Both the position numbers and the translations under genes were made by a program. A stretch of DNA of 64,000 nucleotides from contig NZ_CP163421.1 of the NCBI RefSeq assembly GCF_041429775.1, positions 620,001-684,000 on the forward strand, read 5' to 3'. Under the pieces are notes generated by a model. The model was not told the DNA's origin. It was given only the letters and a program-made list of their open reading frames with translations, and did not search any database. The stretch is from Glycocaulis abyssi (lineage in GTDB: Bacteria > Pseudomonadota > Alphaproteobacteria > Caulobacterales > Maricaulaceae). This document shows, piece after piece, positions 1 through 64,000 of the stretch (the stretch's first letter is position 1; each line of letters opens with the position of its first letter).

Positions 1-2
1 CC

Positions 3-227
3 GAAGAGGATGAGGCGCCCGCGAAGAAACCTGCCAAAAAGGCCCCGGCCAAGAAAGCGGCTGCCAAGAAGGCGGACGCCAAGCCGGCGGCGGAGAAGAA
101 AACCCCCGCCAAGAAGGCTCCGGCGAAAAAGGAAGCCAAAGCCGCGGAGGCGCCCAAGGCCGCCGCAGCGAAGAAGGCGCCTGCCAAAAAAGCGCCGGCC
201 AAGAAGGCCGCTGCCAAGAAGGGCTAG
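3..227 (+). CDS. Lys/Ala-rich C-terminal tail of a truncated protein, probably trigger factor
   Basis: The frame is open from the window edge to a TAG at 225-227. Its 74 visible residues are almost entirely K, A and P, built on repeated AKKA and PAKKAP units after a short acidic start (EEDEAP). No folded domain is visible. Because clpP, clpX and lon follow in order, and tig-clpP-clpX-lon is a common bacterial arrangement, the most likely owner is trigger factor, the ribosome-bound folding chaperone, with a basic C-terminal extension. A histone H1-like protein or topoisomerase tail would look the same here. The frame and the composition are seen directly; the gene identity is inferred from position only. 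Confidence 0.5.
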   Translation, partial: EEDEAPAKKPAKKAPAKKAAAKKADAKPAAEKKTPAKKAPAKKEAKAAEAPKAAAAKKAPAKKAPAKKAAAKKG

Positions 228-584
228 TGCGCAACTGCGCGCTGCTTTTCTTTTGTGCTCCGGGGGCTCCGCCCCGTCGCTCCTCGCATAGGCTCGGACG
301 CCCGTTCGGGCTTGCGGCGGCCAGAGGCCGCCGAAAAGGGCGACCGCCCGCCCGCGACTGCCTGTGCCCGCGCAGGCGGGTATTCGCGGAACATCGCAGC
401 CCGGATGGGCTGCGGAACTGAAAGACCGCTTAACTGCCTTTGACAGCCTGATGAACACCGGGTCCGCTTGCGGGTCCGGTGTTCGCTTGCCAAATTGAGC
501 AAAGCCTACCAGCTTGCACTTCAAGGCGTTGCCCGTCCGGGTGTCCGCGCCAGTACCAATGCACTTTTCCGAACGGAGCCGGTG
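228..584. other. Hairpin-rich intergenic region ahead of clpP
   Basis: These 357 bases carry no credible gene. They hold three clear inverted repeats: 316-322 with 326-332 (7 bp, loop AGA), 395-402 with 407-414 (8 bp, loop GGAT) and 453-461 with 476-484 (9 bp). None is followed by a T run, so none is a standard intrinsic terminator. They could form a structured 5' leader of clpP, a small RNA or processing sites. No promoter could be called with confidence. Confidence 0.4.
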
Positions 585-1205
585 ATGAGAGATCCCCAGG
601 ACGTGATGATGAACCTCGTTCCCATGGTCGTGGAACAGACCAGCCGGGGCGAGCGTGCGTTCGATATCTACTCGCGCCTCCTCAAGGAGCGCATCATCTT
701 CGTGACCGGCCCGATCGAGGACCATATGGCCAGCCTTATGGTGGCCCAGCTGCTGTTTCTTGAGTCGGAAAACCCGAAAAAAGAGATCGCCATGTATATC
801 AACTCGCCCGGCGGCGTGGTGACGGCCGGTCTCGCGATCTACGACACGATGCAATACATCTCCTCGCCGGTGGCGACGGCCTGTATCGGCATGGCGGCGT
901 CCATGGGATCGCTGCTGCTGGCCGGCGGTGAAAAGGGCATGCGCTTTGCCACGCCCAATGCGCGGATAATGATGCACCAGCCCTATGGCGGCTTTCGCGG
1001 CACCACAGCCGATATCGAACGTCATGGCGAGGATCTGGTGAAGATGAAGCGGCGCATGTACGACATTTATGTGCGCCATACCGGCCAGGATCTGGCGACG
1101 GTGGAGAAAACGCTGGACCGCGATTCCTATATGAGCGCGAACGAAGCAGCCGATTTCGGCATCATCGACACGGTCTATGAGCGCCGGGCTGAATCCAAAG
1201 CCTGA
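585..1205 (+). CDS. clpP: ATP-dependent Clp protease proteolytic subunit ClpP
   Basis: This is the serine peptidase that forms the double heptameric barrel of the cytosolic ClpXP protease. The ATG at 585 is chosen because GGAG lies six bases upstream and the 206-residue product has normal family length; the frame stays open further upstream but without ClpP-like sequence. The catalytic triad is visible as Ser106 in GMAASMGS, His131 in MMHQP and Asp180 in LDRDSY. The sequence continues through the conserved [12 protein letters not shown] segment near the C terminus. The partner unfoldase gene clpX follows after 238 bases, then lon, which is the standard protein quality-control cluster. Confidence 0.97.
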
Positions 1206-1443
1206 CAAAATTTCGCCGCCGTTCACCTGTTGTTTTGAAACCGCAGTTTACGCTGCGGGCAGCACCTCGCGCTTGATTGACATGCGCGCTGGTGATCGAA
1301 TGGCGTTGAAGGGAAACCTTTCGTCAAGCTCCGGCCCTGATCTTGCAGGGTAGTTTGCCGGACTGATTCCGGTGGCAGACCGGCGCAGATGACGGATCAG
1401 GTCCCTAAGTTAAGACAAACGGGCGCTGCCGATTGGAGCGAGC

Positions 1444-2721
1444 ATGACCAAGGCGACCACAGGCGACGGGAAGAGCACCCTTTATTGCTCCTTCTGCGGC
1501 AAGAGCCAGCATGAGGTGCGCAAGCTCATCGCCGGGCCAACCGTGTTCATCTGCGATGAATGCGTTGAGCTGTGCATGGATATCATCCGCGAGGAGAACA
1601 AGACCTCGCTGGTGAAGTCCCGCGAGGGCGTGCCCAGCCCGCAGGAAATCTACCAGGTGCTGCAGGATTATGTGATCGGTCAGGCGCACGCCAAGCGCGT
1701 GCTGTCGGTGGCCGTCCATAATCACTACAAGCGCCTGAACCACGCGGCCCAGAACGCCGATGTGGAGCTGTCCAAATCCAACATATTGCTGATCGGCCCT
1801 ACGGGTTGCGGCAAGACGCTGCTGGCCCAGACGCTGGCGCGCATCCTGGATGTGCCGTTCACAATGGCCGACGCCACCACACTCACCGAAGCCGGTTATG
1901 TCGGTGAGGACGTGGAAAATATCGTCCTGAAACTGCTGCAGGCGGCGGACTATAATGTCGAGCGCGCCCAGCGCGGCATCGTCTATATCGACGAAATCGA
2001 CAAGATCAGCCGCAAGTCTGACAACCCCTCCATCACGCGCGACGTGTCGGGCGAGGGCGTGCAGCAGGCGCTCCTGAAAATCATGGAAGGCACGGTGGCC
2101 TCCGTGCCGCCGCAGGGCGGGCGCAAGCATCCCCAGCAGGAATTCCTGCAGGTGGATACCACCAACATCCTCTTCATCGTGGGCGGTGCGTTCGCCGGCC
2201 TTGAGAAGATCATCTCCCAGCGTGGCAAGGGCTCTGCGGTCGGCTTTGGCGCCGATGTGCGCGATCCTGATGCGCGCCGTCAGGGCGATGTGCTGCGCGA
2301 TGTGGAGCCGGACGACCTGCAGCGCTTCGGCCTGATCCCGGAATTCGTCGGCCGTCTGCCCGTCATCGCGACGCTGGAAGACCTGGATGAGGCTGCGCTC
2401 ATGCAGATCCTCACCGAGCCGAAGAACGCGCTGGTCAAGCAGTATCAGCGCCTGTTCGAGATGGAAGGCGTGGGCCTCTCCTTCACCGAGGATGCGCTGA
2501 TCGCCATCGCCCAGAAGGCCATTCTGCGCAAGACCGGCGCGCGCGGCCTGCGCTCGATCATGGAGGGCATTCTGCTCGACACCATGTTCGATCTGCCCAG
2601 CCTTGAGGGCGTGGAAGAGGTCGTGGTCAACGCCGAAGTGGTCAATGGCGATGCCAAGCCGCTCTACATCTACTCCAAGGCGCGCGCCAAGCTGGAAGAG
2701 GCACCCCGTCAGGGCGCTTAA
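1444..2721 (+). CDS. clpX: ATP-dependent Clp protease ATP-binding subunit ClpX
   Basis: ClpX is the AAA+ unfoldase that recognises substrates and feeds them to ClpP. The 425-residue product has the N-terminal zinc-binding domain with Cys15, Cys18, Cys37 and Cys40. Walker A is GPTGCGKT at 118-125, the pore loop GYVG is at 151-154, and Walker B has Asp183-Glu184 in VYIDEID. An RKH loop (GGRKHPQQ) and a C-terminal small AAA+ subdomain are also visible. The length is typical. A strong intrinsic terminator follows at 2753-2780, so clpX probably ends its transcription unit and lon is transcribed separately. Confidence 0.97.
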
Positions 2722-2752
2722 GCAGCCAGTCTGACACTGACGCAAGGATTGA

Positions 2753-2780
2753 CGCCCCGGCTTTCCGCCGGGGCGTTTTT
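2753..2780 (+). terminator. Intrinsic terminator after clpX
   Basis: A perfect 9-bp stem (CGCCCCGGC at 2753-2761 with GCCGGGGCG at 2767-2775, loop TTTCC) is followed at once by five T residues. It lies 31 bases after the clpX stop. Confidence 0.93.
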
Positions 2781-3011
2781 CGTATCAGCCCCTCCCTTCA
2801 GGGGCAGGAAGGGGAGCGCTCAGATTGTCAGTTGCCGCTCTGGCAGCGCCGCGCCTTGAACCTGCGGCCTTCACCTTCCACTTGTTGTGCAAGACGAAGC
2901 GCGCGAGGCTAGGTGCGTAGCGCGCCGTTAAACCCTTTGGCGGACCCTTCCAGGAGGGTTCCGGCTGTGAAGCGGGCGATCCGACCTGCCACGGCCCACG
3001 GAGACAGACAG

Positions 3012-5408
3012 ATGACTGAGACCAAGACACTGCCGCTGCTGCCCCTGCGCGACATCGTGGTGTTTCCCCACATGATCGTCCCGCTGTTTGTGGGACGCGA
3101 GAAGTCCGTGCGCGCGCTGGAAGAAGTGATGCGCGGCGGCAAGCAGATATTTCTGGCTACCCAGAAAAGCGCTGGTGATGATGATCCCAAGCCGGAAGCG
3201 ATCTATGAGTTCGGCGTGCTGGCTTCCGTCCTCCAGCTTCTGAAGCTGCCCGATGGCACCGTGAAGGTGCTGGTTGAGGGCTCGCAGCGCGTTACCATCA
3301 AGGCGTTTACCGACAACCAGGCGTATTTCGAGGCTGAAGCCGAGCTGATCGACGAGGACACCGGCGCGCAGTCGGAAGTCGAGGCGCTGATGCGCGCGGC
3401 TGCCGACAAGTTCGATGAATATGCCAAGCTGAACAAGAAAGTGCCGCCCGAAGCCCTCTCGGTTGTCAGCGAAATCTCGGACGCGGCCAAGATGGCCGAT
3501 ACCATTTCAGCCCATCTGGCGGTCAAGCTGACCGAGAAGCAGGGCCTTTTGTCCAACCCGAATGTGGTGGCCCGTCTGGAGACGGTTCTCGGCCTGATGG
3601 AGGGCGAGATTTCCGTCCTGCAGGTGGAGAAGAAAATCCGCTCCCGCGTCAAGCGGCAGATGGAAAAAACCCAGCGGGAATATTACCTTAACGAGCAGAT
3701 GAAGGCGATCCAGCGCGAGCTGGGCGAAGGCGATGATGGCCGCGAGGAACTGGCCGAGCTTGAGGAGCGCATCGCCAAGACCAAGCTCTCCAAGGAGGCG
3801 CGCACCAAGGCCGATGCCGAGTTCAAGAAGCTGCGCCAAATGAGCCCGATGTCAGCGGAATCCACCGTCGTGCGCAATTATCTCGACTGGCTGCTCTCCA
3901 TTCCGTGGAACAAGCGCAAGCGCTCGAAGATCGACCTGACCAAGGCGCAGACCACGCTCGATAACGACCATTACGGTCTTGAGAAGGTCAAGGAGCGCAT
4001 TGTCGAGCATCTGGCCGTGCAGTCACGCACGAAGAAAATCCGCGGGCCGATTCTGTGCCTTGTCGGCCCTCCGGGTGTCGGCAAGACCTCGCTTGGCCGC
4101 TCGATTGCGGAGGCCACGGGGCGCGACTTCGTGCGCGTGTCGCTGGGCGGCGTGCGCGATGAGGCGGAAATCCGGGGTCACCGGCGCACCTATATCGGCT
4201 CCATGCCGGGCCGGGTTATCCAGTCAATGAAAAAGGCCAAGCATTCCAACCCGCTCTTCCTGCTGGACGAGATCGACAAGCTGGGCGCCGATTATCGCGG
4301 CGATCCGGCCTCGGCTCTGCTGGAGGTGCTGGACCCGGAACAGAACGCGACGTTCAACGACCACTATCTGGAAGTCGATTACGACCTTTCCGACGTGATG
4401 TTCATCACCACGGCGAACACGCTGAACATGCCTCAACCGCTTCTCGACCGGATGGAGATCATCCGTATCGCGGGCTACACCGAGGATGAAAAACTGGAGA
4501 TTGCCCGGCGTCACCTCATCCCGCGTCAGCTGAAGAACCACGCGCTGAAAGACGGCGAATGGTCGGTGAGGGACGATGCTCTGCGCGATGTCATCCGCTA
4601 CTACACCCGCGAATCCGGCGTGCGTAATCTGGAGCGTGAAATGGCGCGCCTCGCCCGCAAGAGCGTGGTTAAGCTGGAGAAGGGCGAGACCGACAAGGTG
4701 GTCATTACGCCGGAGAGCCTGGAGGGCTTCCTGGGCGTGAGGAAATACCGTTTTGGCGAGACCGAGGAGGCAGACCGCGTCGGGCTCGTCACCGGGCTTG
4801 CCTGGACGGAGGTTGGCGGCGACCTGCTGACCATCGAGGCTGTCACCATGCCCGGCCGCGGCCAGATGAAGGTCACAGGCAATTTGCGCGATGTGATGAA
4901 GGAATCCATCTCGGCGGCGAACTCCTTCGTGCAGTCGCGTGCGCCGTCGGTGGGCATCAAGCCGACCATTTTCCGCCGCACCGACATTCACGTTCACGTG
5001 CCCGAAGGCGCAACGCCCAAGGACGGCCCGTCCGCCGGCATTGCCATGGTGACGGCCATCGTCTCTGCTCTGACCGGCAATCCGGTGCGCAAGGATGTCG
5101 CCATGACCGGCGAGGTCACGCTGCGCGGCCGCGTCCTGCCAATTGGCGGGCTGAAAGAGAAGCTGCTCGCGGCGCTGCGCGGCGGGGTGAAGACCGTTCT
5201 CATCCCTCAGGAGAACGAGAAGGACCTCACCGAAGTGCCCGATAATGTGAAGCAGGGCCTGACCATCATTCCGGTGGAAACGGTCGATCAGGTGCTCTCC
5301 ATCGCGCTGGCCGAGCCTGTCGAGCCGGTGGAATGGACCGAGGCCGACGAGGCGGCTCTGGCTGCCCTGCCGTCATCTGGCGAGGCGGGCGAGGCAAGGG
5401 CGCATTAG
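3012..5408 (+). CDS. lon: ATP-dependent endopeptidase Lon
   Basis: Lon is the cytosolic AAA+ serine protease that degrades misfolded and short-lived regulatory proteins. The ATG at 3012 starts the typical N-terminal LON domain ([15 protein letters not shown]) and has a GGAGA sequence shortly upstream; an in-frame ATG at 2913 would add residues unlike the family. The 798-residue product has Walker A GPPGVGKT at 352-359, Walker B in LFLLDEIDK, and a C-terminal peptidase domain with the Ser-Lys dyad Ser674 (KDGPSAG) and Lys717 (GGLKEK), spaced 43 residues as in E. coli Lon. The gene stands alone behind the clpX terminator. No heat-shock promoter could be called with confidence. Confidence 0.97.
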
Positions 5409-5409
5409 G

Positions 5410-6900
5410 CTAATCAGATGGGGGCCTGTCCTTCGGAGCAGGCTTCCCGTCTGCGGCCTGACTTTGTGCGCGCCGCCCTCTCACATAAACCTGCCTTAGC
5501 GCCTCGATGGCGGTCATAAACACCATGGCCAGGGCTTCGGGGTCCCGCTTTGACGCCTCGTCGTCGGAAAGGCTGTCGAGCCGCTCGATGCGGACCATTG
5601 CGCTCTCGAACATGCGTTCGCAATAAACCGCGTCCGTGTCATCAGGACGTGCTCCGGCGGCATCGACGAGCGCCTTGTACAGTTCGGGCAGCGTTGCGGC
5701 GTCGGAGCGGGCATTGATGGAATTTGCAATCATTCCAGCCAGTTGCCGCAACGGTTTGACGGCTTCACCGGGGGCAAGCAGCCGCGCCCGTTCGCATTTC
5801 TCGAATGCCAGGTCGATGGGGCCGTTGTCAGCCGCGACCGTGGTGTAGGATACGGCTCCGGCCCCGCCATCCTGTTCCAGCTTTTGTAAGGCGACAGCGT
5901 GACGCTTCTCCAGCCAGGCAGTCGTTTGTGGCCCCAGACCGCGCCGCCGCCCCGCATATCGGTGCATCAAGGTCGTGTCGGGTGCGTTGTCGGGCAGGCT
6001 CTCTGAATAATGACGCCGCAGAACTTCCGGGTAGTTGCGTGGCACAGGAAAAATTCGTGGCGGAAAGGTAGCGAGTTCGGATGGGTAGAGCGTGAACCGG
6101 ATGGTCATCAGCTGCCGGCCCGTCGTGTTCGGCCAACGCCCGTGCCAGGCGTCGTTGAGAAAGAAATACACATCGCCGGGCTTGCCGATGATCTCGGTTC
6201 GCCTCGCCTGATAGATGTCCTTCAGTGAGCTGTTCGCAGGTAGCTGTCTGGTCTTGTCGTCTGGCAGGCGCTTGTATTTCGACCGGCGTGAGTGACCGAA
6301 TTCATTGGTAAAGTTGCCGGTCGGCGATAGAGCAAAATCCCATTGGGGTGCAAACGCCTCCCATTGCGTGCCCGGTATCACGGCTGTCCCGCCAGAGCCG
6401 GGCGTGGTCATGTTGTCGAAGAAAATCCCGAAATTGCAGGCACCAAGCGTGTCGCGATGCCATCCGTGCGGGATCTGGAAAGTGTCCACCTCGTCATTCT
6501 TGCCCGAGGAGATGCGTACGAGATCCTGACGAAGCTGGTAGTTGGGGCCCACAACCCGCCGTATCATTTCGGCGACCGGCTCGTTTTCAAGAATGTCTGC
6601 GATCAGCCTAGCCGTCCGCGCCGACTTTGTTGATGGAGAGCCGATCGTCCACATGAGGTCGGTCAAGGTTGAGTTGTTGGGAGGGTATTTGGGCGTGCTG
6701 TGCTCTGCCCGTTGCCTGTCCTGGAGATCAGCGTCGAACAACGCCTGAAGCTGATTGCGCGCGTTCAGCACCCGGTCTTCCGGGAAAAAGTCCCGGACAG
6801 TGACGTAGCCATCGGAGTTTACCCTCTGATAAAGGCAGTCTGCCGATGCCTCGTTTGCGGCTATTCCATAGCTGAATGCCGGTTGGTTTTCAGCGCTCAT
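5410..6900 (-). CDS. Phytanoyl-CoA dioxygenase (PhyH) family protein
   Basis: The 496-residue product looks like an Fe(II)/2-oxoglutarate-dependent oxygenase of the PhyH family. The metal and co-substrate residues are His148-x-Asp150 (HGWHRDT), His253 (DAWHGRW) and Arg262 (NTTGRQL). The ATG at 6900 overlaps the TGA of the upstream cyclophilin gene by four bases and has GGGGA six bases upstream; an ATG at 6912 is a weaker alternative. The roughly 190 residues after the catalytic core are helical in appearance and I do not recognise them. The gene is convergent with lon, one base apart. The substrate cannot be told: family members hydroxylate lipids, amino acids and natural products. Confidence 0.8.
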   Translation of the reverse strand: MSAENQPAFSYGIAANEASADCLYQRVNSDGYVTVRDFFPEDRVLNARNQLQALFDADLQDRQRAEHSTPKYPPNNSTLTDLMWTIGSPSTKSARTARLIADILENEPVAEMIRRVVGPNYQLRQDLVRISSGKNDEVDTFQIPHGWHRDTLGACNFGIFFDNMTTPGSGGTAVIPGTQWEAFAPQWDFALSPTGNFTNEFGHSRRSKYKRLPDDKTRQLPANSSLKDIYQARRTEIIGKPGDVYFFLNDAWHGRWPNTTGRQLMTIRFTLYPSELATFPPRIFPVPRNYPEVLRRHYSESLPDNAPDTTLMHRYAGRRRGLGPQTTAWLEKRHAVALQKLEQDGGAGAVSYTTVAADNGPIDLAFEKCERARLLAPGEAVKPLRQLAGMIANSINARSDAATLPELYKALVDAAGARPDDTDAVYCERMFESAMVRIERLDSLSDDEASKRDPEALAMVFMTAIEALRQVYVRGRRAQSQAADGKPAPKDRPPSD

Positions 6901-7556
6901 TGTTGTCCCCATGCGTCGGCGTCCACAACCCGCACGCTCTCGATCCGCACTGGCTCCACGATGAATTGCGGGTACTGGAAATCTTCCGGTGCGTCATCTA
7001 GGCCGGTTTCCTGCGCCGCGATGGCCCCCACCACCTCCATGCCGGATGTCACCTGACCAAAGACCGCATAGCCCGCCTCATCGGGGTTGCGCCGTCCGGG
7101 GCCTGAATCCAGACCCGGATAGTCATCGGCCATGATGAAGAATTCTGTGGTGGCTGTGCCCGGATCAAAGCGCGCCATGGAGATGGCACCGCGAACATGT
7201 GACAGACCGGTCTCTTCTGTCGCTTCATGGGCAATACCGGCGGCGCCCGGCAAGCCGTCAAAGCCATAACCACCCTGGATGAGATGCATGGGCTCCACGC
7301 CGGGCCGGTCATTGTCCGGCCGCACCGCGCGGTAGAAGGAGCCCCCATCATAATGCCCCGCCTGCGCATGCTCGACGAAGTTGGCGACGCTGACGGGCGC
7401 GGCATCGGGATAAAGCTCCAGGCCGATCACGCCAGCTGACGTGACGATCTCGGCATGGATCACCTGCGATTGCGGCGTGCCATACCCCTCCTGGCCATCT
7501 GGCGGCGAGCAGGCGGCCAGAGCAAATATGGCGAGCGCGAGGACGGAGCGGATCAT
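6897..7556 (-). CDS. Cyclophilin-type peptidyl-prolyl cis-trans isomerase, lipoprotein
   Basis: The product is 219 residues. It starts with a lipoprotein signal peptide ending in LAAC (Cys16), so it should be anchored on the periplasmic side. The cyclophilin fold follows, with SFYRAVRP, HLIQGG, GAISMAR and TEFFIMADD segments matching the peptide-binding core of single-domain cyclophilins. The ATG at 7556 has GGAAG nine bases upstream; upstream in-frame starts would bury the signal peptide. It overlaps the PhyH gene by four bases (ATGA), so the two are probably co-transcribed. It is divergent from pheA. The expected role is proline isomerisation during folding of envelope proteins. Confidence 0.9.
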   Translation of the reverse strand: MIRSVLALAIFALAACSPPDGQEGYGTPQSQVIHAEIVTSAGVIGLELYPDAAPVSVANFVEHAQAGHYDGGSFYRAVRPDNDRPGVEPMHLIQGGYGFDGLPGAAGIAHEATEETGLSHVRGAISMARFDPGTATTEFFIMADDYPGLDSGPGRRNPDEAGYAVFGQVTSGMEVVGAIAAQETGLDDAPEDFQYPQFIVEPVRIESVRVVDADAWGQQ

Positions 7557-7639
7557 GGCGGCGTGCTTCCTGTATCGATGGATATGACAGCAGCGTTTCA
7601 CGCGCGGGCAAATAAGCCAAGCCATGTTGCCATGGCCCG

Positions 7640-7645
7640 TTGACC
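7640..7645 (+). promoter_or_regulatory. Candidate -35 element of the pheA leader transcript
   Basis: TTGACC lies 35 bases ahead of the leader-peptide ATG at 7675. No good -10 box is visible at the expected spacing. If this is the -35 element, transcription would start at or near that ATG and give a leaderless leader mRNA. This is inferred from spacing and from the lack of a Shine-Dalgarno sequence. Confidence 0.35.
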
Positions 7646-7674
7646 CGGCAGCAATTCCCGCCCACAGTCACCCC

Positions 7675-7737
7675 ATGAGCACTCGCAGCATTTTTGCCAC
7701 CCGCTATTATTTCGGCCTCTTTACCGGGGGCGGGTGA
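7675..7737 (+). CDS. pheL: Phenylalanine-rich leader peptide controlling pheA
   Basis: A 20-codon ORF, MSTRSIFATRYYFGLFTGGG, lies 98 bases ahead of pheA. It holds three Phe codons (7693, 7711, 7720) and two Tyr codons (7705, 7708), with the run YYFGLF near its end. Its stop codon (7735-7737) lies inside the 5' arm of the antiterminator hairpin. That is what a translation-coupled attenuator needs: a ribosome stalled for Phe-tRNA leaves the antiterminator free, while one that reaches the stop covers it. No Shine-Dalgarno sequence precedes the ATG. Phe leader peptides ahead of pheA are established in enterobacteria; this assignment rests on position and RNA structure. Confidence 0.8.
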   Translation: MSTRSIFATRYYFGLFTGGG

Positions 7738-7780
7738 AATCTGCGCGCAAACAAGCAGCCAGACGGATTTCACGGCCCCC
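7726..7780 (+). promoter_or_regulatory. Antiterminator hairpin of the pheA attenuator
   Basis: GGGGGC (7726-7731) pairs with GCCCCC (7775-7780), and GTGAAATCTG (7734-7743) pairs with CGGATTTCAC (7764-7773). Together they make a 16-bp helix with one G-U pair and a small internal loop. The 3' arm includes most of the 5' arm of the terminator at 7772-7807, so the two structures exclude each other. The 5' arm begins just after the last Phe codon of the leader and spans the leader stop codon. Confidence 0.78.
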
Positions 7781-7807
7781 TCCATCAAACCGGACGGGGC
7801 CGTTTTT
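7772..7807 (+). terminator. Attenuator terminator between the leader peptide and pheA
   Basis: ACGGCCCC (7772-7779) pairs with GGGGCCGT (7796-7803), and TCC with GGA continues the stem inside after one C-C mismatch. A run of five T residues starts at 7803. There is no upstream plus-strand gene to terminate, because the neighbour at 6897-7556 is divergent. It can only act on a leader transcript reading into pheA. Confidence 0.88.
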
Positions 7808-7835
7808 CATTTCAGGGACAAGAGGGCAGGGTGCC

Positions 7836-9008
7836 ATGACCACAGAGAGCAACAACCGGACCGAAGAGCGCGCAAGCCTGCGCGCCGCCATCGACCAGAC
7901 CGATGCAAACCTTGTGCGCACGCTGGTGGAGCGGCGCAGGCTGGCCGAGACGCTGGGCGCGCTAAAAGCCGGTGATGGCGCGCTGGTGCGCGATGTGGAG
8001 CGCGAGCGGGCGGTTCTGGACCGGGCGGTCGCTCTTGGCCGTCAGGAGGGGCTGGACGAGGGTTTTGTCGAGAAGCTGTTCCAGCTCATCATCGACGATT
8101 CCTTGCGCCGTCAGCGCGCGGGGCTGGACGCGCGCGTGCGCACCGCCACGCTGAACGAGGCCAAGGTGGCCTATCTTGGCGGGCCGGGCAGCTATAGCCA
8201 GTTTGCAGCCGACGCGCATTTCGCCGGGCGCTACTCCGCCGTGATGCCGGTTATCCAGCGCGAGTTCGCCGGTATTTTTGAAGCGGTCGAAAAGGGCGAG
8301 GCCGATTACGGCTTTGCTCCCATCGAGAACACCACGACGGGCGGCATTGTGGAGGTCTACGATCTCTTGCGCGATACCAGGCTGAAGATTGCCGGGGAGC
8401 ATCATTACCGCGTGGAGCACTGCATTGTGGGTAAGGCGCACGATCTGGGCACGGTGCGCACCGTGCTGGGTCACCCCCAGGCGCTGCGCCAGTCCCAGCG
8501 CTTCTTTGCCCGTCACCCGGAGCTGAAAACCCGCGCGGTGAGCTCGTCCACCGAGGCGCTCAACGAGGCGCTGACGGGCAAGCCGGATATTGCCGCCGTG
8601 GCCGGGCGCGATGCGGCGCGCCTGTTCGGCCTGAATGTGATCGATGACAGCGCCTCCGACCACCCCGAAAACTATACGCGTTTTGTGGCACTGGCGATTG
8701 ATCCGGAACCGGCCTCACCCTTGCTGTCGTGCAAGACATCGCTGGTGATCGTCACCTCCGATGCCGCCGGCTCGCTCGTCAGTGCGCTTGACGGCTTTCG
8801 CAAGGAGGGGGTCAATCTCACCAAGCTGGAGAGCCGGCCCATCGCCGGAAAGCCATGGCAGCAAATGTTCTTCCTCGATCTCGACGGGCATGAAGAACAC
8901 CCCAATGTCGCGCGGGCGCTGAAAAACCTGCACAGCCATGCGGTGTCTGTCCATTCGTTCGGGTCTTACGGGTCTGACCGGTTGGAGCCTGCCGCGCGGG
9001 GCGGCTGA
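7836..9008 (+). CDS. pheA: Bifunctional chorismate mutase/prephenate dehydratase (P-protein)
   Basis: The 390-residue cytoplasmic enzyme converts chorismate to prephenate and then to phenylpyruvate in phenylalanine synthesis. Residues 1-90 form an AroQ-type chorismate mutase domain (DQTDANLVRTLVERRRL). The prephenate dehydratase domain follows (GPGSYSQFAA near 110, IENTTTGG, and NYTRF with the catalytic Thr-Arg-Phe). A C-terminal ACT domain contains LTKLESRP, the usual phenylalanine-binding feedback site. The ATG at 7836 has a GAGGGCAGGG stretch just upstream, and the longer frame would run back through the terminator. Expression is probably set by the attenuator at 7675-7807, and activity by feedback through the ACT domain. 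Confidence 0.94.
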   Translation: MTTESNNRTEERASLRAAIDQTDANLVRTLVERRRLAETLGALKAGDGALVRDVERERAVLDRAVALGRQEGLDEGFVEKLFQLIIDDSLRRQRAGLDARVRTATLNEAKVAYLGGPGSYSQFAADAHFAGRYSAVMPVIQREFAGIFEAVEKGEADYGFAPIENTTTGGIVEVYDLLRDTRLKIAGEHHYRVEHCIVGKAHDLGTVRTVLGHPQALRQSQRFFARHPELKTRAVSSSTEALNEALTGKPDIAAVAGRDAARLFGLNVIDDSASDHPENYTRFVALAIDPEPASPLLSCKTSLVIVTSDAAGSLVSALDGFRKEGVNLTKLESRPIAGKPWQQMFFLDLDGHEEHPNVARALKNLHSHAVSVHSFGSYGSDRLEPAARGG

Positions 9009-9091
9009 TCGCGCCGGGCGGGAGAGCTGGTCTGATGGCAGCGCGGCGATTGCCCGCGCGCGCAAGCGGCGCTAAACAGCGGCTTCTGGAA

Positions 9092-9167
9092 GGGTGGTTA
9101 GCTCAGCTGGTAGAGCAACTCGTTTACACCGAGTAGGTCGGCGGTTCGACCCCGTCACCACCCACCA
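9092..9167 (+). tRNA. tRNA-Val (TAC)
   Basis: A full cloverleaf is visible: acceptor GGGTGGT pairs with ACCACCC, the D arm is GCTCAGCTGGTAGAGC, the anticodon loop TTTACAC carries TAC, the T arm is present, and CCA is encoded at 9165-9167. It stands alone between pheA and the polysaccharide locus. Confidence 0.97.
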
Positions 9168-9202
9168 GGCTTCCCCATTTGCCGGGCTGGCAGCGTTGCG
9201 CG

Positions 9203-9895
9203 CTAAAGCACGCCCGCACGCGAGATGACGACCTTCACCGTCCGCCAGAGAATCCACATATCGAGGCTCCACGACCAGTGATCGGTGTAGAACTGGTCGT
9301 AGCGGGCCTTGCGGCGCGGCGTCAGATTATTGCGCCCGCTGATCTGGGCAAGGCCGGTAAGGCCGGGCCGGGACAGCTTGCCACTGGCAATCCGCAGGCG
9401 CTCATACACGGCCGGATCGCTAGGCAATAGCGGGCGCGGGCCGATCAGGCTCATCCTGCCAGTCAGCACCGGTATCAGCTGGGGCAGCTCGTCCAGGCTG
9501 GTCCGGCGCAGGAACTGGCCGGGCGCGGTCATGCTGGAGGCCGCATTGGCGAACTGTTCGCGCGGATGAAGCGGCGCATCGGCCCGCATGGTGCGGAATT
9601 TCGGCATCGCAAACGTGCCGCCACACCCGTTATCGCGCGCCGACCAGAAAAGGACCGGCCCCTGACTGGTCAGCCTGACGAGCAGGGCTGTTGCGCCGAG
9701 CAGGGGAAGGGTGAAGATCAGGGCCGTCCCGGCCACCAGCAGGTCAAAGACACGCTTGCCTGCGCCGCCAGTATCATAGCGGGGCCGGGCACGCGCCCGG
9801 CGGCCAGACATACCGCCAGCGGGACTCTGCTGAAGCACCAGCAGGCCGTCTGCATCCCTCCCCAGAAGAGTGCCGCGATCGTCCATTCCAGCCAT
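9203..9895 (-). CDS. Initiating sugar transferase (bacterial sugar transferase family)
   Basis: This is a membrane phosphoglycosyl transferase of about 230 residues. It would start glycan synthesis by moving a sugar phosphate from a nucleotide sugar to undecaprenyl phosphate. A single hydrophobic segment (FDLLVAGTALIFTLPLLG) precedes the conserved catalytic core: PKFRTM, SLDELPQL with the Asp-Glu pair, SLIGPRPLLP and RPGLTGLAQISGR. It has the short, single-helix architecture, with no long multi-helix N terminus. The start at 9895 has GGGAAA just upstream; 9886 and 9949 are alternatives. It heads the locus that runs to 32 kb, and a CtrA-like motif lies upstream at 10019-10034. Confidence 0.88.
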   Translation of the reverse strand: MAGMDDRGTLLGRDADGLLVLQQSPAGGMSGRRARARPRYDTGGAGKRVFDLLVAGTALIFTLPLLGATALLVRLTSQGPVLFWSARDNGCGGTFAMPKFRTMRADAPLHPREQFANAASSMTAPGQFLRRTSLDELPQLIPVLTGRMSLIGPRPLLPSDPAVYERLRIASGKLSRPGLTGLAQISGRNNLTPRRKARYDQFYTDHWSWSLDMWILWRTVKVVISRAGVL

Positions 9896-10018
9896 GTTTC
9901 CCGCCAGTGTCCCGCGAGAAGCGTGACACTTGCTGCGCCTGCTCCGCAATCTGAATCGCCCCAGCCTGTGGATATCCCGTCCAATTCCACCACTTTAATG
10001 GAGGGATGTTGCATTTGC

Positions 10019-10034
10019 GTAACGTTTCGTTAAC
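10019..10034. promoter_or_regulatory. Possible CtrA-type binding site upstream of the sugar transferase
   Basis: GTAA-N7-TTAAC matches the alphaproteobacterial CtrA consensus TTAA-N7-TTAAC with one mismatch. It lies 124 bases upstream of the sugar transferase start in a short intergenic gap. One near-match in a single sequence is weak evidence. Confidence 0.3.
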
Positions 10035-10070
10035 CGGTTGGCTGGGGCGGGAGGGAAGGACACGGAGGCG

Positions 10071-11000
10071 TTAATCCGGCAAGCAGCGAGGGTCGCCGTG
10101 AACCTCGTCCGCGACAAACACGCGGGGAGCAGCGGCCCAGTCGACATGACGATCGGCGCCGGCAAGGTCGGTAAACTGGTATCGCTCAAGAAGCCGCTCC
10201 AGCTTGGGCAGCGCCCCGCGCAGGCCAACATAGGCTTTAAACCGGCGGATCGCTGACAGCCCCTCCAGAACCGGCTGGCCGGGATCGAAATCTCTCGGAT
10301 GAAAATAGGTCATCACATAGGCGGTATCGCCCACCCAGCGCTCCAGCAGGAAGCCGGGAATGAGGCGGAAATATCCGCCACCTGTGAACACAAGGCGTTG
10401 GCCTGCTATTTTGCGGGTGTTCATGGGAAAGGATTTGAGAGCACCCGATGGCGTATCAATCCAGTGCGGCGTGGCATGGTCAAAGCCGGGAAGGCCGCCA
10501 TGCGCCCGTGGCGCGGGGAACACCGAACTGTCGATCTCGAACCCCTGGCTTGCCAGTATGTCAAACGCCCAGGGTGTGGCCCCGGTAATGGAAAAGCCTG
10601 GTGCGCGGTAGGCGCGCACCCGGCCCCCAATCACCTGTTCCAACAGGTCTTTGGACTCGCGCACCTCGTCGGCGAATGCTGCGGGCGTCTGGCGATAGAC
10701 CAGCGAGTGAACCATCGAATGAGAGCCCACTTCATGGCCGAGTTCGGCTATTTTGCGGATTTCCTTTGGAAATTTCCTGGCGATCCATCCAAGGCAGAAG
10801 AATGTGGCGGGCTGGTCAAGCTGCTCCAGTGCTTCGAGGATCAATGCGAGATTGCGCTGAAACCGCGACTCGAACCCCGGCCATGCCGTGTGATCGGCAG
10901 TCTGGGGAAGGTCGAGGAGATGAAACCAGTCCTCAAGATCGAAGGTCAGGACCCGTATGTCAGAAGAAGCGTGCGCCCGACCGTCTGAACTGGTCGACAT
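10071..11000 (-). CDS. Polysaccharide deacetylase family protein
   Basis: The product of about 309 residues resembles NodB-type carbohydrate deacetylases of the DUF3473-containing group found in exopolysaccharide loci. Seen in order are VLTFDLEDWFH (the metal-binding Asp region), ATFFCLGWIA, HEVGSHSMVH (the His pair that binds zinc) and YRAPGFSIT. It probably removes N-acetyl groups from sugars of the exported glycan. The start is uncertain: ATG at 11000 is given, while the tandem ATGs at 11045/11042 have a better GGAGA upstream but deepen the overlap with the next gene, whose conserved C terminus ends at 10960. Both starts imply translational coupling. Confidence 0.82.
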   Translation of the reverse strand: MSTSSDGRAHASSDIRVLTFDLEDWFHLLDLPQTADHTAWPGFESRFQRNLALILEALEQLDQPATFFCLGWIARKFPKEIRKIAELGHEVGSHSMVHSLVYRQTPAAFADEVRESKDLLEQVIGGRVRAYRAPGFSITGATPWAFDILASQGFEIDSSVFPAPRAHGGLPGFDHATPHWIDTPSGALKSFPMNTRKIAGQRLVFTGGGYFRLIPGFLLERWVGDTAYVMTYFHPRDFDPGQPVLEGLSAIRRFKAYVGLRGALPKLERLLERYQFTDLAGADRHVDWAAAPRVFVADEVHGDPRCLPD

Positions 11001-11760
11001 CCTTTCTTGTCGGGAACGAGAAGTAGGTCGCTTCTCCGTCATCATTGGGCAAGGTCTCCGTTTCTCCGGCGTGAATTTTTTCCAAGGCTTCGCAAATCGC
11101 ATCCATGCCTATGATCTTGCTGTAGCGTATCAGGTCGCGTTGACTCATTTCTCCGATCTTGAAGCGTTTTTGCACCAATATTGGTCCGGTATCGATCCCT
11201 TCGTTTACAAAAAAGACCGAGACACCGGTTTCCTCTTCTTCGTGCCGAAGGACCCAGAAGCTGGGCATAAGACCTCGATATTTGGGCAGTAGCGCGCTGT
11301 GCAGGTTGATACACCCGTAAGGTGCGATATCGAGCAGAGGCTGTTTGAATATCTCGTTTCCGGCAATCGAAACCAGGACATCGGGAGAGCGGGACCGTAT
11401 CGCCTCCAGCGAGTCCGGGTGGTTAATCGACCGGGACAGGCGAAGTATTTCAACGCCGTTACGGCGCATGACTGCAGCCACCGTCCAGTTGATGCGGAAT
11501 TTTGATATGACAAAATGAGCGCCGTAATGAAGGCAGAACCAAAACCCAAAAACATTATAAGTTTTCTGTAGTTTTTTAAAAAAGCTTTCTTTCTTCCCAA
11601 ATGGGGACACGGAAAGCAGAACGCAGCTCGTTACATTGATATTATCTGACAATTTGCTGAACAGGTACTTGAAACTATCTCCCAGGAAGAATGGATCGTC
11701 CTGAGTAATGATAACGGCGCGCAACGGCCGCGTTCGGCTTGTCTGGCTGTTTTCGGGCAT
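10960..11760 (-). CDS. Formyltransferase family protein (sugar N-formyltransferase-like)
   Basis: The 266-residue protein has the catalytic layout of the methionyl-tRNA formyltransferase superfamily: Asn152 and His154 in NLHSALLPKYRG, and Asp190 in EGIDTGPIL. It lacks the C-terminal tRNA-binding domain of Fmt. In a polysaccharide locus this points to transfer of a formyl group from 10-formyl-THF to an amino sugar nucleotide. The N-terminal third (about 11500-11650) is visibly AT-rich compared with its neighbours, which hints at a foreign origin. It overlaps the deacetylase gene downstream and lies 11 bases after the glycosyltransferase gene. The exact sugar is unknown. Confidence 0.8.
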   Translation of the reverse strand: MPENSQTSRTRPLRAVIITQDDPFFLGDSFKYLFSKLSDNINVTSCVLLSVSPFGKKESFFKKLQKTYNVFGFWFCLHYGAHFVISKFRINWTVAAVMRRNGVEILRLSRSINHPDSLEAIRSRSPDVLVSIAGNEIFKQPLLDIAPYGCINLHSALLPKYRGLMPSFWVLRHEEEETGVSVFFVNEGIDTGPILVQKRFKIGEMSQRDLIRYSKIIGMDAICEALEKIHAGETETLPNDDGEATYFSFPTRKDVDQFRRSGARFF

Positions 11761-11771
11761 ACTTGTCTCCG

Positions 11772-13016
11772 TCAGGGTCGAGAGGCGCGTGTGTTAGCGG
11801 TTTGGCTGAGAATGGCGTACATGCGCCGGGCCAGATTCGCGCGGTCATAACGTTCGGCGGACACGAGGCATTTTTCCCGGAAAGCCTCCAGCCGTTCCGG
11901 GGCCGCTGCCAGCTCTGCTATCCTCGCGGCCAGCTCGCCAGCATCTTCAGGTGTGACGGTGAGACCGACGCCTTTGCGCCGCACGATTTCGGCCGACTCG
12001 CCCTCGACGGCGTGCAGCACCGGTATTCCCATCGCCATACATTCGAAGAGCTTGGAGGGGATAACGGTCCTGAAGAGCGGATCGCGTCTGAGGTGAATGA
12101 TTGAGACGTTCAGAAGAGCCCAATAGTCAGGAACCTGGGCTTTGGGCACGCTATCGAGAAACACAACATTGGTAAGCGAACGTCTGGCGGCATTCGCTTT
12201 CAGGTCTGCTTTCCGGGCGCCGTCTCCGAGAAGGACTATCCTGACATGGTCCGCGCCCGGCACCGACTGAAGTATCTCGGCAGCATCCAGAACAGTTTCA
12301 AGCCCGTGCGTCAGGCCGTGTGTGCCCACATACCCTGCTACAAACCTGCCCTCCAGCCCGAGCGTGCGCGCCAGATCCAGCGGTTTGGGCGACGGTTTGA
12401 AATGGGCAAGATTGGCACCGTTCGTCACGACATCGATCTTGTCCGCATTGATGCCGCGGGCGGCAAGTTCTTCCTTGAACGAGTGTGTAACGGCGACGAT
12501 CCGGGTGGCCCGGCGATAAAGGAACATCTCCAAGGCTTCGAGCAGGGAAAGGACGCGGCCATTCTTGATGGCCCCCACGGTCTTGATGGTTGCTGGCCAC
12601 AGATCACGCAGTTCGAATATCCACGGGCGGCGCTTGGCGAGGCTGACGAGAAACGCGCTGATTGCCGTGAAGAATTGCGGCGATGTACCGATAATGACGT
12701 CCACCTTGCGCACGCCGAACGAGGCGATGAAGGAGGACAGCATGAAGCTCACATAGTCCAGCGTACGCTTGTAGAAGCCTTCATTGGCGGTGATGTAGGT
12801 CCACACGCGGATGACGCGGATTCCGTCCATGTCCTCAACGCTGCGCAGCCGGTTTTTGTATCCGTCGAACACCTTGCCTTGCGGGAAGTTGGGGGCACAG
12901 GTGATGATCGTGACCTGCGCGCCCTGCTTCACCCATTCGCGGGCATGCTCGTAGGTGCGGCTGGCGGGCGCATTCACCTCAGGCGGAAAATTGTCGGTGA
13001 GGAAGAGGATGTGCAT
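11772..13016 (-). CDS. Glycosyltransferase family 4 (WbuB-like)
   Basis: This 414-residue GT-B enzyme has an N-terminal Rossmann domain opening with MHILFLTDNFPPEVNAPA, as in WbuB-like family 4 transferases. A C-terminal nucleotide-sugar domain carries the FECMAMGIPVLHAVEGE segment, where the conserved glutamates bind the donor. It should add one sugar to the lipid-linked repeat unit on the cytoplasmic face. It sits 12 bases downstream of the heparinase-like gene in the same operon. Donor and acceptor cannot be deduced. Confidence 0.88.
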   Translation of the reverse strand: MHILFLTDNFPPEVNAPASRTYEHAREWVKQGAQVTIITCAPNFPQGKVFDGYKNRLRSVEDMDGIRVIRVWTYITANEGFYKRTLDYVSFMLSSFIASFGVRKVDVIIGTSPQFFTAISAFLVSLAKRRPWIFELRDLWPATIKTVGAIKNGRVLSLLEALEMFLYRRATRIVAVTHSFKEELAARGINADKIDVVTNGANLAHFKPSPKPLDLARTLGLEGRFVAGYVGTHGLTHGLETVLDAAEILQSVPGADHVRIVLLGDGARKADLKANAARRSLTNVVFLDSVPKAQVPDYWALLNVSIIHLRRDPLFRTVIPSKLFECMAMGIPVLHAVEGESAEIVRRKGVGLTVTPEDAGELAARIAELAAAPERLEAFREKCLVSAERYDRANLARRMYAILSQTANTRASRP

Positions 13017-13028
13017 GCGATCCGCTCC

Positions 13029-14738
13029 TCAGGCGCTGGCGCGACGCGGCGCGGCTTCCAGCCTGAGCTGGTAATGCCACTTTCCCGGTGCGGTGCCGTA
13101 ATCGAGAACCAGTTGCCGGGTCGTGATCTCGCATCCGAAATCGGGCCACCATGGCGCGTCCTGAATGCTCACCTGCGCGGTCCGGGCATCCAGGCGCAGC
13201 GCTGCCCGGCCAGCCCTGAGGAGGAAGTGATTATCGTCCTCTTCGATGATCTCCACATCAGGGTGCAACAACAGGCGAGAGACAGCGCGCTGGCCTTTGC
13301 CGCCGGTGATCTCGTCGCACACATTGATCACCCCGTTTCTGCCTGCCGAGATCATGCGGCGATGGATGGGTGAACCGCCCAGCTTCGCATAGCCGTCGTG
13401 CCGGGCATCGACCATTAGCGTGTCATCAATTGTTGTGGCTGCATGCACCGTCACCTGCGGCCGCCGGCCCAGCCGGAATGCAGACCAGAACTCGCCCTGA
13501 TCCTCGTCATCCAGTGTCAGCGTATTGTGGGCCGTTGTTGCACGCGAATGTGCGCGTCTTGGTCCGGCATTGTATTCAAACACACCGGTATCCACGATCA
13601 TCCGTTGAGGCCCAAGCGTAAGCTCGTACGAAAACACGTCCCCCTGGGCATGGGCCGGCAATCCGTCGGGGCCAAGCCTGCCTGCATCATAGATCAGGAA
13701 GATGTCCGGCGTGCGCATCACGTGGTATCCCGCATCGCGATACTGGCCCGAAGCCTGCGTGTCCGGCCAGCGCCCCAGCACTGTCTCGAACGCGTCCTTC
13801 AGGGCGCCATATGAGACGGTCATGTGCAGGCCGCCATCATTGAACAGCGACACAAACCCATCAGGATGGATCACGTCCGCTGCGGCTTGCGCCATCTTTC
13901 CCAGCGTGGTTTCCAGACGCGTCCGCAGGGCGCTTGCAGGCATAAGCCGGTAGCAGTCGAGAAGGTCTGCCAGGACCTGGCAGTGATAGGCCGGTGACAG
14001 CTCAAAATGAAAGCCGTCGGGCAGGATCTGCCTGTCCAGCTCGCGCGCCAGCAGTTTTCCGGCCGTCTGTGTGGCCTTGCGGGACAAGGCGCCGTCAAAA
14101 AAGCGCCCGCACCAATAGAGCGCCCGGATATTCTTGATGAGGTGGTTGCCCCCGATATCTTCCTCCAGATTGGCGAGGAGAAAGCGGGCCTGCTCGGCGA
14201 TGGAGGCGGTCAGGCGCGCTGCGAAGGCGCTGTCCAGCCGCCCCTGCCGGCGCTGGTATTCGGCCATCCACGCCACGAGCCTTATCGACATCGCATAGCT
14301 GTTCCAGCTGTCCATCCAGTATTGCGGTGTGAAGGGGCGGTTCTGCTCGATCCAGTCAGTGACCAATGCCGCGAAGTCAGCGTCGCCAAGATGATGGGCG
14401 TAGTCGAAATAATGCAGGTTGAGCTTCCACAGCCGCGTGCCGGTGTTCAGCTCTGCGTGATGCCAGTCGACAGGGAGCGTGAATTGCCGGGGCGCGTTCA
14501 GAAGGTCGAACGTGTAGCGCCCGTCTGTCACACTGACTTTGCCATGAGCCCCGACAAGAAACGGCGTGGGCAGATCGTTGGCGAGCGGCGGCACGGCCCT
14601 GTTCGGGGGCCGCTTGATGGCAGGAAACCGCGAGGCGAGCGTTGAGAGCGTGCGCCGCTTTGCCATCAGGCTGGCGCGATGCATCAGCTGGCGGATGGGT
14701 GTGTGCTGCACAGTTCGCAGGAAGCGGCCTGAAATCAT
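13029..14738 (-). CDS. Heparinase II/III family protein
   Basis: The product is 569 residues. The N-terminal half looks like an alpha/alpha toroid (WKLNLHYFDYAHHLGD, NHLIKNIRALYWCGRFF). The C-terminal half looks like the heparinase II/III beta-sandwich (FSYELTLGPQRMIVDTGVFEYN, RAHSRATTAHNTLTLD). Family members are polysaccharide lyases or glycan-binding proteins in exopolysaccharide loci. No signal peptide is visible at the chosen start. The ATG at 14738 overlaps the TGA of the preceding formyltransferase-like gene by four bases, which supports this start over 14879. Whether it has lyase activity cannot be told. Confidence 0.85.
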   Translation of the reverse strand: MISGRFLRTVQHTPIRQLMHRASLMAKRRTLSTLASRFPAIKRPPNRAVPPLANDLPTPFLVGAHGKVSVTDGRYTFDLLNAPRQFTLPVDWHHAELNTGTRLWKLNLHYFDYAHHLGDADFAALVTDWIEQNRPFTPQYWMDSWNSYAMSIRLVAWMAEYQRRQGRLDSAFAARLTASIAEQARFLLANLEEDIGGNHLIKNIRALYWCGRFFDGALSRKATQTAGKLLARELDRQILPDGFHFELSPAYHCQVLADLLDCYRLMPASALRTRLETTLGKMAQAAADVIHPDGFVSLFNDGGLHMTVSYGALKDAFETVLGRWPDTQASGQYRDAGYHVMRTPDIFLIYDAGRLGPDGLPAHAQGDVFSYELTLGPQRMIVDTGVFEYNAGPRRAHSRATTAHNTLTLDDEDQGEFWSAFRLGRRPQVTVHAATTIDDTLMVDARHDGYAKLGGSPIHRRMISAGRNGVINVCDEITGGKGQRAVSRLLLHPDVEIIEEDDNHFLLRAGRAALRLDARTAQVSIQDAPWWPDFGCEITTRQLVLDYGTAPGKWHYQLRLEAAPRRASA

Positions 14739-15550
14739 CCCTGTTGCACCATTTCTTGCTGCCTGGAGATCAGTTCGGGCAGGCGCAGTTCTAGAACCTC
14801 GCGTAGTGCAGGGGCCAGAACGAAGCATTGCCGTTCCGGTTCGCCGGGGCTGGAGCAGGGCACAGCCGCCTTGCCGCATGCGGCGGCATGGATATGGCGC
14901 GTCAACGCATCAATGCCGGCGACGACGCATCGCTCGCGCAGGGCGTCGACCTTGTCACCAGCGTGCGCCTGGACCGCAATGCGTTCCAGTTCCGGGCCGG
15001 TATCAATACCCTCATCGATATGGTGCACGGTGACGGCCAGCGGATGCCCCAGCAGCAGGCTCCATTCACATGCATTCATGCCGCGTATCGCCGGTAGCGG
15101 ACCGGAATGGGCGTTGAGGACATGGCGTCCTGCTGCTTCAAGGAACGGACGCCTGAGAATGCCGCCGCCGGTATAGCCCGCGACCGACGGACCAAGTTGG
15201 GAAACGATCCGCACCGCCGCCGGGGAGTTGATGTCACGCACGCTGGCGCAGCGCACATTCCAGCGGCGGGCCCAGCTCTTCAGGGAGCGCTCTTCGGCCA
15301 GCCCGGCATCACGCAGATACGCGCGCAGGGGCGATGATTGCCCCGCGGAACCTGTCCGGCCCTTGCCGGCGGCATAGCGCAATATGGCGGGCAGGCCCCG
15401 GGTGCGCAGAACGGTGCTGATACGGGCCAGTGAAAGCGGATAGGCGATGAGGATCAGGTCAGGCGGCGTGCCCAGCCGGCGAAGCTGCTCCGCGATGGCA
15501 ATCGCGTGGGGTGCTTTGTCGTAACCCGCAATGAGCAGTATTGGCTTCAC
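14735..15550 (-). CDS. Second formyltransferase family protein
   Basis: The 271-residue protein carries the formyltransferase triad as Asn146 and His148 (NAHSGPLPAIRGMN) and Asp183 (DEGIDTGPE). Its N-terminal region is divergent from the paralogue at 10960-11760, so it is not a recent copy. It starts with GTG at 15550, overlapping the stop of the upstream gene (GTGA), and its own stop overlaps the heparinase-like start, so the three genes are tightly coupled. Its place in the locus suggests formylation of a second amino sugar, or a related one-carbon transfer. The substrate is unknown. Confidence 0.75.
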   Translation of the reverse strand: MKPILLIAGYDKAPHAIAIAEQLRRLGTPPDLILIAYPLSLARISTVLRTRGLPAILRYAAGKGRTGSAGQSSPLRAYLRDAGLAEERSLKSWARRWNVRCASVRDINSPAAVRIVSQLGPSVAGYTGGGILRRPFLEAAGRHVLNAHSGPLPAIRGMNACEWSLLLGHPLAVTVHHIDEGIDTGPELERIAVQAHAGDKVDALRERCVVAGIDALTRHIHAAACGKAAVPCSSPGEPERQCFVLAPALREVLELRLPELISRQQEMVQQG

Positions 15551-16653
15551 GGGGCGATCTCGCGTTTTAGCCGGGCTGACAGCATCATCAGCGCATCGGC
15601 ATGATATTTTGCTGCCCAGTTCGGGTAGCGCATGAACATGTAACGCCCCCAGGGTGGCGATGAGCCGGCTACGGCGCCGCGCGTGCCGGCCAGACCAAAA
15701 CCGGTCTGCTGGCGTGAACAGACATAATCGGTGAGCTTGGCAGCGCTGTTGACCAGGCGCAGATCGGATTTGCGTTCCTCCACCCTCAAAAGACAGAGCG
15801 CGATCTGCGCGTTACCTGTCAGGCAGGAATACCAGGAGACCGCGCTCCAGTTGTCGCGATAGGCGCCCGGCAGCCTGCCGTTCGCCAGTTCCGCCTTGCG
15901 GGCGAGCTTTTCCAGTGCCGCCATGCACGGCTCGCCATAGGCATCCCAGGCGTCCAGCACTTGCGCGCTCTCGATGAAGCCGCGCAGCGTATAGGCGATA
16001 GTATGGGTGAAGGCGGGGCGGCCTTCGTCAAACCCCCAGCCTTCGATCAGGCCGCTGGGAGCGCGCCGCCCCATGATCCGTGCCAGAACGCGGCTGGCAC
16101 CATCGCGGATTTCATCGTCACCGGTCAGCGTCCATGCTTGCAACATCGGCCAGGCAACCTGGGAGTAATAGCTGGGATTGACGCCTTCGCGGTAATTGCC
16201 GATCTGCCAGCAGCCGTCATCGCCGAGTGTCTGTGTCAGCCATAACGCTCCGTGCGTGGCGGCTGCGCGCCAGCGCTCGTCTTCGGTGTTGTGCGCCAGG
16301 GCAACCATGCCGTCGAGGATCTGGGCGGTGTTGAACACGCTGGGTTGCCGGGAGCTTCGCGATGTCAGCAGCCCGCCTGGCCACCAGCCCGCCTCGTCCT
16401 GCAGCTCCAGCAGCCATTCTCCCAGTTGCAGCGCGCTCGCGCGCAGGGAGGCATCGTCAAGCGCCGATGCCGCGTCCAGCAGGGTGGGGATGATATAGCC
16501 GCTGGTTTCCGGGTAGGGCGCGGACCACCCTCGTAGAGGTGAGTAATAGGCCGATGAGCCGCCCTTGCCATGCCGGATGGAGCGGACAAGCCAGTCCAGC
16601 GTGACGCGTAGATGAGCACTATAGCGCTGAAGGGAAGGCGGCGAAGCAGGCAT
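15547..16653 (-). CDS. Alpha/alpha-toroid protein of unknown function in the polysaccharide operon
   Basis: The 368-residue product contains repeated helical segments with aromatic and glycine motifs (YPETSGYIIPTLLDAAS, WWPGGLL, FNTAQILDGMVAL, CWQIGNYREG, AYTLRGFIESAQ, NWSAVSWYSCLTGNAQIAL). This pattern is typical of six-hairpin glycosidase-like or terpenoid-cyclase-like toroids. No signal peptide or membrane segment is visible. Its stop overlaps the GTG start of the second formyltransferase gene. In this context it could bind or modify the glycan. I do not recognise a specific family and make no catalytic claim. Confidence 0.65.
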   Translation of the reverse strand: MPASPPSLQRYSAHLRVTLDWLVRSIRHGKGGSSAYYSPLRGWSAPYPETSGYIIPTLLDAASALDDASLRASALQLGEWLLELQDEAGWWPGGLLTSRSSRQPSVFNTAQILDGMVALAHNTEDERWRAAATHGALWLTQTLGDDGCWQIGNYREGVNPSYYSQVAWPMLQAWTLTGDDEIRDGASRVLARIMGRRAPSGLIEGWGFDEGRPAFTHTIAYTLRGFIESAQVLDAWDAYGEPCMAALEKLARKAELANGRLPGAYRDNWSAVSWYSCLTGNAQIALCLLRVEERKSDLRLVNSAAKLTDYVCSRQQTGFGLAGTRGAVAGSSPPWGRYMFMRYPNWAAKYHADALMMLSARLKREIAP

Positions 16654-16714
16654 TGCGATCAGGTGCTTTCAGGTTTGCCAGTCGTGTGTCAGGCATGGTC
16701 GAAGTCATCGTCTG

Positions 16715-16800
16715 TCATTTCAAGGCGTTTGCGGCACATTCGATCGTCACGCGGCTGACTTCGATGATCCGGGCCGCAATTGGGGAGGTTACATCACCCG
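16715..16800 (-). pseudogene. Remnant of the 3' end of a two-domain oxidoreductase gene
   Basis: On the minus strand this segment encodes IIEVSRVTIECA followed soon after by a TGA at 16715-16717. The same twelve residues form the C terminus of the oxidoreductase at 17512-19638. The DNA is nearly identical across the shared core (16737-16770 against 17533-17566). The remnant has no start and abuts the stop of the methyltransferase. It looks like what is left of a second oxidoreductase copy after duplication and deletion. Confidence 0.7.
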
Positions 16801-16801
16801 G

Positions 16802-17515
16802 TCACTCCGGCTTGCGCAGCGTGGCTATCAGCAGGATGCGAAGGTTCTTCAGAAAGCCGGCGAGATTGACGGTGCGCTCATAAGCAATCCCGGCGGCGTA
16901 GGTGACCGGCGACAGGCGCATGTATTCCGGCCGCCCCTCTACCAGTTCAAGCTGTTCCAGCTTGAACCCGGTCGCAACAGCGAGCTGGCGCACCTTTCGC
17001 GCGGAGTTCGCCCTGTAGCGCGTCGGGAAGGTGTCGGCCTCTGCGCGTCCGCGCTTTCGGTTGATCCACTGGTGGAACCCATGCGGCGTCGCCTGCGCGA
17101 TCAGGGGCATGTAGTGGAAGCGGTTTGGCGTCTTGAACAGGAAGAGCCCGCCGGGCTTCAACACCCGGAAAATCTCGGCAAAAACCGTTGCCGGATCGTC
17201 GAGGTGCTCAACGACATTGTCGGAGAAGACAAGGCCGAACCGGCTGTCCTCGAACGGGATGGCGCCAGCATCGGCCACGCGCCCCTCGTCGAGATAGGGA
17301 TTGGCGGCGACGCGTGGATCGAGATCAACCCCGCAGACCCGGCGGGCAATCCCCCGGAAATTCATCATCTCGATAATGCCCGCGCCTGCACCGACATCGA
17401 GAATCTCGGCATTATCGGGCATCGCGGCGAGGATGCGTTCGCGAAACAGGATGTTGTCCCAGTTGCGGGCAAAGCCGGGATAGAAGGTCCGGTCCATCCA
17501 TGCGACGGCGCTCAT
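16802..17515 (-). CDS. Class I SAM-dependent methyltransferase
   Basis: The 237-residue protein has the SAM-binding motif EILDVGAGAGIIE, the acidic ribose-contact region CGVDLDP and the motif SDNVVEHLDDP, followed by FRVLKPGGLFLFKTPN, all typical of small-molecule class I methyltransferases. The ATG at 17515 overlaps the TGA of the oxidoreductase gene by four bases and fixes the start. It probably methylates a sugar or a glycan end in this locus. A basic, aromatic-rich C-terminal stretch may contact the membrane or a lipid-linked acceptor; that is inference. Confidence 0.82.
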   Translation of the reverse strand: MSAVAWMDRTFYPGFARNWDNILFRERILAAMPDNAEILDVGAGAGIIEMMNFRGIARRVCGVDLDPRVAANPYLDEGRVADAGAIPFEDSRFGLVFSDNVVEHLDDPATVFAEIFRVLKPGGLFLFKTPNRFHYMPLIAQATPHGFHQWINRKRGRAEADTFPTRYRANSARKVRQLAVATGFKLEQLELVEGRPEYMRLSPVTYAAGIAYERTVNLAGFLKNLRILLIATLRKPE

Positions 17516-19638
17516 CGGTGAATGCTCCCCGCGCATTCAATCGTCACGCGGCTGACTTCGATAATCTCTTCCCGGCCGATAGGCGCTGTTCCACCGTCGC
17601 GGATGGACTGGACGAACGCGGCGGCGCAGGCCCGCTGGCCCTTGTCCTGATTGAAGCTGGCCATCCGGGAGAAGCCCGGCCAGCCCCAGCCTTTCAGCGC
17701 GCGGAAATTATCGAGCTGAAGCACGCGCCCCGCCGTGAAGACCTCGACGCGTTCCTTGGGGAAGCTCTTATGGCCATTGGCCAGATAGTGGATCGAGGCA
17801 ATTGATCCGTCGGCAAATTTGAGGGTCAGCGTCGCCCTGCCGGTACTGGCCGGACTACCGGGTTCTGCGCCGAGGCTGGCCGCATCAGCGGACACGATGG
17901 CATGGCCTGTCAGATGGCGCGCCAGATCAATGAAATGGCAGGCTTCGCCGATAATGCGCCCGCCGCCAACGGCGGTGTCCTGGATCCAGTGGCCGGCGGG
18001 AATGTCACCGGCATTGACGGTGATGATGATGGCTTTTGGCGCGCTGACCGTGTCCAGCAGCGCCTTCATCTTCACCGTGTGAGGGGCGAAGCGACGGTTG
18101 AAGCCGACCATGAGCTGCTGGCCCGGCCGGGACGATATCTCCGCTTCGATGTCGGCCAGCTCGTCCAGTGTCAGACAGAGTGGCTTCTCGCAGAAAACGT
18201 GCTTGCCTGCGCGCAAGGCGGCGAGCACCTGTCCGGCATGGGCGTCGTGGCGCGTGGCGATGACGATTGTGGAAATGTCCGGGTTTTCAAGGATTTCGGC
18301 CACATCAGTAACCGCCTGACGGAAGCCGAACTTGCGCCCGAAATGCACGGCGCTGATCCCGCCGCCGCTGGCGAGCGTGTGAAGCTCTGCTCCTGCCGCC
18401 TTGAAGGCCGGGATGAGCACCCGCCCGGCATAATTGCCGGCCCCCAGAACGCCAATAGTGGCAGCGCTGCCGGATGGCGCGCCATCTCCTGCCAGCGCCA
18501 CGCGGCGGGTCATGCTTGAGGATGCGCCGTCCTCCGCCTGCGGATAGTCCAGCAATATGCCCAGCGACGGGTCGCCAGAGGCCAGAAGATCCATCGCCAT
18601 GCGGCCGTTGTCGATATCGAACCGGTGGGAGATGAGCGCGGACGGGTCAAGCGTGCCGACGGCCATCATGTCCAGTACGGCCTCGAAATTGCGCTGTTCG
18701 GTCCAGCGCACGAAGCCCACGGGATAGTCCTGCCCTCCCTCTTCATAGGCTGGATCATAACGCCCCGGCCCGTAGGAGCAGGAGACCTGAAAGCTCAGCT
18801 CCTTCTCGTAGAAATCGGCGCGGCTAAGCTCCAGCCCCGTCACGCCGACCAGCACGATGCGTCCGCGCTTGCGGCACATCCGCGCCGCCTGCGAGACCGG
18901 CTCATTGCTTTTGGTAGACGCCGCAATGAGCACCGCATCCACGCCGCGCCCGCGCGAGAAGGCGTTTGCCCGGGCCAGCACGTCCTCGTCAGCGCCCGGA
19001 TTGACCGTCTCTGCGCCGAACCGCCGGGCGAGGGCGAGGCGTTCGGGGTCGAAATCGATCCCCATCACGCGGCACCCTTGCGCGCGCAGCATCTGCACGG
19101 TCAACAGCCCGATCAGCCCGAGGCCCGTGACGACCACGCATTCGCCCAGCGTGGGGGCGGCCAGGCGTATGCCCTGCAGGCCGATGGCCGCGAGTACGGT
19201 GAAGGCCGCCGCGTTGTCACTCACCTCGTCAGGGATAAGCGCGCACAGGTTTTGCGGGACGGCGACTATGCCCGCGTGCTGGCCGTTGGAAACGACGCGG
19301 TTTCCGGCGGCAAAGCCCGGCGCGCGGCTCTCGATCACCGTGCCGACATTGCAATATCCCAGCGCCAGAGGCTGATCGAGCTTGGACTGGACCGCATCGA
19401 ACGTTGCCAGCAGGCCATCGGTGCGGACCTTCTCCAGCACCATTTTCACCTTGTCGGGCTGCTGGCGGGCCTTGTCGATCAGGCTGGCCTTGCCGAACTC
19501 CACCAGCATGCGCTCGGTGCCTGCAGAGACAAGCGTGCGCGAAGTTGCGATCAGCACCTGGCCCTTGCCCGCACGCGGTGCAGGCACGTCGGCGACTTCG
19601 GTCGCGCCAGTCTTAAGCGATTGCAATAGCTGTTTCAC
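17512..19638 (-). CDS. Two-domain oxidoreductase (alcohol dehydrogenase-like plus Gfo/Idh/MocA)
   Basis: The 708-residue protein joins two NAD(P)-binding modules. Residues 1-340 resemble a medium-chain dehydrogenase (SRTLVSAGTERMLVEF, and a Rossmann site in GLGLIGLLTVQML). Residues from about 385 on resemble Gfo/Idh/MocA oxidoreductases (GVLGAGNYAG, the EKPLCLT motif, and GGGRIIGEACHFIDL). Such fusions occur in polysaccharide clusters and are thought to oxidise or epimerise nucleotide sugars. The start is GTG at 19638; the frame stays open 189 bases further up without family-like sequence. It heads this part of the operon and overlaps the methyltransferase gene by four bases. A remnant of a second copy lies at 16715-16800. 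Confidence 0.85.
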   Translation of the reverse strand: MKQLLQSLKTGATEVADVPAPRAGKGQVLIATSRTLVSAGTERMLVEFGKASLIDKARQQPDKVKMVLEKVRTDGLLATFDAVQSKLDQPLALGYCNVGTVIESRAPGFAAGNRVVSNGQHAGIVAVPQNLCALIPDEVSDNAAAFTVLAAIGLQGIRLAAPTLGECVVVTGLGLIGLLTVQMLRAQGCRVMGIDFDPERLALARRFGAETVNPGADEDVLARANAFSRGRGVDAVLIAASTKSNEPVSQAARMCRKRGRIVLVGVTGLELSRADFYEKELSFQVSCSYGPGRYDPAYEEGGQDYPVGFVRWTEQRNFEAVLDMMAVGTLDPSALISHRFDIDNGRMAMDLLASGDPSLGILLDYPQAEDGASSSMTRRVALAGDGAPSGSAATIGVLGAGNYAGRVLIPAFKAAGAELHTLASGGGISAVHFGRKFGFRQAVTDVAEILENPDISTIVIATRHDAHAGQVLAALRAGKHVFCEKPLCLTLDELADIEAEISSRPGQQLMVGFNRRFAPHTVKMKALLDTVSAPKAIIITVNAGDIPAGHWIQDTAVGGGRIIGEACHFIDLARHLTGHAIVSADAASLGAEPGSPASTGRATLTLKFADGSIASIHYLANGHKSFPKERVEVFTAGRVLQLDNFRALKGWGWPGFSRMASFNQDKGQRACAAAFVQSIRDGGTAPIGREEIIEVSRVTIECAGSIHR

Positions 19639-19814
19639 ACGCCCGCCCCGCCTGCTTGCCCCGCCTGCTTTCTTGCGGACAGGAAAGGCAGCTGTCCAGT
19701 GGGCGGAGGGTGAAAATCGCGCATGAGAGCGAGAAATTCGCAAAATCAATCCGGCTGGGGCGGTTTTGAGCCGAAAATGGCGGCTTGTCGAACCAGAGAC
19801 AGGGCCGCCGACCC

Positions 19815-21164
19815 ATGCAAACCTCATCCAATCTGAACCTGCCCTTCCTGATGCCTGCCCAGGCGCAAAAGCACGTCACCCACAATGAAGCGCTTCAAAT
19901 GCTTGACGCTCTGGTGCAGCTGGGCGTGGCCAGCCGGCAATTGTCCACGCCCCCTGAAAGCCCGCTAGCCGGCGAGCGCCATATCGTGGCGGAGGGGGCA
20001 AGCGGAGTATGGGCCGGTGTGCCAGCCGGTCATGTGGCGGCATTCCAGGACGGGGCATGGCAGGTTTTCGCGCCGCAGACCGGCTGGATCGCCTGGATTG
20101 CCGATGAGGGTGTGGCGCACGTCTTTGATGGAGAGGGCTGGAGCCCGTTTACCGGAACCTCCATCAATCCCGCGCCCATGGTGGGCGTGAACACGGACGC
20201 GGACGAGACCAACCGGCTGGCGGTCAAATCCGATGCCGTGCTGCTCAGCCATGATGATGTCACGCCCGGCAATGGCGGTGTGCAGCTGAAACTGAACAAG
20301 GCCGCGCCCGGCGACACGGCCAGCGTGCTCTACCAGACAGGCTGGTCCGGCCGCGCCGAATTCGGCACGGCGGGCGATGATGACTTCCACATCAAGGTCA
20401 GTGCCAACGGATCGGACTGGCACGAGGCGCTGGTGATAGACCGCGCAAGCGGCGCGGTTGCCCTGCCGAACACGCCGCCAGCGGCCAATAGTTTCAACCT
20501 GCTCAAAGATGCCGGCCGCTTTGCGGGCAGCCCGGAGCCGCAAAGCGCGGTTGTTTCCGGTTTTGAAGCGCCGGCCTATATCAACCCGGTCAACGGCGCG
20601 GATATCAGCGCAGGCCCGAAATACATCTACAACAATAGTGATTACGGTGGCAGCGCAGGCACGCTGGACCCGGATATCGACGCGCTGATCTCCAAGCTGA
20701 AAAACGCCGGTTCCCGCCGCTTTGGCGTCGAGTTCTTCGCCCTGCAGATCACCGCAGGCAGCGGCACCAGCACGGCGCGCACGATAGACGGCATCACGCA
20801 CTACCTGCCCTTCACCACGCCCCAGGTGCCGCTTCCGCCGGAGCTGAGCTTCAATGTTCATGTGCTGGTGAAATCGGGCAGTGTGGGATGTGCCATCCCC
20901 AGCTCTCCCAACGCGCTCTATCTGGATGGTGTGAGGTTCACAGCTCCGCAACGCATCCTGCCGGAGGATGGCTGGAAGCAGGTTACGCGCCGGATGAACT
21001 GGAGCCCGGCAAGCTTCCTCGGATACGACAATATCGCCCACCAGATTTTCACTACGCCCGGCACCGTGTTCTGGCTCGCCGCGTTTACGGCCACCCCCGG
21101 CCTCCTGCCCATGGCGCCAGAGCGCTATTACGGCGTGATCCCTAGTCTTGAGGCGTGGCGGTAG
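19815..21164 (+). CDS. DUF2793 (phage tail/gene-transfer-agent type) protein
   Basis: The 449-residue protein begins with the hallmark of DUF2793 proteins: NLPFLMPAQAQKHVTHNEAL, then a short beta-rich domain (AGERHIVAEGASGVWAG, AWQVFAPQTGWIAW). The rest (SVLYQTGWSGRAEFG, DDDFHIKVSANGSDWHEAL) resembles phage tail-fibre or distal tail sequence. DUF2793 proteins are best known from alphaproteobacterial prophages and gene transfer agents. No other phage gene is nearby. It is transcribed against the polysaccharide operon, and its last 23 bases overlap the convergent CapK-like gene. It may be a co-opted glycan-binding protein or a stray phage relic. Confidence 0.75.
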   Translation: MQTSSNLNLPFLMPAQAQKHVTHNEALQMLDALVQLGVASRQLSTPPESPLAGERHIVAEGASGVWAGVPAGHVAAFQDGAWQVFAPQTGWIAWIADEGVAHVFDGEGWSPFTGTSINPAPMVGVNTDADETNRLAVKSDAVLLSHDDVTPGNGGVQLKLNKAAPGDTASVLYQTGWSGRAEFGTAGDDDFHIKVSANGSDWHEALVIDRASGAVALPNTPPAANSFNLLKDAGRFAGSPEPQSAVVSGFEAPAYINPVNGADISAGPKYIYNNSDYGGSAGTLDPDIDALISKLKNAGSRRFGVEFFALQITAGSGTSTARTIDGITHYLPFTTPQVPLPPELSFNVHVLVKSGSVGCAIPSSPNALYLDGVRFTAPQRILPEDGWKQVTRRMNWSPASFLGYDNIAHQIFTTPGTVFWLAAFTATPGLLPMAPERYYGVIPSLEAWR

Positions 21165-22485
21165 GGGGTACTTTCAGCGAGATTTTTCCTGCCTGGGTTC
21201 GAATGGCCGATGGTATGAGCTTTATCGACCAGGTGATATCGAGGTCGTCCAGATCGAATGCCCGCCGGATCTGCTCCGCTGTCTCCTGGCCGCTCTTCGG
21301 AGTGACAAGAAGAAGCGCGCTTCCCGGCTGGGATTGGGCGACCTGGATATGTTGAATTCGTTCAAAAGCCCTGTGGTGGCGTCCGAATATTATCGCCGTA
21401 AGGGAGTGACGCCGCCCGGTTCTATCAGTGATGAAGTCGCCAATCCGCCCATCAACCACTCTGAACGCAAGGCCGCTGGAGCTCGTCGAAACGGGTTCGA
21501 TGATGTCGCCCGTGTCATATCGGATAAAAGGGTGGGCTAGATTGCTGTACGAGGTGCAAACGAGGCGGAACTGACCTCCGGTTGGCGCGGGTACGGCTTC
21601 AACGTAGCCATATGTAGGAAGCGAGCGGTAAACACCTTCAGCGCTCATTCCGGCGAGTGCCGCCATCTCGCTATGCCCATACCAGCTAAGGACATTTGAC
21701 GACAGTACACGCCTAATCGGTTGATAGTAGACGTCTGCTGGATATTCAGATCCTAAAAGCACTCCGTGCAGGCCCGCAAGAAACTGTTCCTTCGCCGCGC
21801 CGTCGGCCTGGTCCAGGATATTTGCGAACTCCGCAACAAGGCTGGGATATCCGTGTATCCAGCGGATATGAACACGATTGAACGCCAATACGTAGTCTCG
21901 CACGTCCTCCATATCAGCATTGGCGTTTACAACCAGCTCGTTATGAACCGCATTGTACCGGACAGGTATGGAGCGATCGAAATGCTTCCCGCGAAACGTG
22001 AGCTTCAGGTGGTGCTTGCGATACCCGCGTCTGTACCAGAGGTGGTGCATATGGGCCCATTCCCGGGCAAAGGCGTTGGTCTCGACCTGAAATACAAGCG
22101 GCTCGCCGGAGGTTCCTCCGGTGTTCACGGTCATTCCTGACCGCCACGTGCGAGATTCGTTCCCGGAATTTTGAAAGTCCGCTTTGCTCACGATCGGTAG
22201 TCGCTCGAAGTCGGCGAAGCTTTCAATTGTGCCCGTGCTTGCTCCGTAGAGATTCCGGTAGAACGGCACGTTTTGCTGCGCGAGTGAGACGATCTGTGTA
22301 AGGCGGGCCAGCGTCCACCTGTCCCGCTCCGCAGTGCTGAGCTTTTCATAGCGCCGTATCGCATGTCGATGAAGGGTGTAGGAAGGACCCAGCCGCAAGG
22401 CGAAAGGCAGGTGCGCCAGCGGAGCGCCAATAGAAATCGGCACGTTCTCACCGAGAGATTTTAGCTTATGTATGATTTTGGACAT
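21142..22485 (-). CDS. CapK-like adenylate-forming enzyme (phenylacetate-CoA ligase family)
   Basis: The 447-residue protein has the ANL-superfamily features of CapK-type proteins: the phosphate loop NTGGTSGEPLVFQ near 120, WYGHSEM, and HPFIRYDTGDIIEP in the adenylation core, followed by a small C-terminal domain. Relatives in capsule loci are thought to activate an acid that is attached to the polysaccharide, or to act as coenzyme A ligases. The gene has no good Shine-Dalgarno sequence. It lies downstream of the IS-broken glycosyltransferase gene, so its transcription may be affected by that insertion. Confidence 0.82.
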   Translation of the reverse strand: MSKIIHKLKSLGENVPISIGAPLAHLPFALRLGPSYTLHRHAIRRYEKLSTAERDRWTLARLTQIVSLAQQNVPFYRNLYGASTGTIESFADFERLPIVSKADFQNSGNESRTWRSGMTVNTGGTSGEPLVFQVETNAFAREWAHMHHLWYRRGYRKHHLKLTFRGKHFDRSIPVRYNAVHNELVVNANADMEDVRDYVLAFNRVHIRWIHGYPSLVAEFANILDQADGAAKEQFLAGLHGVLLGSEYPADVYYQPIRRVLSSNVLSWYGHSEMAALAGMSAEGVYRSLPTYGYVEAVPAPTGGQFRLVCTSYSNLAHPFIRYDTGDIIEPVSTSSSGLAFRVVDGRIGDFITDRTGRRHSLTAIIFGRHHRAFERIQHIQVAQSQPGSALLLVTPKSGQETAEQIRRAFDLDDLDITWSIKLIPSAIRTQAGKISLKVPPTATPQD

Positions 22486-22518
22486 TATCGGCGCACCGAT
22501 GAATTTTTTTCATTTGCA

Positions 22519-22865
22519 TTACGGTTGCTTCAGCATGCGTCTATTTTGATCAACGGCGGGAATTTGATTTGATTTATATAGATAGTATTTCGTGGCGCTA
22601 ACATTTCTTTCGTGTCGAATTTCGTTGCTATCTTGAGACATGCTTTCTATGACCGCAACAAATTCGCTGGGGTGGTCCAGCGAGAGCGCCCAGCCAGCGT
22701 TGTGCTCGCCAACATCGTTCCACGGTGTTTGGTCGGAGATCAATACTGGCGTTCCTGCGCTCAGAGATTTGGCGATTGCGTGCCCAAAATTTTCTCCGCG
22801 ACTGGGTAGAAAAAACGCATCATATTTCGAAATTGTGCTTATTACCAAGCTGTGTTCTATATGCC
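22519..22865 (-). pseudogene. 3' part of a glycosyltransferase gene interrupted by an IS3-family element
   Basis: This piece encodes the C-terminal donor-binding domain of a GT-B glycosyltransferase, with DAFFLPSRGENFGHAIAKSL, SAGTPVLIS and SDQTPWNDVG, ending at TAA (22519-22521). It has no start of its own related to the family. If the element at 22866-24133 and one copy of the TGCC duplication are removed, the frame joins exactly to the 5' part at 24134-24948 (CRYKGH then IEHSLVISTISKYD). The intact gene would encode 385 residues. As it stands, the transferase is almost certainly inactive. Confidence 0.9.
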
Positions 22866-22926
22866 TGACCCAGCCCCGTGAATTCCGGCCATTGAATGGT
22901 AGAGTCCATCGAAAAGAGGATGGACC

Positions 22927-23193
22927 ATGCGCAAGAGCCGTTATTCGGAGGAGCAGATCATCGGCATGCTCAGGGAGCACGATGCTGGTGTGAGCACGAA
23001 GGAGGTCTGCCGCAAGTACGGCATCTCCGACGCGACGTTTTACAAATACAAGGCGAAGTTCGGCGGCATGACAGTATCCGATGCCCAGCGCCTAAAGTCG
23101 CTGGAGCTGGAGAACAACCGGCTGAAGCGGCTTCTGGCCGATGCGATGCTGGACAATGCGGCCCTGAAGGACCTCGCCTCAAAAAACTTCTGA
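22927..23193 (+). CDS. IS3-family transposase OrfA
   Basis: The 88-residue protein has a helix-turn-helix DNA-binding domain ([33 protein letters not shown]) followed by a leucine-rich coiled coil ([20 protein letters not shown]) typical of OrfA. It should recognise the terminal repeats. Its last codons contain the slippery run used to make the OrfAB fusion, and it ends at TGA 23191-23193. Confidence 0.95.
23181..23187 (+). other. Programmed -1 frameshift site of the IS element
   Basis: The heptamer AAAAAAC (A AAA AAC in the orfA frame) lies six bases before the orfA stop codon. A -1 slip here joins orfA to orfB and reads on as KKLLTPDVK. This is the usual IS3-family mechanism for making the active OrfAB transposase. 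Confidence 0.88.
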
Positions 23194-24104
23194 CGCCCGA
23201 CGTCAAGCGCCAGGCCGTGCACCACATGGTGACCAGGCACGGGCTGAGCGAGCGTCGGGCGTGTGCCCTTGCAGAACTTGATCGCTCCACGTTCCAGTAT
23301 CAGAAGCGTTCTGGTGGTGATGACGCCTTGCGAGCTCGCTTGCGCGATCTGGCAGGCGAGCGCCGCCGGTTCGGCTATCGTCGGCTTGGCATCCTGCTGG
23401 AACGGGAGGGTCTTTATGCGAACCACAAGAAGGTCTACCGGCTCTACCGGGAAGAAGGGCTGGCGGTCCGTCGGCGGCGTGGCCGCAAGCGGTCGGTTGG
23501 AACCCGTCGCCCGATACTGTTGCCTGCGGCGGCGAACCATCGCTGGAGCCTCGACTTCGTCTCCGACGCTCTAATCGACGGGCGGCGCTTCCGGACGCTA
23601 TGCGTGGTCGACGACTTCACGCGAGAGGCCTTAGCCGTCGTGGTCGATACCTCGCTGTCAGGCGTGCGCGTGGCCCGTGAGCTTGATCGTCTGATCGAGC
23701 GGCGAGGAAAGCCGCGCATGATCGTCAGCGACAATGGCACCGAACTGACCAGTCACGCGATCCTGCGATGGCAGAAGGACAGCGGTGTGGAGTGGCATTA
23801 CATCGCACCCGGAAAGCCCACCCAGAACGCGTTCGTGGAAAGCTTCAATGGCCGGTTCAGGGACGAGTGCCTGAACGAACACCTGTTCTCCTCGCTCGGC
23901 GAAGCGCGCGACCTGATCGAGGCATGGAGGATCGACTACAACACCGAGAGACCGCACACCGCACTCGGCGGGCTCGCACCTTGTGTCTACGCCGAGCGAA
24001 CACGTCACCCCCGGCCCGGTTCGCTTGAGCTACGCGCAAGCGCCGCTCACCGGGCCTTGACCAACCACATCAACCCAGAAAGAAAGGCGAACAGACTCTA
24101 CTAA
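23187..24104 (+). CDS. IS3-family transposase OrfB (catalytic part of OrfAB)
   Basis: This 305-residue portion is read after the -1 frameshift. It contains an HTH_21-like region ([19 protein letters not shown] in outline) and a retroviral-type integrase core. The DDE residues fall in [16 protein letters not shown] and [14 protein letters not shown]. The C terminus [15 protein letters not shown] is typical of the IS407 and ISMdi-like groups. The coordinate given is the first codon after the slip; the same frame stays open upstream of it. The frame is intact, so the element may still move. Confidence 0.93.
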
Positions 24105-24133
24105 CTCACGGCCCGGATCACGGGGCTGGGTCA

Positions 24134-24948
24134 TGCCCCTTGTATCTGCATGTTATGTTGTTTGGCAAATTCCCCATTAAATTTTTGCATCTAATCCAAT
24201 AAGAATTGTCATTTATGCTGCCATATATATCAAAAATAACTTTGCACTTTGTCTGCGCAAGGACGGAAATCGCAAAATCAAGGTTCTTCATTGGAGATAT
24301 ACGCGATAGGAAGCATAATCGAATTGGATCCCCTGTTGACCGTGTCTCCAGCTTCGTTGAAGGTGCTGTTTCTGTGAGCGGAATGTCCATTGCAACGTGA
24401 ACGTCAATTTCCGATAGTTTCAACGCGCAGAGAATATCCGTCCGCTCAGATTCTGTGGAAGCCTGCCAGACCACTTTGTTGTGAAGGCCAATTGGCCGGA
24501 CTAAAGCCATGAAGGCGGCCTTTTTCTTGGCTTTTAACTTTAACGCTCCCGCAGAAAATTCCCCGCGCGGCGCAAGGATGCAACGCTTCTCTGGGGCAAC
24601 CCGCAAGCGGCGGGCCAGAAGAGGCAATGTTGTAAACACCGGATCGAAAAAGCTATTCAAATAGAGCGCGTTGTGCGGCGTTGTGCGTAGTATTTGAGCG
24701 ATGCTCAGAAAGTCGCGTTTGCTGGGGGGCAGGTACAGAACGTGGGCTTTGCCGCGCGGAATCCATGTCGAAGGGGCGGGGAGGCCGGGGTAGGGCTTGG
24801 TATCAATGGAATCGCGATCCGACGTCACAATACGAAAGTCAAACTCGTCTCCGAGAGCTTCAACCAAATTGGCGATGCTCCGAATTGGCCCCCCTGCTTT
24901 ATATCCGGGCAGATAGTGGCGAACAAAAGTAAGCACGGTCGGCCGCAT
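24134..24948 (-). pseudogene. 5' part of the IS-interrupted glycosyltransferase gene
   Basis: The ATG at 24948 has GGGAA seven bases upstream and opens with MRPTVLTFVRHYLPGYKAGG, typical of GT-B family 4 transferases that start at a GG-rich sugar-nucleotide loop (GGPIRSIANLVEAL). Residues 130-260 hold APRGEFSAGALKLKAKKK and LCFLSRISPMKNLDF, the start of the donor domain. The frame then runs into the insertion and stops after four foreign residues (DPAP) at 24118. The C-terminal half lies at 22519-22865. The gene is AT-rich compared with the flanking housekeeping genes. Confidence 0.9.
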
Positions 24949-24995
24949 GTCGTTGTTCCCTTTACGGCGCTCTGCGTTGACCGCCCGGCTTTTGG

Positions 24996-26252
24996 TCATT
25001 TGCGAATGGTATGCATGGCCAAGCCGACGGCTGTCCATATAGAAACTTGGTTTCCAAAAGACCCAAACATTACACCTGGCTCTACCATTGAGATCACGAC
25101 AACGAACGTGATCAGTGGGCGAAACTCGTTGACTCGCAAGATCACGCGTGAAGCCCAGAGGAAAATGAAGACCGCAGGAAGAAATGCCATGAGGCCACCC
25201 TCTGACAGAAATGCGAGCCAAGCATTATGCACTGCTAGAATTTCGCCGCTTTGCCGGTAGGTCCAACTCGCCTCTACCCCACCTCCCACGACGGGATTTG
25301 CCGCGAAAGTCTCAATGCCGGTGATCCAAGTTGTAAGCCGTCCAGTGGTGGCCTGATCAACGACCACAAACCAGTCCGAGTTGGACTGAATATTGAAAAA
25401 CCGCTCAGACAGAATCCCCGCCGACACCAGATAATCGGTAGCTAAAACTGGTAAAAGAACCATTCCGGGTACGAGTAAAATCCGCAAGCTGCCCAGTTGC
25501 CGCATGGTCAGCACGGCAAGGGCGAAAGCTGCCATCGCGCCAAGCGCAGCGCCCCGGCCGCCCATCGCTGCGGGAGCAAGAACGGCAAGCGTCAGAACGG
25601 CAAGGCCCAGCCATTGCCGGTTGCGGCCAATGAGAATGGTGCCGAGCAGAATCAGGGCCATACCCGATCCGGTGCCCCAACCAGTTCTGGTAAAATGGAA
25701 ACCAACAGTTGACGTTGCCATCCGTTGAAATCCGGAGAGCTGGCGTTCCTGAAGCTGCAAACCTTCAGCTGGAGGGCGAAAGTCTGGGACAGCACCGAAC
25801 TTCGCCAGAAAGGCATAAGCGACGGCGAGCGCTATCAGTCCGAGCGGCAGGGGCAAGTATTTGAGCAGGAGCGCTACCTGTTCGCGGCGCAAGGAGCAGA
25901 TTGCCAGCACCCAGGCCATGGGCGCCAGAAAGCTCAGTGCCTGATAGGTAGCATATTCCGCAGAGCCGTTTATCTGGAAGGCGATAAAGTTCAGCGTGGC
26001 TGCCACTATGAAAGGAAAGGCGATACCAAGCTGGATGAAACGCATGCCCGACACCAGAATAGCCAGTCCCACAGCCCCGAAAAAGGCAGCATTCTTGACT
26101 GCGGCCATCACTGGAAGCGGGATGCCCGGGAGCCAGTAAATGGGCGCGGTGGCGATGAGAACGCACGCTGTGATCAGGAATAGCCGGAAAACCAGGGTCC
26201 GGCTCGCGCGGCCTTGCTGGCCGAAGACATCCCGAAGTGCGTAGGCTGTCAT
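24996..26252 (-). CDS. O-antigen polymerase/ligase-like membrane protein (Wzy/WaaL type)
   Basis: The 418-residue protein is hydrophobic throughout, with about ten to twelve likely membrane helices. A large periplasmic loop ends in VHNAWLAFLSEGG, the histidine-containing motif of the O-antigen ligase/polymerase family. It probably joins repeat units or attaches the finished glycan on the periplasmic face. The ATG at 26252 overlaps the stop of the upstream glycosyltransferase gene by four bases. A second protein of this type is encoded at 30411-32291, so one may polymerise and the other ligate. Confidence 0.82.
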   Translation of the reverse strand: MTAYALRDVFGQQGRASRTLVFRLFLITACVLIATAPIYWLPGIPLPVMAAVKNAAFFGAVGLAILVSGMRFIQLGIAFPFIVAATLNFIAFQINGSAEYATYQALSFLAPMAWVLAICSLRREQVALLLKYLPLPLGLIALAVAYAFLAKFGAVPDFRPPAEGLQLQERQLSGFQRMATSTVGFHFTRTGWGTGSGMALILLGTILIGRNRQWLGLAVLTLAVLAPAAMGGRGAALGAMAAFALAVLTMRQLGSLRILLVPGMVLLPVLATDYLVSAGILSERFFNIQSNSDWFVVVDQATTGRLTTWITGIETFAANPVVGGGVEASWTYRQSGEILAVHNAWLAFLSEGGLMAFLPAVFIFLWASRVILRVNEFRPLITFVVVISMVEPGVMFGSFGNQVSIWTAVGLAMHTIRK

Positions 26253-27316
26253 GGGGTGCCGTGCTCTCTATCTGCGCGTTTGTGCGGCCCATGTGACAGG
26301 GCGTAATTAATGGCTTCCAGAATCCGGTCGCGCATGGCTTCTGCCGTCAGCGTTTTCTTGTAAAGCGCCAACCCGGTCCGGCCGAGCTCCTCGGCTTTGT
26401 CGGGCTGGGTGGCCAATTCGAGCAGGATTTGCGCCAATTCGTCGATAGAGCGATAGGTGCGACCAGTATAGCCATCGATCAGGCACTCGTATTCCGGCGC
26501 CTGGCTGATGTCAGCACGGGCTACAATGGGAACCCCGTGTCCCAAGGCTTGTGGCGCGCTCAGGCCGACATGGCCGGTAACAAACGCTATGGCCTCGGCG
26601 AAAAGCTCTGCGATTGCCGCCTCATCGCGTATCTCACCGTGAAATTCGACCTTGTCTGAAAGACCAAGTTGTTGGGCGACAGGCGCGTAAGCTGCCTCCG
26701 CTCCTGGTCCAGCGAGCGTCAACCTGATGTGGTCGGGCAGTTGGTCCTTGATAAGGGCAACAGCCCTCAGAACGTCATCTACTCTTTTCAACGTACGGGG
26801 TGTGCCTAAGTTTAGAAAAGTGCGTCGCCCTCGCTGGGGCGCCCCGCCCACCTTAACCGTGTTGCCTGTAAAGAATACTTTCGCGCCTATCGCTCCTGTT
26901 CTTATAAGTTGTTGTGCATTTGCTTGTGTATAAACGAGAGTCGCAACAGCTCGATTGTGAAGCGATCGACGCAAAACGGCTGCAATTAGGCTGGCGCCAT
27001 ACCCTTGAGTAAAAATAATAGTTTTTTTAGGGTATAGCATTGTATAATAATAACTGTTCAGATTGCGGCCATCGAAGCCGGTGATGATGATGTCATAGTT
27101 TGCAATTTTAAGCGGAAATCTATTATAGAGGGTGGGGCCAAGTTTAACGCTACTTCCTCTAATAGTGTTAAAACGTACATTTTCGATGGTGCCAAGTTCA
27201 TCAACAAATGCTACGTCTAGGTCCACATGTTCGGTCAGCAGGTTGAATACCGGCACGCGGTAAGCAGCGAGCTGGTTCATTTGTATCAGTACACGAGTGC
27301 GGCGTTCAGCCATCAT
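26249..27316 (-). CDS. Glycosyltransferase (GT-B fold)
   Basis: The 355-residue product opens with VLIQMNQLAAYRVPVFNLL, an N-terminal acceptor domain like that of many O-antigen transferases. Its C-terminal donor domain contains LNLGTPRTLKRVDDVLRA, LTLAGPGAEAAY and GLSAPQALGHGVPIVARAD. The start at 27316 overlaps the flippase stop (ATGA); the same frame is open far upstream only as antisense-free shadow of the flippase gene and should not be included. The first 110 codons (about 26880-27200) are clearly AT-rich while the rest is GC-rich, which suggests a mosaic or foreign 5' half. Confidence 0.85.
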   Translation of the reverse strand: MMAERRTRVLIQMNQLAAYRVPVFNLLTEHVDLDVAFVDELGTIENVRFNTIRGSSVKLGPTLYNRFPLKIANYDIIITGFDGRNLNSYYYTMLYPKKTIIFTQGYGASLIAAVLRRSLHNRAVATLVYTQANAQQLIRTGAIGAKVFFTGNTVKVGGAPQRGRRTFLNLGTPRTLKRVDDVLRAVALIKDQLPDHIRLTLAGPGAEAAYAPVAQQLGLSDKVEFHGEIRDEAAIAELFAEAIAFVTGHVGLSAPQALGHGVPIVARADISQAPEYECLIDGYTGRTYRSIDELAQILLELATQPDKAEELGRTGLALYKKTLTAEAMRDRILEAINYALSHGPHKRADREHGTP

Positions 27317-28647
27317 ATCGGTCCCATTTTCAGTTTCAGGCTGCGCTGCAGGATAAGAGAGGTTGCCACGACCCAGCCGGTCAGTGCCAGCGTGGACGCA
27401 ATGGCTACGCCGGTGCTGCCAAACTGCGCGGCCAGAACCGGGCCGAGCAGGAGTAAGATCACCACACCCGCCCCCTGCATAAGGGCGACCAATGTCGTGC
27501 GGCCGGTGAGGTTGGCCAGGTTCGTCACCGAGCCGAACCAGGCATTGACGAACCGTCCGGCACACAGGATCAGCGCCAATAGCCATGCCTCGCGGCCTAC
27601 CGCGCCAAAGGCAAGCTCGAACAGCCAGGGGCCGGTCAGAAGCGGCGCGAAGGCAAGCGCGTAAAACCCCAGCGCCAGCCGCGAGGAGGACCGGGCCAGC
27701 CTCTGCAGGGCGGGCAGGTCGCCGCGCTGGTGGGCAATGGCGATCTGCGGACCGTAGATCAGATTGGCGAAGATCACCCCGGTGGTCAGCAATGTCGCGT
27801 ATTGCAGGGCGGCCTTGTAGGCCGGTACCGCCTCCACCGCCACAGCATGCGAAACGACGAGGATGTCGAACGTGCTGAGCGCGGTCGACACCAGGCCGTA
27901 GGCCAGCAGGGGGCCGTAAGCCTTGAAATAGGGCCGGTAGGCCGCGAGCCCGCTGCGCGTGAAGCGGGCTGCGCGCCACGGCCCCATCGCCGCCAGCACC
28001 GCGCACACCGCCAGCAGGACCGCGCCATAGGCCGCGCTGAGCGCTGGAAAAACGGCCAAACCGGCAAACCACAGCGCCAGGGCCGCAATCGCGAGCCCCG
28101 CCGGCCGGAGCACATTTTCCGGCACGATGGCCGCGATCACCTTGCCATTCACGCGCGCCAGCCCGCCAAGGAAGATCATCGCCCCGCTAAGGGCGGCCAC
28201 TACGGCGAAGACCCATGCCTCGCCCAGTGCCATGCCGCTCAAGTCTGATGCCAGCGGATGAGCGAGCCACACAATGCCCGCCAGCAGGGCGATGGCCGCT
28301 GCGCCGAAGAGTATCAGCCGCCCCAGCGCCTCGCGGTCCCCGTCCGCCTTGTGAACCGAGCCAAACCGGATCGCCAGCATCAGGAGAGGCCCCAGCGCTG
28401 CACCCGCGACGAACTGGGCGGCGGCCAGGAAGACGAAGAACTCGCCGGCCGCGTCCACCGGGAAGAGGCGCACAATAGCCGCAACGGAGATCAGGCTGCC
28501 GACCGCGGCAAGCCCGCGCAATACGGTCAGTCCGGCGATTCTGGCAGCCTTGGGGCTGCGCATTGCGGTCTGCAAATACACCCACAGGACACGCAAGCGC
28601 CCGCCATTTGGCGTGTGCTGGCCTGGTGTGTTCCCGGTATCGTGCAT
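27313..28647 (-). CDS. Polysaccharide flippase (Wzx-like, MOP superfamily)
   Basis: The 444-residue protein has about twelve to fourteen hydrophobic segments and the layout of polysaccharide flippases: an N-terminal helix pair near RIAGLTVLRGLAAVGSL, AAGEFFVFLAAAQF, and a central GLVSTALSTFDILVVSHAV region. It should move lipid-linked repeat units across the inner membrane. It is the first gene of this minus-strand run, is divergent from the phosphatase gene at 28916, and overlaps the following glycosyltransferase by four bases. Confidence 0.83.
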   Translation of the reverse strand: MHDTGNTPGQHTPNGGRLRVLWVYLQTAMRSPKAARIAGLTVLRGLAAVGSLISVAAIVRLFPVDAAGEFFVFLAAAQFVAGAALGPLLMLAIRFGSVHKADGDREALGRLILFGAAAIALLAGIVWLAHPLASDLSGMALGEAWVFAVVAALSGAMIFLGGLARVNGKVIAAIVPENVLRPAGLAIAALALWFAGLAVFPALSAAYGAVLLAVCAVLAAMGPWRAARFTRSGLAAYRPYFKAYGPLLAYGLVSTALSTFDILVVSHAVAVEAVPAYKAALQYATLLTTGVIFANLIYGPQIAIAHQRGDLPALQRLARSSSRLALGFYALAFAPLLTGPWLFELAFGAVGREAWLLALILCAGRFVNAWFGSVTNLANLTGRTTLVALMQGAGVVILLLLGPVLAAQFGSTGVAIASTLALTGWVVATSLILQRSLKLKMGPI

Positions 28648-28915
28648 CTATCCCCAAATGGGCGCTGCGCCCAGATAATGGCAGGCTGCAAGATGCAAAC
28701 CGGCAGGGCCGGTCAGCCTGCGCCCGAGCGCGGTCCCTCGCCGGAAATCTGCCCCTTTGCCAGCGCCGGACGCCACCCCTCCTGTCTGCGGGACGATTTG
28801 CCGGAACCGGCGTAATGTCAAGGAATTGCTCGCTCCGGCCCGTCAGATTCCTGTCTCCGGCCAGACTGGCCAGGGGTGCGTTGCGGGGCTGGGGCCTGCG
28901 GCCTATACATGACCC

Positions 28916-29701
28916 ATGTTCAGACGCCTCGCCTCTCTCTTCGGCCTGCAGGCTGGCGCCGCGGGCCGTGACGCCCTGCCAGCGGGCGTGCGCCTCTATG
29001 CGGTTGGCGATGTGCACGGTCAGGACGATCTGCTCGACATGATGCTCGGGCGTATCCGCGCAGATGTCGAGGCCGCTGGCGGCAGCGTGCAGTCCACCAT
29101 TGTGATGCTGGGCGACTATATCGATCGCGGGCTGGGGTCGGCGCGCGCGCTCGAACGGCTGTCGACCCTGTCGGACATGCCCTTTGCTGTGCGCTTCCTG
29201 AAGGGCAACCATGAAGAGGCCATGCTGGACTTCCTGGCCGATGCATCTGCTGGCCCCGCCTGGGTGCAGTATGGCGGCGGCGAGACGATGGCGGGCTATG
29301 GCGTGAAGCCGCCATCGGCGCAGGCCGGCGCAAGTGCCTGGCAGGACGCGCGGGCAGCACTGATCGAGGCGATGCCGGGCCATCACCGTACATTCCTGGA
29401 GCGTCTGGAGCCTTATGTGGTGGTGGCACCCTACATATTTGTCCATGCCGGTGTGGACCCGGCAAAGCCGCTGGCGGCACAGACAGAGCGGGATTTCTAC
29501 TGGATCCGGGAAAAATTCCTCAATTCCTCCCGCCGGTTTGAGTACACGGTCGTTCACGGGCACACGCCTGAGCAGGATTATTACCATGATGACCGCCGCA
29601 TCGGGATCGATACCGGGGCCTATCTGACGGGCGTCCTCACGGCCGTCCGGCTGGAGGGCGGGACCGTAACTTTCTTGCAATCACGGCGCGGGGAACGCTA
29701 A
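28916..29701 (+). CDS. Serine/threonine protein phosphatase-like metallophosphoesterase
   Basis: The 261-residue protein has all the metal-binding motifs of PPP-type phosphatases: GDVHG near 33, GDYIDRG near 66, GNHE near 98, and later FVHAGV and HGHTPE. It is a cytosolic enzyme of the bacterial PrpA/ApaH-like group. In front of a Wza-like export gene and in a locus with a Wzc-like tyrosine kinase, it may modulate export, but the motifs alone do not show which phosphoprotein it acts on. It is transcribed divergently from the flippase operon. Confidence 0.88.
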   Translation: MFRRLASLFGLQAGAAGRDALPAGVRLYAVGDVHGQDDLLDMMLGRIRADVEAAGGSVQSTIVMLGDYIDRGLGSARALERLSTLSDMPFAVRFLKGNHEEAMLDFLADASAGPAWVQYGGGETMAGYGVKPPSAQAGASAWQDARAALIEAMPGHHRTFLERLEPYVVVAPYIFVHAGVDPAKPLAAQTERDFYWIREKFLNSSRRFEYTVVHGHTPEQDYYHDDRRIGIDTGAYLTGVLTAVRLEGGTVTFLQSRRGER

Positions 29702-29777
29702 ATCAGAAGCCTTGCCGCTGGCATGGTGCGCAAAACCGTCATGCTGAAGGCTCCGGATGTATCGAGGGGATGCTTCT

Positions 29778-30374
29778 ATGTACCGCCTGCTGCTTGCGCT
29801 TGCTCTTGCCGTTTCCAATGTCGCCTGCGCCACGTCCGGGTCGGCCACCAGCGTGGTGACGGCCGACGGTTCGGAGGTTTTGCTGGCCGACGCGTCGCAG
29901 GAACAGCGCGAACTGGTCGAGTACCGCCTCGGCTCGGGCGACCGGCTGCGCGTTATCGTGTTCGGCGAGGACACGCTGTCGGGCGAGTATACGGTCGATG
30001 GCAGCGGCACGGTTTCGCTTCCCCTGATTGGCGAGGTCCAGGCTGGCGGCCTGTCCTTGCGCGAGTTCCAGCGCGCGGTGGAAGCTTCCTTGCGCGATGG
30101 TTATCTCAATGATCCGCGGGTCAGCGCCGAGGTGATGAATTTCCGCCCCTTCTACATTATGGGCGAGGTGCGCGAGCCGGGTGAGTATCCGTTCACATCC
30201 GGGCTGACTGTGGTCAATGCGGTCGCCACGGCGGGCGGGTTCTCCTACCGTGCCAATACCCGCATCGTGTTCATCAAGCGCGCCGGGTCCGACCGGGAAG
30301 TCCAGTATCCGCTGACCGTCAACACGCCGGTCCAGCCCGGTGACACGATCCGGATCGGCGAGCGGTTCTTCTAG
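29778..30374 (+). CDS. Polysaccharide export protein (Wza-like, short form)
   Basis: The 198-residue product starts with a signal peptide ending in VAC, consistent with a lipoprotein although the -3 residue (Asn) is unusual. It continues with the export domain (YRLGSGDRLRVIVFGEDTL, GTVSLPLIGEVQAGGLSL, DPRVSAEV) and one SLBB-like segment (GEVREPGEYPFTSGLTV). Such short Wza-like proteins form or gate the outer-membrane export channel. The ATG at 29778 has AGGGG nine bases upstream; the ATG at 29757 is less likely. It precedes the second polymerase-like gene by 36 bases. Confidence 0.88.
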   Translation: MYRLLLALALAVSNVACATSGSATSVVTADGSEVLLADASQEQRELVEYRLGSGDRLRVIVFGEDTLSGEYTVDGSGTVSLPLIGEVQAGGLSLREFQRAVEASLRDGYLNDPRVSAEVMNFRPFYIMGEVREPGEYPFTSGLTVVNAVATAGGFSYRANTRIVFIKRAGSDREVQYPLTVNTPVQPGDTIRIGERFF

Positions 30375-30410
30375 GCTCTGTCCGCGTCAGGGCCAGAACC
30401 AGGAGCCGGG

Positions 30411-32291
30411 ATGCCGGACGCCATCGCTCAATATGTCAGGCTGATATTCCCCGCCGGGGTGTGTCTGGTGCTTCTGGGTGCATCAGCGGTCTATTTTGGC
30501 GCCGATATTCCGGCGGCCAAGGCGATTTTTTCTTCCGTGGTCATTGCCGTTGCGGGGCTGGCATTTGCCGTGAACCCGGTATTCCGGCCCATGCCGGTTC
30601 TGTGGGGTGTTCTCGCCGTCCTGCTCGGCTTTGGCGTGCACCATGTGCTCATGGGGTGGATGGATACCGCCGCGCCGGAATTTGCCGCCCTGGCTGCCGC
30701 TGGCTGCATATGGCTGATGGGCTATGGCTGCGCACGCCAGCCCGATGCCGGGAGCGCGCTCTGGCGCGCCACGCTGACGGTGGGCTCGCTGATCGCGCTA
30801 TGGGCCTTTGTCAGCTTCACCTTTGAGCCACGCAGCCCGGCCACTGCGCGGCTGAGCGGGGGCTTTCTGTCTGCGAATACGGCCGCCACCTTCTTCGGTA
30901 TCATCGCCCTGATGGGGCTCACCGAGCTGCTGGGGCAGATCCGCAAGAGTTTGGGCAGCAGGCCCCCCGCGTTTGCGCGCAGGGCGTTTCCACTGGCTCT
31001 GGCACTGGTTTGCGTGATGATTTCGGCAAGCTGCCTTGTGCTGACCGCCTCGCGTGCAGGCATAGCCTTTGCCGGGCTCTGCGCTGTTGCGCTGACGGGC
31101 TGGCAGGTACTCGCCTGGACGCGCCATGGCGGCGTCAGCCAGAGAAGCACCGGCCTGGGCGTTGCGGGTATTGTGGCCGTTTTCGTCATCGGCGGGCTGG
31201 TGTGGACGGTCTCCGGCGAACTGGCCGGCGTGCGCTATGAGAGCGGCCTGCGTGAGAATCCGCGCGCGGAGCTGTTTGCCGCCTACTGGGAGGCTGTGGC
31301 GCTCGCTCCTCTTGCCGGTCACGGGCTGGGCAGTTTTGTCTTTACCAATGACCTCATCACCACCAGCCAGACGATACGCTCTCTGGGCAACACCAATGCA
31401 GCCCACAATGTCTTCCTCCAATGGCTGCTGCAGGCCGGGTGGAGCGGCGCGCTGGCCATGTGGGGCGTGGTCCTGCTGCTGATCTGGCAGGTCTGGCGCG
31501 GGCTGAAACTGCGCCGCCGGCACCGGGGCTATCTGCGCGCGGTCCTGTGCATATCGGCCTTCGTCACCCTGCATGGCCTGACCGACTTTGCGCTGGAAGT
31601 GCCGGGCGTCATGTGGTGGTGGGCCTGGATTTTGGGGCTGGGGGCCGGAATTGCTGCAGCCGGACGCCGCGAGCAGACCCGTCAGGCAGGACACGGCGCG
31701 GCGCGCACCGGCAGCCCGACCGCAATCGCGTCCAGAGCCGGGTTTGTGACGGCCGCCTTTGTCCTTGCAGGGCTTGCCGGGTGGCAGGGTCAGATGCGCG
31801 TCAGCGCCAACCTGGCGGGTGAGCTTGCGCCGGAGGCCCTGGCGGCTGTGGCCCAGCGCGATGGCCTGCCGCCCTCGGCCTATCTGCGCGATGCCTACGC
31901 CGCACGGGCCATTGCAGCCGATATTGGTGATCTCGATTTCGCGCACCGGGCCACGCTGGCGGCGATAGACCGCGAGCCCCGGCTGGTTACCGCGTGGAAC
32001 CGGCTGGTCTATCTCGACCTTGTCCGCAACGGATATCTGACCGGGGCAGGGCAGGAGGCGCTGGCGCAGAGCTATTACCTTATCCCCTATGGCAGCCGTG
32101 ATGTCGCACGGTGGCGCCTGCAGATCGCGGCGTCTGCATGGGAGCAGCTCACAAGTCTCAACCGTAGCGGTGTACGGCTGGAGCTGAGCGCACAGGCAAT
32201 CAGGGACAGGCGCTGGCTCCAGCAGTTTGCCGCCGAGGTGCCAGACGGGTTTCGCGAAGAGGTTGAAGCCGTTCTGTCGCGCGCCAACTAG
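30411..32291 (+). CDS. O-antigen ligase/polymerase family protein with C-terminal soluble domain
   Basis: The 626-residue protein has about a dozen membrane helices. A periplasmic loop contains the family motif NTNAAHNVFLQWLLQAGW, close in form to the HN motif of the O-antigen ligase family. After the last helix (about residue 460) comes a soluble stretch of about 160 residues with helical, TPR-like character (AYAARAIAADIGDLDFAHRA). GGAG lies shortly upstream of the ATG. It follows the Wza-like gene and is probably co-transcribed. It is the second such protein in the locus, so polymerisation and ligation may be split between them. Confidence 0.82.
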   Translation: MPDAIAQYVRLIFPAGVCLVLLGASAVYFGADIPAAKAIFSSVVIAVAGLAFAVNPVFRPMPVLWGVLAVLLGFGVHHVLMGWMDTAAPEFAALAAAGCIWLMGYGCARQPDAGSALWRATLTVGSLIALWAFVSFTFEPRSPATARLSGGFLSANTAATFFGIIALMGLTELLGQIRKSLGSRPPAFARRAFPLALALVCVMISASCLVLTASRAGIAFAGLCAVALTGWQVLAWTRHGGVSQRSTGLGVAGIVAVFVIGGLVWTVSGELAGVRYESGLRENPRAELFAAYWEAVALAPLAGHGLGSFVFTNDLITTSQTIRSLGNTNAAHNVFLQWLLQAGWSGALAMWGVVLLLIWQVWRGLKLRRRHRGYLRAVLCISAFVTLHGLTDFALEVPGVMWWWAWILGLGAGIAAAGRREQTRQAGHGAARTGSPTAIASRAGFVTAAFVLAGLAGWQGQMRVSANLAGELAPEALAAVAQRDGLPPSAYLRDAYAARAIAADIGDLDFAHRATLAAIDREPRLVTAWNRLVYLDLVRNGYLTGAGQEALAQSYYLIPYGSRDVARWRLQIAASAWEQLTSLNRSGVRLELSAQAIRDRRWLQQFAAEVPDGFREEVEAVLSRAN

Positions 32292-32339
32292 GGTCTGAAC
32301 CCGCTGCACGGCGCCACCGGAACTTTCATCGAATAACGG

Positions 32340-32510
32340 TCTGGCCCGTCCGCGCAGACCGGGTTCGCGGGTATTTATGGTAAACAGAATTCAACCTGCG
32401 CTGCTTTTGTTAAATTAAATATTATTGTTAACTCCAATTAACTATAAAAAATACTACAATAAACGACATCTTAACTATAATAAATAGCGTGAACTTAAAC
32501 CCGATTATTC
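32340..32510. promoter_or_regulatory. AT-rich regulatory island ahead of the LapG-like gene
   Basis: This stretch is strikingly AT-rich in an otherwise GC-rich window and has no ORF. It holds five TTAA tetramers, including TTAAC at 32428-32432 and 32438-32442. A direct repeat TTAACTATAAnAAATA occurs at 32438-32453 and 32471-32486, 33 bases apart. TTAA-rich sites resemble CtrA half-sites, and AT-rich DNA is also a target for MucR or H-NS-like silencers. Which protein binds is inference. Confidence 0.5.
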
Positions 32511-32546
32511 AATGTCGCCCTCCGACAACGAGACGGAGGGGTGGAC

Positions 32547-33392
32547 ATGAAGGGGATGGATCCCGGATTGCTGGCGCGCGCATGGCGCAGCCTGGCTATT
32601 TCATGCCTCGCAGGGTTTGCCGTCACCGCGTGCGCAACGACGCCGCAGGCTTCATCCCATATGCCCGCCGCTGGTGTGGCGATGCCCCCGGCCGGACTGA
32701 TTGATATGTGCCGCCGCGCACCGGAGATATGCGGTGCGGCGCAGGGCGAGACCGCCTCTGGGCTGCTGCTGGCAAGCGCGGAAACTGCCAGCACCGAGGC
32801 GACGGGCGGGACGTCGCTGACGGTGTATGGTGACGGGGCCAAGGCACTGCGCGCCGCGCCGGATGATACGCTTCTGCAAGAGCGCAGCGCCGCGCGGGAC
32901 GTGGAGGGCGGCACAGCGCCGGGCGGCGAGACTGGCGAAGAGAATGCAGTGGATGGGCCGGCACTGGATGCTGACGGGCGCCTGGTGGCGGCACCGGGGC
33001 TCTTTGCCACGCTGAACCGGGTCAATCAGAGCATAAACATGCAGATACGGCCCCGCGAAGACCAGGAACTCTATGGTGTCGAGGATCACTGGACGCTGCC
33101 GCTGACCCTTGAAGGCACGGCAGAGGGCGATTGCGAAGATTACGCGCTGGAAAAGCGCCAGGCTCTTATCGCGGCGGGTGTGCCGGACAGCGCATTGTTT
33201 CTGGCGGTTGGCTATTCGCTGGCCACGGGCCGCCACGCAGTATTGGTGGTCAGCACAGACCAGGGCGATTATGTCCTCGACAACATGACGCCCTACATCC
33301 TGCCCTGGGCCGACACGCCTTATCACTGGACCGCGCGGCAAATGCCAGGTGACCTGCTTTCATGGCGCCACATGGCCGCGCAGGTATCCTAG
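32547..33392 (+). CDS. LapG-like transglutaminase-type cysteine protease, lipoprotein
   Basis: The 281-residue protein carries a signal peptide ending in VTAC, so it is a probable periplasmic lipoprotein. A long low-complexity linker precedes the bacterial transglutaminase-like cysteine protease domain. The catalytic residues are Cys196 (GDCEDYAL), His230 (GRHAVLVV) and Asp245 (VLDNMTP). In LapG systems such proteases cleave large surface adhesins under c-di-GMP control through LapD. No LapD-like gene or adhesin is in the window. The ATG at 32547 has GGAGGGG five bases upstream; a GTG at 32541 is possible. Confidence 0.82.
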   Translation: MKGMDPGLLARAWRSLAISCLAGFAVTACATTPQASSHMPAAGVAMPPAGLIDMCRRAPEICGAAQGETASGLLLASAETASTEATGGTSLTVYGDGAKALRAAPDDTLLQERSAARDVEGGTAPGGETGEENAVDGPALDADGRLVAAPGLFATLNRVNQSINMQIRPREDQELYGVEDHWTLPLTLEGTAEGDCEDYALEKRQALIAAGVPDSALFLAVGYSLATGRHAVLVVSTDQGDYVLDNMTPYILPWADTPYHWTARQMPGDLLSWRHMAAQVS

Positions 33393-33563
33393 TTTGCGCC
33401 ATAGTCTCCATCTGAACTTTCCGGTCAGGTTTGCCAGATAGTCCAGATATCGCCGGTTTTTGCCTTTACCACGTCACGGTCACGTTATAGCGTCTGCACT
33501 GCTAGAGGGACGCATTCAGGCCGGGGCGGGGAGCCAAGCCGGTCGCATCTGGAGATCACCACC

Positions 33564-34031
33564 ATGCTTCGTACTGCTGCAACCGCCGCCATCGGCGTGG
33601 CAATGCTGGCTGCCGCCGGAATGGCGCAGGATTACCGGCTTAACCCGATCTACGGCACCGTTTCGCTTCGCGGCGGCTTTACGCCGGATCCGTATGTCAT
33701 CAATCTTCAGTCTGGCGGAAACGTCAACGCGGCCCAGACCCTGGGCGGCAGCTGCGTGGGGTACGTCGCCAACGCGCCGGACTTCCGCCTGCACTTCCAG
33801 GCTGGCAGCCTGCCACTGATTATCTCGGCAAATTCCAACTCCGACACCACCCTGGTGGTCAATGGCCCGGACGGCCGGTGGTATTGCAATGATGATGGTG
33901 GTCAGGGGCTGAACCCGTCACTGCGCTGGAACAGCCCGATGTCCGGCCAGTATGACATCTGGGTCGGCACCTGGGGTTCTAACAGCAACGCCAACGCCCA
34001 GCTCCACATTTCCGAGCTCTACAGCCAGTAG
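33564..34031 (+). CDS. Small secreted beta-sandwich protein (PPC-like)
   Basis: The 155-residue product has a clear signal peptide (TAAIGVAMLAAAGMAQ). A single domain of beta-rich sequence follows with the pattern FRLHFQAGSLPLIISANSNSDTTL, PDGRWYCNDDGGQG and SGQYDIWVGTW, which resembles bacterial pre-peptidase C-terminal domains. Two cysteines (GGSCVGY, WYCNDD) could form a disulfide. No catalytic residues are evident. An intrinsic terminator follows. The function is unknown; a role at the cell surface next to the polysaccharide locus is plausible. Confidence 0.75.
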   Translation: MLRTAATAAIGVAMLAAAGMAQDYRLNPIYGTVSLRGGFTPDPYVINLQSGGNVNAAQTLGGSCVGYVANAPDFRLHFQAGSLPLIISANSNSDTTLVVNGPDGRWYCNDDGGQGLNPSLRWNSPMSGQYDIWVGTWGSNSNANAQLHISELYSQ

Positions 34032-34054
34032 GCTGGTCTGAAATCGGTTTCGAG

Positions 34055-34082
34055 AGCCCGGCGGGAAACCGCCGGGCTTTTC
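34055..34082 (+). terminator. Intrinsic terminator after the small secreted protein gene
   Basis: AGCCCGGCGG (34055-34064) pairs perfectly with CCGCCGGGCT (34069-34078) around a GAAA loop and is followed by a T run. It lies 24 bases past the stop codon and just before the convergent DUF3667 gene. Confidence 0.92.
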
Positions 34083-34087
34083 GTTTT

Positions 34088-35062
34088 TCAGATCAGTGCG
34101 TGTATAAGGAGGAACTGGACCGGCCGGTAGATCAGCAGGTGAATGCCCACGATTGCCAGCAAGAAAAGCACCGTGGCCGGCACCACCCACCACCATGGAG
34201 TTTGATATGTGCGCCGTAGGGCGATCGTAAAATACACGGCGAGCGCAATCATGCTCAGTGGCATGAGTATCTGGAATGCGGTCACCGACCATGGCCCGCC
34301 AATATGCCCGCCAAGAAGGCCGATTGGACCGAGAACCACTTGCAACAGCAGGAGCGCAAAGCTGAACAGGTGAAGCGCTGATACAAAATGTTCGGCGAAG
34401 AACAGGCGCTTGCGGATGAATAGCAGGGTAAGGGCCAGCGCCATGAAGGGGACATGCAGGCCGATCAGCAGCTTGCTGACCTCCAGGTTGATGGCTTCAT
34501 AGGCCCGCCTGTAGTCAGCAACCGTGTAGCCTTGGCGGTCCGCGCTTGCTTCCCGTCTTGCCACGTCACGAGCCGCCACGCGTCGCTCAACGAGCCGGGC
34601 CGCTAGTGGGCTGTGAAACTGACCCTGCCAGTTCTCCAGATACTCCCGGTAGGCCGGGTTCAACGCCTCGGAGTCCGGATGAGCCTGCAATGCGAGGTGA
34701 CCGGGGACCTGGAATTCGAAGGGCTGAGAAAAGTCTGTCAGCGCCGGTGACAGGAAATAGACCAGATTGACGAGGATGAAGATCGTAAACGGGGCCAGCC
34801 AGAAGGCACGCTTGCCGTCGATATAGTCCCGCGAAAGCCGGCCGGGCCGGAATAATAGCGCCAGGAATGTTCGCCAGAACCGTCCGTCCAGATTGAGCAC
34901 GGTGCCGAATGCGTCGCGCAGGAGGTGACCAAAGCGGCGCTCATTTCTGTCCAGTGCGCGCTGGCCGCATACGCCGCAATAGCGGGCGTTCAATGATGCC
35001 CCGCAATTGCGGCAATGCGCGTCCTGTCCTAGCGTGTCATCAAGGTGCGCCCGCCCGGTCAT
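34088..35062 (-). CDS. DUF3667 membrane protein with N-terminal zinc ribbon
   Basis: The 324-residue protein starts with two CxxC pairs (CRNCGASL, CGVCGQ) that form a zinc ribbon. The conserved DUF3667 stretch follows (LLRDAFGTVLNLDGRFWRTFLALLFRPG), then four or five membrane helices in the C-terminal half. Proteins of this family are common in Bacteroidetes and some Alphaproteobacteria, and no function is established. It is convergent with the small secreted protein gene. Nothing nearby suggests a pathway. Confidence 0.75.
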   Translation of the reverse strand: MTGRAHLDDTLGQDAHCRNCGASLNARYCGVCGQRALDRNERRFGHLLRDAFGTVLNLDGRFWRTFLALLFRPGRLSRDYIDGKRAFWLAPFTIFILVNLVYFLSPALTDFSQPFEFQVPGHLALQAHPDSEALNPAYREYLENWQGQFHSPLAARLVERRVAARDVARREASADRQGYTVADYRRAYEAINLEVSKLLIGLHVPFMALALTLLFIRKRLFFAEHFVSALHLFSFALLLLQVVLGPIGLLGGHIGGPWSVTAFQILMPLSMIALAVYFTIALRRTYQTPWWWVVPATVLFLLAIVGIHLLIYRPVQFLLIHALI

Positions 35063-35105
35063 CGGGGCAGTCTAGAGCTGCGGGAACGATGCCAGCAAGC
35101 TCGGC

Positions 35106-35951
35106 CTACATCCCCTTGCCGGGATTGGGCAGGGCGTACTGGCACAGCTGGTCGACGATGTAGGTGAAGGCATCATCCACGCTGTCAGTGCGGTAGACGA
35201 GGTCGAGGTCTTCCTGGTTGATCGCCCCAAAGTCGGCCAGCGCCTGCAGATTGAGCACCTTGTCCCAGTATTCCGAGCCGAATAGCACGACCGGAAGGCG
35301 CTTTTTCATCTTGCGCGTCTGCAGCAGGGTGAGCGTCTCGAACAGCTCATCGAGCGTGCCGAACCCGCCGGGCATCAGCACCAGCGCCTTGGCCGGGTAG
35401 AGGAACCAGAATTTGCGCGTGAAGAAATAGTGGAACTCGAAATTGAGCTCCGGGGTCACGTAGGGGTTGTTGGTCTCTTCCTTGGGCAGGGTGATGCCCA
35501 GCCCGATCGTCTCGCCACCGGCGTCGCGCGCGCCGCGATTGGCTGCTTCCATGATGCCGGGACCGGCGCCGGTGCAGATGACAAAGCGGCGCTCCTGGCA
35601 ATCCTCCAGATTGAGTGACCATTCGGTGAGGCGGCGCGCCAGCTCGCGCGTATCCTCATAGTATTGCGACATGAAGACGGCCCGTTCGGCGGCCTTGATA
35701 TCCGCATTGGTTTTGCGTGCCGTCTCGAGAGCCGCCTCGGCATCCTGCCTGCAGGGAATGCGCGCCGAGCCGAAAAACAGGATCGTGTCATCGACCTTGT
35801 GGGTCTCGAACTGCTTCTTCGGGTAAAGATATTCGGCCAGAATGCGCAAAGGGCGCGCATCAGGCGACCCCATGAAATCGGGGTTCGCATACGCCTCTAC
35901 CGGGTCGCCGGGCAGGGTTTCACTCACAAATTCGGTCTTCTTCATCGCCAT
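35106..35951 (-). CDS. LOG family protein (Rossmann-fold nucleotide hydrolase-like)
   Basis: The product of about 281 residues has the LOG-family phosphoribohydrolase signature: GAGPGIMEAANRGARDAGG and PGGFGTLDELFETLTLLQT. It belongs to the longer form with about 90 extra N-terminal residues (EYLYPKKQFETHKVDDTILFFGSAR). Members cleave nucleoside monophosphates such as cytokinin precursors or PPnN substrates in purine salvage. The start is ambiguous between 35951 (MAMKKTEF) and 35945 (MKKTEF). The gene lies next to the inorganic pyrophosphatase gene on the same strand, about 60 bases apart. Confidence 0.87.
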   Translation of the reverse strand: MAMKKTEFVSETLPGDPVEAYANPDFMGSPDARPLRILAEYLYPKKQFETHKVDDTILFFGSARIPCRQDAEAALETARKTNADIKAAERAVFMSQYYEDTRELARRLTEWSLNLEDCQERRFVICTGAGPGIMEAANRGARDAGGETIGLGITLPKEETNNPYVTPELNFEFHYFFTRKFWFLYPAKALVLMPGGFGTLDELFETLTLLQTRKMKKRLPVVLFGSEYWDKVLNLQALADFGAINQEDLDLVYRTDSVDDAFTYIVDQLCQYALPNPGKGM

Positions 35952-36008
35952 CTCACTTCTTATGGAGCGAGATACCAGCACACGCCGCGAGGCCCGCAAA
36001 CCGCTTTG

Positions 36009-36536
36009 TCAGCCCTTTACCCGCTTCAGCGAGTCCATGATGAGTTCCTCGGCGCGGGCCCTGCCGGCCCAGCCCTGGATTTTCACCCATTTATTGGGTT
36101 CAAGATCCTTGTAGTGCTCGAAAAAGTGGGTGATGCGCATGATCTGCGCCTTGGTGACATCGGTGTATTCCACGATGTCATCATAGAGCGGAGTGAGTTT
36201 GGGGTGCGGGCAGGCGAGGATTTTCTCGTCCATGCCGCTTTCGTCTTCCATCATCAGCACGCCGATGGGCCGCGCTCGCACCACACAGCCCGGCACCAGC
36301 GTCGTCTGGCCCAGCACCATGACATCAATCGGGTCACCATCTTCGGACAGGGTGTGCGGCATGAAGCCGTAATTGCACGGATAGCGCATGGGCGTGTGCA
36401 GGAAGCGGTCGACGAAGACCGTGCCGGATGCCTTGTCCATCTCGTATTTCACCGGCTCGCCGCCGACGGGAACCTCGATGATGACATTGATGTCGGTCGG
36501 CGGATTAATACCGGCGGAAATCTGGTCGATGCGCAT
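36009..36536 (-). CDS. ppa: Inorganic pyrophosphatase (family I)
   Basis: The 175-residue cytosolic enzyme hydrolyses PPi from biosynthetic reactions to phosphate. The active-site sequence is clear: [27 protein letters not shown], and [11 protein letters not shown] with the metal-binding Asp cluster. The family ending [12 protein letters not shown] is also present. The length is typical of bacterial family I enzymes. The ATG at 36536 is used because the upstream frame is not family-like. It precedes the LOG-family gene on the minus strand. Confidence 0.95.
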
Positions 36537-36703
36537 GACAGGGAGCCTTCGATCTTGTGTGCGCCCGTGCGGGACGGGCTGGTTTTGGCCGTGTGATAAC
36601 GGCTTGAGCGCGTGAGGCAAGCCGCATTTTGCACTGCACAATAAGCGCCCGCCAGGCTGCATGAGCGATTGCGCGCCGCGCGCCGCTTGGCTAGCGTGCG
36701 GCC

Positions 36704-37318
36704 ATGACAATACAACGCTTCATCCTTTTCGCCGCGCCGTTTCTGGCGCTCGTCCTGTTCGCTGCGGCTTATGCCCAGACCGATCCCACCGCGCCGGGCG
36801 CGGTGGTGGAATATGGCGGGCCGGACCCGGTCATCATCGAGACAGCCGAAGGTCCGGTTGAGTTTATCGCCGAGATTGCGGCCACCGATGCGGCGCGGAC
36901 GCGCGGCATGATGTACCGCGAATCCATGGAGCCGAACGAGGCGATGCTGTTTGACTTCGAAGTCGTGCAGCCGGTCGCCATCTGGATGGCCAACACGCTG
37001 ATCCCGCTGGACATTATCTTCATCCGCGAGGACGGCACGATTGCCAAGATCATTGCGAATGCACAGCCGCTTTCGCGCCGCTCTTTGCCGTCGGACTTCC
37101 CGGTTCTGGCCGTGCTGGAGATCGCGGGCGGGCGCTCTGCGGAGACCGGCATTGCGCCGGGTGATCTGGTGCGTCACGCCCTGTTTGGCACCGATATGGC
37201 CGATGAGCCGATGGTGGACGCCGAAGAAGTGGATGCTGGCGAGGACGCCGCAGAGGACGCCGTTGAACCGGACGCGGAAGACGCTGATGCCGGCACGGAA
37301 GAGGCCGCTGAGGAGTAG
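36704..37318 (+). CDS. DUF192 family secreted protein with acidic tail
   Basis: The 204-residue protein has an N-terminal signal peptide ([18 protein letters not shown]) and a DUF192 domain with [35 protein letters not shown] and VLEIAGG segments. The last 35 residues are almost all Asp, Glu and Ala ([17 protein letters not shown]), an acidic tail of unknown purpose. DUF192 proteins are small periplasmic or secreted proteins without an assigned reaction. It is followed by tRNA-Pro. Confidence 0.87.
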
Positions 37319-37375
37319 GGCGCGTCCCGGCCTTGCGCGTGCGCACGGCTTTGCCTAAACGATGCACACGAAATT

Positions 37376-37452
37376 CGGGGCGTAGCGCAGCCTGGTAGCG
37401 CATCTGCTTTGGGAGCAGAGGGTCGCAAGTTCGAATCTTGCCGCCCCGACCA
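37376..37452 (+). tRNA. tRNA-Pro (TGG)
   Basis: Acceptor CGGGGCG pairs with CGCCCCG, the anticodon loop CTTTGGGA carries TGG, D and T arms are present and CCA is encoded at 37450-37452. Confidence 0.97.
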
Positions 37453-37504
37453 GCATTGTTGACGGCCGGGCCTTTGGCCCGGACGAGCGAGGAAAGAGGC
37501 AGGG

Positions 37505-37810
37505 ATGTTCGCACGTATCTATCAGCCTTCGCGAAATGCCATGCAATCGGGCCGCGCCCGGACCAAAGCCTGGGTGCTGGAGTTTGAACCCGCGCAGGCC
37601 AAGCGCCCTGATCCGCTGATGGGCTGGGCGGGCTCGGGCGATACCCGCCGTCAGGTGCATCTCTCCTTTGATACGCGCGACGAGGCGGTGGCCTATGCCA
37701 AGCGCTATGGCATACCTTTCCAGATCCGCGAGGCGCGCGAGACCACGCGGCGCATCAAATCCTACGCGTCCAACTTTGCTGCCGACCGCAAGGAGCCCTG
37801 GTCGCACTGA
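37505..37810 (+). CDS. NDUFS4-like accessory subunit of NADH dehydrogenase (complex I)
   Basis: The 101-residue protein matches the ETC complex I conserved region: [53 protein letters not shown] and the final segment [14 protein letters not shown] (the motif near the C terminus of NDUFS4). In Alphaproteobacteria this subunit joins the 14 core Nuo proteins. It lies between two tRNA genes, far from the nuo operon at the end of the window, which is usual for this gene. Confidence 0.93.
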
Positions 37811-37844
37811 CCTTGGCTTTGCTGGCGGCCCGGCAGGCGTGATT

Positions 37845-37921
37845 GACCCCGTAGCTCAGCTGGATAGAGCGCTCGCCTTCTAAGCGAATGGTCGCAGGTT
37901 CGAATCCTGCCGGGGTCGCCA
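37845..37921 (+). tRNA. tRNA-Arg (TCT)
   Basis: Acceptor GACCCCG pairs with CGGGGTC, the anticodon loop CTTCTAA carries TCT, and CCA is encoded at 37919-37921. An IS481-family element starts 11 bases after its 3' end. Confidence 0.97.
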
Positions 37922-37932
37922 CCTGCTCTTTT

Positions 37933-39233
37933 TGTACGACCCGGAGACATAGGTAACGGATTGTACCTAAGACATGGGTGACACCCGCGTGCCGAACGGG
38001 TTGTCGATAGTCTGCAGGGTTTTCTGTTCCAGGTCGATATATCCCAGATCGTAGGTCATGAAGCTGACGAGCCAGATGCCGTCGTCGACTTCCTTGATTC
38101 CGAGTTTCTGGCCGGCGAGCACGGTTGAGATGTTGATCTTCTTGCGGTGCATGCAGATGCGCCCGCATGCGGTGACCAGAATGTCCTTGTCGTGGAGGGG
38201 GTAGTCGATCTCCTGCAGTCCCTGCCATGGCCTTGAGGCGGGCGTGTAGAGTTCGCCCGGCGTCTTCATGGCGATGGCTTCGTGCGGGCGTTCTGTATTG
38301 AACTCGCTGACGAATGCGTCGAACCGGGCCTGCTGCTGAAGGGCGTTCATGCCCGGCGGGCGGGCAGTTTCCTGCTTCAGGGTCCGGTGCATGCGCTCGT
38401 GGCGGCCGTTCTGCTGGGGATGGCCGGGCCTGATGCGCTCGATGGCGATGCCGAGCCTGAGCCAGAGCACGGACAGCCGCGACAGGTTGTAGAGCCCGTT
38501 GGGGCTGGCGAAGGGCAGGCCGTTATCGCTTCTGATGGCGGCTGGCAGGCCGCGCTCCCTGAACACGCTCACGAAGGTCTCGATGACGGGCCGCTCCTTG
38601 GTACTCTCAAGGGCTTCGCAAACCAGGATCATGCGCGAGGCCTGGTCGGTGACGGTCAGGGGGTAACAATAGCGCCCGTCGCCCAGCTTGAACTCACCCT
38701 TGAAGTCGGCGCACCACAGATCGTTGGGCTCAAAGGCCTGCGACAGCGCCGTGCCCACGGCCTTGTTGGCCGTGCGCCGCTTGCGCGACCGGCTGACCAG
38801 GCCGTGCCGGTCAAGCACCGCATGGACGGTGCTCCTGGCCGGGATGCGCACATCACCGGCCAGCTTGCGCACCAGCAACTCGCGGATCTTCCTGGCGCCC
38901 CAGTGAGGCTTCTCGCGCTTGGCTTCCACGATCAGCCGCTCGATCTGGTCAGGCAGCTGGTTGGCGTAGCGCACCGGGCGGCGCGAGCGGTCGCACAGCG
39001 CCTCCAGACCCTCTTGCCTGTAGCGGCCCCATATCTTGTAGCCGGTCTTGCGCGAGATGCCGAACTGGCGGCAGACCTCGCTCATGCTCTCGCCATCCAG
39101 AAGACGGCCGACAAACCGAACACGCTCATCCATTACCGAACACTCCTTCCACGGCATCTCCACCTCCAGCCCAAAGCCAAAAGTGTGACCCATGTGTCCG
39201 GTACGTTCCGTCACCTATCTCTCAGGTCGCTCA
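37933..39233 (-). mobile_element. IS481-family insertion sequence, about 1301 bp
   Basis: The ends are long imperfect inverted repeats of about 52 bp (37933-37984 and 39183-39233), starting TGTACGACC and, inverted, TGAGCGACC. Each end holds two related subrepeats (ATAGGTnACGGA and ACATGGGTnACAC). One transposase gene fills the element, and its stop codon lies inside one end. No exact target duplication is visible: the flanks are T-rich (TTTT on the left, TTTA on the right). The element sits directly behind tRNA-Arg. Confidence 0.85.
37967..39157 (-). CDS. IS481-family transposase
   Basis: The 396-residue protein opens with [16 protein letters not shown], the usual IS481 start. A helix-turn-helix follows ([21 protein letters not shown]), then an integrase core with DDE residues in [20 protein letters not shown] and [15 protein letters not shown]-terminal extension of about 100 residues is typical of this group. 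The frame is intact. The in-frame ATG at 39214 would place the start in the terminal repeat and is less likely. Confidence 0.93.
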
Positions 39234-39328
39234 TTTATAATGTTGATTTAATTTATATATTCGGCCCATTTACTGCCATGGGCTGTAGCGTTTACAGCGT
39301 TGCTTTCTGGTCGTGGCGACGCACAGGC

Positions 39329-39901
39329 TTAGCTTGGAATTCGAGGTCCGGTCGCGATGAGGCCCTGGCAGATTACCTGCAGCGCGCGAGCCTCGCTGAT
39401 GGCGATCTGGACATTGAACCGACCGCCGAGCCACAGTCCATGTTCATTTATGACCGTTGAACTCGCGTCTGCGGTTACGCCCTGAATAACGTCTGACCGC
39501 TCGAACCGGCTTTGTTGGTGGCCACGGCCTTCAAAGTATTCATCCACGTGAACGGTCATATTGCGTAGCTCGCGGCCCTCAGTGAACAGGTGCGCTGCCT
39601 TCTGGAGATGGGGTTCCAATTCCGGATAGGTCGCGCAGGCCCACTTCAGGCGAACGGCTGCCTCACCAATCGTGCTGATGAAGTGAAAACGTTCGATTTC
39701 AAATGAAAGCCTCGCCTCCTCGTAGTCGGCCTCGGCTTGTGGGTCACGCCAACGTTCCATTTTAGCAGCTAGGCTTTGTTCCAGCTTGGCATTGGCATTG
39801 AGCAGGACGAGGCCGTCATTCTCAATCGCCCACGGCCATAGCTCTATGCACTGTTGGTGGAACCAGCCAATTGTTCTGGCGCGGTCGGTCGTCTCATCCA
39901 T
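39329..39901 (-). CDS. Hypothetical protein next to the IS481 element
   Basis: The 190-residue soluble protein is not recognised. It is rich in charged helices ([37 protein letters not shown]), with no signal peptide or membrane segment. GGGAGA lies five bases upstream of the ATG at 39901; a TTG at 39904 is possible. It lies between the IS element and a PqiA-like gene, a pattern often seen for accessory genes near mobile DNA. Orphan genes near IS elements and tRNAs are often recent arrivals; here that is only inference. Confidence 0.55.
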
Positions 39902-39919
39902 CAAAGTCTCCCGTAGACA

Positions 39920-40453
39920 CTATTCGTAGCCGCCCGCCGCTTGCCCCACGCCCCGCTCCCTCAGATCGCGCGCCATCACGCCGGAGGCCAGCATCAGGCT
40001 GAGCGCGCTGGCGGCGAAGAACCACAGGCCGGGCTGGCTGGCGGCGGTGGAGAGTGCCTCGTTCGACCAGATCACGATAGCCAGCGCCACGACCACCACA
40101 TCGGTGAAGGACCATTTGCCCAATAGCTCTATCCAGCGCATGGCCAGAGGACTGACGCGCGAGGGGGGCAGGCGGTGGATGGCGATCAGCATGGACACTT
40201 TCAACAGCGGCGTGCCGAGCGAGAAGGTCGCGATGAGCAGGGCCAGCACCGGCTCGCGCGCGCCAATGAGGGCGGCGATGGTGTCGAGGATGGAATAGCT
40301 GACCTTGAAGACGATGAGGCTCTGCGCCTCAAAGAGCGGCAGCATGATGCCCGGCGGAAACAGGATAATGCCCAGGATCAAGAGCGCGCGGGCCATCGCC
40401 CCGCCCGTGCCATGCGGGTTGTCCCTGGTGTCAGCTTGCTCCCGCCCGTCCAT
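39920..40453 (-). CDS. PqiA-like membrane protein (paraquat-inducible protein A family)
   Basis: The product of about 177 residues has four likely membrane helices, with the conserved PqiA segments GIMLPLFEAQSLIVFK, FSLGTPLLKVSMLIAIH and LLGKWSFTDVVVVALAIVIWS. Full PqiA proteins are longer with two such domains and work with MCE proteins in envelope lipid transport. This is a single-domain form without a visible MCE partner nearby. The start is uncertain because no clear Shine-Dalgarno sequence is present at 40453; ATG codons further in are possible. Confidence 0.75.
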   Translation of the reverse strand: MDGREQADTRDNPHGTGGAMARALLILGIILFPPGIMLPLFEAQSLIVFKVSYSILDTIAALIGAREPVLALLIATFSLGTPLLKVSMLIAIHRLPPSRVSPLAMRWIELLGKWSFTDVVVVALAIVIWSNEALSTAASQPGLWFFAASALSLMLASGVMARDLRERGVGQAAGGYE

Positions 40454-40545
40454 GGTTAACACCGTCCGGGGCGATTGTGGCGGAACGGGGGCGGGGAGCC
40501 CTTCCAGGCGTTTCCCCGACGCAAGTCGGTGCACAGAAAGCTGGA

Positions 40546-40728
40546 CACCGGCGTTCGCCGGTGAAACGCGGAGAAGACGGCGGTGCAGGACGAAAAAAAG
40601 CTGGATCCCGGGTCAAGCCCGGGAACCCGGTTGAGAGCTTGGTGTCATATATCACCGGGGTCCCCCGCCCCGACGGGGGACCGAGAAATCATAGGGTTTC
40701 CAGATAAGCGCTGGCGCGCTTTCTGGAA
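40546..40728. repeat. Block of four palindromic intergenic repeats
   Basis: The 319-base gap between the PqiA-like gene and the acyl-CoA dehydrogenase gene has no ORF but holds four perfect or near-perfect inverted repeats: 40546-40553/40556-40563 (8 bp), 40606-40612/40618-40624 (TCCCGGG with CCCGGGA), 40659-40667/40674-40682 (9 bp) and 40698-40711/40716-40728 (13 bp with one bulged T). The last ends in TCTGGAATGACGA, like dispersed palindromic repeats of many Alphaproteobacteria. They may be REP-like elements or mRNA 3' ends. Confidence 0.6.
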
Positions 40729-40772
40729 TGACGAAGAGGAGGAAGGGCCGTCGATCTAATACCCCTGACTAT

Positions 40773-41897
40773 CTAATACCCCGAAAGTTTCGCCACCTGG
40801 CCTGCGCCCCAGGCATCATCGCCTAGGAACTCGCCGGCGGCCTGCGCGCGCTTGTAGTAGAGGCCGATATCGTACTCGTCGGTCATGCCGACACCGCCGA
40901 ACATCTGGATGCCTTCGGAGGTGGCAAAGCGCGACACGGCGGTCGCCTTGGCCTTGGCCGCTGCCGCCCAGATCGGTGCCTGTGAGGGCGTTTCATCGAG
41001 CGTGCGCAGCGCCTTCATCACGATGGAGCGGGCCATCTCGATTTCAGACAGCAGGTGCGCGGCGCGGTGCTGCAGCCCCTGGAAGCTCGCAATCGGCACG
41101 CCGAACTGCTCGCGTTCCTTGATGTAATCGATGGTGACATCGAATGCCTGTTCGGCAACGCCAAGGCTTTCAGCCGCGATGCAGGCCCGGCCCACATCGA
41201 GAATGTGTTTCAGCGCGCCTTCAGTGTCCTCCGCGCCGTCCAGCAGGGCATCACCGTCGAGCGCCACGTCCTCGAAGGTGAAGTCGGCGGGCAGATGGCT
41301 GTCGACCGTGCGGCGGGCCTTGCGGGTCACGCCCTTCTGATTGCAGTCGACGAGTACCAGGCAGGGCGCGCCCTCCTCATTGCGGGCCACCACGATGACG
41401 GCATCAGCCGCCGCGCCATTGGCGACAAAGCGCTTGGTGCCGTTCAGCACCAGCCCATTGCCCTGCTTTTTCGCGGTCGTGTTGATGTGCTCAGGATTGT
41501 GGCGGGCGCGCTCATCCACGGCGAAGCCGATCACGGTTTCACCGGAGACGATTTTCGGCAGCCATTTGGCTTTCTGCGCGTCGCTGCCCGCTGCCCGCAG
41601 GGCCGTCGCGGCCAGCACGGCGGTGGAGAGGAAGGGGGAGGGGGTGAGCGTGCGGCCCATCTCCTGCAGGAGGAGGCCAGCGGCGAACACGCCGAAATCG
41701 GCCCCGCCATGGTCTTCCTCGACCAGAATGCCGGTCCAGCCCATCTCGGCCATGGATGACCACAGATCGCGCGAGAAGCCGTCCGGGTTGTTTTCGTCGC
41801 GCAGCTTGCGGAACGCCGTCACGGGCGCGGTTTCGGTGAGGAAGCTGCGCGCGCTGTCACGCAGCATCTGCTCTTCTTCGTTCAGGACAAAGCTCAT
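40773..41897 (-). CDS. Acyl-CoA dehydrogenase
   Basis: The 374-residue FAD enzyme has the usual helical N domain (EEQMLRDSARSFLTETAP), middle beta domain (KRFVANGAAADAVIVVARN) and C domain (EREQFGVPIASFQGLQHRAA, GIQMFGGVGMTDEYDIGLYYKRA). It would oxidise an acyl-CoA to the enoyl-CoA. The active-site base is not in its standard C-terminal context, as in several FadE-like small forms that pair with a second subunit. It follows another acyl-CoA dehydrogenase gene by 21 bases, so the two may form a heteromeric enzyme as seen for steroid and cholesterol side-chain dehydrogenases. Confidence 0.9.
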   Translation of the reverse strand: MSFVLNEEEQMLRDSARSFLTETAPVTAFRKLRDENNPDGFSRDLWSSMAEMGWTGILVEEDHGGADFGVFAAGLLLQEMGRTLTPSPFLSTAVLAATALRAAGSDAQKAKWLPKIVSGETVIGFAVDERARHNPEHINTTAKKQGNGLVLNGTKRFVANGAAADAVIVVARNEEGAPCLVLVDCNQKGVTRKARRTVDSHLPADFTFEDVALDGDALLDGAEDTEGALKHILDVGRACIAAESLGVAEQAFDVTIDYIKEREQFGVPIASFQGLQHRAAHLLSEIEMARSIVMKALRTLDETPSQAPIWAAAAKAKATAVSRFATSEGIQMFGGVGMTDEYDIGLYYKRAQAAGEFLGDDAWGAGQVAKLSGY

Positions 41898-41918
41898 GGA
41901 TAAAATGCCTTATGAAAA

Positions 41919-43097
41919 TCAGGTGCCGGGGAGCTCAAGCACGCGCTTGGCGACGATATTGAGCTGGATCTCGCTGGTGCCGCCCTCGATGGAATTGGCG
42001 CGGCTGCGCAGCCAGGAGCGGGCGGCATCGCCATCCTCTTCCTTCTCACCTTCCCACAAGAGGCCGTCAGAGCCGAGCGCGGACATGTTCAGCTCATGGC
42101 GGCGCTTGTTCAGCTCGGTACCGACATATTTCAGGATCGAGGCTTTGGCGCCGACGCCTTCGCCCTTGTCGGCCTCGTCCTTCACGCGGCGCAGCGTGGC
42201 TTCAAACGCCAGCGCATCGATGGTCAGGCGCGCGACATCGCCGCGCAGGATCGGATCGGCGATCTGGCCCTTTTCGTCGACTTCGCCCGCCAGATGGGCC
42301 GCGCCCACCGGGTTGAGACCGCCGGAGACAGCGTCAGAGACGATACCCGCGCGCTCGTGGCTCAGGAGGTATTTGGCGATGTCCCAGCCCTGACCCGGCT
42401 TGCCGACCACATGGCTGACCGGCGCGCGCGCATCATCAAAGAAAGTCTCGCAGAAGGGTGATTTGCCGGAGATCAGCTTGATCGGCTTGGTGGAAACGCC
42501 GGGCGTATCCATGTCGATCAGGATGAAGGAAATGCCTAAGTGCTTGGGTGCGTCAGCCTCGGTGCGCACGAGCGCGAAAATCCAGTCGGACTTGTCGGCG
42601 TAGGAGGTCCACACCTTCTGGCCGTTGATGACGTATTCATCGCCGTCCAGCACGCCCTTGGTGCGGAGGCTGGCAAGGTCCGAGCCTGCGCCCGGCTCTG
42701 AATAGCCCTGACACCAGCGGATTTCCCCGCGCGCGATTTTGGGCAGATGCTCGCGCTTCTGCTCTTCGCTGCCGTATTTGAGCAAAGCCGGTCCAAGCAT
42801 CCAGATGCCGAAGCTGTCCAGCGGCGAGCGCGCCTTCATCGCCTTCATTTCGTCCTTGAGGATGAAGGCTTCTTCCTTGGACAGGCCGCCGCCGCCATAC
42901 TCCTTGGGCCAGGCCGGTACGGTCCAGCCGCGCTCCGCCATGCGCTCCAGCCAGATGCGCTGGTCGTCGCTGGCAAAGGTCCAGTTGCGCCCGCCCCAGC
43001 AGATATCGGCCTCGCCCTTGGCGGGCACGCGCATGCCCGGCGGGCAGTTCGCCTCCAGCCAGTCGCGGGTCTCTTTGCGGAATGTTTCAAGGGACAT
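41919..43097 (-). CDS. Acyl-CoA dehydrogenase
   Basis: The 392-residue enzyme shows the flavin and substrate motifs of the family: QGYSEPGAGSDLASLRT and GQKVWTSYADKSDWIFALVRT in the middle domain, and the C-terminal ending SIEGGTSEIQLNIVAKRVL. The ATG at 43097 has GGAGGAGA seven bases upstream; the longer frame above it is not family-like. It is the upstream partner of the acyl-CoA dehydrogenase at 40773. The substrate is unknown. Confidence 0.93.
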   Translation of the reverse strand: MSLETFRKETRDWLEANCPPGMRVPAKGEADICWGGRNWTFASDDQRIWLERMAERGWTVPAWPKEYGGGGLSKEEAFILKDEMKAMKARSPLDSFGIWMLGPALLKYGSEEQKREHLPKIARGEIRWCQGYSEPGAGSDLASLRTKGVLDGDEYVINGQKVWTSYADKSDWIFALVRTEADAPKHLGISFILIDMDTPGVSTKPIKLISGKSPFCETFFDDARAPVSHVVGKPGQGWDIAKYLLSHERAGIVSDAVSGGLNPVGAAHLAGEVDEKGQIADPILRGDVARLTIDALAFEATLRRVKDEADKGEGVGAKASILKYVGTELNKRRHELNMSALGSDGLLWEGEKEEDGDAARSWLRSRANSIEGGTSEIQLNIVAKRVLELPGT

Positions 43098-43272
43098 TCG
43101 AGGTCTCCTCCCGTTTACGTTTACGTCAAGGTTAGGCTGAGGCTGCGCGTGACGCCAGCCCCGATTTGCGTTTCGGTGTGCGCACGCAGCGCGGCGAAAG
43201 CGCGCGCATCGCTTGCAGGACGCCGCCAACACGATAAGTAGCTGCGCAACGCTGACCGACCAGAGGCTGCCC

Positions 43273-44346
43273 ATGTCCGCCCATACTGCACTGCCACGCC
43301 CCTTCACGCAGGAAGGCACCAGCCGCGCCATGTTCTGGTGGCTGTTGGTCATCGCCGCGCTGGTGATCGCGATGATCGTGGTCGGCGGGGCGACGCGGCT
43401 GACGGGGTCCGGCCTCTCGATCACGGAATGGCGGCCCGTCACCGGCGCCATCCCGCCCATGACCGAGCAGGGCTGGCAGGAGGAGCTGGAGAAGTACCGG
43501 CAGATTCCCCAATACCAGCTGCAGAACCGCGGGATGAGCATGGAGGAATTCCAGTTCATCTATTGGTGGGAGTGGGGCCATCGCCAGCTTGGCCGCTTCC
43601 TCGGCTTCGCGTTTGCGCTGCCCTTCGCTTTCTTCCTGTTCACGCGGCGCGTGCCGCCGCGCCTGCAGACGCGGCTATGGGTGCTGTTTGCGCTCGGCGG
43701 GCTGCAGGGCGCGATTGGCTGGTGGATGGTCGCCTCCGGGCTGACAGAGCGCGTCTCGGTCAGCCAGTACCGGCTAGCCACCCATCTCATCATGGCATTT
43801 GCGATTCTGGGCCTGACGCTGTGGACGGCGCTGGAGCTGCGCTACGGCAAGACGCCCATCCTACAGCGTGGAAAGCTGTTCACGCTCGCCAGCGTGTTCT
43901 GGGGCGCGGTGCTGTTCCAGATTGCGCTCGGCGCGCTGGTGGCGGGCACCGGGGCAGGGCGCATCTTTACCACCTGGCCGGGCTTTGACGGCCAGCTGAT
44001 CCCGGAAGACTATCTCTCCGGCCTGCCCATCTGGCGCGCCGTGTTTGAAAGCCTGCCAGCGGTGCAGTTCCAGCATCGCTGGGTGGGATATGCGTTGGCC
44101 ATTCTGGGGGGCGTGCTGGCCTTCCGGCTGTGGCGCACCGGCGCTGAGGACTTGCGCCGCGCAGGGACCGTGTTGCCGGTGCTGATCGCCGGGCAGGTAA
44201 CGCTGGGCATCTGGACGCTGGTTTCGGCCTCGCCGCTGAACCTGTCGCTCGCCCATCAGGGCGGCGCGATTGCGCTCTTCCTGATGGCGGGCTTTACGAC
44301 CTGGCTGACGGCGCGGACGGAGACCGGGGCTACTCCGGCGCGGTAA
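43273..44346 (+). CDS. ctaA: Heme A synthase (COX15/CtaA)
   Basis: The 357-residue inner-membrane protein converts heme O to heme A for cytochrome c oxidase. Eight hydrophobic segments are visible, with conserved regions GGATRLTGSGLSITEWRPVTG, WWEWGHRQLGR (heme-ligand His), LATHL, QHRWVGYALA and AHQGGAIALF. This is the long (type 2, alphaproteobacterial and mitochondrial) form. The start at 43273 is chosen over 43213 because the product then begins as in the family, with AGAGG shortly upstream. It is divergent from the acyl-CoA dehydrogenases. Confidence 0.95.
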   Translation: MSAHTALPRPFTQEGTSRAMFWWLLVIAALVIAMIVVGGATRLTGSGLSITEWRPVTGAIPPMTEQGWQEELEKYRQIPQYQLQNRGMSMEEFQFIYWWEWGHRQLGRFLGFAFALPFAFFLFTRRVPPRLQTRLWVLFALGGLQGAIGWWMVASGLTERVSVSQYRLATHLIMAFAILGLTLWTALELRYGKTPILQRGKLFTLASVFWGAVLFQIALGALVAGTGAGRIFTTWPGFDGQLIPEDYLSGLPIWRAVFESLPAVQFQHRWVGYALAILGGVLAFRLWRTGAEDLRRAGTVLPVLIAGQVTLGIWTLVSASPLNLSLAHQGGAIALFLMAGFTTWLTARTETGATPAR

Positions 44347-45412
44347 CGGCCCGGCCCAGCACGTCGCGCGTCACCAGCTTGATCCGGCCATCTTCGCCAT
44401 CGTGAATGGCGGCGAGGCCATTGGAAAAGCCCATGCCGCTGAAGGGCAAATCGGTGACGGTGAGCGCGCCGGGGCGATCCAGCCCGGCAATCGACATTTC
44501 GCTGCGCACTTCAATGGCCGAAATCTCTTCCAGCGTGCGTGCGTCAAACACGCCGACCACGCCTTCTGCAGCGAGCGGCACCAGCACGACAGGGCGGCCA
44601 TAAAGCTCGGTATAGGCAAAGTGCAGGACCGATATGCCATCGGCATCGGCGCGTACCGAACCTTCAGAGTCGACGCGGGCCAGACCACCGGTTGAACTGC
44701 CGATGATGATGTCGCCATCCACGCCTGCGCAGCGCTCGGCGGTGAAGGGCAGGGCGATTTCGGCGGTGCGGTTGAGCGTCAGGCGTTCTCCGCCCGTATC
44801 CATCATCCGCCAGACGGTGGCGCGCCGGTTGGCGTGCAACAGGGCAAGTTCGACAAACCCGGTCCCGCGCCGGTAGAGGCAGACGCCCTCGACCGGATCG
44901 CTGACACTGGCAACATCCAGAGGCAGGGGCTCGACGGCCTGCATGCCCGGCAGAACGATGAAGCCGCGCACCAGCCGGTCGGCATCGCTGCCAAACAGCA
45001 GTGAGAGCGTGGTTCCGCGCATGTCAAACGCCGGTACGGCGGCCAGGCTGGTCAGGGCCGGGCCAGCCGTCTGGAAGACGCGCTCGCCAAAATCGTTGAA
45101 GGCGTCGAACCCGCCACCGCGCACGGCCGCGATGATAAGGCCCGCATCGCGCGCCTCTCCATTGGGCAGCAGCGCGATGTGATCGGCGGCGCTGGCCTCC
45201 TGCGTCATCCCCGTGACCGGAACCGCGCGGATATTGGCTGTCGTCCCGGCGCGCTCGCGGTCTTCGGTGGCCGGTGGCTCTTCGCAAGCGCTTAGGGTAG
45301 CCGCTAGACAGAGGCTAGCGAGCGCCGCTCCCAAGGTCCGCGTACGGCGAAAGTGCGCCCCGGCCCCTTTTGCACGTTGAAGAAAAGCGTCGTTCCGTCC
45401 GGTGAAAAGCAT
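44330..45412 (-). CDS. Phytase-like beta-propeller lipoprotein
   Basis: The 360-residue product carries a lipoprotein signal ending LSAC (Cys43). A repetitive beta-rich sequence follows with 3-phytase-like features (GLIIAAVRGGGFDAFNDFG, GVCLYRRGTGFVELALLHANRR, FSNGLAAIHDGEDGRIKLV). Beta-propeller phytases hydrolyse phytate outside the cell. The adjacent phoX gene and the Pho-box-like site at 46784-46801 support a phosphate-acquisition role. The start is uncertain: ATG at 45412 overlaps phoX by 109 bases but keeps a basic signal N terminus, while a TTG at 45334 would reduce the overlap. Its last 17 bases overlap ctaA convergently. Confidence 0.72.
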   Translation of the reverse strand: MLFTGRNDAFLQRAKGAGAHFRRTRTLGAALASLCLAATLSACEEPPATEDRERAGTTANIRAVPVTGMTQEASAADHIALLPNGEARDAGLIIAAVRGGGFDAFNDFGERVFQTAGPALTSLAAVPAFDMRGTTLSLLFGSDADRLVRGFIVLPGMQAVEPLPLDVASVSDPVEGVCLYRRGTGFVELALLHANRRATVWRMMDTGGERLTLNRTAEIALPFTAERCAGVDGDIIIGSSTGGLARVDSEGSVRADADGISVLHFAYTELYGRPVVLVPLAAEGVVGVFDARTLEEISAIEVRSEMSIAGLDRPGALTVTDLPFSGMGFSNGLAAIHDGEDGRIKLVTRDVLGRAVTAPE

Positions 45413-46727
45413 GGGCCTGTTATCTCGCTGTATTCGCCATCTGCATCAGGAGCCGCGTTGCGGCCGATCGTGTAGAGTTGTCCGGCGGGTGTGACCCCCC
45501 GGATGAATTGTTCCCCGTCGCCATCTTCGACAACTATGAGGTCGCCCCAGGGCGCAATTGTGATGTTGTCGCATTTCTCAAGCAGGCGCGCATCGGTGGA
45601 TTCCACAAAGAGCGTCAGCTGGCCCGGTGCCTCGCGCTCGCGCGGCGTGCCTTCATGGGGGCTGGGGCGGTAGCGCCAGATCTGGCCGATCTGGGCGGGG
45701 CCGCCATCGGTACAGCAGAAATAGAGCTCGCCTTCACCAAACCAGGCACCTTCCCCGCGCGTGAAATTGGCCGCGCCCGCAGCAATGGAGCGTGCGGCAA
45801 GGTCATTCTCCGGGTTGTGGATGGCTTCCATATCCACCCAGACCACATCCAGCGTCTCGCCGACGGGAATGGGATCGGCGCTGCCTTCCCAGTTGCGGGT
45901 ATCGGCGCCGGGCCGGCCTCGAATGGCCAGAGCCTGCAGCTTTCCGCCGCGCCAGAACTCTCCCCGGCGGTCGGGAATGAAGCGGGTGAACAGGCCCGGC
46001 TCGGCATCTTCTGTCTGGTAGGCAATGCCGGTGGCCGGATCGACCGCCACCGCCTCGTGGCGGAAACGGCCCATGCCACGCAGCGCTATCGGTTCAACCA
46101 GTGTTGTAGCCGATGCGGGAACCTCGAAATTCCAGCCATGGTCGAGGCGCGCCACGCTGCCCTGCTGCATCAGGGTTTCCTCGCAGCTGATCCAGCTGCC
46201 CCACGGCGTTGGCCCGCCTGCGCAGTTATTGACCGTGCCGGCGAGCGACAGGAATTCCCGCTCCACGCGGCGGCGGCGCAGATTGTAGTGGACGGTCGTG
46301 GTGCCGCCCAGATGCGGTTCACCGCCGGGCAGCGTGTCATAGAGATAGGACGGATCGATCCGGTCGAGCAGGTTGTGGTCGGCCCCGAAGGGTGATTTCT
46401 CCACCTCGCCGGGATTGAGCTCGTGGTTGCGCACAAGGATTACGCTGTCCGTATCGGGACCGGCAAAACAGGCCATGCCATCATGGTCACCGGGCACCAG
46501 CAGCCCGTCATCCATCGTCTGCCCGGTTTCAGAAAAGCTGGTGTAGGAAAAGCCGCCGGCAGGTCGAACAGTCCGCGCCCATCCCGCCGCAGCGGGCCAT
46601 AGCCGCGCACCTGGTTGAGATAAGTTCCTGGTGACCTGCCATTACATCCGGTCAGCGCGGCAAGCCCTGCAAAGGCGGTTGCAGTGGCGGCGGCTGTGCC
46701 AAGGAACCGGCGGCGGGACAGGGGCAT
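45304..46727 (-). pseudogene. phoX: PhoX-like alkaline phosphatase gene with a frameshift
   Basis: The N-terminal part (from ATG 46727, GGAGAAGA upstream) has a twin-arginine signal (SRRRFLGTAAATATAFAG) with a Cys (LTGC), then GRGLFDLPA. The rest, in another frame, is a full PhoX-type propeller (DDGLLVPGDHDGMACF, SWISCEETL, GRFRHEAVAVDP, PCFSPDGTTLFFNVQ). The two frames meet at 46551-46560, where restoring one base gives LPAGFSYTSFSETGQ, the expected PhoX sequence. So a one-base deletion splits an otherwise intact gene. This could be a true mutation or a sequencing error. PhoX is an exported, calcium- and iron-dependent phosphatase. Confidence 0.85.
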
Positions 46728-46783
46728 GGCTCTTCTCCAGACTGACGGGCTGATAGGCTGAGCGATGATAATCTATAGGTGAT

Positions 46784-46801
46784 TTGTCAGGCGCATGACA
46801 G
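46784..46801 (-). promoter_or_regulatory. Pho-box-like site upstream of phoX
   Basis: On the minus strand, CTGTCAT (46795-46801) and CTGACAA (46784-46790) are separated by four bases, giving the 11-base repeat of PhoB binding sites. The second repeat matches five of seven consensus positions. TATAGA lies just downstream at 46772-46777 and could be the -10 box. The site is about 57 bases ahead of the phoX ATG. Confidence 0.6.
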
Positions 46802-46898
46802 TGCGCCGCCAAACCTCTGCTGCGAGTGCGCAATAAGCTACGGTATTTATATACCGCATTGCTATCGCCCTGAATTTCAGTGTTTTTCACAGACGGTG

Positions 46899-46927
46899 TT
46901 GACACCAATCGTTGGCAGGCGTAACAG
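46899..46927 (+). promoter_or_regulatory. Candidate promoter for rplM-rpsI
   Basis: TTGACA (46899-46904) and TAACAG (46922-46927) are separated by exactly 17 bases, 62 bases ahead of the rplM start. The -35 box is a perfect consensus and the -10 box is moderate. It lies in the 261-base gap between divergent phoX and rplM. Confidence 0.6.
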
Positions 46928-46988
46928 CCCGCATCCCATGAGAGGCCGGGCGGTTCCGGCTTCGCTGTCCAGTTTCAAGGCCCACGCG

Positions 46989-47456
46989 ATGAAGACCTTC
47001 TCCGCCAAGCCCGCAGACGTTGAACACAAATGGGTTGTGATTGATGCCGAGGGGGCCGTTGTTGGCCGTCTTGCCGCCTATATCGCGACCCGTCTGCGCG
47101 GCAAGCACCGTCCCGACTTTACCCCGCACACCGATTGCGGCGACCACGTTGTGGTCATCAATGCCGACAAGGTGATTTTCACGGGTAACAAGTACGAAGA
47201 CAAGCGCTATTACCGCCACACCGGCCACCCGGGCGGCATCAAGGAAACCAGCCCGCGCAAGCTGATCGAGGGCAAGTTCCCCGAGCGCGTTCTGGAGAAC
47301 GCCGTCAAGCGCATGCTGCCGAAAGAAAGCCCGCTGGCGCGCACCCAGTTTGGAAAACTGCGCGTTTATGCTGGCCCTGAGCACAAGCACGAGGCCCAGC
47401 AGCCGGAAGTCGTCGACTTCAAGTCCCTTAACACCAAAAACGTGCGGAGCGCATAA
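46989..47456 (+). CDS. rplM: 50S ribosomal protein L13
   Basis: The 155-residue ribosomal protein has the L13 signature sequences [39 protein letters not shown] and [16 protein letters not shown]. The ATG at 46989 begins a typical L13 product; the longer open frame upstream crosses the promoter. The TAA of rplM overlaps the ATG of rpsI (TAATG), so the two are translationally coupled in the usual L13-S9 operon. Confidence 0.97.
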
Positions 47457-47956
47457 TGGCCGAACAAGCACGCTCTCTTGAAGACCTGAAATCGGCGATG
47501 AAGCAGGCCGACGCTCCGGTCGTCACCGAAACCGAAGACGCGGTCGTCGCTGAACCGAAGATCGACGAGCATGGCCGCGCCTATGCCACCGGCAAGCGCA
47601 AGAACGCCATCGCCCGCGTCTGGATCAAGCCGGGCGCCGGCAGAATTGTCGTCAATGGCCGCGAGCAGGAAGTCTATTTTGCCCGCCCGGTGCTGCGCAT
47701 GATGCTGGCCCAGCCGTTCGAGACGGCTGAGCGCGTCGACCAGTATGACGTGTACGCCACGGTCACCGGTGGCGGCCTCTCCGGCCAGGCCGGTGCGGTG
47801 CGTCACGGCATCTCCAAGGCGCTGACCTATTACGAGCCGGCGCTGCGCGGTGTGCTGAAAGCTGGCGGCTTCCTGACCCGTGACAGCCGCGTGGTCGAGC
47901 GTAAGAAATACGGCAAGAAGAAAGCCCGCCGCAGCTTCCAGTTCTCGAAGCGCTAA
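47456..47956 (+). CDS. rpsI: 30S ribosomal protein S9
   Basis: The 166-residue protein ends with the S9 C-terminal hallmark [12 protein letters not shown], and its core ([41 protein letters not shown]) is typical. It carries about 38 extra N-terminal residues (acidic and Glu-rich), longer than enteric S9 but seen in Alphaproteobacteria. An intrinsic terminator lies at 48003-48032. Confidence 0.97.
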
Positions 47957-48002
47957 GGCTTATTCTCCGCACTTGCGGCGGAGCCATGCCGATCATACGA
48001 AC

Positions 48003-48032
48003 CGGGCGGTGCCAGATGGCGCCGCCCGTTTT
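48003..48032 (+). terminator. Intrinsic terminator after rpsI
   Basis: CGGGCGGTGCC (48003-48013) pairs with GGCGCCGCCCG (48018-48028), with one G-U pair, around an AGAT loop, followed by TTTT. It ends the ribosomal operon before the convergent phaC gene. Confidence 0.9.
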
Positions 48033-48047
48033 CGTTGGGCACGCTCC

Positions 48048-49997
48048 CTAACTCCTCACCTTCACATATTCGCCCGGGGCCGGGCACAAGGGTTTGAGCT
48101 TGCCCCCGCCGGGTTTTCTCGCCGGAACCTGCGTGTCGTTCATTGACAAGAGCCACGCCTTCCAGTGCGGCCACCAGGAGCCGGGATGCTCCTTCGCACC
48201 TTTGAGCCAGTCCTCGCGGGTGTCGGGCAGGGTCTCATTGATCCAGTGCTGGTATTTGTTCGCGTCGGGGTGATTGACCACGCCCGCGATATGGCCCGAC
48301 CCCGCCATCATGTATTGCGTCTTGCCGCCGAACAGGCGCGCGGAGCGGTAAACCGAATCCGCCGGCGCGATATGGTCTTCCTTGCTGGCCTGCATGAAGA
48401 CCGGGATTTTCACCTTCTTCAGGCTCAGACGATGCCCGCCAAGCTCCAATTCCCCTTTGGAAAGAGCGTTCTGCTTGTAGAACTTCTCCAGATAGTAGAG
48501 GTGCAGCGTCTTGGGCATGCGCGTCTGGTCGGCATTCCAGTAGAGCAGGTCAAAGGCCTGCGGCGTCTTGCCGAGCAGGTAGTTGTTGATGACGAAAGAC
48601 CAGACCAGATCGTTCGCGCGCAGCATGTTGAACGTGTCAGCCATGGTGCGCCCGTCCAGCACGCCGCCCTGCACATCCATCAGCCGGCCGATCTCCTTGA
48701 ACCATTCATCATCGATAAAGACCAGAAGCTCGCCCGCCAGCTCGAAATCCAGCTGTGCGGCAAAGAAGGTGGCCGAGGCGATGCGGTCATCCTTCTCGGC
48801 GGCCATCAGGGCGAGCGCGCTGCCCAGCATGGTGCCGCCAATGCAATAGCCGATGGCGTCTACCTGCCGCTCGCCAGTGGCTTGCTCCACGCATTCCAGC
48901 GCCTGAAACAGGCCCTGGCGGATATAGTCCTCGAAGGTCGCATCCTTCATGGACTGATCGGGATTGACCCACGAGATCAGGAAGACGGTGAAGCCCTGCT
49001 CAGTCAGCCAGCGGATCAGCGAGCCCTGCGGGCGCATGTCCATGATGTAGAACTTGTTGATCCAGGGCGGGGCGATCAGGATCGGGCGCTGGCGCACGGT
49101 GTCGGTCGCCGGCGCATACTGGATCAGCTCCATCACGCCATTGCGGTAGATGACATCGCCCGGCGTCGCGGCGAGATCCTTGCCGACCTCGAAGCCGTCC
49201 ATGTCTGTCTGGGTGAGGGCGAGGCGGCCATTGCCGCGTTCAAGGTCATTGACCAGATTCATCAGCCCGCGTGACAAATTCTCGCCCTTCGTCTCGAACG
49301 TGGCTTTGAGCACGTCCGGATTGGTCAGCGCGAAATTGGTCGGCGACATGGCGTCGATCATCTGGCGGGTGACGAAATTCACCTTGCGCCGCGTCTCTTC
49401 GTCTATGCCCCTGGCATTATTGACGAGGCTCAAAAGGAAGCGCTGGTTTAGCAGATAGGACTGGCGCATGGCGTCGAACATGGGATGCTCGGTCCACTCA
49501 GCTGCCCGCCAGCGCTTGTCGCCCTTTTCCGGCTCGATGACGGGCGGAGCGTCCTCGCCCATCATCTTTTTGGTGGCACCGGCCCACAGGTCCAGATAGC
49601 CGCGATAGAGGTCCGACTGGGCCTGCAGCAGCAATTCGGGGTCACCCAGCACATTCTCCCATGTCTTTGCCAGTTCCGGCGATGCGTGCAGCGGATCGGC
49701 CTGCGGTTTCAGCGCCGGATCGCCGTCCAGAGAGCGCCGCATCATGTCGGCCATCAGCTTCTGACTTTTCAGGGCCGACTGCATGACATTGCGCGAGATG
49801 GTTTCCAGCGTCTCCAGATCGGCCGCAGGCAGGCTGGGGAAGGGCGTCTCCGGCGTGGACGCGCTGCCAGCCGGTGCTGGCTTTACCGCGTCCTGTTCAG
49901 GCTTGCGCGCGCGTTTTGCGGCCGTTGATTTGGCCGCCGGTTTCTTATCCGATGATGCAGGTTTCTTGCGTTTGGGAGCGGTTTTCTTCTCGGCCAT
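48048..49997 (-). CDS. phaC: Class I polyhydroxyalkanoate synthase
   Basis: The 649-residue enzyme polymerises (R)-hydroxyacyl-CoA into storage polyester granules in the cytoplasm. An N-terminal Lys/Ala/Pro-rich segment precedes the PhaC N domain and the alpha/beta-hydrolase core. The catalytic cysteine is Cys385 in the lipase-like box GYCIGG. The conserved His lies in GSGHIAGVVN and the Asp in ASKEDHIAP. The ATG at 49997 starts a family-like product. It is convergent with rpsI. Confidence 0.95.
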   Translation of the reverse strand: MAEKKTAPKRKKPASSDKKPAAKSTAAKRARKPEQDAVKPAPAGSASTPETPFPSLPAADLETLETISRNVMQSALKSQKLMADMMRRSLDGDPALKPQADPLHASPELAKTWENVLGDPELLLQAQSDLYRGYLDLWAGATKKMMGEDAPPVIEPEKGDKRWRAAEWTEHPMFDAMRQSYLLNQRFLLSLVNNARGIDEETRRKVNFVTRQMIDAMSPTNFALTNPDVLKATFETKGENLSRGLMNLVNDLERGNGRLALTQTDMDGFEVGKDLAATPGDVIYRNGVMELIQYAPATDTVRQRPILIAPPWINKFYIMDMRPQGSLIRWLTEQGFTVFLISWVNPDQSMKDATFEDYIRQGLFQALECVEQATGERQVDAIGYCIGGTMLGSALALMAAEKDDRIASATFFAAQLDFELAGELLVFIDDEWFKEIGRLMDVQGGVLDGRTMADTFNMLRANDLVWSFVINNYLLGKTPQAFDLLYWNADQTRMPKTLHLYYLEKFYKQNALSKGELELGGHRLSLKKVKIPVFMQASKEDHIAPADSVYRSARLFGGKTQYMMAGSGHIAGVVNHPDANKYQHWINETLPDTREDWLKGAKEHPGSWWPHWKAWLLSMNDTQVPARKPGGGKLKPLCPAPGEYVKVRS

Positions 49998-50090
49998 GAC
50001 AGACAGCACTTCCGGTAGGGCGTGACACTGATGAAGCGAAGCGTATAGAAAGCGTGTGATCCGTCCAATCCCTTCGGGAGGATAACTGTT

Positions 50091-50429
50091 TTGCGCAACC
50101 TGACTGCCTTGCTGATGAGCGTGGCGCTTGGCGGCCCGCTTCTTTCCGGTTGCGCGCTCGTGACCGTGCCGGACACCGGGGAGGGCTGGGCCAGTGCACG
50201 CATGGCTGAAGACCCTGACCGGGAGCCGCCCGCCTTCGTGCCCGAAATTCCGCGCCCGCAAGTGGAAAGCTGGCGGATGGCATCTGCTGCGCGCGAACTG
50301 GCCGATACGCGCGACCTGGTGGTGTCGCAGGCCCAGCTGGTCCAGCTTCCCCCCATTGATCCGCTGGTGTACGGCCAGCAGGCGCGTGAGCGGGCGACAC
50401 CGCCGCCTCCGCCTGCCCGCCGGGACTGA
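50091..50429 (+). CDS. Small lipoprotein
   Basis: The 112-residue protein starts with TTG at 50091, preceded eight bases upstream by GGGAGGA. It has a lipoprotein signal ending LLSGC (Cys21). The mature part is short and proline-rich, with no recognised domain. It is divergent from phaC and followed after 48 bases by glpX. A role in the envelope is likely but nothing more specific can be said. Confidence 0.7.
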   Translation: MRNLTALLMSVALGGPLLSGCALVTVPDTGEGWASARMAEDPDREPPAFVPEIPRPQVESWRMASAARELADTRDLVVSQAQLVQLPPIDPLVYGQQARERATPPPPPARRD

Positions 50430-50477
50430 GCGCAATTGCCCGACAACTCTGCCTTTCACACAAGGAATGTCTGTTAA

Positions 50478-51437
50478 ATGACCTCGTCGTCTCTATCCAA
50501 TCTCGCCCTCGGTGCTGTTGAGGCCGCTGAACGCGCCGCTATCGCGGCTGCCCGGCTGGCCGGGCGCGGTGACAAGATCGCCGCCGATCAGGCCGCGGTC
50601 GATGCCATGCGCAAAGCCTTCAACGATATGCCCATGCGCGGGCGTATCGTGATCGGGGAAGGCGAGCGCGACGAAGCCCCGATGCTCTATATCGGCGAGG
50701 AAGTCGGTACTGGCGAAGGCCCTGAGATCGATATCGCGCTTGATCCGCTGGAAGGCACCTCGCTGACCGCTGGCGGCAAGCCCGAAGCGCTGACCCTGCT
50801 GGCGCTGGCTCCGCGTGGCGGCCTGCTGCATGCGCCTGACACCTATATGGACAAGATCGCGGTCGGGCCGGGCCTGCCCGGCGGCGTCATCAATCTGGAC
50901 CGGCCGGTTGGCGAGAACGTTGCTGCGGTGGCTAAAGCCAAAGGCGTCCCGGTGTCAGAAGTTACCGTCTGCGTGCTGGAGCGGGAACGCCACCAGTCGA
51001 TCATTGATGGTGTCCGCGCTGCGGGTGCGCGCGTGGTGCTGATCCCCGATGGCGATGTCGCTGCCATCATCGCAGCGGCAGACCCGGCGACGAATGTAGA
51101 CATGTATGTCGGGCAGGGCGGGGCGCCGGAGGGCGTGCTCTCTGCGGCGGTATTGCGCTGTCTTGGCGGGCAGATCGAATGCCGTCTCTTCTTCCGCAAT
51201 GATGACGAACGTGCGCGCGCCGCCAAGACCGGGATCAAGGATCTCGACCGCAAATATACCGGCGCGGAGATGGCGTCCAAAGACTGCCTGTTCGTGGCCA
51301 GCGGCGTGACGGGCGGCCAGTTGCTTGATGCTGTCCGGCACAGTCCCGGCACGGTGACAACACAAACGCTCCTGCTGTCTTCGGCACCGCGCTCGCGCCG
51401 CATCATCACCACACAGCGCTTCGTGGAGGGCGGCTGA
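50478..51437 (+). CDS. glpX: Fructose-1,6-bisphosphatase class II
   Basis: The 319-residue enzyme has the GlpX motifs VIGEGERDEAPML, ALDPLEGTSL, and GQGGAPEGVLSAA, and the C-terminal CLFVASGVTGG. It removes the C1 phosphate of fructose-1,6-bisphosphate in gluconeogenesis and needs a divalent metal. It starts 48 bases after the small lipoprotein gene and is followed closely by recJ. Confidence 0.95.
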   Translation: MTSSSLSNLALGAVEAAERAAIAAARLAGRGDKIAADQAAVDAMRKAFNDMPMRGRIVIGEGERDEAPMLYIGEEVGTGEGPEIDIALDPLEGTSLTAGGKPEALTLLALAPRGGLLHAPDTYMDKIAVGPGLPGGVINLDRPVGENVAAVAKAKGVPVSEVTVCVLERERHQSIIDGVRAAGARVVLIPDGDVAAIIAAADPATNVDMYVGQGGAPEGVLSAAVLRCLGGQIECRLFFRNDDERARAAKTGIKDLDRKYTGAEMASKDCLFVASGVTGGQLLDAVRHSPGTVTTQTLLLSSAPRSRRIITTQRFVEGG

Positions 51438-51443
51438 CCGCAT

Positions 51444-53219
51444 ATGGCTGGCCGCGAACCGCTCTTTGGCGTCACCGCATCGGTAACAGGACGCGCCTGG
51501 GCGCTCAGTGACGCACCAGATGAGGTGGTGGCAGCGATTGTGCGCGCCACAGGGTGTAATGACGCGCTGGCGCGCCTGATGGCGTCGCGGGGTATCGGCG
51601 TTGACGATGCGCCCGGCTTCCTGTCTCCACGCCTGCGTGACAGCTTTCCCGATCCGTCGAGCTTTCTGGGCATGGACGCCGCAGCGCGCGCCGTCTGGGA
51701 CGCCGTGGAGGCTGGCACGCGCATCGCCATCTTTGCCGATTATGATGTCGATGGGGCGAGCTCTGGCGCGCAGCTGGTACGCTGGCTGCGGGCGGTGGGG
51801 CAGGAGGCGCTGACCTATGTGCCCGACCGCATCGAGGAAGGCTACGGCCCCTCTGCCGAAGCCTTCACCAGCCTGAAGGCGGCAGGGGCGGGGCTGGTCG
51901 TGACGGTCGATTGCGGCGCGGCGGCGCATGGCGCGCTGGAAAGCGCCGCTGGCATGGGCCTGCCGGTCGTGGTGATCGACCACCATCTGATGGACGGGCC
52001 ACCGCCGCCCGCGCTGGCGCTCGTCAATCCCAACCAGCCCGGCGACATATCGGGCTGCGGGCATATGGCGGCGGCAGGCGTGACGCTGGTTTTTCTGGCG
52101 GCGTTGAACCGCGAAGGACGGGCCAGGGGCGCCTTCAAGGGTCAGGAACCCGATATCCTCGCCATGACCGATCTGGCGGCGCTGGGGACGATCTGCGATG
52201 TCGTGCCACTGACCGGACCAAACCGCGCCATCGTCACGCAGGGCCTGAAGGTGATGAGCGGCTGGCAGAAGGCCGGGCTGGCGGCGCTGGCAGACGTTTC
52301 CGGCCTGACAGGACCGGCCAGCCCCTATTATGCAGGCTTCCTGCTGGGGCCGCGCATCAATGCCGGTGGCCGCGTGGGCGTGGCGGGCCTCGGACTGGAA
52401 CTGCTCGGGAGTGATGATGCCGCGCGCGTGCGCGAAATTGCGCTGGAGCTGGACCGGCTGAATGCCGAACGCAAGGCCATTGAGGACGGTGTGCTGACGG
52501 CTGCGCTGGACGAGATTGAGTCCGGGCGCATCGACGCTAGCGGCCCGGTAATCGTGCTGGCCGGGGAGGGGTGGCATCCCGGCGTGATCGGCATCGCGGC
52601 CGGGCGCATCAAGGACCAGTTCAACCGGCCGACCATCGTGATCGGCGTGGAGAACGGCATCGGCAAGGGATCAGGACGGTCCTGCCCCGGCGTGCATCTG
52701 GGCAATGCGATAATGGCGGCGCGCGACGCCGGGCTGCTGGAAAAAGGGGGCGGGCACGCCATGGCGGCGGGTCTGACGGTCGAGGCCGCCCGGATCGGCG
52801 CATTCCGGGACTTCCTCGCCGAGCGGCTCGCGCCGGAATGGGCCGCAGCCGATGAGGCCCGCACCTTGCGCCTTGATGGCGTGGTCCACCCGGCCGCGGT
52901 GGATTTTGATTTTGGCGAGTCGCTCAAGCAGGCGGCGCCCTTCGGCGTGGGCAATCCCGAACCGCGCTTTGCCCTGTCGGATCTGCATATCCGCTTCGTG
53001 AAGGAGGTGGGGACCGGCCATCTGCGCTTCACCTTCGAGGCCGATACCGGCGCGCAGGTGTCAGGCATAGCGTTCCGGGCGCTTGGAAAGCCGCTGGGCG
53101 ACGCGCTGACAACCGGACGTGACCAAAGATGGCATGTCGCAGGGCGCATCAAGGCCGAAGATAATCGCTTCGGACGCAAGGCAGAGCTGCATCTGGAAGA
53201 TATGGCACCGGCCGTTTGA
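51444..53219 (+). CDS. recJ: Single-stranded-DNA-specific exonuclease RecJ
   Basis: The 591-residue DHH-family exonuclease degrades 5' single strands in recombination and mismatch repair. The phosphoesterase motifs are visible as IFADYDVDGASSGAQ, VTVDCGAA, VVIDHHLM and GPRINAGGRVG, and DHHA1-type sequence GIAAGRIKDQFNRPTIVIG follows. The C-terminal OB-fold region is present. It starts six bases after the glpX stop, so the two are co-transcribed. Confidence 0.95.
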   Translation: MAGREPLFGVTASVTGRAWALSDAPDEVVAAIVRATGCNDALARLMASRGIGVDDAPGFLSPRLRDSFPDPSSFLGMDAAARAVWDAVEAGTRIAIFADYDVDGASSGAQLVRWLRAVGQEALTYVPDRIEEGYGPSAEAFTSLKAAGAGLVVTVDCGAAAHGALESAAGMGLPVVVIDHHLMDGPPPPALALVNPNQPGDISGCGHMAAAGVTLVFLAALNREGRARGAFKGQEPDILAMTDLAALGTICDVVPLTGPNRAIVTQGLKVMSGWQKAGLAALADVSGLTGPASPYYAGFLLGPRINAGGRVGVAGLGLELLGSDDAARVREIALELDRLNAERKAIEDGVLTAALDEIESGRIDASGPVIVLAGEGWHPGVIGIAAGRIKDQFNRPTIVIGVENGIGKGSGRSCPGVHLGNAIMAARDAGLLEKGGGHAMAAGLTVEAARIGAFRDFLAERLAPEWAAADEARTLRLDGVVHPAAVDFDFGESLKQAAPFGVGNPEPRFALSDLHIRFVKEVGTGHLRFTFEADTGAQVSGIAFRALGKPLGDALTTGRDQRWHVAGRIKAEDNRFGRKAELHLEDMAPAV

Positions 53220-53313
53220 GCGTGGCCGGAATGTGCCGGGCTGCACAAGAAACTACCCGCAGGGCTTGCGTGCGGGATTCGGCTTGGATATAGAACCGCT
53301 CTCGCGCTGATGC

Positions 53314-53388
53314 GGGCCCTTCGTCTATCGGTTAGGACGCCAGGTTTTCAACCTGGAAAGAGGGGTTCGATTCCCCTAGGGCCTGCCA
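53314..53388 (+). tRNA. tRNA-Glu (TTC)
   Basis: Acceptor GGGCCCT pairs with AGGGCCT (one G-U pair), the anticodon loop TTTTCAA carries TTC, and CCA is encoded at 53386-53388. Confidence 0.95.
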
Positions 53389-53480
53389 CCGCGTGAACCT
53401 CCCGAAAATTTTCTGAACTGAACATCCTGCATGCACGCCACGCATTGTGGCGCACCGGCACGGCGATGGCTGTGACGGGG

Positions 53481-53810
53481 CTAGCCCGCCAGTATGGCGG
53501 CGGCAAGCCACGCCAGGGCGGTCCAGGCCAGACCATTGCTGATCACGACAAACGCCAGTGTCCGGCGCATGGACCACCGCCCGGTGCCGGCCAGCAGGTC
53601 TGTATCTGTCAGCTGAAAGCTGAAGCCTGTCAGCTGGGTATCAAGATGGCGTTGAAGGTCATGGGCAGGTGAGGGGACGGGGGGCGTTGAAGCCATTGCC
53701 GCGTCCAGCAGCGGTGCCGGTTGTGTCTCAACGGCAAGGCCATCGGCATCGCCAGGCAGCGCGCGGGCATCGGCGCTGTCAGCCGTTTCGGACCGTGCAT
53801 TGGCAGCCAT
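53481..53810 (-). CDS. Small single-pass membrane protein of unknown function
   Basis: The product of about 109 residues has an acidic, low-complexity N-terminal half and one C-terminal membrane helix (LAFVVISNGLAWTALAWLAAAIL) preceded by Arg-Arg. No family is recognised. The start could be 53810 or 53861. It is transcribed against recJ and tRNA-Glu. The AT-rich gap upstream separates it from the secreted protein gene at 54066. Confidence 0.45.
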   Translation of the reverse strand: MAANARSETADSADARALPGDADGLAVETQPAPLLDAAMASTPPVPSPAHDLQRHLDTQLTGFSFQLTDTDLLAGTGRWSMRRTLAFVVISNGLAWTALAWLAAAILAG

Positions 53811-54065
53811 CGCGCTAGCCCCAGTACATTTTCGACTCGTCAAATATTGTGATTCAAGCACTTAAAGAAATAATAATTGAATGGCGTACTCAGTTCGCGT
53901 TGCGGTCCCGGCACGGGCGCGCAGGGTGGCGCTGTAGTATTTCTGCATCTGGTGGACGGTATAATCGTTTCGCGGCCCGGACACGCCTTCTGGGGCGTGA
54001 TTTTACTGGCCACGTCAATGCAAATTTGATAACGGTAAACAGAAGGTAAATCCGAGGGGTTCGCA

Positions 54066-54500
54066 ATGAAAACCGCTATCAAGTTTTCTAAAGTCATTTT
54101 GGGTGCTGCAGCATTCGCGCTTGCGCCAGCAGGTGCCATGGGTGTGACGGCTCACGCTATCGCCGCCGTGCAGGAAGCGCCTACCGCGCAGGAAGTCGCT
54201 GATGCGATCGTTGCTGCCGTTGCCGCACTTGGCCCGGACGCCACGACGGCGGAAATCGAGGCGGCCATTGTGGCGGCGGTCCTCGCCAGTGGCGCTGACA
54301 GACAGACCGCTGCGGCGGCGGTTGCAATCGCGTCAGCCAGCCCGGCGATGCAGACGCCCGCCGCACAGGCTGCAACGCAAAGCGTATCCGGCCAGCTGGC
54401 CAGCTCCGGAGTTGCCGGCGTGCCAGGCGGCCCTGCCGGGAGCTCGCCCACACCGCCCCCGCCTCCGCCTCCTGGTGGCCGTGGCGGCTCTGACTACTAA
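54066..54500 (+). CDS. Small secreted Ala-rich protein with proline-rich tail
   Basis: The 144-residue product has a signal peptide (ILGAAAFALAPAGAMG) and a mature region of Ala-rich helical repeats (AQEVADAIVAAVAALGPDATTAEIEAAIVAAVLASG). It ends in a run of prolines followed by Gly residues. No domain is recognised. It lies 97 bases before the outer-membrane beta-barrel gene on the same strand, so it may belong to the same export unit. The preceding 200 bases are AT-rich and contain no ORF. Confidence 0.65.
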   Translation: MKTAIKFSKVILGAAAFALAPAGAMGVTAHAIAAVQEAPTAQEVADAIVAAVAALGPDATTAEIEAAIVAAVLASGADRQTAAAAVAIASASPAMQTPAAQAATQSVSGQLASSGVAGVPGGPAGSSPTPPPPPPPGGRGGSDY

Positions 54501-54597
54501 GACGTACAGATCCGGCGGCGGATGGTCTGAAGCAGGCCACTCCGCCTGATGATCCGGACATCGGACACGGCGGGACGCATTCTAAGGTGGGGACGTG

Positions 54598-55896
54598 ATG
54601 GCTGGTCTCAGCAACAAACTGTTTTCGGGCGTTGGCACATTCGCGCTGACGGTAACGGCAGGCGGCGCATTCAGCGTTGGTGCTGCCGCGGACGCGGATG
54701 CCCAATGGCTTTGGGATCGTGACCGCAATGTCAGCGTCACGCAGCGGCCCCGGCCGGAATATGATGCGCTGGGCTTGCGCTCTGGCGCCTTCATCTGGCG
54801 TCCCGCCCTGGAGCTTGGTGTCGAGTTCAACGACAATATCTTCGCCACAGCGACCAACGAAGAATCCGACACGATCTTTGTGATCGCTCCCTCGGTGACG
54901 GTGGATACGACCTGGTCGCGGCACGCCTTCAATGCGTTTGCCAATGCACGGCGCAATGAGTACGCCGATTTCGGCTCCGAGAGCACGACCGACTATTCGC
55001 TGGGCGCAGGCGGCCGGCTCGACATCCATCGCGGCACGTCGGTGGGCGCGTCTGCGTCGCACAGCCGTGGGACAGAGCCGAGAACCTCGGCCGGCGCCGC
55101 AGGTTTTGCCGCTGAGCCCATCCGCTTCGACACAACCACCTTCGCGATCGGCGCCGAGCATACCTTCAACCGCCTGCGCCTGCGCGGCGGCTATGATTTC
55201 GCCAAGTCTGACTATGACGATGCCCGTCTGATTGGTGGCGGCATTGCCAGCCAGGACTTCCGCGACCAGGACATGCATCGCTTCACCCTGCGCGGCGACC
55301 TGGCGATCAGCCCTGATACCGCGTTGTTTGCCCGCTATCGCTATAACCAGCGTGATTTCCGCCTTGCGCCGCCTGCCGTGGCGACCAACCGGGACTCCGA
55401 CGGTTACACATTTGATGTGGGTGTGGAGTTTGATCTTGGCGGTCTGGCCCGCGGCGAAATCGGCGTGGGTTACATGAAACAGGAGTATGACAGCCCGGCA
55501 TTCGGTACCGTCGATGGCGTAAGTATTGACGGCATGCTGGAATGGTTCCCCACCCAGCTGACCACCCTTACCTTCACCGCCAGCCGCGGCATTGAGGACT
55601 CCGGTATCGCGGCGTCGTCTGGCTATCTGGGAACGGCGGTGTCGGCTCAAGCCGACCATGAGCTGTTGCGCAACGTTATACTGACGGCCCGGCTTGATTA
55701 CGCCAATGACGAGTATCAGGGCATTGACCGTGAGGACCAGCGCTGGGGCGCCACTGTCCAGGCAACCTATCTGATGAACCGCAATGTTGGCCTGTCGGCC
55801 AGCTACAGCCATCTCGATCAGAGCTCGTCAGGCACGGCAGGCCCGCGTGATTTCCGCACGAACCGCTTCGTGATCGGAGTTGTGCTGCAGTACTGA
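54598..55896 (+). CDS. Outer-membrane beta-barrel protein (BBP2-like)
   Basis: The 432-residue protein has a signal peptide (FALTVTAGGAFSVGAAADADA) and a regular alternating, Gly/Tyr/Asp-rich sequence ending in a C-terminal aromatic residue (VIGVVLQY), the outer-membrane sorting signal. It resembles the beta-barrel family found beside exopolysaccharide export genes (BBP2). ATG at 54598 is preceded by GGTGGGGA; GTG at 54595 is an alternative. The Wzc-like kinase gene follows, so it is a candidate exit channel for the polysaccharide of region 2. Confidence 0.85.
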   Translation: MAGLSNKLFSGVGTFALTVTAGGAFSVGAAADADAQWLWDRDRNVSVTQRPRPEYDALGLRSGAFIWRPALELGVEFNDNIFATATNEESDTIFVIAPSVTVDTTWSRHAFNAFANARRNEYADFGSESTTDYSLGAGGRLDIHRGTSVGASASHSRGTEPRTSAGAAGFAAEPIRFDTTTFAIGAEHTFNRLRLRGGYDFAKSDYDDARLIGGGIASQDFRDQDMHRFTLRGDLAISPDTALFARYRYNQRDFRLAPPAVATNRDSDGYTFDVGVEFDLGGLARGEIGVGYMKQEYDSPAFGTVDGVSIDGMLEWFPTQLTTLTFTASRGIEDSGIAASSGYLGTAVSAQADHELLRNVILTARLDYANDEYQGIDREDQRWGATVQATYLMNRNVGLSASYSHLDQSSSGTAGPRDFRTNRFVIGVVLQY

Positions 55897-56021
55897 TGCG
55901 CGCGCCGGAATGCGGGCGGCGCTGGCCCTGTTTTTGCTTTCCAGTTGACATTTTCTGGTGGCTAGGCACTTCGTCGGGGGTGCGTGTCCGTACGGCCGTG
56001 TAGAGACAATCCGGGGTATTC

Positions 56022-58262
56022 ATGGCGTTCAATCAAGGCCAGCAGCAGGTTCATGCCGATCAGCCCGGTGATGACGAACTGATTGACTTGCGCCAGTTGT
56101 GGCGGATTTTCCGCCGCCGCCTGCCAGTCTTTGCCGCTGTCGCGTTTGCCGTCTTTGCGCTGACGGTGATTGTGACCATGCAGATGACGCCGCAATACAC
56201 CGCGACGGCCAGCGTGATTATCGATCCGCGCCAATCGCAGGTCATCGATATCGACGCTGTTCTGACCGGCCTGGGATCTGACAGCCAGGCACTGGATACC
56301 GAAGTTCAGCTCATACAGAGCCGCTCACTGGCTACCAGTGTCGTAAACAGCCTCGATCTCGCGTCCGACCCGGAGTTCAATGTCCGTCTGCGTCAGCCCT
56401 CCGGGCTGGGGGCGGTAGCCAGCGCGGTGCGCGGGTTTTTCTCCGCCCTCGTGCCATCACAGCTGGCTCAGGGCGATGCGGATGAAGAGCAGCGTACATT
56501 GGAGGCGGTCACGTCAGCGGTGCTCGACCGGCTGTCGGCCCGCCGTACGGGGCTGACTTATGTCATCGCCATCTCATTTCGTTCGGAGAATCCGGCCAAG
56601 GCCGCCCGGATCGCCAACCAGTTCGCCGATCTTTACCTGCTGTCCCAGCTGGAAGCGAAGTTTGATGCGACCGAACGGGCCAATACCTGGCTGAACACGC
56701 GGCTGGAAGCGTTGCGCGAGGAAGTGCGCACGGCCGAGCAGGCTGTCGAAATGTACCGGGCAGAGCACGGATTGCTGGATGCGGGCGGCAGCAACCTGAC
56801 AGAGCAGCAGATATCCGATCTCAACGCACAGCTTGCGATACAGCGCGCCGAGCTGTCTGCCGCCGAATCCTCCTTGCGCAGCGTGCAGGCACAGCTTCAG
56901 CGCGGTGCTTCGCTGGACACGATTGGCGAGGTGCTGCGGTCTGAAACCATCCGCGCCCTGCGCGCGCAGCAGACCGAAACCAGCCGCCGGCGTAGCGACC
57001 TCTCCTCGCGCTATGGCCCGCGACATCCGGAATTTCTGGCTGTCGAGCGTGAAGCGGCCGATCTTGAAGAGCAGATTTCCCGCGAAATTCAACGCATTGT
57101 TGCCGGGCTGGAAACCGAGGTGAATGTTGCCCGCCAGCGTGTCTTCTCCCTGCAGAACACGCTTTCCGGCTTCCGCGACGAACTGGTGACCAATAACCGG
57201 GCGCTGGTGCGCCTGCGCGAGCTGGAGCGGGAGGCAGAAGCCTCGCGCACCCTGTTTGAATCCTTCCTGAACCGCTTCCGGCAGACCAGCGAGCAGGATG
57301 ACCTGGCAACAGCTGATGCGCGCATTGTTGCGCGTGCGCCGGTGCCGTACGAGCCGAGCGCGCCCAACTGGCTGCTCAACCTGGCGCTGGGCCTCATACT
57401 GGCCGGCGTGGCGGGCGCCGGTGTTGTGGCGCTGCTGGAGGTGTTCGATAACGGTCTGCGCACCGAGGCTGATGTCGAACGCGATCTGGGCGTGGGGCAT
57501 ATTGCGTCCATACCGATGCTCGCCCCGGCCCGCTTCGGGCGCAAGAAGTCCGGCACGGACGGCCAGCCCTATGACTATGTCCGCGAAAACCCGCTCTCCG
57601 GCATTGCGGAGTCCTTCCGGGTCATTCGCTCCGCCATACTCCTGTCGAATATCGACACGGTGCACAAGGTCGTTGCCATCACATCGGCGCTGCCAGGTGA
57701 GGGCAAGACGACCACCACCTATTCGCTGGGCCGCATATCGGCGATGTCGGGGTCGAAAACTCTCATTCTCGATTGCGATCTGCGCCGCCGGCTGCTCACC
57801 AAGGCGGCCGCCCCTGATGCCGAAAAAGGGCTGTTGGAGGTGTTGTCGGGCGATTGCACGCTGGACGACGTACTGGTGGAGGACGCCGAACAGGGGCTTC
57901 ACATCCTGCCTGTGGTAGAATCCCAGTTCACGCCGCGCGATGTGTTCAGCTCCGATTCCTTCCGCTCGCTCATGTCTGCCGTGCGCGAGCGCTACGATCT
58001 GGTGCTGATAGATACCGCGCCTGTGCTGGCCGTTACCGATACACGCGTCATCGCGGCCAAGGCCGACGCCGTGGTGATGAATGTCAAATGGAAGACCACC
58101 CCGCGTGAAGCGGCGGTGAGCGCGCTGGACACGTTGCGCGACGTGAAGGCGAATGTGCTGGGCGTGGCGCTGGCGCAGGTGGATATGAACGCGCAGGCCC
58201 GCTACGGCTATGAAGGCTCGTCCTATTACTACAAGAACTATCGCAGCTATTATTCGGGCTAG
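56022..58262 (+). CDS. Polysaccharide co-polymerase with tyrosine kinase domain (Wzc-like)
   Basis: The 746-residue inner-membrane protein has a Wzz-type N-terminal helix (LPVFAAVAFAVFALTVIVTM), a long coiled-coil periplasmic part (residues 200-430) and a second helix (WLLNLALGLILAGVAGAG). A cytosolic BY-kinase follows: Walker A SALPGEGKTTT with Lys562 and Walker A' LILDCDLRR. The C terminus is a Tyr cluster (RYGYEGSSYYYKNYRSYYSG), the site of autophosphorylation. It controls chain length and export of the surface polysaccharide. It is preceded by the beta-barrel gene and lies more than 20 kb from the Wza-like gene. Confidence 0.93.
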   Translation: MAFNQGQQQVHADQPGDDELIDLRQLWRIFRRRLPVFAAVAFAVFALTVIVTMQMTPQYTATASVIIDPRQSQVIDIDAVLTGLGSDSQALDTEVQLIQSRSLATSVVNSLDLASDPEFNVRLRQPSGLGAVASAVRGFFSALVPSQLAQGDADEEQRTLEAVTSAVLDRLSARRTGLTYVIAISFRSENPAKAARIANQFADLYLLSQLEAKFDATERANTWLNTRLEALREEVRTAEQAVEMYRAEHGLLDAGGSNLTEQQISDLNAQLAIQRAELSAAESSLRSVQAQLQRGASLDTIGEVLRSETIRALRAQQTETSRRRSDLSSRYGPRHPEFLAVEREAADLEEQISREIQRIVAGLETEVNVARQRVFSLQNTLSGFRDELVTNNRALVRLRELEREAEASRTLFESFLNRFRQTSEQDDLATADARIVARAPVPYEPSAPNWLLNLALGLILAGVAGAGVVALLEVFDNGLRTEADVERDLGVGHIASIPMLAPARFGRKKSGTDGQPYDYVRENPLSGIAESFRVIRSAILLSNIDTVHKVVAITSALPGEGKTTTTYSLGRISAMSGSKTLILDCDLRRRLLTKAAAPDAEKGLLEVLSGDCTLDDVLVEDAEQGLHILPVVESQFTPRDVFSSDSFRSLMSAVRERYDLVLIDTAPVLAVTDTRVIAAKADAVVMNVKWKTTPREAAVSALDTLRDVKANVLGVALAQVDMNAQARYGYEGSSYYYKNYRSYYSG

Positions 58263-58378
58263 GTGTGGCGGTCTGTGCATTTCGTCTTCGCGGCCTGACC
58301 GAACCGGCTTGACCGGCCAGAACACGCCGATTAAGTAACGCGTCTCCTTCGGGGCCAGCCCCGATGAAGAAGTGCCAA

Positions 58379-58455
58379 GCGGGTGTAGCTCAGTTGGTTA
58401 GAGTGCCGGCCTGTCACGCCGGAGGTCGCGGGTTCGAGCCCCGTCACTCGCGCCA
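58379..58455 (+). tRNA. tRNA-Asp (GTC)
   Basis: Acceptor GCGGGTG pairs with CACTCGC, the anticodon loop CTGTCAC carries GTC, and CCA is encoded at 58453-58455. A bidirectional terminator follows. Confidence 0.97.
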
Positions 58456-58477
58456 CTTCTTCAAACAGAGACATGCG

Positions 58478-58510
58478 AAAAAGGCCGCTCCATCCCGGAG
58501 CGGCCTTTTT
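58478..58510. terminator. Bidirectional intrinsic terminator
   Basis: AAAAAGGCCGCTCC (58478-58491) pairs perfectly with GGAGCGGCCTTTTT (58497-58510) around an ATCCC loop. The T run on either strand lets it end both tRNA-Asp transcription and the convergent efflux operon. Confidence 0.93.
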
Positions 58511-58529
58511 CGTTGTCCATGCTGGCAGG

Positions 58530-59768
58530 CTATTCGTAACGCAGGGCGTCGATAGGGTTGAGCTGGCTGGCGCGGTGAGCCGGGTAGAAGCCGAACAATA
58601 TGCCCACACTGGCGGCCGCGCCGATGGCAACCAGCGCTATCGTCGGCTCGATGGACACAGGAAATTGTCCGAGCGATTCCACCACCAGTGCGCCAATCGC
58701 CCCGCACGCCATACCGACCAGTCCGCCCGCAACGCACAATACTACCGCCTCGATCAGGAACTGGTTGCGGATATCGGCCTGCTTTGCACCGATGGCCAGC
58801 CGCAGCCCGATTTCGCGTGTGCGCTCTGTGACCGAGACCAGCATGATATTCATAATGCCGATACCGCCGACCACGAGCGATATGACGGCAGTGGCGGCCA
58901 GAAGCAGGCCGAGCTGGCTTTCGGTTTCATTGCGCGCGCGCAGGAATTCGGCGAAATTGACAACGGCAAAATCATCGGCGCCGCCTATGCGGATATTGCG
59001 GCGCACGCGCATCAGATCAGTGATCTCCTCGGCGGCAGCGTCCATATTGCGCGCACGGTCGATGCCCAGCCAGGCGGACTGTACGGGGTTGCGCACGCCC
59101 GCGCTGGAGAGGCCGCCCAGCCGGTCGCGCATGGTGGTCGTCGGCACGAAAATCACGTCGTCCTGATCCTGTCCCCAGCCGGACTGGCCGCGCTCGGCCA
59201 GCACGCCGACGACTTCAAGGGGAACCCCGCCGATCCGGACCGTTGCGCCTGTAGCGCCGCCCGCCGGAAACAGCTCGCTGGCGACCGTTCGGCCAATCAC
59301 GGCAACGCGCGCCGCGCCCTCCAGTTCGGACACGTTGAAAGGCCGCCCCTCAACAATGCCCCAGTCACGTACGATGAAATAATCCGGGTGGGTGCCGGCC
59401 ACTTCGGTGGACCAGTTCACACCGTCGACCACGGCCGTCAGCCCGCGCTGCTGGATGATGCCGGCTGCGGCAATGACATAAGGGACGCTCTCGCGTATCG
59501 CCTCCACGTCCTCATCGCTGAGCGGGGTGGCGGAGCCGGACCCGCCCCGGACACCGCCCCGGAAGGACGAGCCGGGCCGCACCTGAAGCGAGTTGGCCCC
59601 GAGCGCGCTGATCTGCGCGTCCACGGCGGCCTTTGCGCCTTGAGAGATCGAGATCATCACGATCACCGAGCCGACGCCGATAATCACGCCCAGCATGGCC
59701 AGGAAGCTGCGCAGCGCATTCACCCTCAGCGCGGTAAGCGCGACAGCAATAGCAGCGGTGAGGTTCAT
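58530..59768 (-). CDS. ABC transporter permease, MacB-like
   Basis: The 412-residue inner-membrane protein has one N-terminal helix with the family start LRSFLAMLGVIIGVGSVIVM, a periplasmic domain, and three C-terminal helices (FLIEAVVLCVAGGLVGMACGA near the end). It acts with the ATPase encoded just upstream and the adaptor protein to move substrates from the periplasm, as in MacAB or Lol-type transport. The ATG at 59768 overlaps the stop of the ATPase gene by four bases. Confidence 0.92.
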   Translation of the reverse strand: MNLTAAIAVALTALRVNALRSFLAMLGVIIGVGSVIVMISISQGAKAAVDAQISALGANSLQVRPGSSFRGGVRGGSGSATPLSDEDVEAIRESVPYVIAAAGIIQQRGLTAVVDGVNWSTEVAGTHPDYFIVRDWGIVEGRPFNVSELEGAARVAVIGRTVASELFPAGGATGATVRIGGVPLEVVGVLAERGQSGWGQDQDDVIFVPTTTMRDRLGGLSSAGVRNPVQSAWLGIDRARNMDAAAEEITDLMRVRRNIRIGGADDFAVVNFAEFLRARNETESQLGLLLAATAVISLVVGGIGIMNIMLVSVTERTREIGLRLAIGAKQADIRNQFLIEAVVLCVAGGLVGMACGAIGALVVESLGQFPVSIEPTIALVAIGAAASVGILFGFYPAHRASQLNPIDALRYE

Positions 59769-60454
59769 TGTGTGTCCTCCACGATTTTGCCGTCCCGGAA
59801 CACTATCCGGCGGCGCGCGCGCGCGCCCACATCGGCCTCGTGCGTGACCAGTATCAGGGTGATGCCGGATGCGTTCAGCTGGTCAAATATGTCCATGACA
59901 TCCTCGGATGTCTGGGAATCGAGCGCGCCGGTCGGCTCATCGGCAAGCAGGATGCGCGGCTCGTTGGAGAGGGCGCGGGCAATCGCCACGCGCTGTTGCT
60001 GACCACCGGAAAGCTGGGACGGGTGGTGATCCATGCGGTCGCCAAGCCCCACCATCTCCAGACAGGCTGCTGCGCGCTCGCGCCGCTCTGCGGCCGGCAT
60101 GCCGCGATAGAGTAGGGGCAGGGCGACATTATCCAGCGCCGTGGTGCGTGGTAGGAGGTTGAACTGCTGGAAGACGAAACCGACCATCTCGTTGCGGAAT
60201 TTGGCCAGCTCGTCGGGCGAGCGGTTCAGCAGGGACTGACCGGCTATGGTCAGCTCCCCGCTGGTAGGCGTGTCGAGCGCGCCGAGCATGTTCATAAAGG
60301 TGGACTTGCCCGAACCGGACGCGCCCATCACGGCCACATAGCCGCCTTCGGCGATGTCGCAATCGACACCGCGCAGGGCATGTACATCGCCGCCGCCCAA
60401 CCGGTAGACACGCGATAGCTGCCGCGCCCGGATAAGAACTGGCGCATCAGCCAT
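59765..60454 (-). CDS. ABC transporter ATP-binding protein (MacB/LolD type)
   Basis: The 229-residue ATPase has Walker A GASGSGKST, signature QLSGGQQQRVAIARAL and Walker B ILLADEPTGALD. The Q-loop region (FVFQQFNLLP) matches the MacB/LolD class. It is translated from ATG 60454, which overlaps the adaptor stop by one base. It drives the permease at 58530. Confidence 0.95.
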   Translation of the reverse strand: MADAPVLIRARQLSRVYRLGGGDVHALRGVDCDIAEGGYVAVMGASGSGKSTFMNMLGALDTPTSGELTIAGQSLLNRSPDELAKFRNEMVGFVFQQFNLLPRTTALDNVALPLLYRGMPAAERRERAAACLEMVGLGDRMDHHPSQLSGGQQQRVAIARALSNEPRILLADEPTGALDSQTSEDVMDIFDQLNASGITLILVTHEADVGARARRRIVFRDGKIVEDTQ

Positions 60455-61941
60455 CAGCGCACCTCACGCACGCGCACGACCACGCTGTCGCCTTCGCTGA
60501 CGCTTTCCCCCAGAATTTGCGTGTACTGGCCGTCTGACAGGCCCACCCGCACCGCGCGCGCTTCCAGACGTCCGTCGCTGCGGCGTATCCAGACCGTGCC
60601 GCGCTGGACTTCCTCGCGTGCGCCCCGGCCTGCGCCGCCGCGCCGTCCGCCGTCCGCCATCATCGTGTTCAGCCGCGCCATTTCTTCAGCGGTCAACACA
60701 TCGCTAAGCGCGCGTTGCACCGTAGCCTGCATATTGCTGCCGCCCCGGCCGCCGCCCATGCCGCGCGGGCCGCCGCGCTGCGTGTTGGCCATGGCTGATT
60801 GCAGCGCCTGCTCGGCTTGCGCGCGCCGGTCATCCGTCAGTTCCAGCGGATCGAGCAGGCGAGTCACCATAGGATTACCGCGCCCGGCTTGCGCCGGGGT
60901 GCTTCCAGCAGAGCTTGGCGCCACTAGGCTCTCAGCCGCGCCGCGCGGCTGGAAGCGCAAGGCCGTTGCCGGAACCGTCAGCGCGCCGGCCACATCGCCG
61001 GTGATGATATTGACGTTGGCCGTCATGCCCGGCAGCAGGCGCTGGCCGGGATTATCCGCCTCGATCACCACCGTATAGGTGACAACATTCTGCTCGGTGA
61101 TCGCCGCCAGGCGCACCTGGCGGACCTCGCCGGAGAACTCGCGCTCGCGATAGGCATCGACCTCGAAGCTGACCGGCTGACCGACCGCTATCTGGCCGAT
61201 ATCAGACTCGTCCACCCGCGCCTCGATCTGGATACGTGACAGGTCACGCGCGATGATGAACAGCACCGGCGCATTCAGGCTGGCCGCAACGGTCTGGCCG
61301 ACATCGACCTGCCGGTCGATCACCACACCATCAATGGGAGAGCGGATGGTGGCGCGGTCCAGATCCACCTGCGCGCTTTCAAGGCTCGCCTGACGCTGGT
61401 CCAGCGTCGCGCGGGCATTCCTGAGATTGGCTTCGGCGACCTGAACGTTGGCGGCCGCAGAATCGCGCGCGGTCTCGGCAACATCGAACTGGACCTGTGA
61501 ATAGGTGCCGCGATCGACCAGCTCGCGCGCACGCTCAAACGCCCGCTCGGCCTCGCGTGCCTCGGAGCGGGCGCGGGTGAGGTTGGCCTGACTGACAGAG
61601 ACCTGCGACTGCGCGACCTCCAGGCTCGCCTGCGCCTCGCGCACACGGGTCTCGAAGGTCTGCGGGTCCAGCCGCGCGATGACCTGCCCAGCCTCCACCT
61701 CATCGTTAAAATCCGCCATCAGTTCGAGTATCTGGCCTGAGAGCTGGGAGCCGACCTCGACGGTAATCAGCGGCGCGATCGAGCCGGTGGATGCGACCTG
61801 TCTGGACAGGTCGCGCGCCTCTACCCGCGCTGTTTCCACCTGCAGCCTGCCTTCGGCGGGCGGCGCAAACATCTGCCATGCCCAGTACGCAGCCAGTGCG
61901 GCGACAAGGGCTGCAAGACCGGGGAGGAGGAATTTTTTCAT
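60454..61941 (-). CDS. Periplasmic adaptor protein of an ABC efflux system (MacA-like)
   Basis: The 495-residue protein has an N-terminal membrane anchor (FLLPGLAALVAALAAYWAW), a lipoyl/hairpin domain with long coiled coil (residues 75-190: QVIARLDPQTFETRVREAQ, LTRARSEAREAERAFERA), and beta-barrel and membrane-proximal domains. It should bridge the ABC permease and an outer-membrane duct. It is longer than MacA by a Gly/Arg-rich insert near residue 400 (GGPRGMGGGRGGSN) that is unusual. No TolC-like gene is in the window. It begins the operon that includes 59765-60454 and 58530-59768. Confidence 0.92.
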   Translation of the reverse strand: MKKFLLPGLAALVAALAAYWAWQMFAPPAEGRLQVETARVEARDLSRQVASTGSIAPLITVEVGSQLSGQILELMADFNDEVEAGQVIARLDPQTFETRVREAQASLEVAQSQVSVSQANLTRARSEAREAERAFERARELVDRGTYSQVQFDVAETARDSAAANVQVAEANLRNARATLDQRQASLESAQVDLDRATIRSPIDGVVIDRQVDVGQTVAASLNAPVLFIIARDLSRIQIEARVDESDIGQIAVGQPVSFEVDAYREREFSGEVRQVRLAAITEQNVVTYTVVIEADNPGQRLLPGMTANVNIITGDVAGALTVPATALRFQPRGAAESLVAPSSAGSTPAQAGRGNPMVTRLLDPLELTDDRRAQAEQALQSAMANTQRGGPRGMGGGRGGSNMQATVQRALSDVLTAEEMARLNTMMADGGRRGGAGRGAREEVQRGTVWIRRSDGRLEARAVRVGLSDGQYTQILGESVSEGDSVVVRVREVR

Positions 61942-62276
61942 ATCTGCTCTGTCCGCGAGAATGAGATGTGAGATGGCTTCAGCTGGAAGGCGCCATGTGA
62001 GGTCTAACGTGATGACGGCCTATTTTCCGTCGCTTAGATGAACTGGTGCTGAGTTTCGTCCAGCTAGATGAGAATGGCTCGCAAATACAGGTGCTTGCAG
62101 CGGCAATATGCGCTTCAATTGGTGTTGCATATGGCTTGCGGGCGGCGGCGGTGCGCACTAGCTTCCGCCCGAATTGACAGGAGGGTGCTCCTTCTGTCAG
62201 GGGCTTTTGCAACGGCTGGACGCAGGCGAGCTGCGCTTCGGCCATCCGGGGCTGAACAGCTACGCCAGGGCGGACC
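61942..62276. other. Divergent promoter region between the efflux operon and nuoA
   Basis: This 335-base gap has no credible ORF. It must hold the promoters of both divergent operons, but I cannot call -35 and -10 boxes with confidence. An inverted repeat TGACAG (62175-62180) with CTGTCA (62194-62199) brackets a GGAGGG element about 75 bases ahead of nuoA. It may be an operator or leader hairpin. Confidence 0.4.
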
Positions 62277-62642
62277 ATGGACGCGGTACTTCTGGAATAC
62301 CTTCCCGTTCTGATCTTCTTTGCCATCGCATTGGCAATGGGGATCGGCTTCATCGTGGCGGCTGCCGTGCTGGCGCCGTCTGATCCGGACCCGGAGAAGG
62401 TCTCGACCTATGAGTGCGGGTTCAACGCATTCGAGGACGCGCGCATGAAGTTTGATGTGCGCTTCTACCTGGTGGCGATCCTGTTCATCATCTTCGATCT
62501 GGAAGTGGCGTTCCTGTTCCCGTGGATATTCCCGATCTTCGACGGGAACATCTTCGCTTTCTGGTCGATGATGGTGTTTCTCGGCGTTCTCACCGTCGGG
62601 TTCCTCTATGAGTGGCGCAAAGGCGCCCTGGACTGGGAGTAG
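62277..62642 (+). CDS. nuoA: NADH-quinone oxidoreductase subunit A
   Basis: The 121-residue membrane subunit has three helices and the conserved cytosolic loop [24 protein letters not shown] in outline, including the acidic FDLEV segment on the second helix. It is the first gene of the nuo operon. AGGGCGGA lies shortly upstream of the ATG. Confidence 0.96.
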
Positions 62643-62648
62643 GCGATC

Positions 62649-63227
62649 ATGGCGAACCCCACCGTTCCGGCCCCCACAGTTCCGGCAATGTCTGCGGCGC
62701 GCACCGGCGTTCCCGCTTACGATCCGAAAAAGCACGACCCGTTCTTTGACGGCCTGTCCGACCAGCTGGCCGACAAGGGCTTCCTGGTGGCGCGCGCCGA
62801 CGATCTCATCACCTGGGCGCGCACCGGCTCGCTGATGTGGATGACGTTCGGTCTGGCGTGCTGCGCGGTCGAAATGATGCAGGCGGCCATGCCGCGCTAT
62901 GATCTCGAACGCTTTGGCGCCGCCCCGCGCGGTTCACCGCGTCAGTCCGACGTGATGATCGTCGCCGGCACGCTCACCAACAAGATGGCTCCGGCCCTGC
63001 GCAAGGTCTACGACCAGATGCCAGAGCCCCGCTACGTCATCTCCATGGGCAGCTGCGCCAATGGCGGCGGCTATTACCATTATTCCTATTCCGTGGTGCG
63101 TGGCTGTGACCGGATCGTGCCGGTAGACATCTACGTGCCGGGCTGTCCGCCGACAGCTGAGGCGCTCGTCTATGGCATCCTCCAGCTGCAGAAGAAAATC
63201 CGCCGCGAAGGCACGATAGAGCGCTAG
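62649..63227 (+). CDS. nuoB: NADH-quinone oxidoreductase subunit B
   Basis: The 192-residue subunit of the peripheral arm binds the terminal iron-sulfur cluster N2. The cysteines are visible in [18 protein letters not shown] and [11 protein letters not shown]. It lies six bases after nuoA and precedes nuoC by 31 bases. It passes electrons to ubiquinone at the interface with NuoD. Confidence 0.97.
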
Positions 63228-63258
63228 TAAGAACCATCAGAGCAAGCGAGCCCCTCCC

Positions 63259-63864
63259 TTGAGCAAGCCCGATACCCTCTCAGAACTGGCCGCGCACATC
63301 TCCGACGCGCTGAACGAGGATGTGCGCGAGCACGCGATTGCCCATGGCGAGCTGACGCTGACCATTCATCGTGACCGGGTGAAAAAGGTGCTGCGCTTCC
63401 TGCGTGATGACCCGGCCTGCCGGTTCACGACGCTGATTGATATTTGCGGGGTGGACTGGCCGTCGCGGTCTGACCGGTTTGACGTGGTCTATCACCTGCT
63501 GTCCATGCACCAGAATACACGCATCCGGGTGATGCTCGCCGTGGCCGAAGACACCAGTGTCGAGAGCGTGGTGGATATCTTCCCGGCCGCCAACTGGTTC
63601 GAGCGCGAAGCGTTCGACATGTATGGCATCGTCTTTGATGGCCACCCGGATCTGCGCCGCATCCTCACCGATTACGGGTTTGAGGGCTTCCCGCTGAGGA
63701 AGGACTTCCCGCTGACCGGCTTTGTCGAGGTGCGCTATGACGCAGCGCAAAAGCGCGTGGTCTACGAGCCGGTGAACCTGATCCAGGAATACCGCGACTT
63801 CGATTTCCTCTCGCCCTGGGAAGGCGCCAAGCTCGTCATTCCCGGCGACGAGAAAGCGCAGTGA
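63259..63864 (+). CDS. nuoC: NADH-quinone oxidoreductase subunit C
   Basis: The 201-residue peripheral-arm subunit has the conserved segments [34 protein letters not shown] and [22 protein letters not shown] (the NDUFS3 signature). The start codon is TTG at 63259, with no better upstream candidate. It lies after nuoB and ahead of a small ORF and nuoD. Confidence 0.95.
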
Positions 63865-63880
63865 GTGGGTAGTGAAAGAC

Positions 63881-63988
63881 ATGAGCATCGCCGCCGCACG
63901 CCACTTTGAAGACCGGACGCCAGAGCGCGCCCGTTATTCGCTACTCACTACTCGCTACTCGCTCTTGCACGGAGGTGCGCCGCTGTGA
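63881..63988 (+). CDS. Possible 35-residue ORF between nuoC and nuoD
   Basis: ATG at 63881 opens a 35-codon frame that ends with TGA at 63986-63988, overlapping the nuoD GTG start by four bases. The sequence is arginine-rich with a repetitive segment RYSLLTTRYSLLHGG, encoded by tandem TACTCG/TACTCA-like repeats (63933-63964). It could be a coupling frame for nuoD translation or a chance ORF within repeats. There is no homology evidence. Confidence 0.3.
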   Translation: MSIAAARHFEDRTPERARYSLLTTRYSLLHGGAPL

Positions 63989-64000
63989 CCGATACGCCAG
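63985..64000 (+). CDS. nuoD: Start of NADH-quinone oxidoreductase subunit D (cut by window edge)
   Basis: GTG at 63985 with GGAGG about nine bases upstream begins MTDTP and continues beyond the window. It follows nuoC, which is the standard operon order, so nuoD is expected here. Only five codons are visible. Confidence 0.75.

Follow-up and report, generated by a model that had tools for sequence, protein, structure and literature searches.

In the DNA of Glycocaulis abyssi analysed here, pheA is preceded by what is probably a ribosome-mediated transcription attenuator sensing the charging of both tRNA-Phe and tRNA-Tyr. Ribosome stalling appears to be the best reading of the pheA leader, judged from its sequence, and the attenuator layout, as recognised in related genomes, is conserved in eight genera of the family.

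Leader and probable attenuator parts upstream of pheA

The window, namely the whole stretch of 64,000 nt that was analysed (G000:C1:620001-684000), belongs to a genome rated 100% complete, and Glycocaulis is placed in the Maricaulaceae, Maricaulales, Alphaproteobacteria. The pheA product is 95% identical to PheA of Glycocaulis albus (L037); among NCBIfam models it is matched best by PRK10622, the bifunctional enzyme (299 bits over 13-384), with the curated cut-off reached by none of them, and Pfam CM_2 matches above cut-off at 69.6 bits. The features, including the outcome of the stall model described below, are as follows.

7640..7645, + strand: -35 element TTGACC, with the TTGAC columns invariant in alignment A2
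7663..7668, + strand: -10 element CACAGT, with a 17-nt spacer from the -35 element, followed by a 6-nt discriminator (7669-7674)
7675..7737, + strand: leader ORF of 20 codons, encoding MSTRSIFATRYYFGLFTGGG*, without a Shine-Dalgarno-like motif upstream
7693..7695, + strand: Phe7 codon, permissive in the model (arm paired 0.64 versus 0.30 at the stop)
7698..7736, + strand: possible 1:2 hairpin (centroid 7698-7705 with 7729-7736), seen in the full-length fold
7705..7713, + strand: Tyr11-Tyr12-Phe13 codons, where the model places the main permissive pauses (0.64 versus 0.30 at the stop)
7720..7722, + strand: Phe16 codon, non-permissive in the model (0.28 versus 0.30 at the stop)
7726..7743, + strand: antiterminator 5′ arm (7726-7731 and 7734-7743), spanning the leader stop
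7764..7780, + strand: antiterminator 3′ arm (7764-7773 and 7775-7780), segment z -4.12
7772..7807, + strand: intrinsic terminator, hairpin 7772-7803 and T run 7803-7807
7836..9008, + strand: pheA, fused chorismate mutase-prephenate dehydratase with ACT domain, 390 aa

A first-pass annotation of this DNA had proposed a complete attenuator before pheA, and the leader ORF, antiterminator and terminator were all recovered, both structures being more stable than dinucleotide shuffles of the same segments (0/200 as stable for the antiterminator, z -4.12; 1/200 for the terminator, z -3.28). The 20-codon Phe/Tyr leader peptide that it described is indeed the translation of 7675-7737, and folding of the window RNA reproduced its 16-bp antiterminator at 7726-7780, composed of 6 bp between 7726-7731 and 7775-7780 and 10 bp between 7734-7743 and 7764-7773. 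It was equally right that the antiterminator 5′ arm spans the leader stop, that the 3′ arm shares bases with the terminator 5′ arm (7772-7780 are common to the terminator and the antiterminator 3′ arm region), and that the terminator at 7772-7807 carries a T run. Because the upstream ORF lies on the minus strand, the terminator hairpin serves no upstream gene, as had also been stated, and the end of an upstream gene was ruled out as its origin. Directly after pheA lies a tRNA gene (9092-9164), which by eye adjoins pheA in several relatives too.

Short F/Y-rich ORFs alone number 22 in the window, both strands counted, and the pheA leader is the sole case there in which such an ORF is accompanied by TTGAC at the right distance, or by a terminator. 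The flanks of related genomes with the elements masked (353,890 strand-bases) hold 35 such ORFs, one with a terminator, none with TTGAC and none with TTGAC plus terminator. By these scans of the window and the masked flanks, a chance origin of the layout was ruled out.

A terminator with alternative pairings could also belong to a riboswitch, a T-box or a protein-binding leader. However, Rfam at gathering gave no leader family in the window (five tRNA matches only), and at E up to 10 the region 7560-7860 gave only two matches, far below gathering scores, which led us to rule out a riboswitch or known Rfam leader; it is the aromatic-rich ORF that is conserved, while the nucleotide sequence varies, and we consider this whole class of explanation scarcely credible.

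Promoter and predicted leaderless start

While the first-pass annotation had parts of the attenuator right, it overlooked the promoter at 7640-7668, the predicted leaderless start and the metabolic context. From the promoter spacing, transcription is predicted to start on the A of the leader ATG (+1 at 7675), so that the leader mRNA would begin with its own AUG and be leaderless. TTGAC is found 35-42 nt 5′ of the leader ATG in 46/46 elements, with another ATG being closer where the distance is at least 38; in alignment A2 (46 sequences), the -10 hexamer keeps its C and A throughout and its last T in at least 90%. A Shine-Dalgarno-like motif is absent before the leader in 46/46 elements. Since a strict sigma-70 consensus scan did not call the promoter at 7640-7668, the predicted leaderless start rests on this conservation.

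Predicted ribosome stalling at Phe and Tyr codons

The effect of a paused ribosome was modelled by letting it cover 13 nt from the first base of the codon and cutting the RNA before the terminator 3′ arm, and the score was the pairing of the terminator 5′ arm with any partner, not with the antiterminator alone. The first-pass annotation had a pause at the Phe codons at 7711 or 7720 freeing the antiterminator; the model agrees for 7711 (Phe13, 0.64) but not for 7720 (Phe16, 0.28 against 0.30 at the stop), where the RNA is free from 7733 on and forms the lower antiterminator helix only. Over the 46 genomes, the best aromatic stall exceeded the stop state in terminator 5′ arm pairing in 46/46, and by at least 0.15 in 46/46; codons exceeding the stop state by 0.15, here called permissive, made up 199/239 aromatic codons (84/96 Tyr and 115/143 Phe).

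Even without a ribosome, pairing of the terminator 5′ arm averages 0.59 and is 0.64 in the window; it must therefore be masking at the stop that makes the difference, and a protecting 1:2 hairpin is not a general feature. In RNA truncated at 7781, the antiterminator wins over the possible 1:2 pairing of the window. When the window RNA is folded at full length, whether with a stalled ribosome or none, the terminator and the lower antiterminator helix form side by side, and exclusion thus hangs on the pairing of 7726-7731 with 7775-7780 and on the order of synthesis.

In the proposed mechanism, RNA polymerase would start at the A of the leader AUG, as the promoter spacing suggests, and a ribosome would load on the bare 5′ AUG. 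When Phe- or Tyr-tRNA is short, the ribosome would stall at Phe7, Tyr11, Tyr12 or Phe13 and leave 7726-7743 free to pair with 7764-7780 before the terminator 3′ arm is made, which would permit read-through into pheA. When Phe and Tyr are both plentiful, the ribosome at the stop would cover 7726-7743 and the terminator at 7772-7803 would form.

Conservation of the layout in the family

Searching 137 family genomes for fused PheA (E up to 1e-45) found it in 51 genomes of 8/19 genera, and the full layout of aromatic-rich leader ORF, terminator and TTGAC lies upstream of 46/51 fused pheA. A 47th element, in G069, is split over two contig ends, and its pieces show the same parts. The element is absent before 4/51 fused pheA (G012, G028 and G070 of genus g8, and G026 of g5). 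In the three g8 genomes, pheA stands directly after an apparent lon end and its terminator.

A strong terminator is found 10-36 nt past the leader stop in 46/46 genomes, with z below -1.64 in 43/46 against shuffles, and for 6/8 consensus terminator pairs the family alignment has at least one sequence in which both partners are changed. The antiterminator segment has z below -1.64 in 25/46 genomes, the exceptions being 19 of g10, G025 and G126; its mean z is -4.9 in g15, -3.8 in g1, -3.5 in g8, -3.4 in g14, -2.8 in g11, -2.6 in g5 and -1.9 in g4, and in g10 (19 genomes) it is no stabler than shuffles (mean z -0.15). Swapping antiterminator arms between genera caused a clear loss in g1 and g14, and cognate arms paired no better than swapped ones in most g10 genomes; with P 0.05 overall, this comparison was set aside as too weak for a general proof of the antiterminator. 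The competing antiterminator is thus the feature of the attenuator that stands least firmly across the family. Conservation in relatives had been one of the checks offered with the first-pass annotation; the layout in 46/51 speaks for attenuation, and the 4/51 without the element and the shuffle-like antiterminator of g10 speak against it.

A covariance model was built from the 46 elements, which therefore match it by construction, and was run over 135 family genomes; the matches with E below 1e-9 are all at pheA, plus the G069 contig end. This bears on a further explanation, in which the leader peptide or the terminated RNA (about 130 nt) acts in trans as the main product and attenuation is secondary. 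An RNA starting at the AUG would be a small leaderless mRNA like rnTrpL (PMC7298713), and peTrpL/rnTrpL of Sinorhizobium meliloti are reported as acting in trans. However, the leaders vary widely except for their aromatic richness and the Gly-rich tail encoding the antiterminator arm, and no strong match lies apart from pheA or that contig end, albeit with a model built from these very elements, so that we hold a main function in trans to be very unlikely. For 15 g10 leaders, dN/dS is about 0.52 over 103 pairs, which is not decisive.

Among weaker matches, seven with E between 3e-4 and 0.01 were inspected by eye out of a longer list: Ile-rich leaders preceding genes that resemble threonine dehydratase account for two, a site in front of an ilvC-like gene for one, and four look unrelated. 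The first two (L097:1620-1793 minus in G014; L101:1480-1653 minus in G101) have an Ile-rich leader ORF (MTAGLITISIIIGAALLGALPTPV) and a terminator-like tail, and in the third (L100:1377-1535 minus in G019) a terminator-like hairpin comes after a stretch rich in Val, Leu and Ile. In G014, TTGAC lies 35 nt before the ATG of the Ile-rich leader; leaderless attenuators may therefore be a wider habit of the family.

The layout was found in 0/12 upstream regions of monofunctional pheA, taken from matches with loci only and cut where the alignment begins, which may differ from where the gene begins. With E up to 1e-50 as the limit, fused PheA occurs class-wide in 1/385 genomes, the window's own, and phylum-wide in 51/398, the other 50 being 30-39% identical and of another class.

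Phe and Tyr codons in the leaders

Over 970 residues, the 46 leaders contain 143 codons for Phe and 96 for Tyr (Phe plus Tyr 24.6%), with Phe present in 46/46 and Tyr in 45/46. Tyr outnumbers Phe in seven leaders, including those of G120, G122, G124 and G125 with one Phe and two Tyr each, and position 11 is Tyr in 15/15 equal-length g10 leaders, with two different codons used.

For comparison, 29/50 matches in other-class Pseudomonadota (Gammaproteobacteria by inference) came with loci, of which 26 gave an F/Y-rich candidate and three none; G799 and G855, which held the only two Tyr among the candidates, were dropped as not leader-like, and 24 were kept, on the F/Y criterion alone. Tyr occurs in 0/24 of these pheA leaders, as against 45/46 in the family, a difference compared by Fisher test, with neither genomes nor codons being independent.

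According to the simplest alternative, this is an ordinary phenylalanine attenuator, in which the response depends on Phe codons alone, and the Tyr codons beside them are tolerated and retained through descent. It accords with Phe in every leader, and with the 15 g10 genomes that have a TyrA-type gene yet carry Tyr codons too, for which reason Tyr codons are no simple mark of TyrA loss. It sits poorly, however, with the seven leaders in which Tyr is in excess, four of them with a single Phe, with the 84/96 Tyr codons that are permissive, with the Phe-only leaders of the other class, and with a Tyr at position 11 of all the equal-length g10 leaders that is written in two codons. We therefore regard it as unlikely. 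The first-pass term "phenylalanine attenuator" thus keeps its second word as the best reading, and its first is too narrow, given how widely Tyr codons occur and how many of them are permissive in the model.

Routes to tyrosine

Phenylalanine 4-hydroxylase (PF00351) and TyrA (PF02153) were searched in 136/137 family genomes. The hydroxylase is present in 43/46 leader genomes and absent from G025 (100% complete), G103 (65%) and G115 (69%), and a TyrA-type match over cut-off is found in 16/46, namely 15 of g10 and G025. Counted without TyrA were 29/46 leader genomes, the window's included: 13 listed as matchless, six with weak matches, and 10 taken from the unlisted remainder by inference, at most one of which was maybe not drawn. 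Five of the six weak cases are below cut-off, and G121 (26.6 bits), which resembles sub-cut-off matches elsewhere, was counted as not TyrA. Completeness is at least 90% for all 29 except G071 (69%), and G103 was assigned to neither group. All 29 have Tyr codons, and all have the hydroxylase, which in genomes lacking TyrA makes PheA's product the probable source of tyrosine.

In the window genome, TyrA searching gave nothing over cut-off, the sole match (22.5 bits) being an F420-oxidoreductase-type protein, and an intact 322-aa phenylalanine 4-hydroxylase ORF is present; tyrosine is probably made from Phe by this enzyme in the organism. Dyella without TyrA is reported to synthesize tyrosine via phenylalanine 4-hydroxylase (PMC7311316). 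The window genome also has 4-hydroxyphenylpyruvate dioxygenase, given which the hydroxylase may have a catabolic role. That PheA is the sole chorismate mutase, and that this explains the Tyr codons, was ruled out by a second, 117-aa chorismate mutase in the same genome.

A natural contrast is offered by two genomes of one genus. G025 has TyrA with an HPLFGP stretch, neither hydroxylase nor 4-hydroxyphenylpyruvate dioxygenase was found in it, and its leader has three Phe and no Tyr; G008 has hydroxylase and dioxygenase, is without TyrA and has three Tyr in its leader. This contrast is one event. Within g10, the TyrA-unlisted G109, G110 and G111 have 3, 3 and 4 Tyr, versus 1 to 3 in other g10 genomes, and their leaders look closely related. 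For g10, a precedent is Echinicola, for which synthesis of tyrosine by both routes has been proposed (PMC7311316). In the other class, 24/24 leader genomes have a TyrA match and 9/24 have the hydroxylase together with Phe-only leaders, by which hydroxylase presence alone was ruled out as a predictor of Tyr codons. The TyrA-type protein of the fifteen g10 genomes (61-80 bits), of G025 (88 bits) and of several g7 genomes is short (L080, L081; frames mostly about 235-280 aa), and TyrA of other family genera is roughly 300 aa with stronger matches, mostly 105-134 bits.

Discussion

Mixed-codon attenuators of enterobacteria include thrL (Thr/Ile) and ilvGMEDA (Ile/Val/Leu). As in those systems, several amino acids from the controlled enzymes would be read by one leader before pheA, whereas the pair here is Phe/Tyr and would reflect the derivation of Tyr from Phe. 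Attenuation of pheA is described in E. coli and Salmonella (PMC1183508), and the pheL-pheA arrangement of gammaproteobacteria likewise has a short aromatic leader peptide before a target enzyme of the same type. The nearest fused PheA proteins found outside the family are those of the other class, presumably gammaproteobacterial; their leaders are Phe-only in 24/24, and AGGA lies within 14 nt of the start in 7/24, in contrast to the family, where no leader has a Shine-Dalgarno-like motif. Transcription attenuation at trpLE(G) of Sinorhizobium meliloti likewise depends on a leader ORF, and the RNA is reported to begin with the ATG of that ORF (PMC7298713), as is predicted here, but with Trp codons and trpE(G) instead of Phe/Tyr codons and pheA with a predicted 5′ end. 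What is new relative to the known attenuators is the combination of Phe/Tyr codons with a predicted leaderless start, and a literature search of titles and abstract openings found no description of an alphaproteobacterial or a Phe/Tyr pheA attenuator.

The Tyr codons would be useful because phenylalanine 4-hydroxylase is probably the enzyme that supplies Tyr here, from Phe, in which case a shortage of Tyr would also call for more PheA. Based on these findings, we tentatively propose, at somewhat less than even confidence, that a dual Phe/Tyr attenuator translated from a bare AUG records in its codons a rewiring of tyrosine synthesis, namely that Tyr pauses are kept where TyrA is missing and PheA feeds both amino acids, and that none is found in a relative with TyrA and without the hydroxylase. 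This link to rewiring is hypothetical: one natural contrast (G025 and G008) is clean, and one exception (g10) is large.

If true, the way in which tyrosine is made could be told from the leader codons of a genome. This would add a Phe plus Tyr attenuator with a predicted leaderless start in an alphaproteobacterial lineage, and would connect leader codons with the hydroxylation of Phe, a way of making tyrosine that is known but has been little studied. It also predicts that a shortage of tyrosine alone should switch on a phenylalanine gene.
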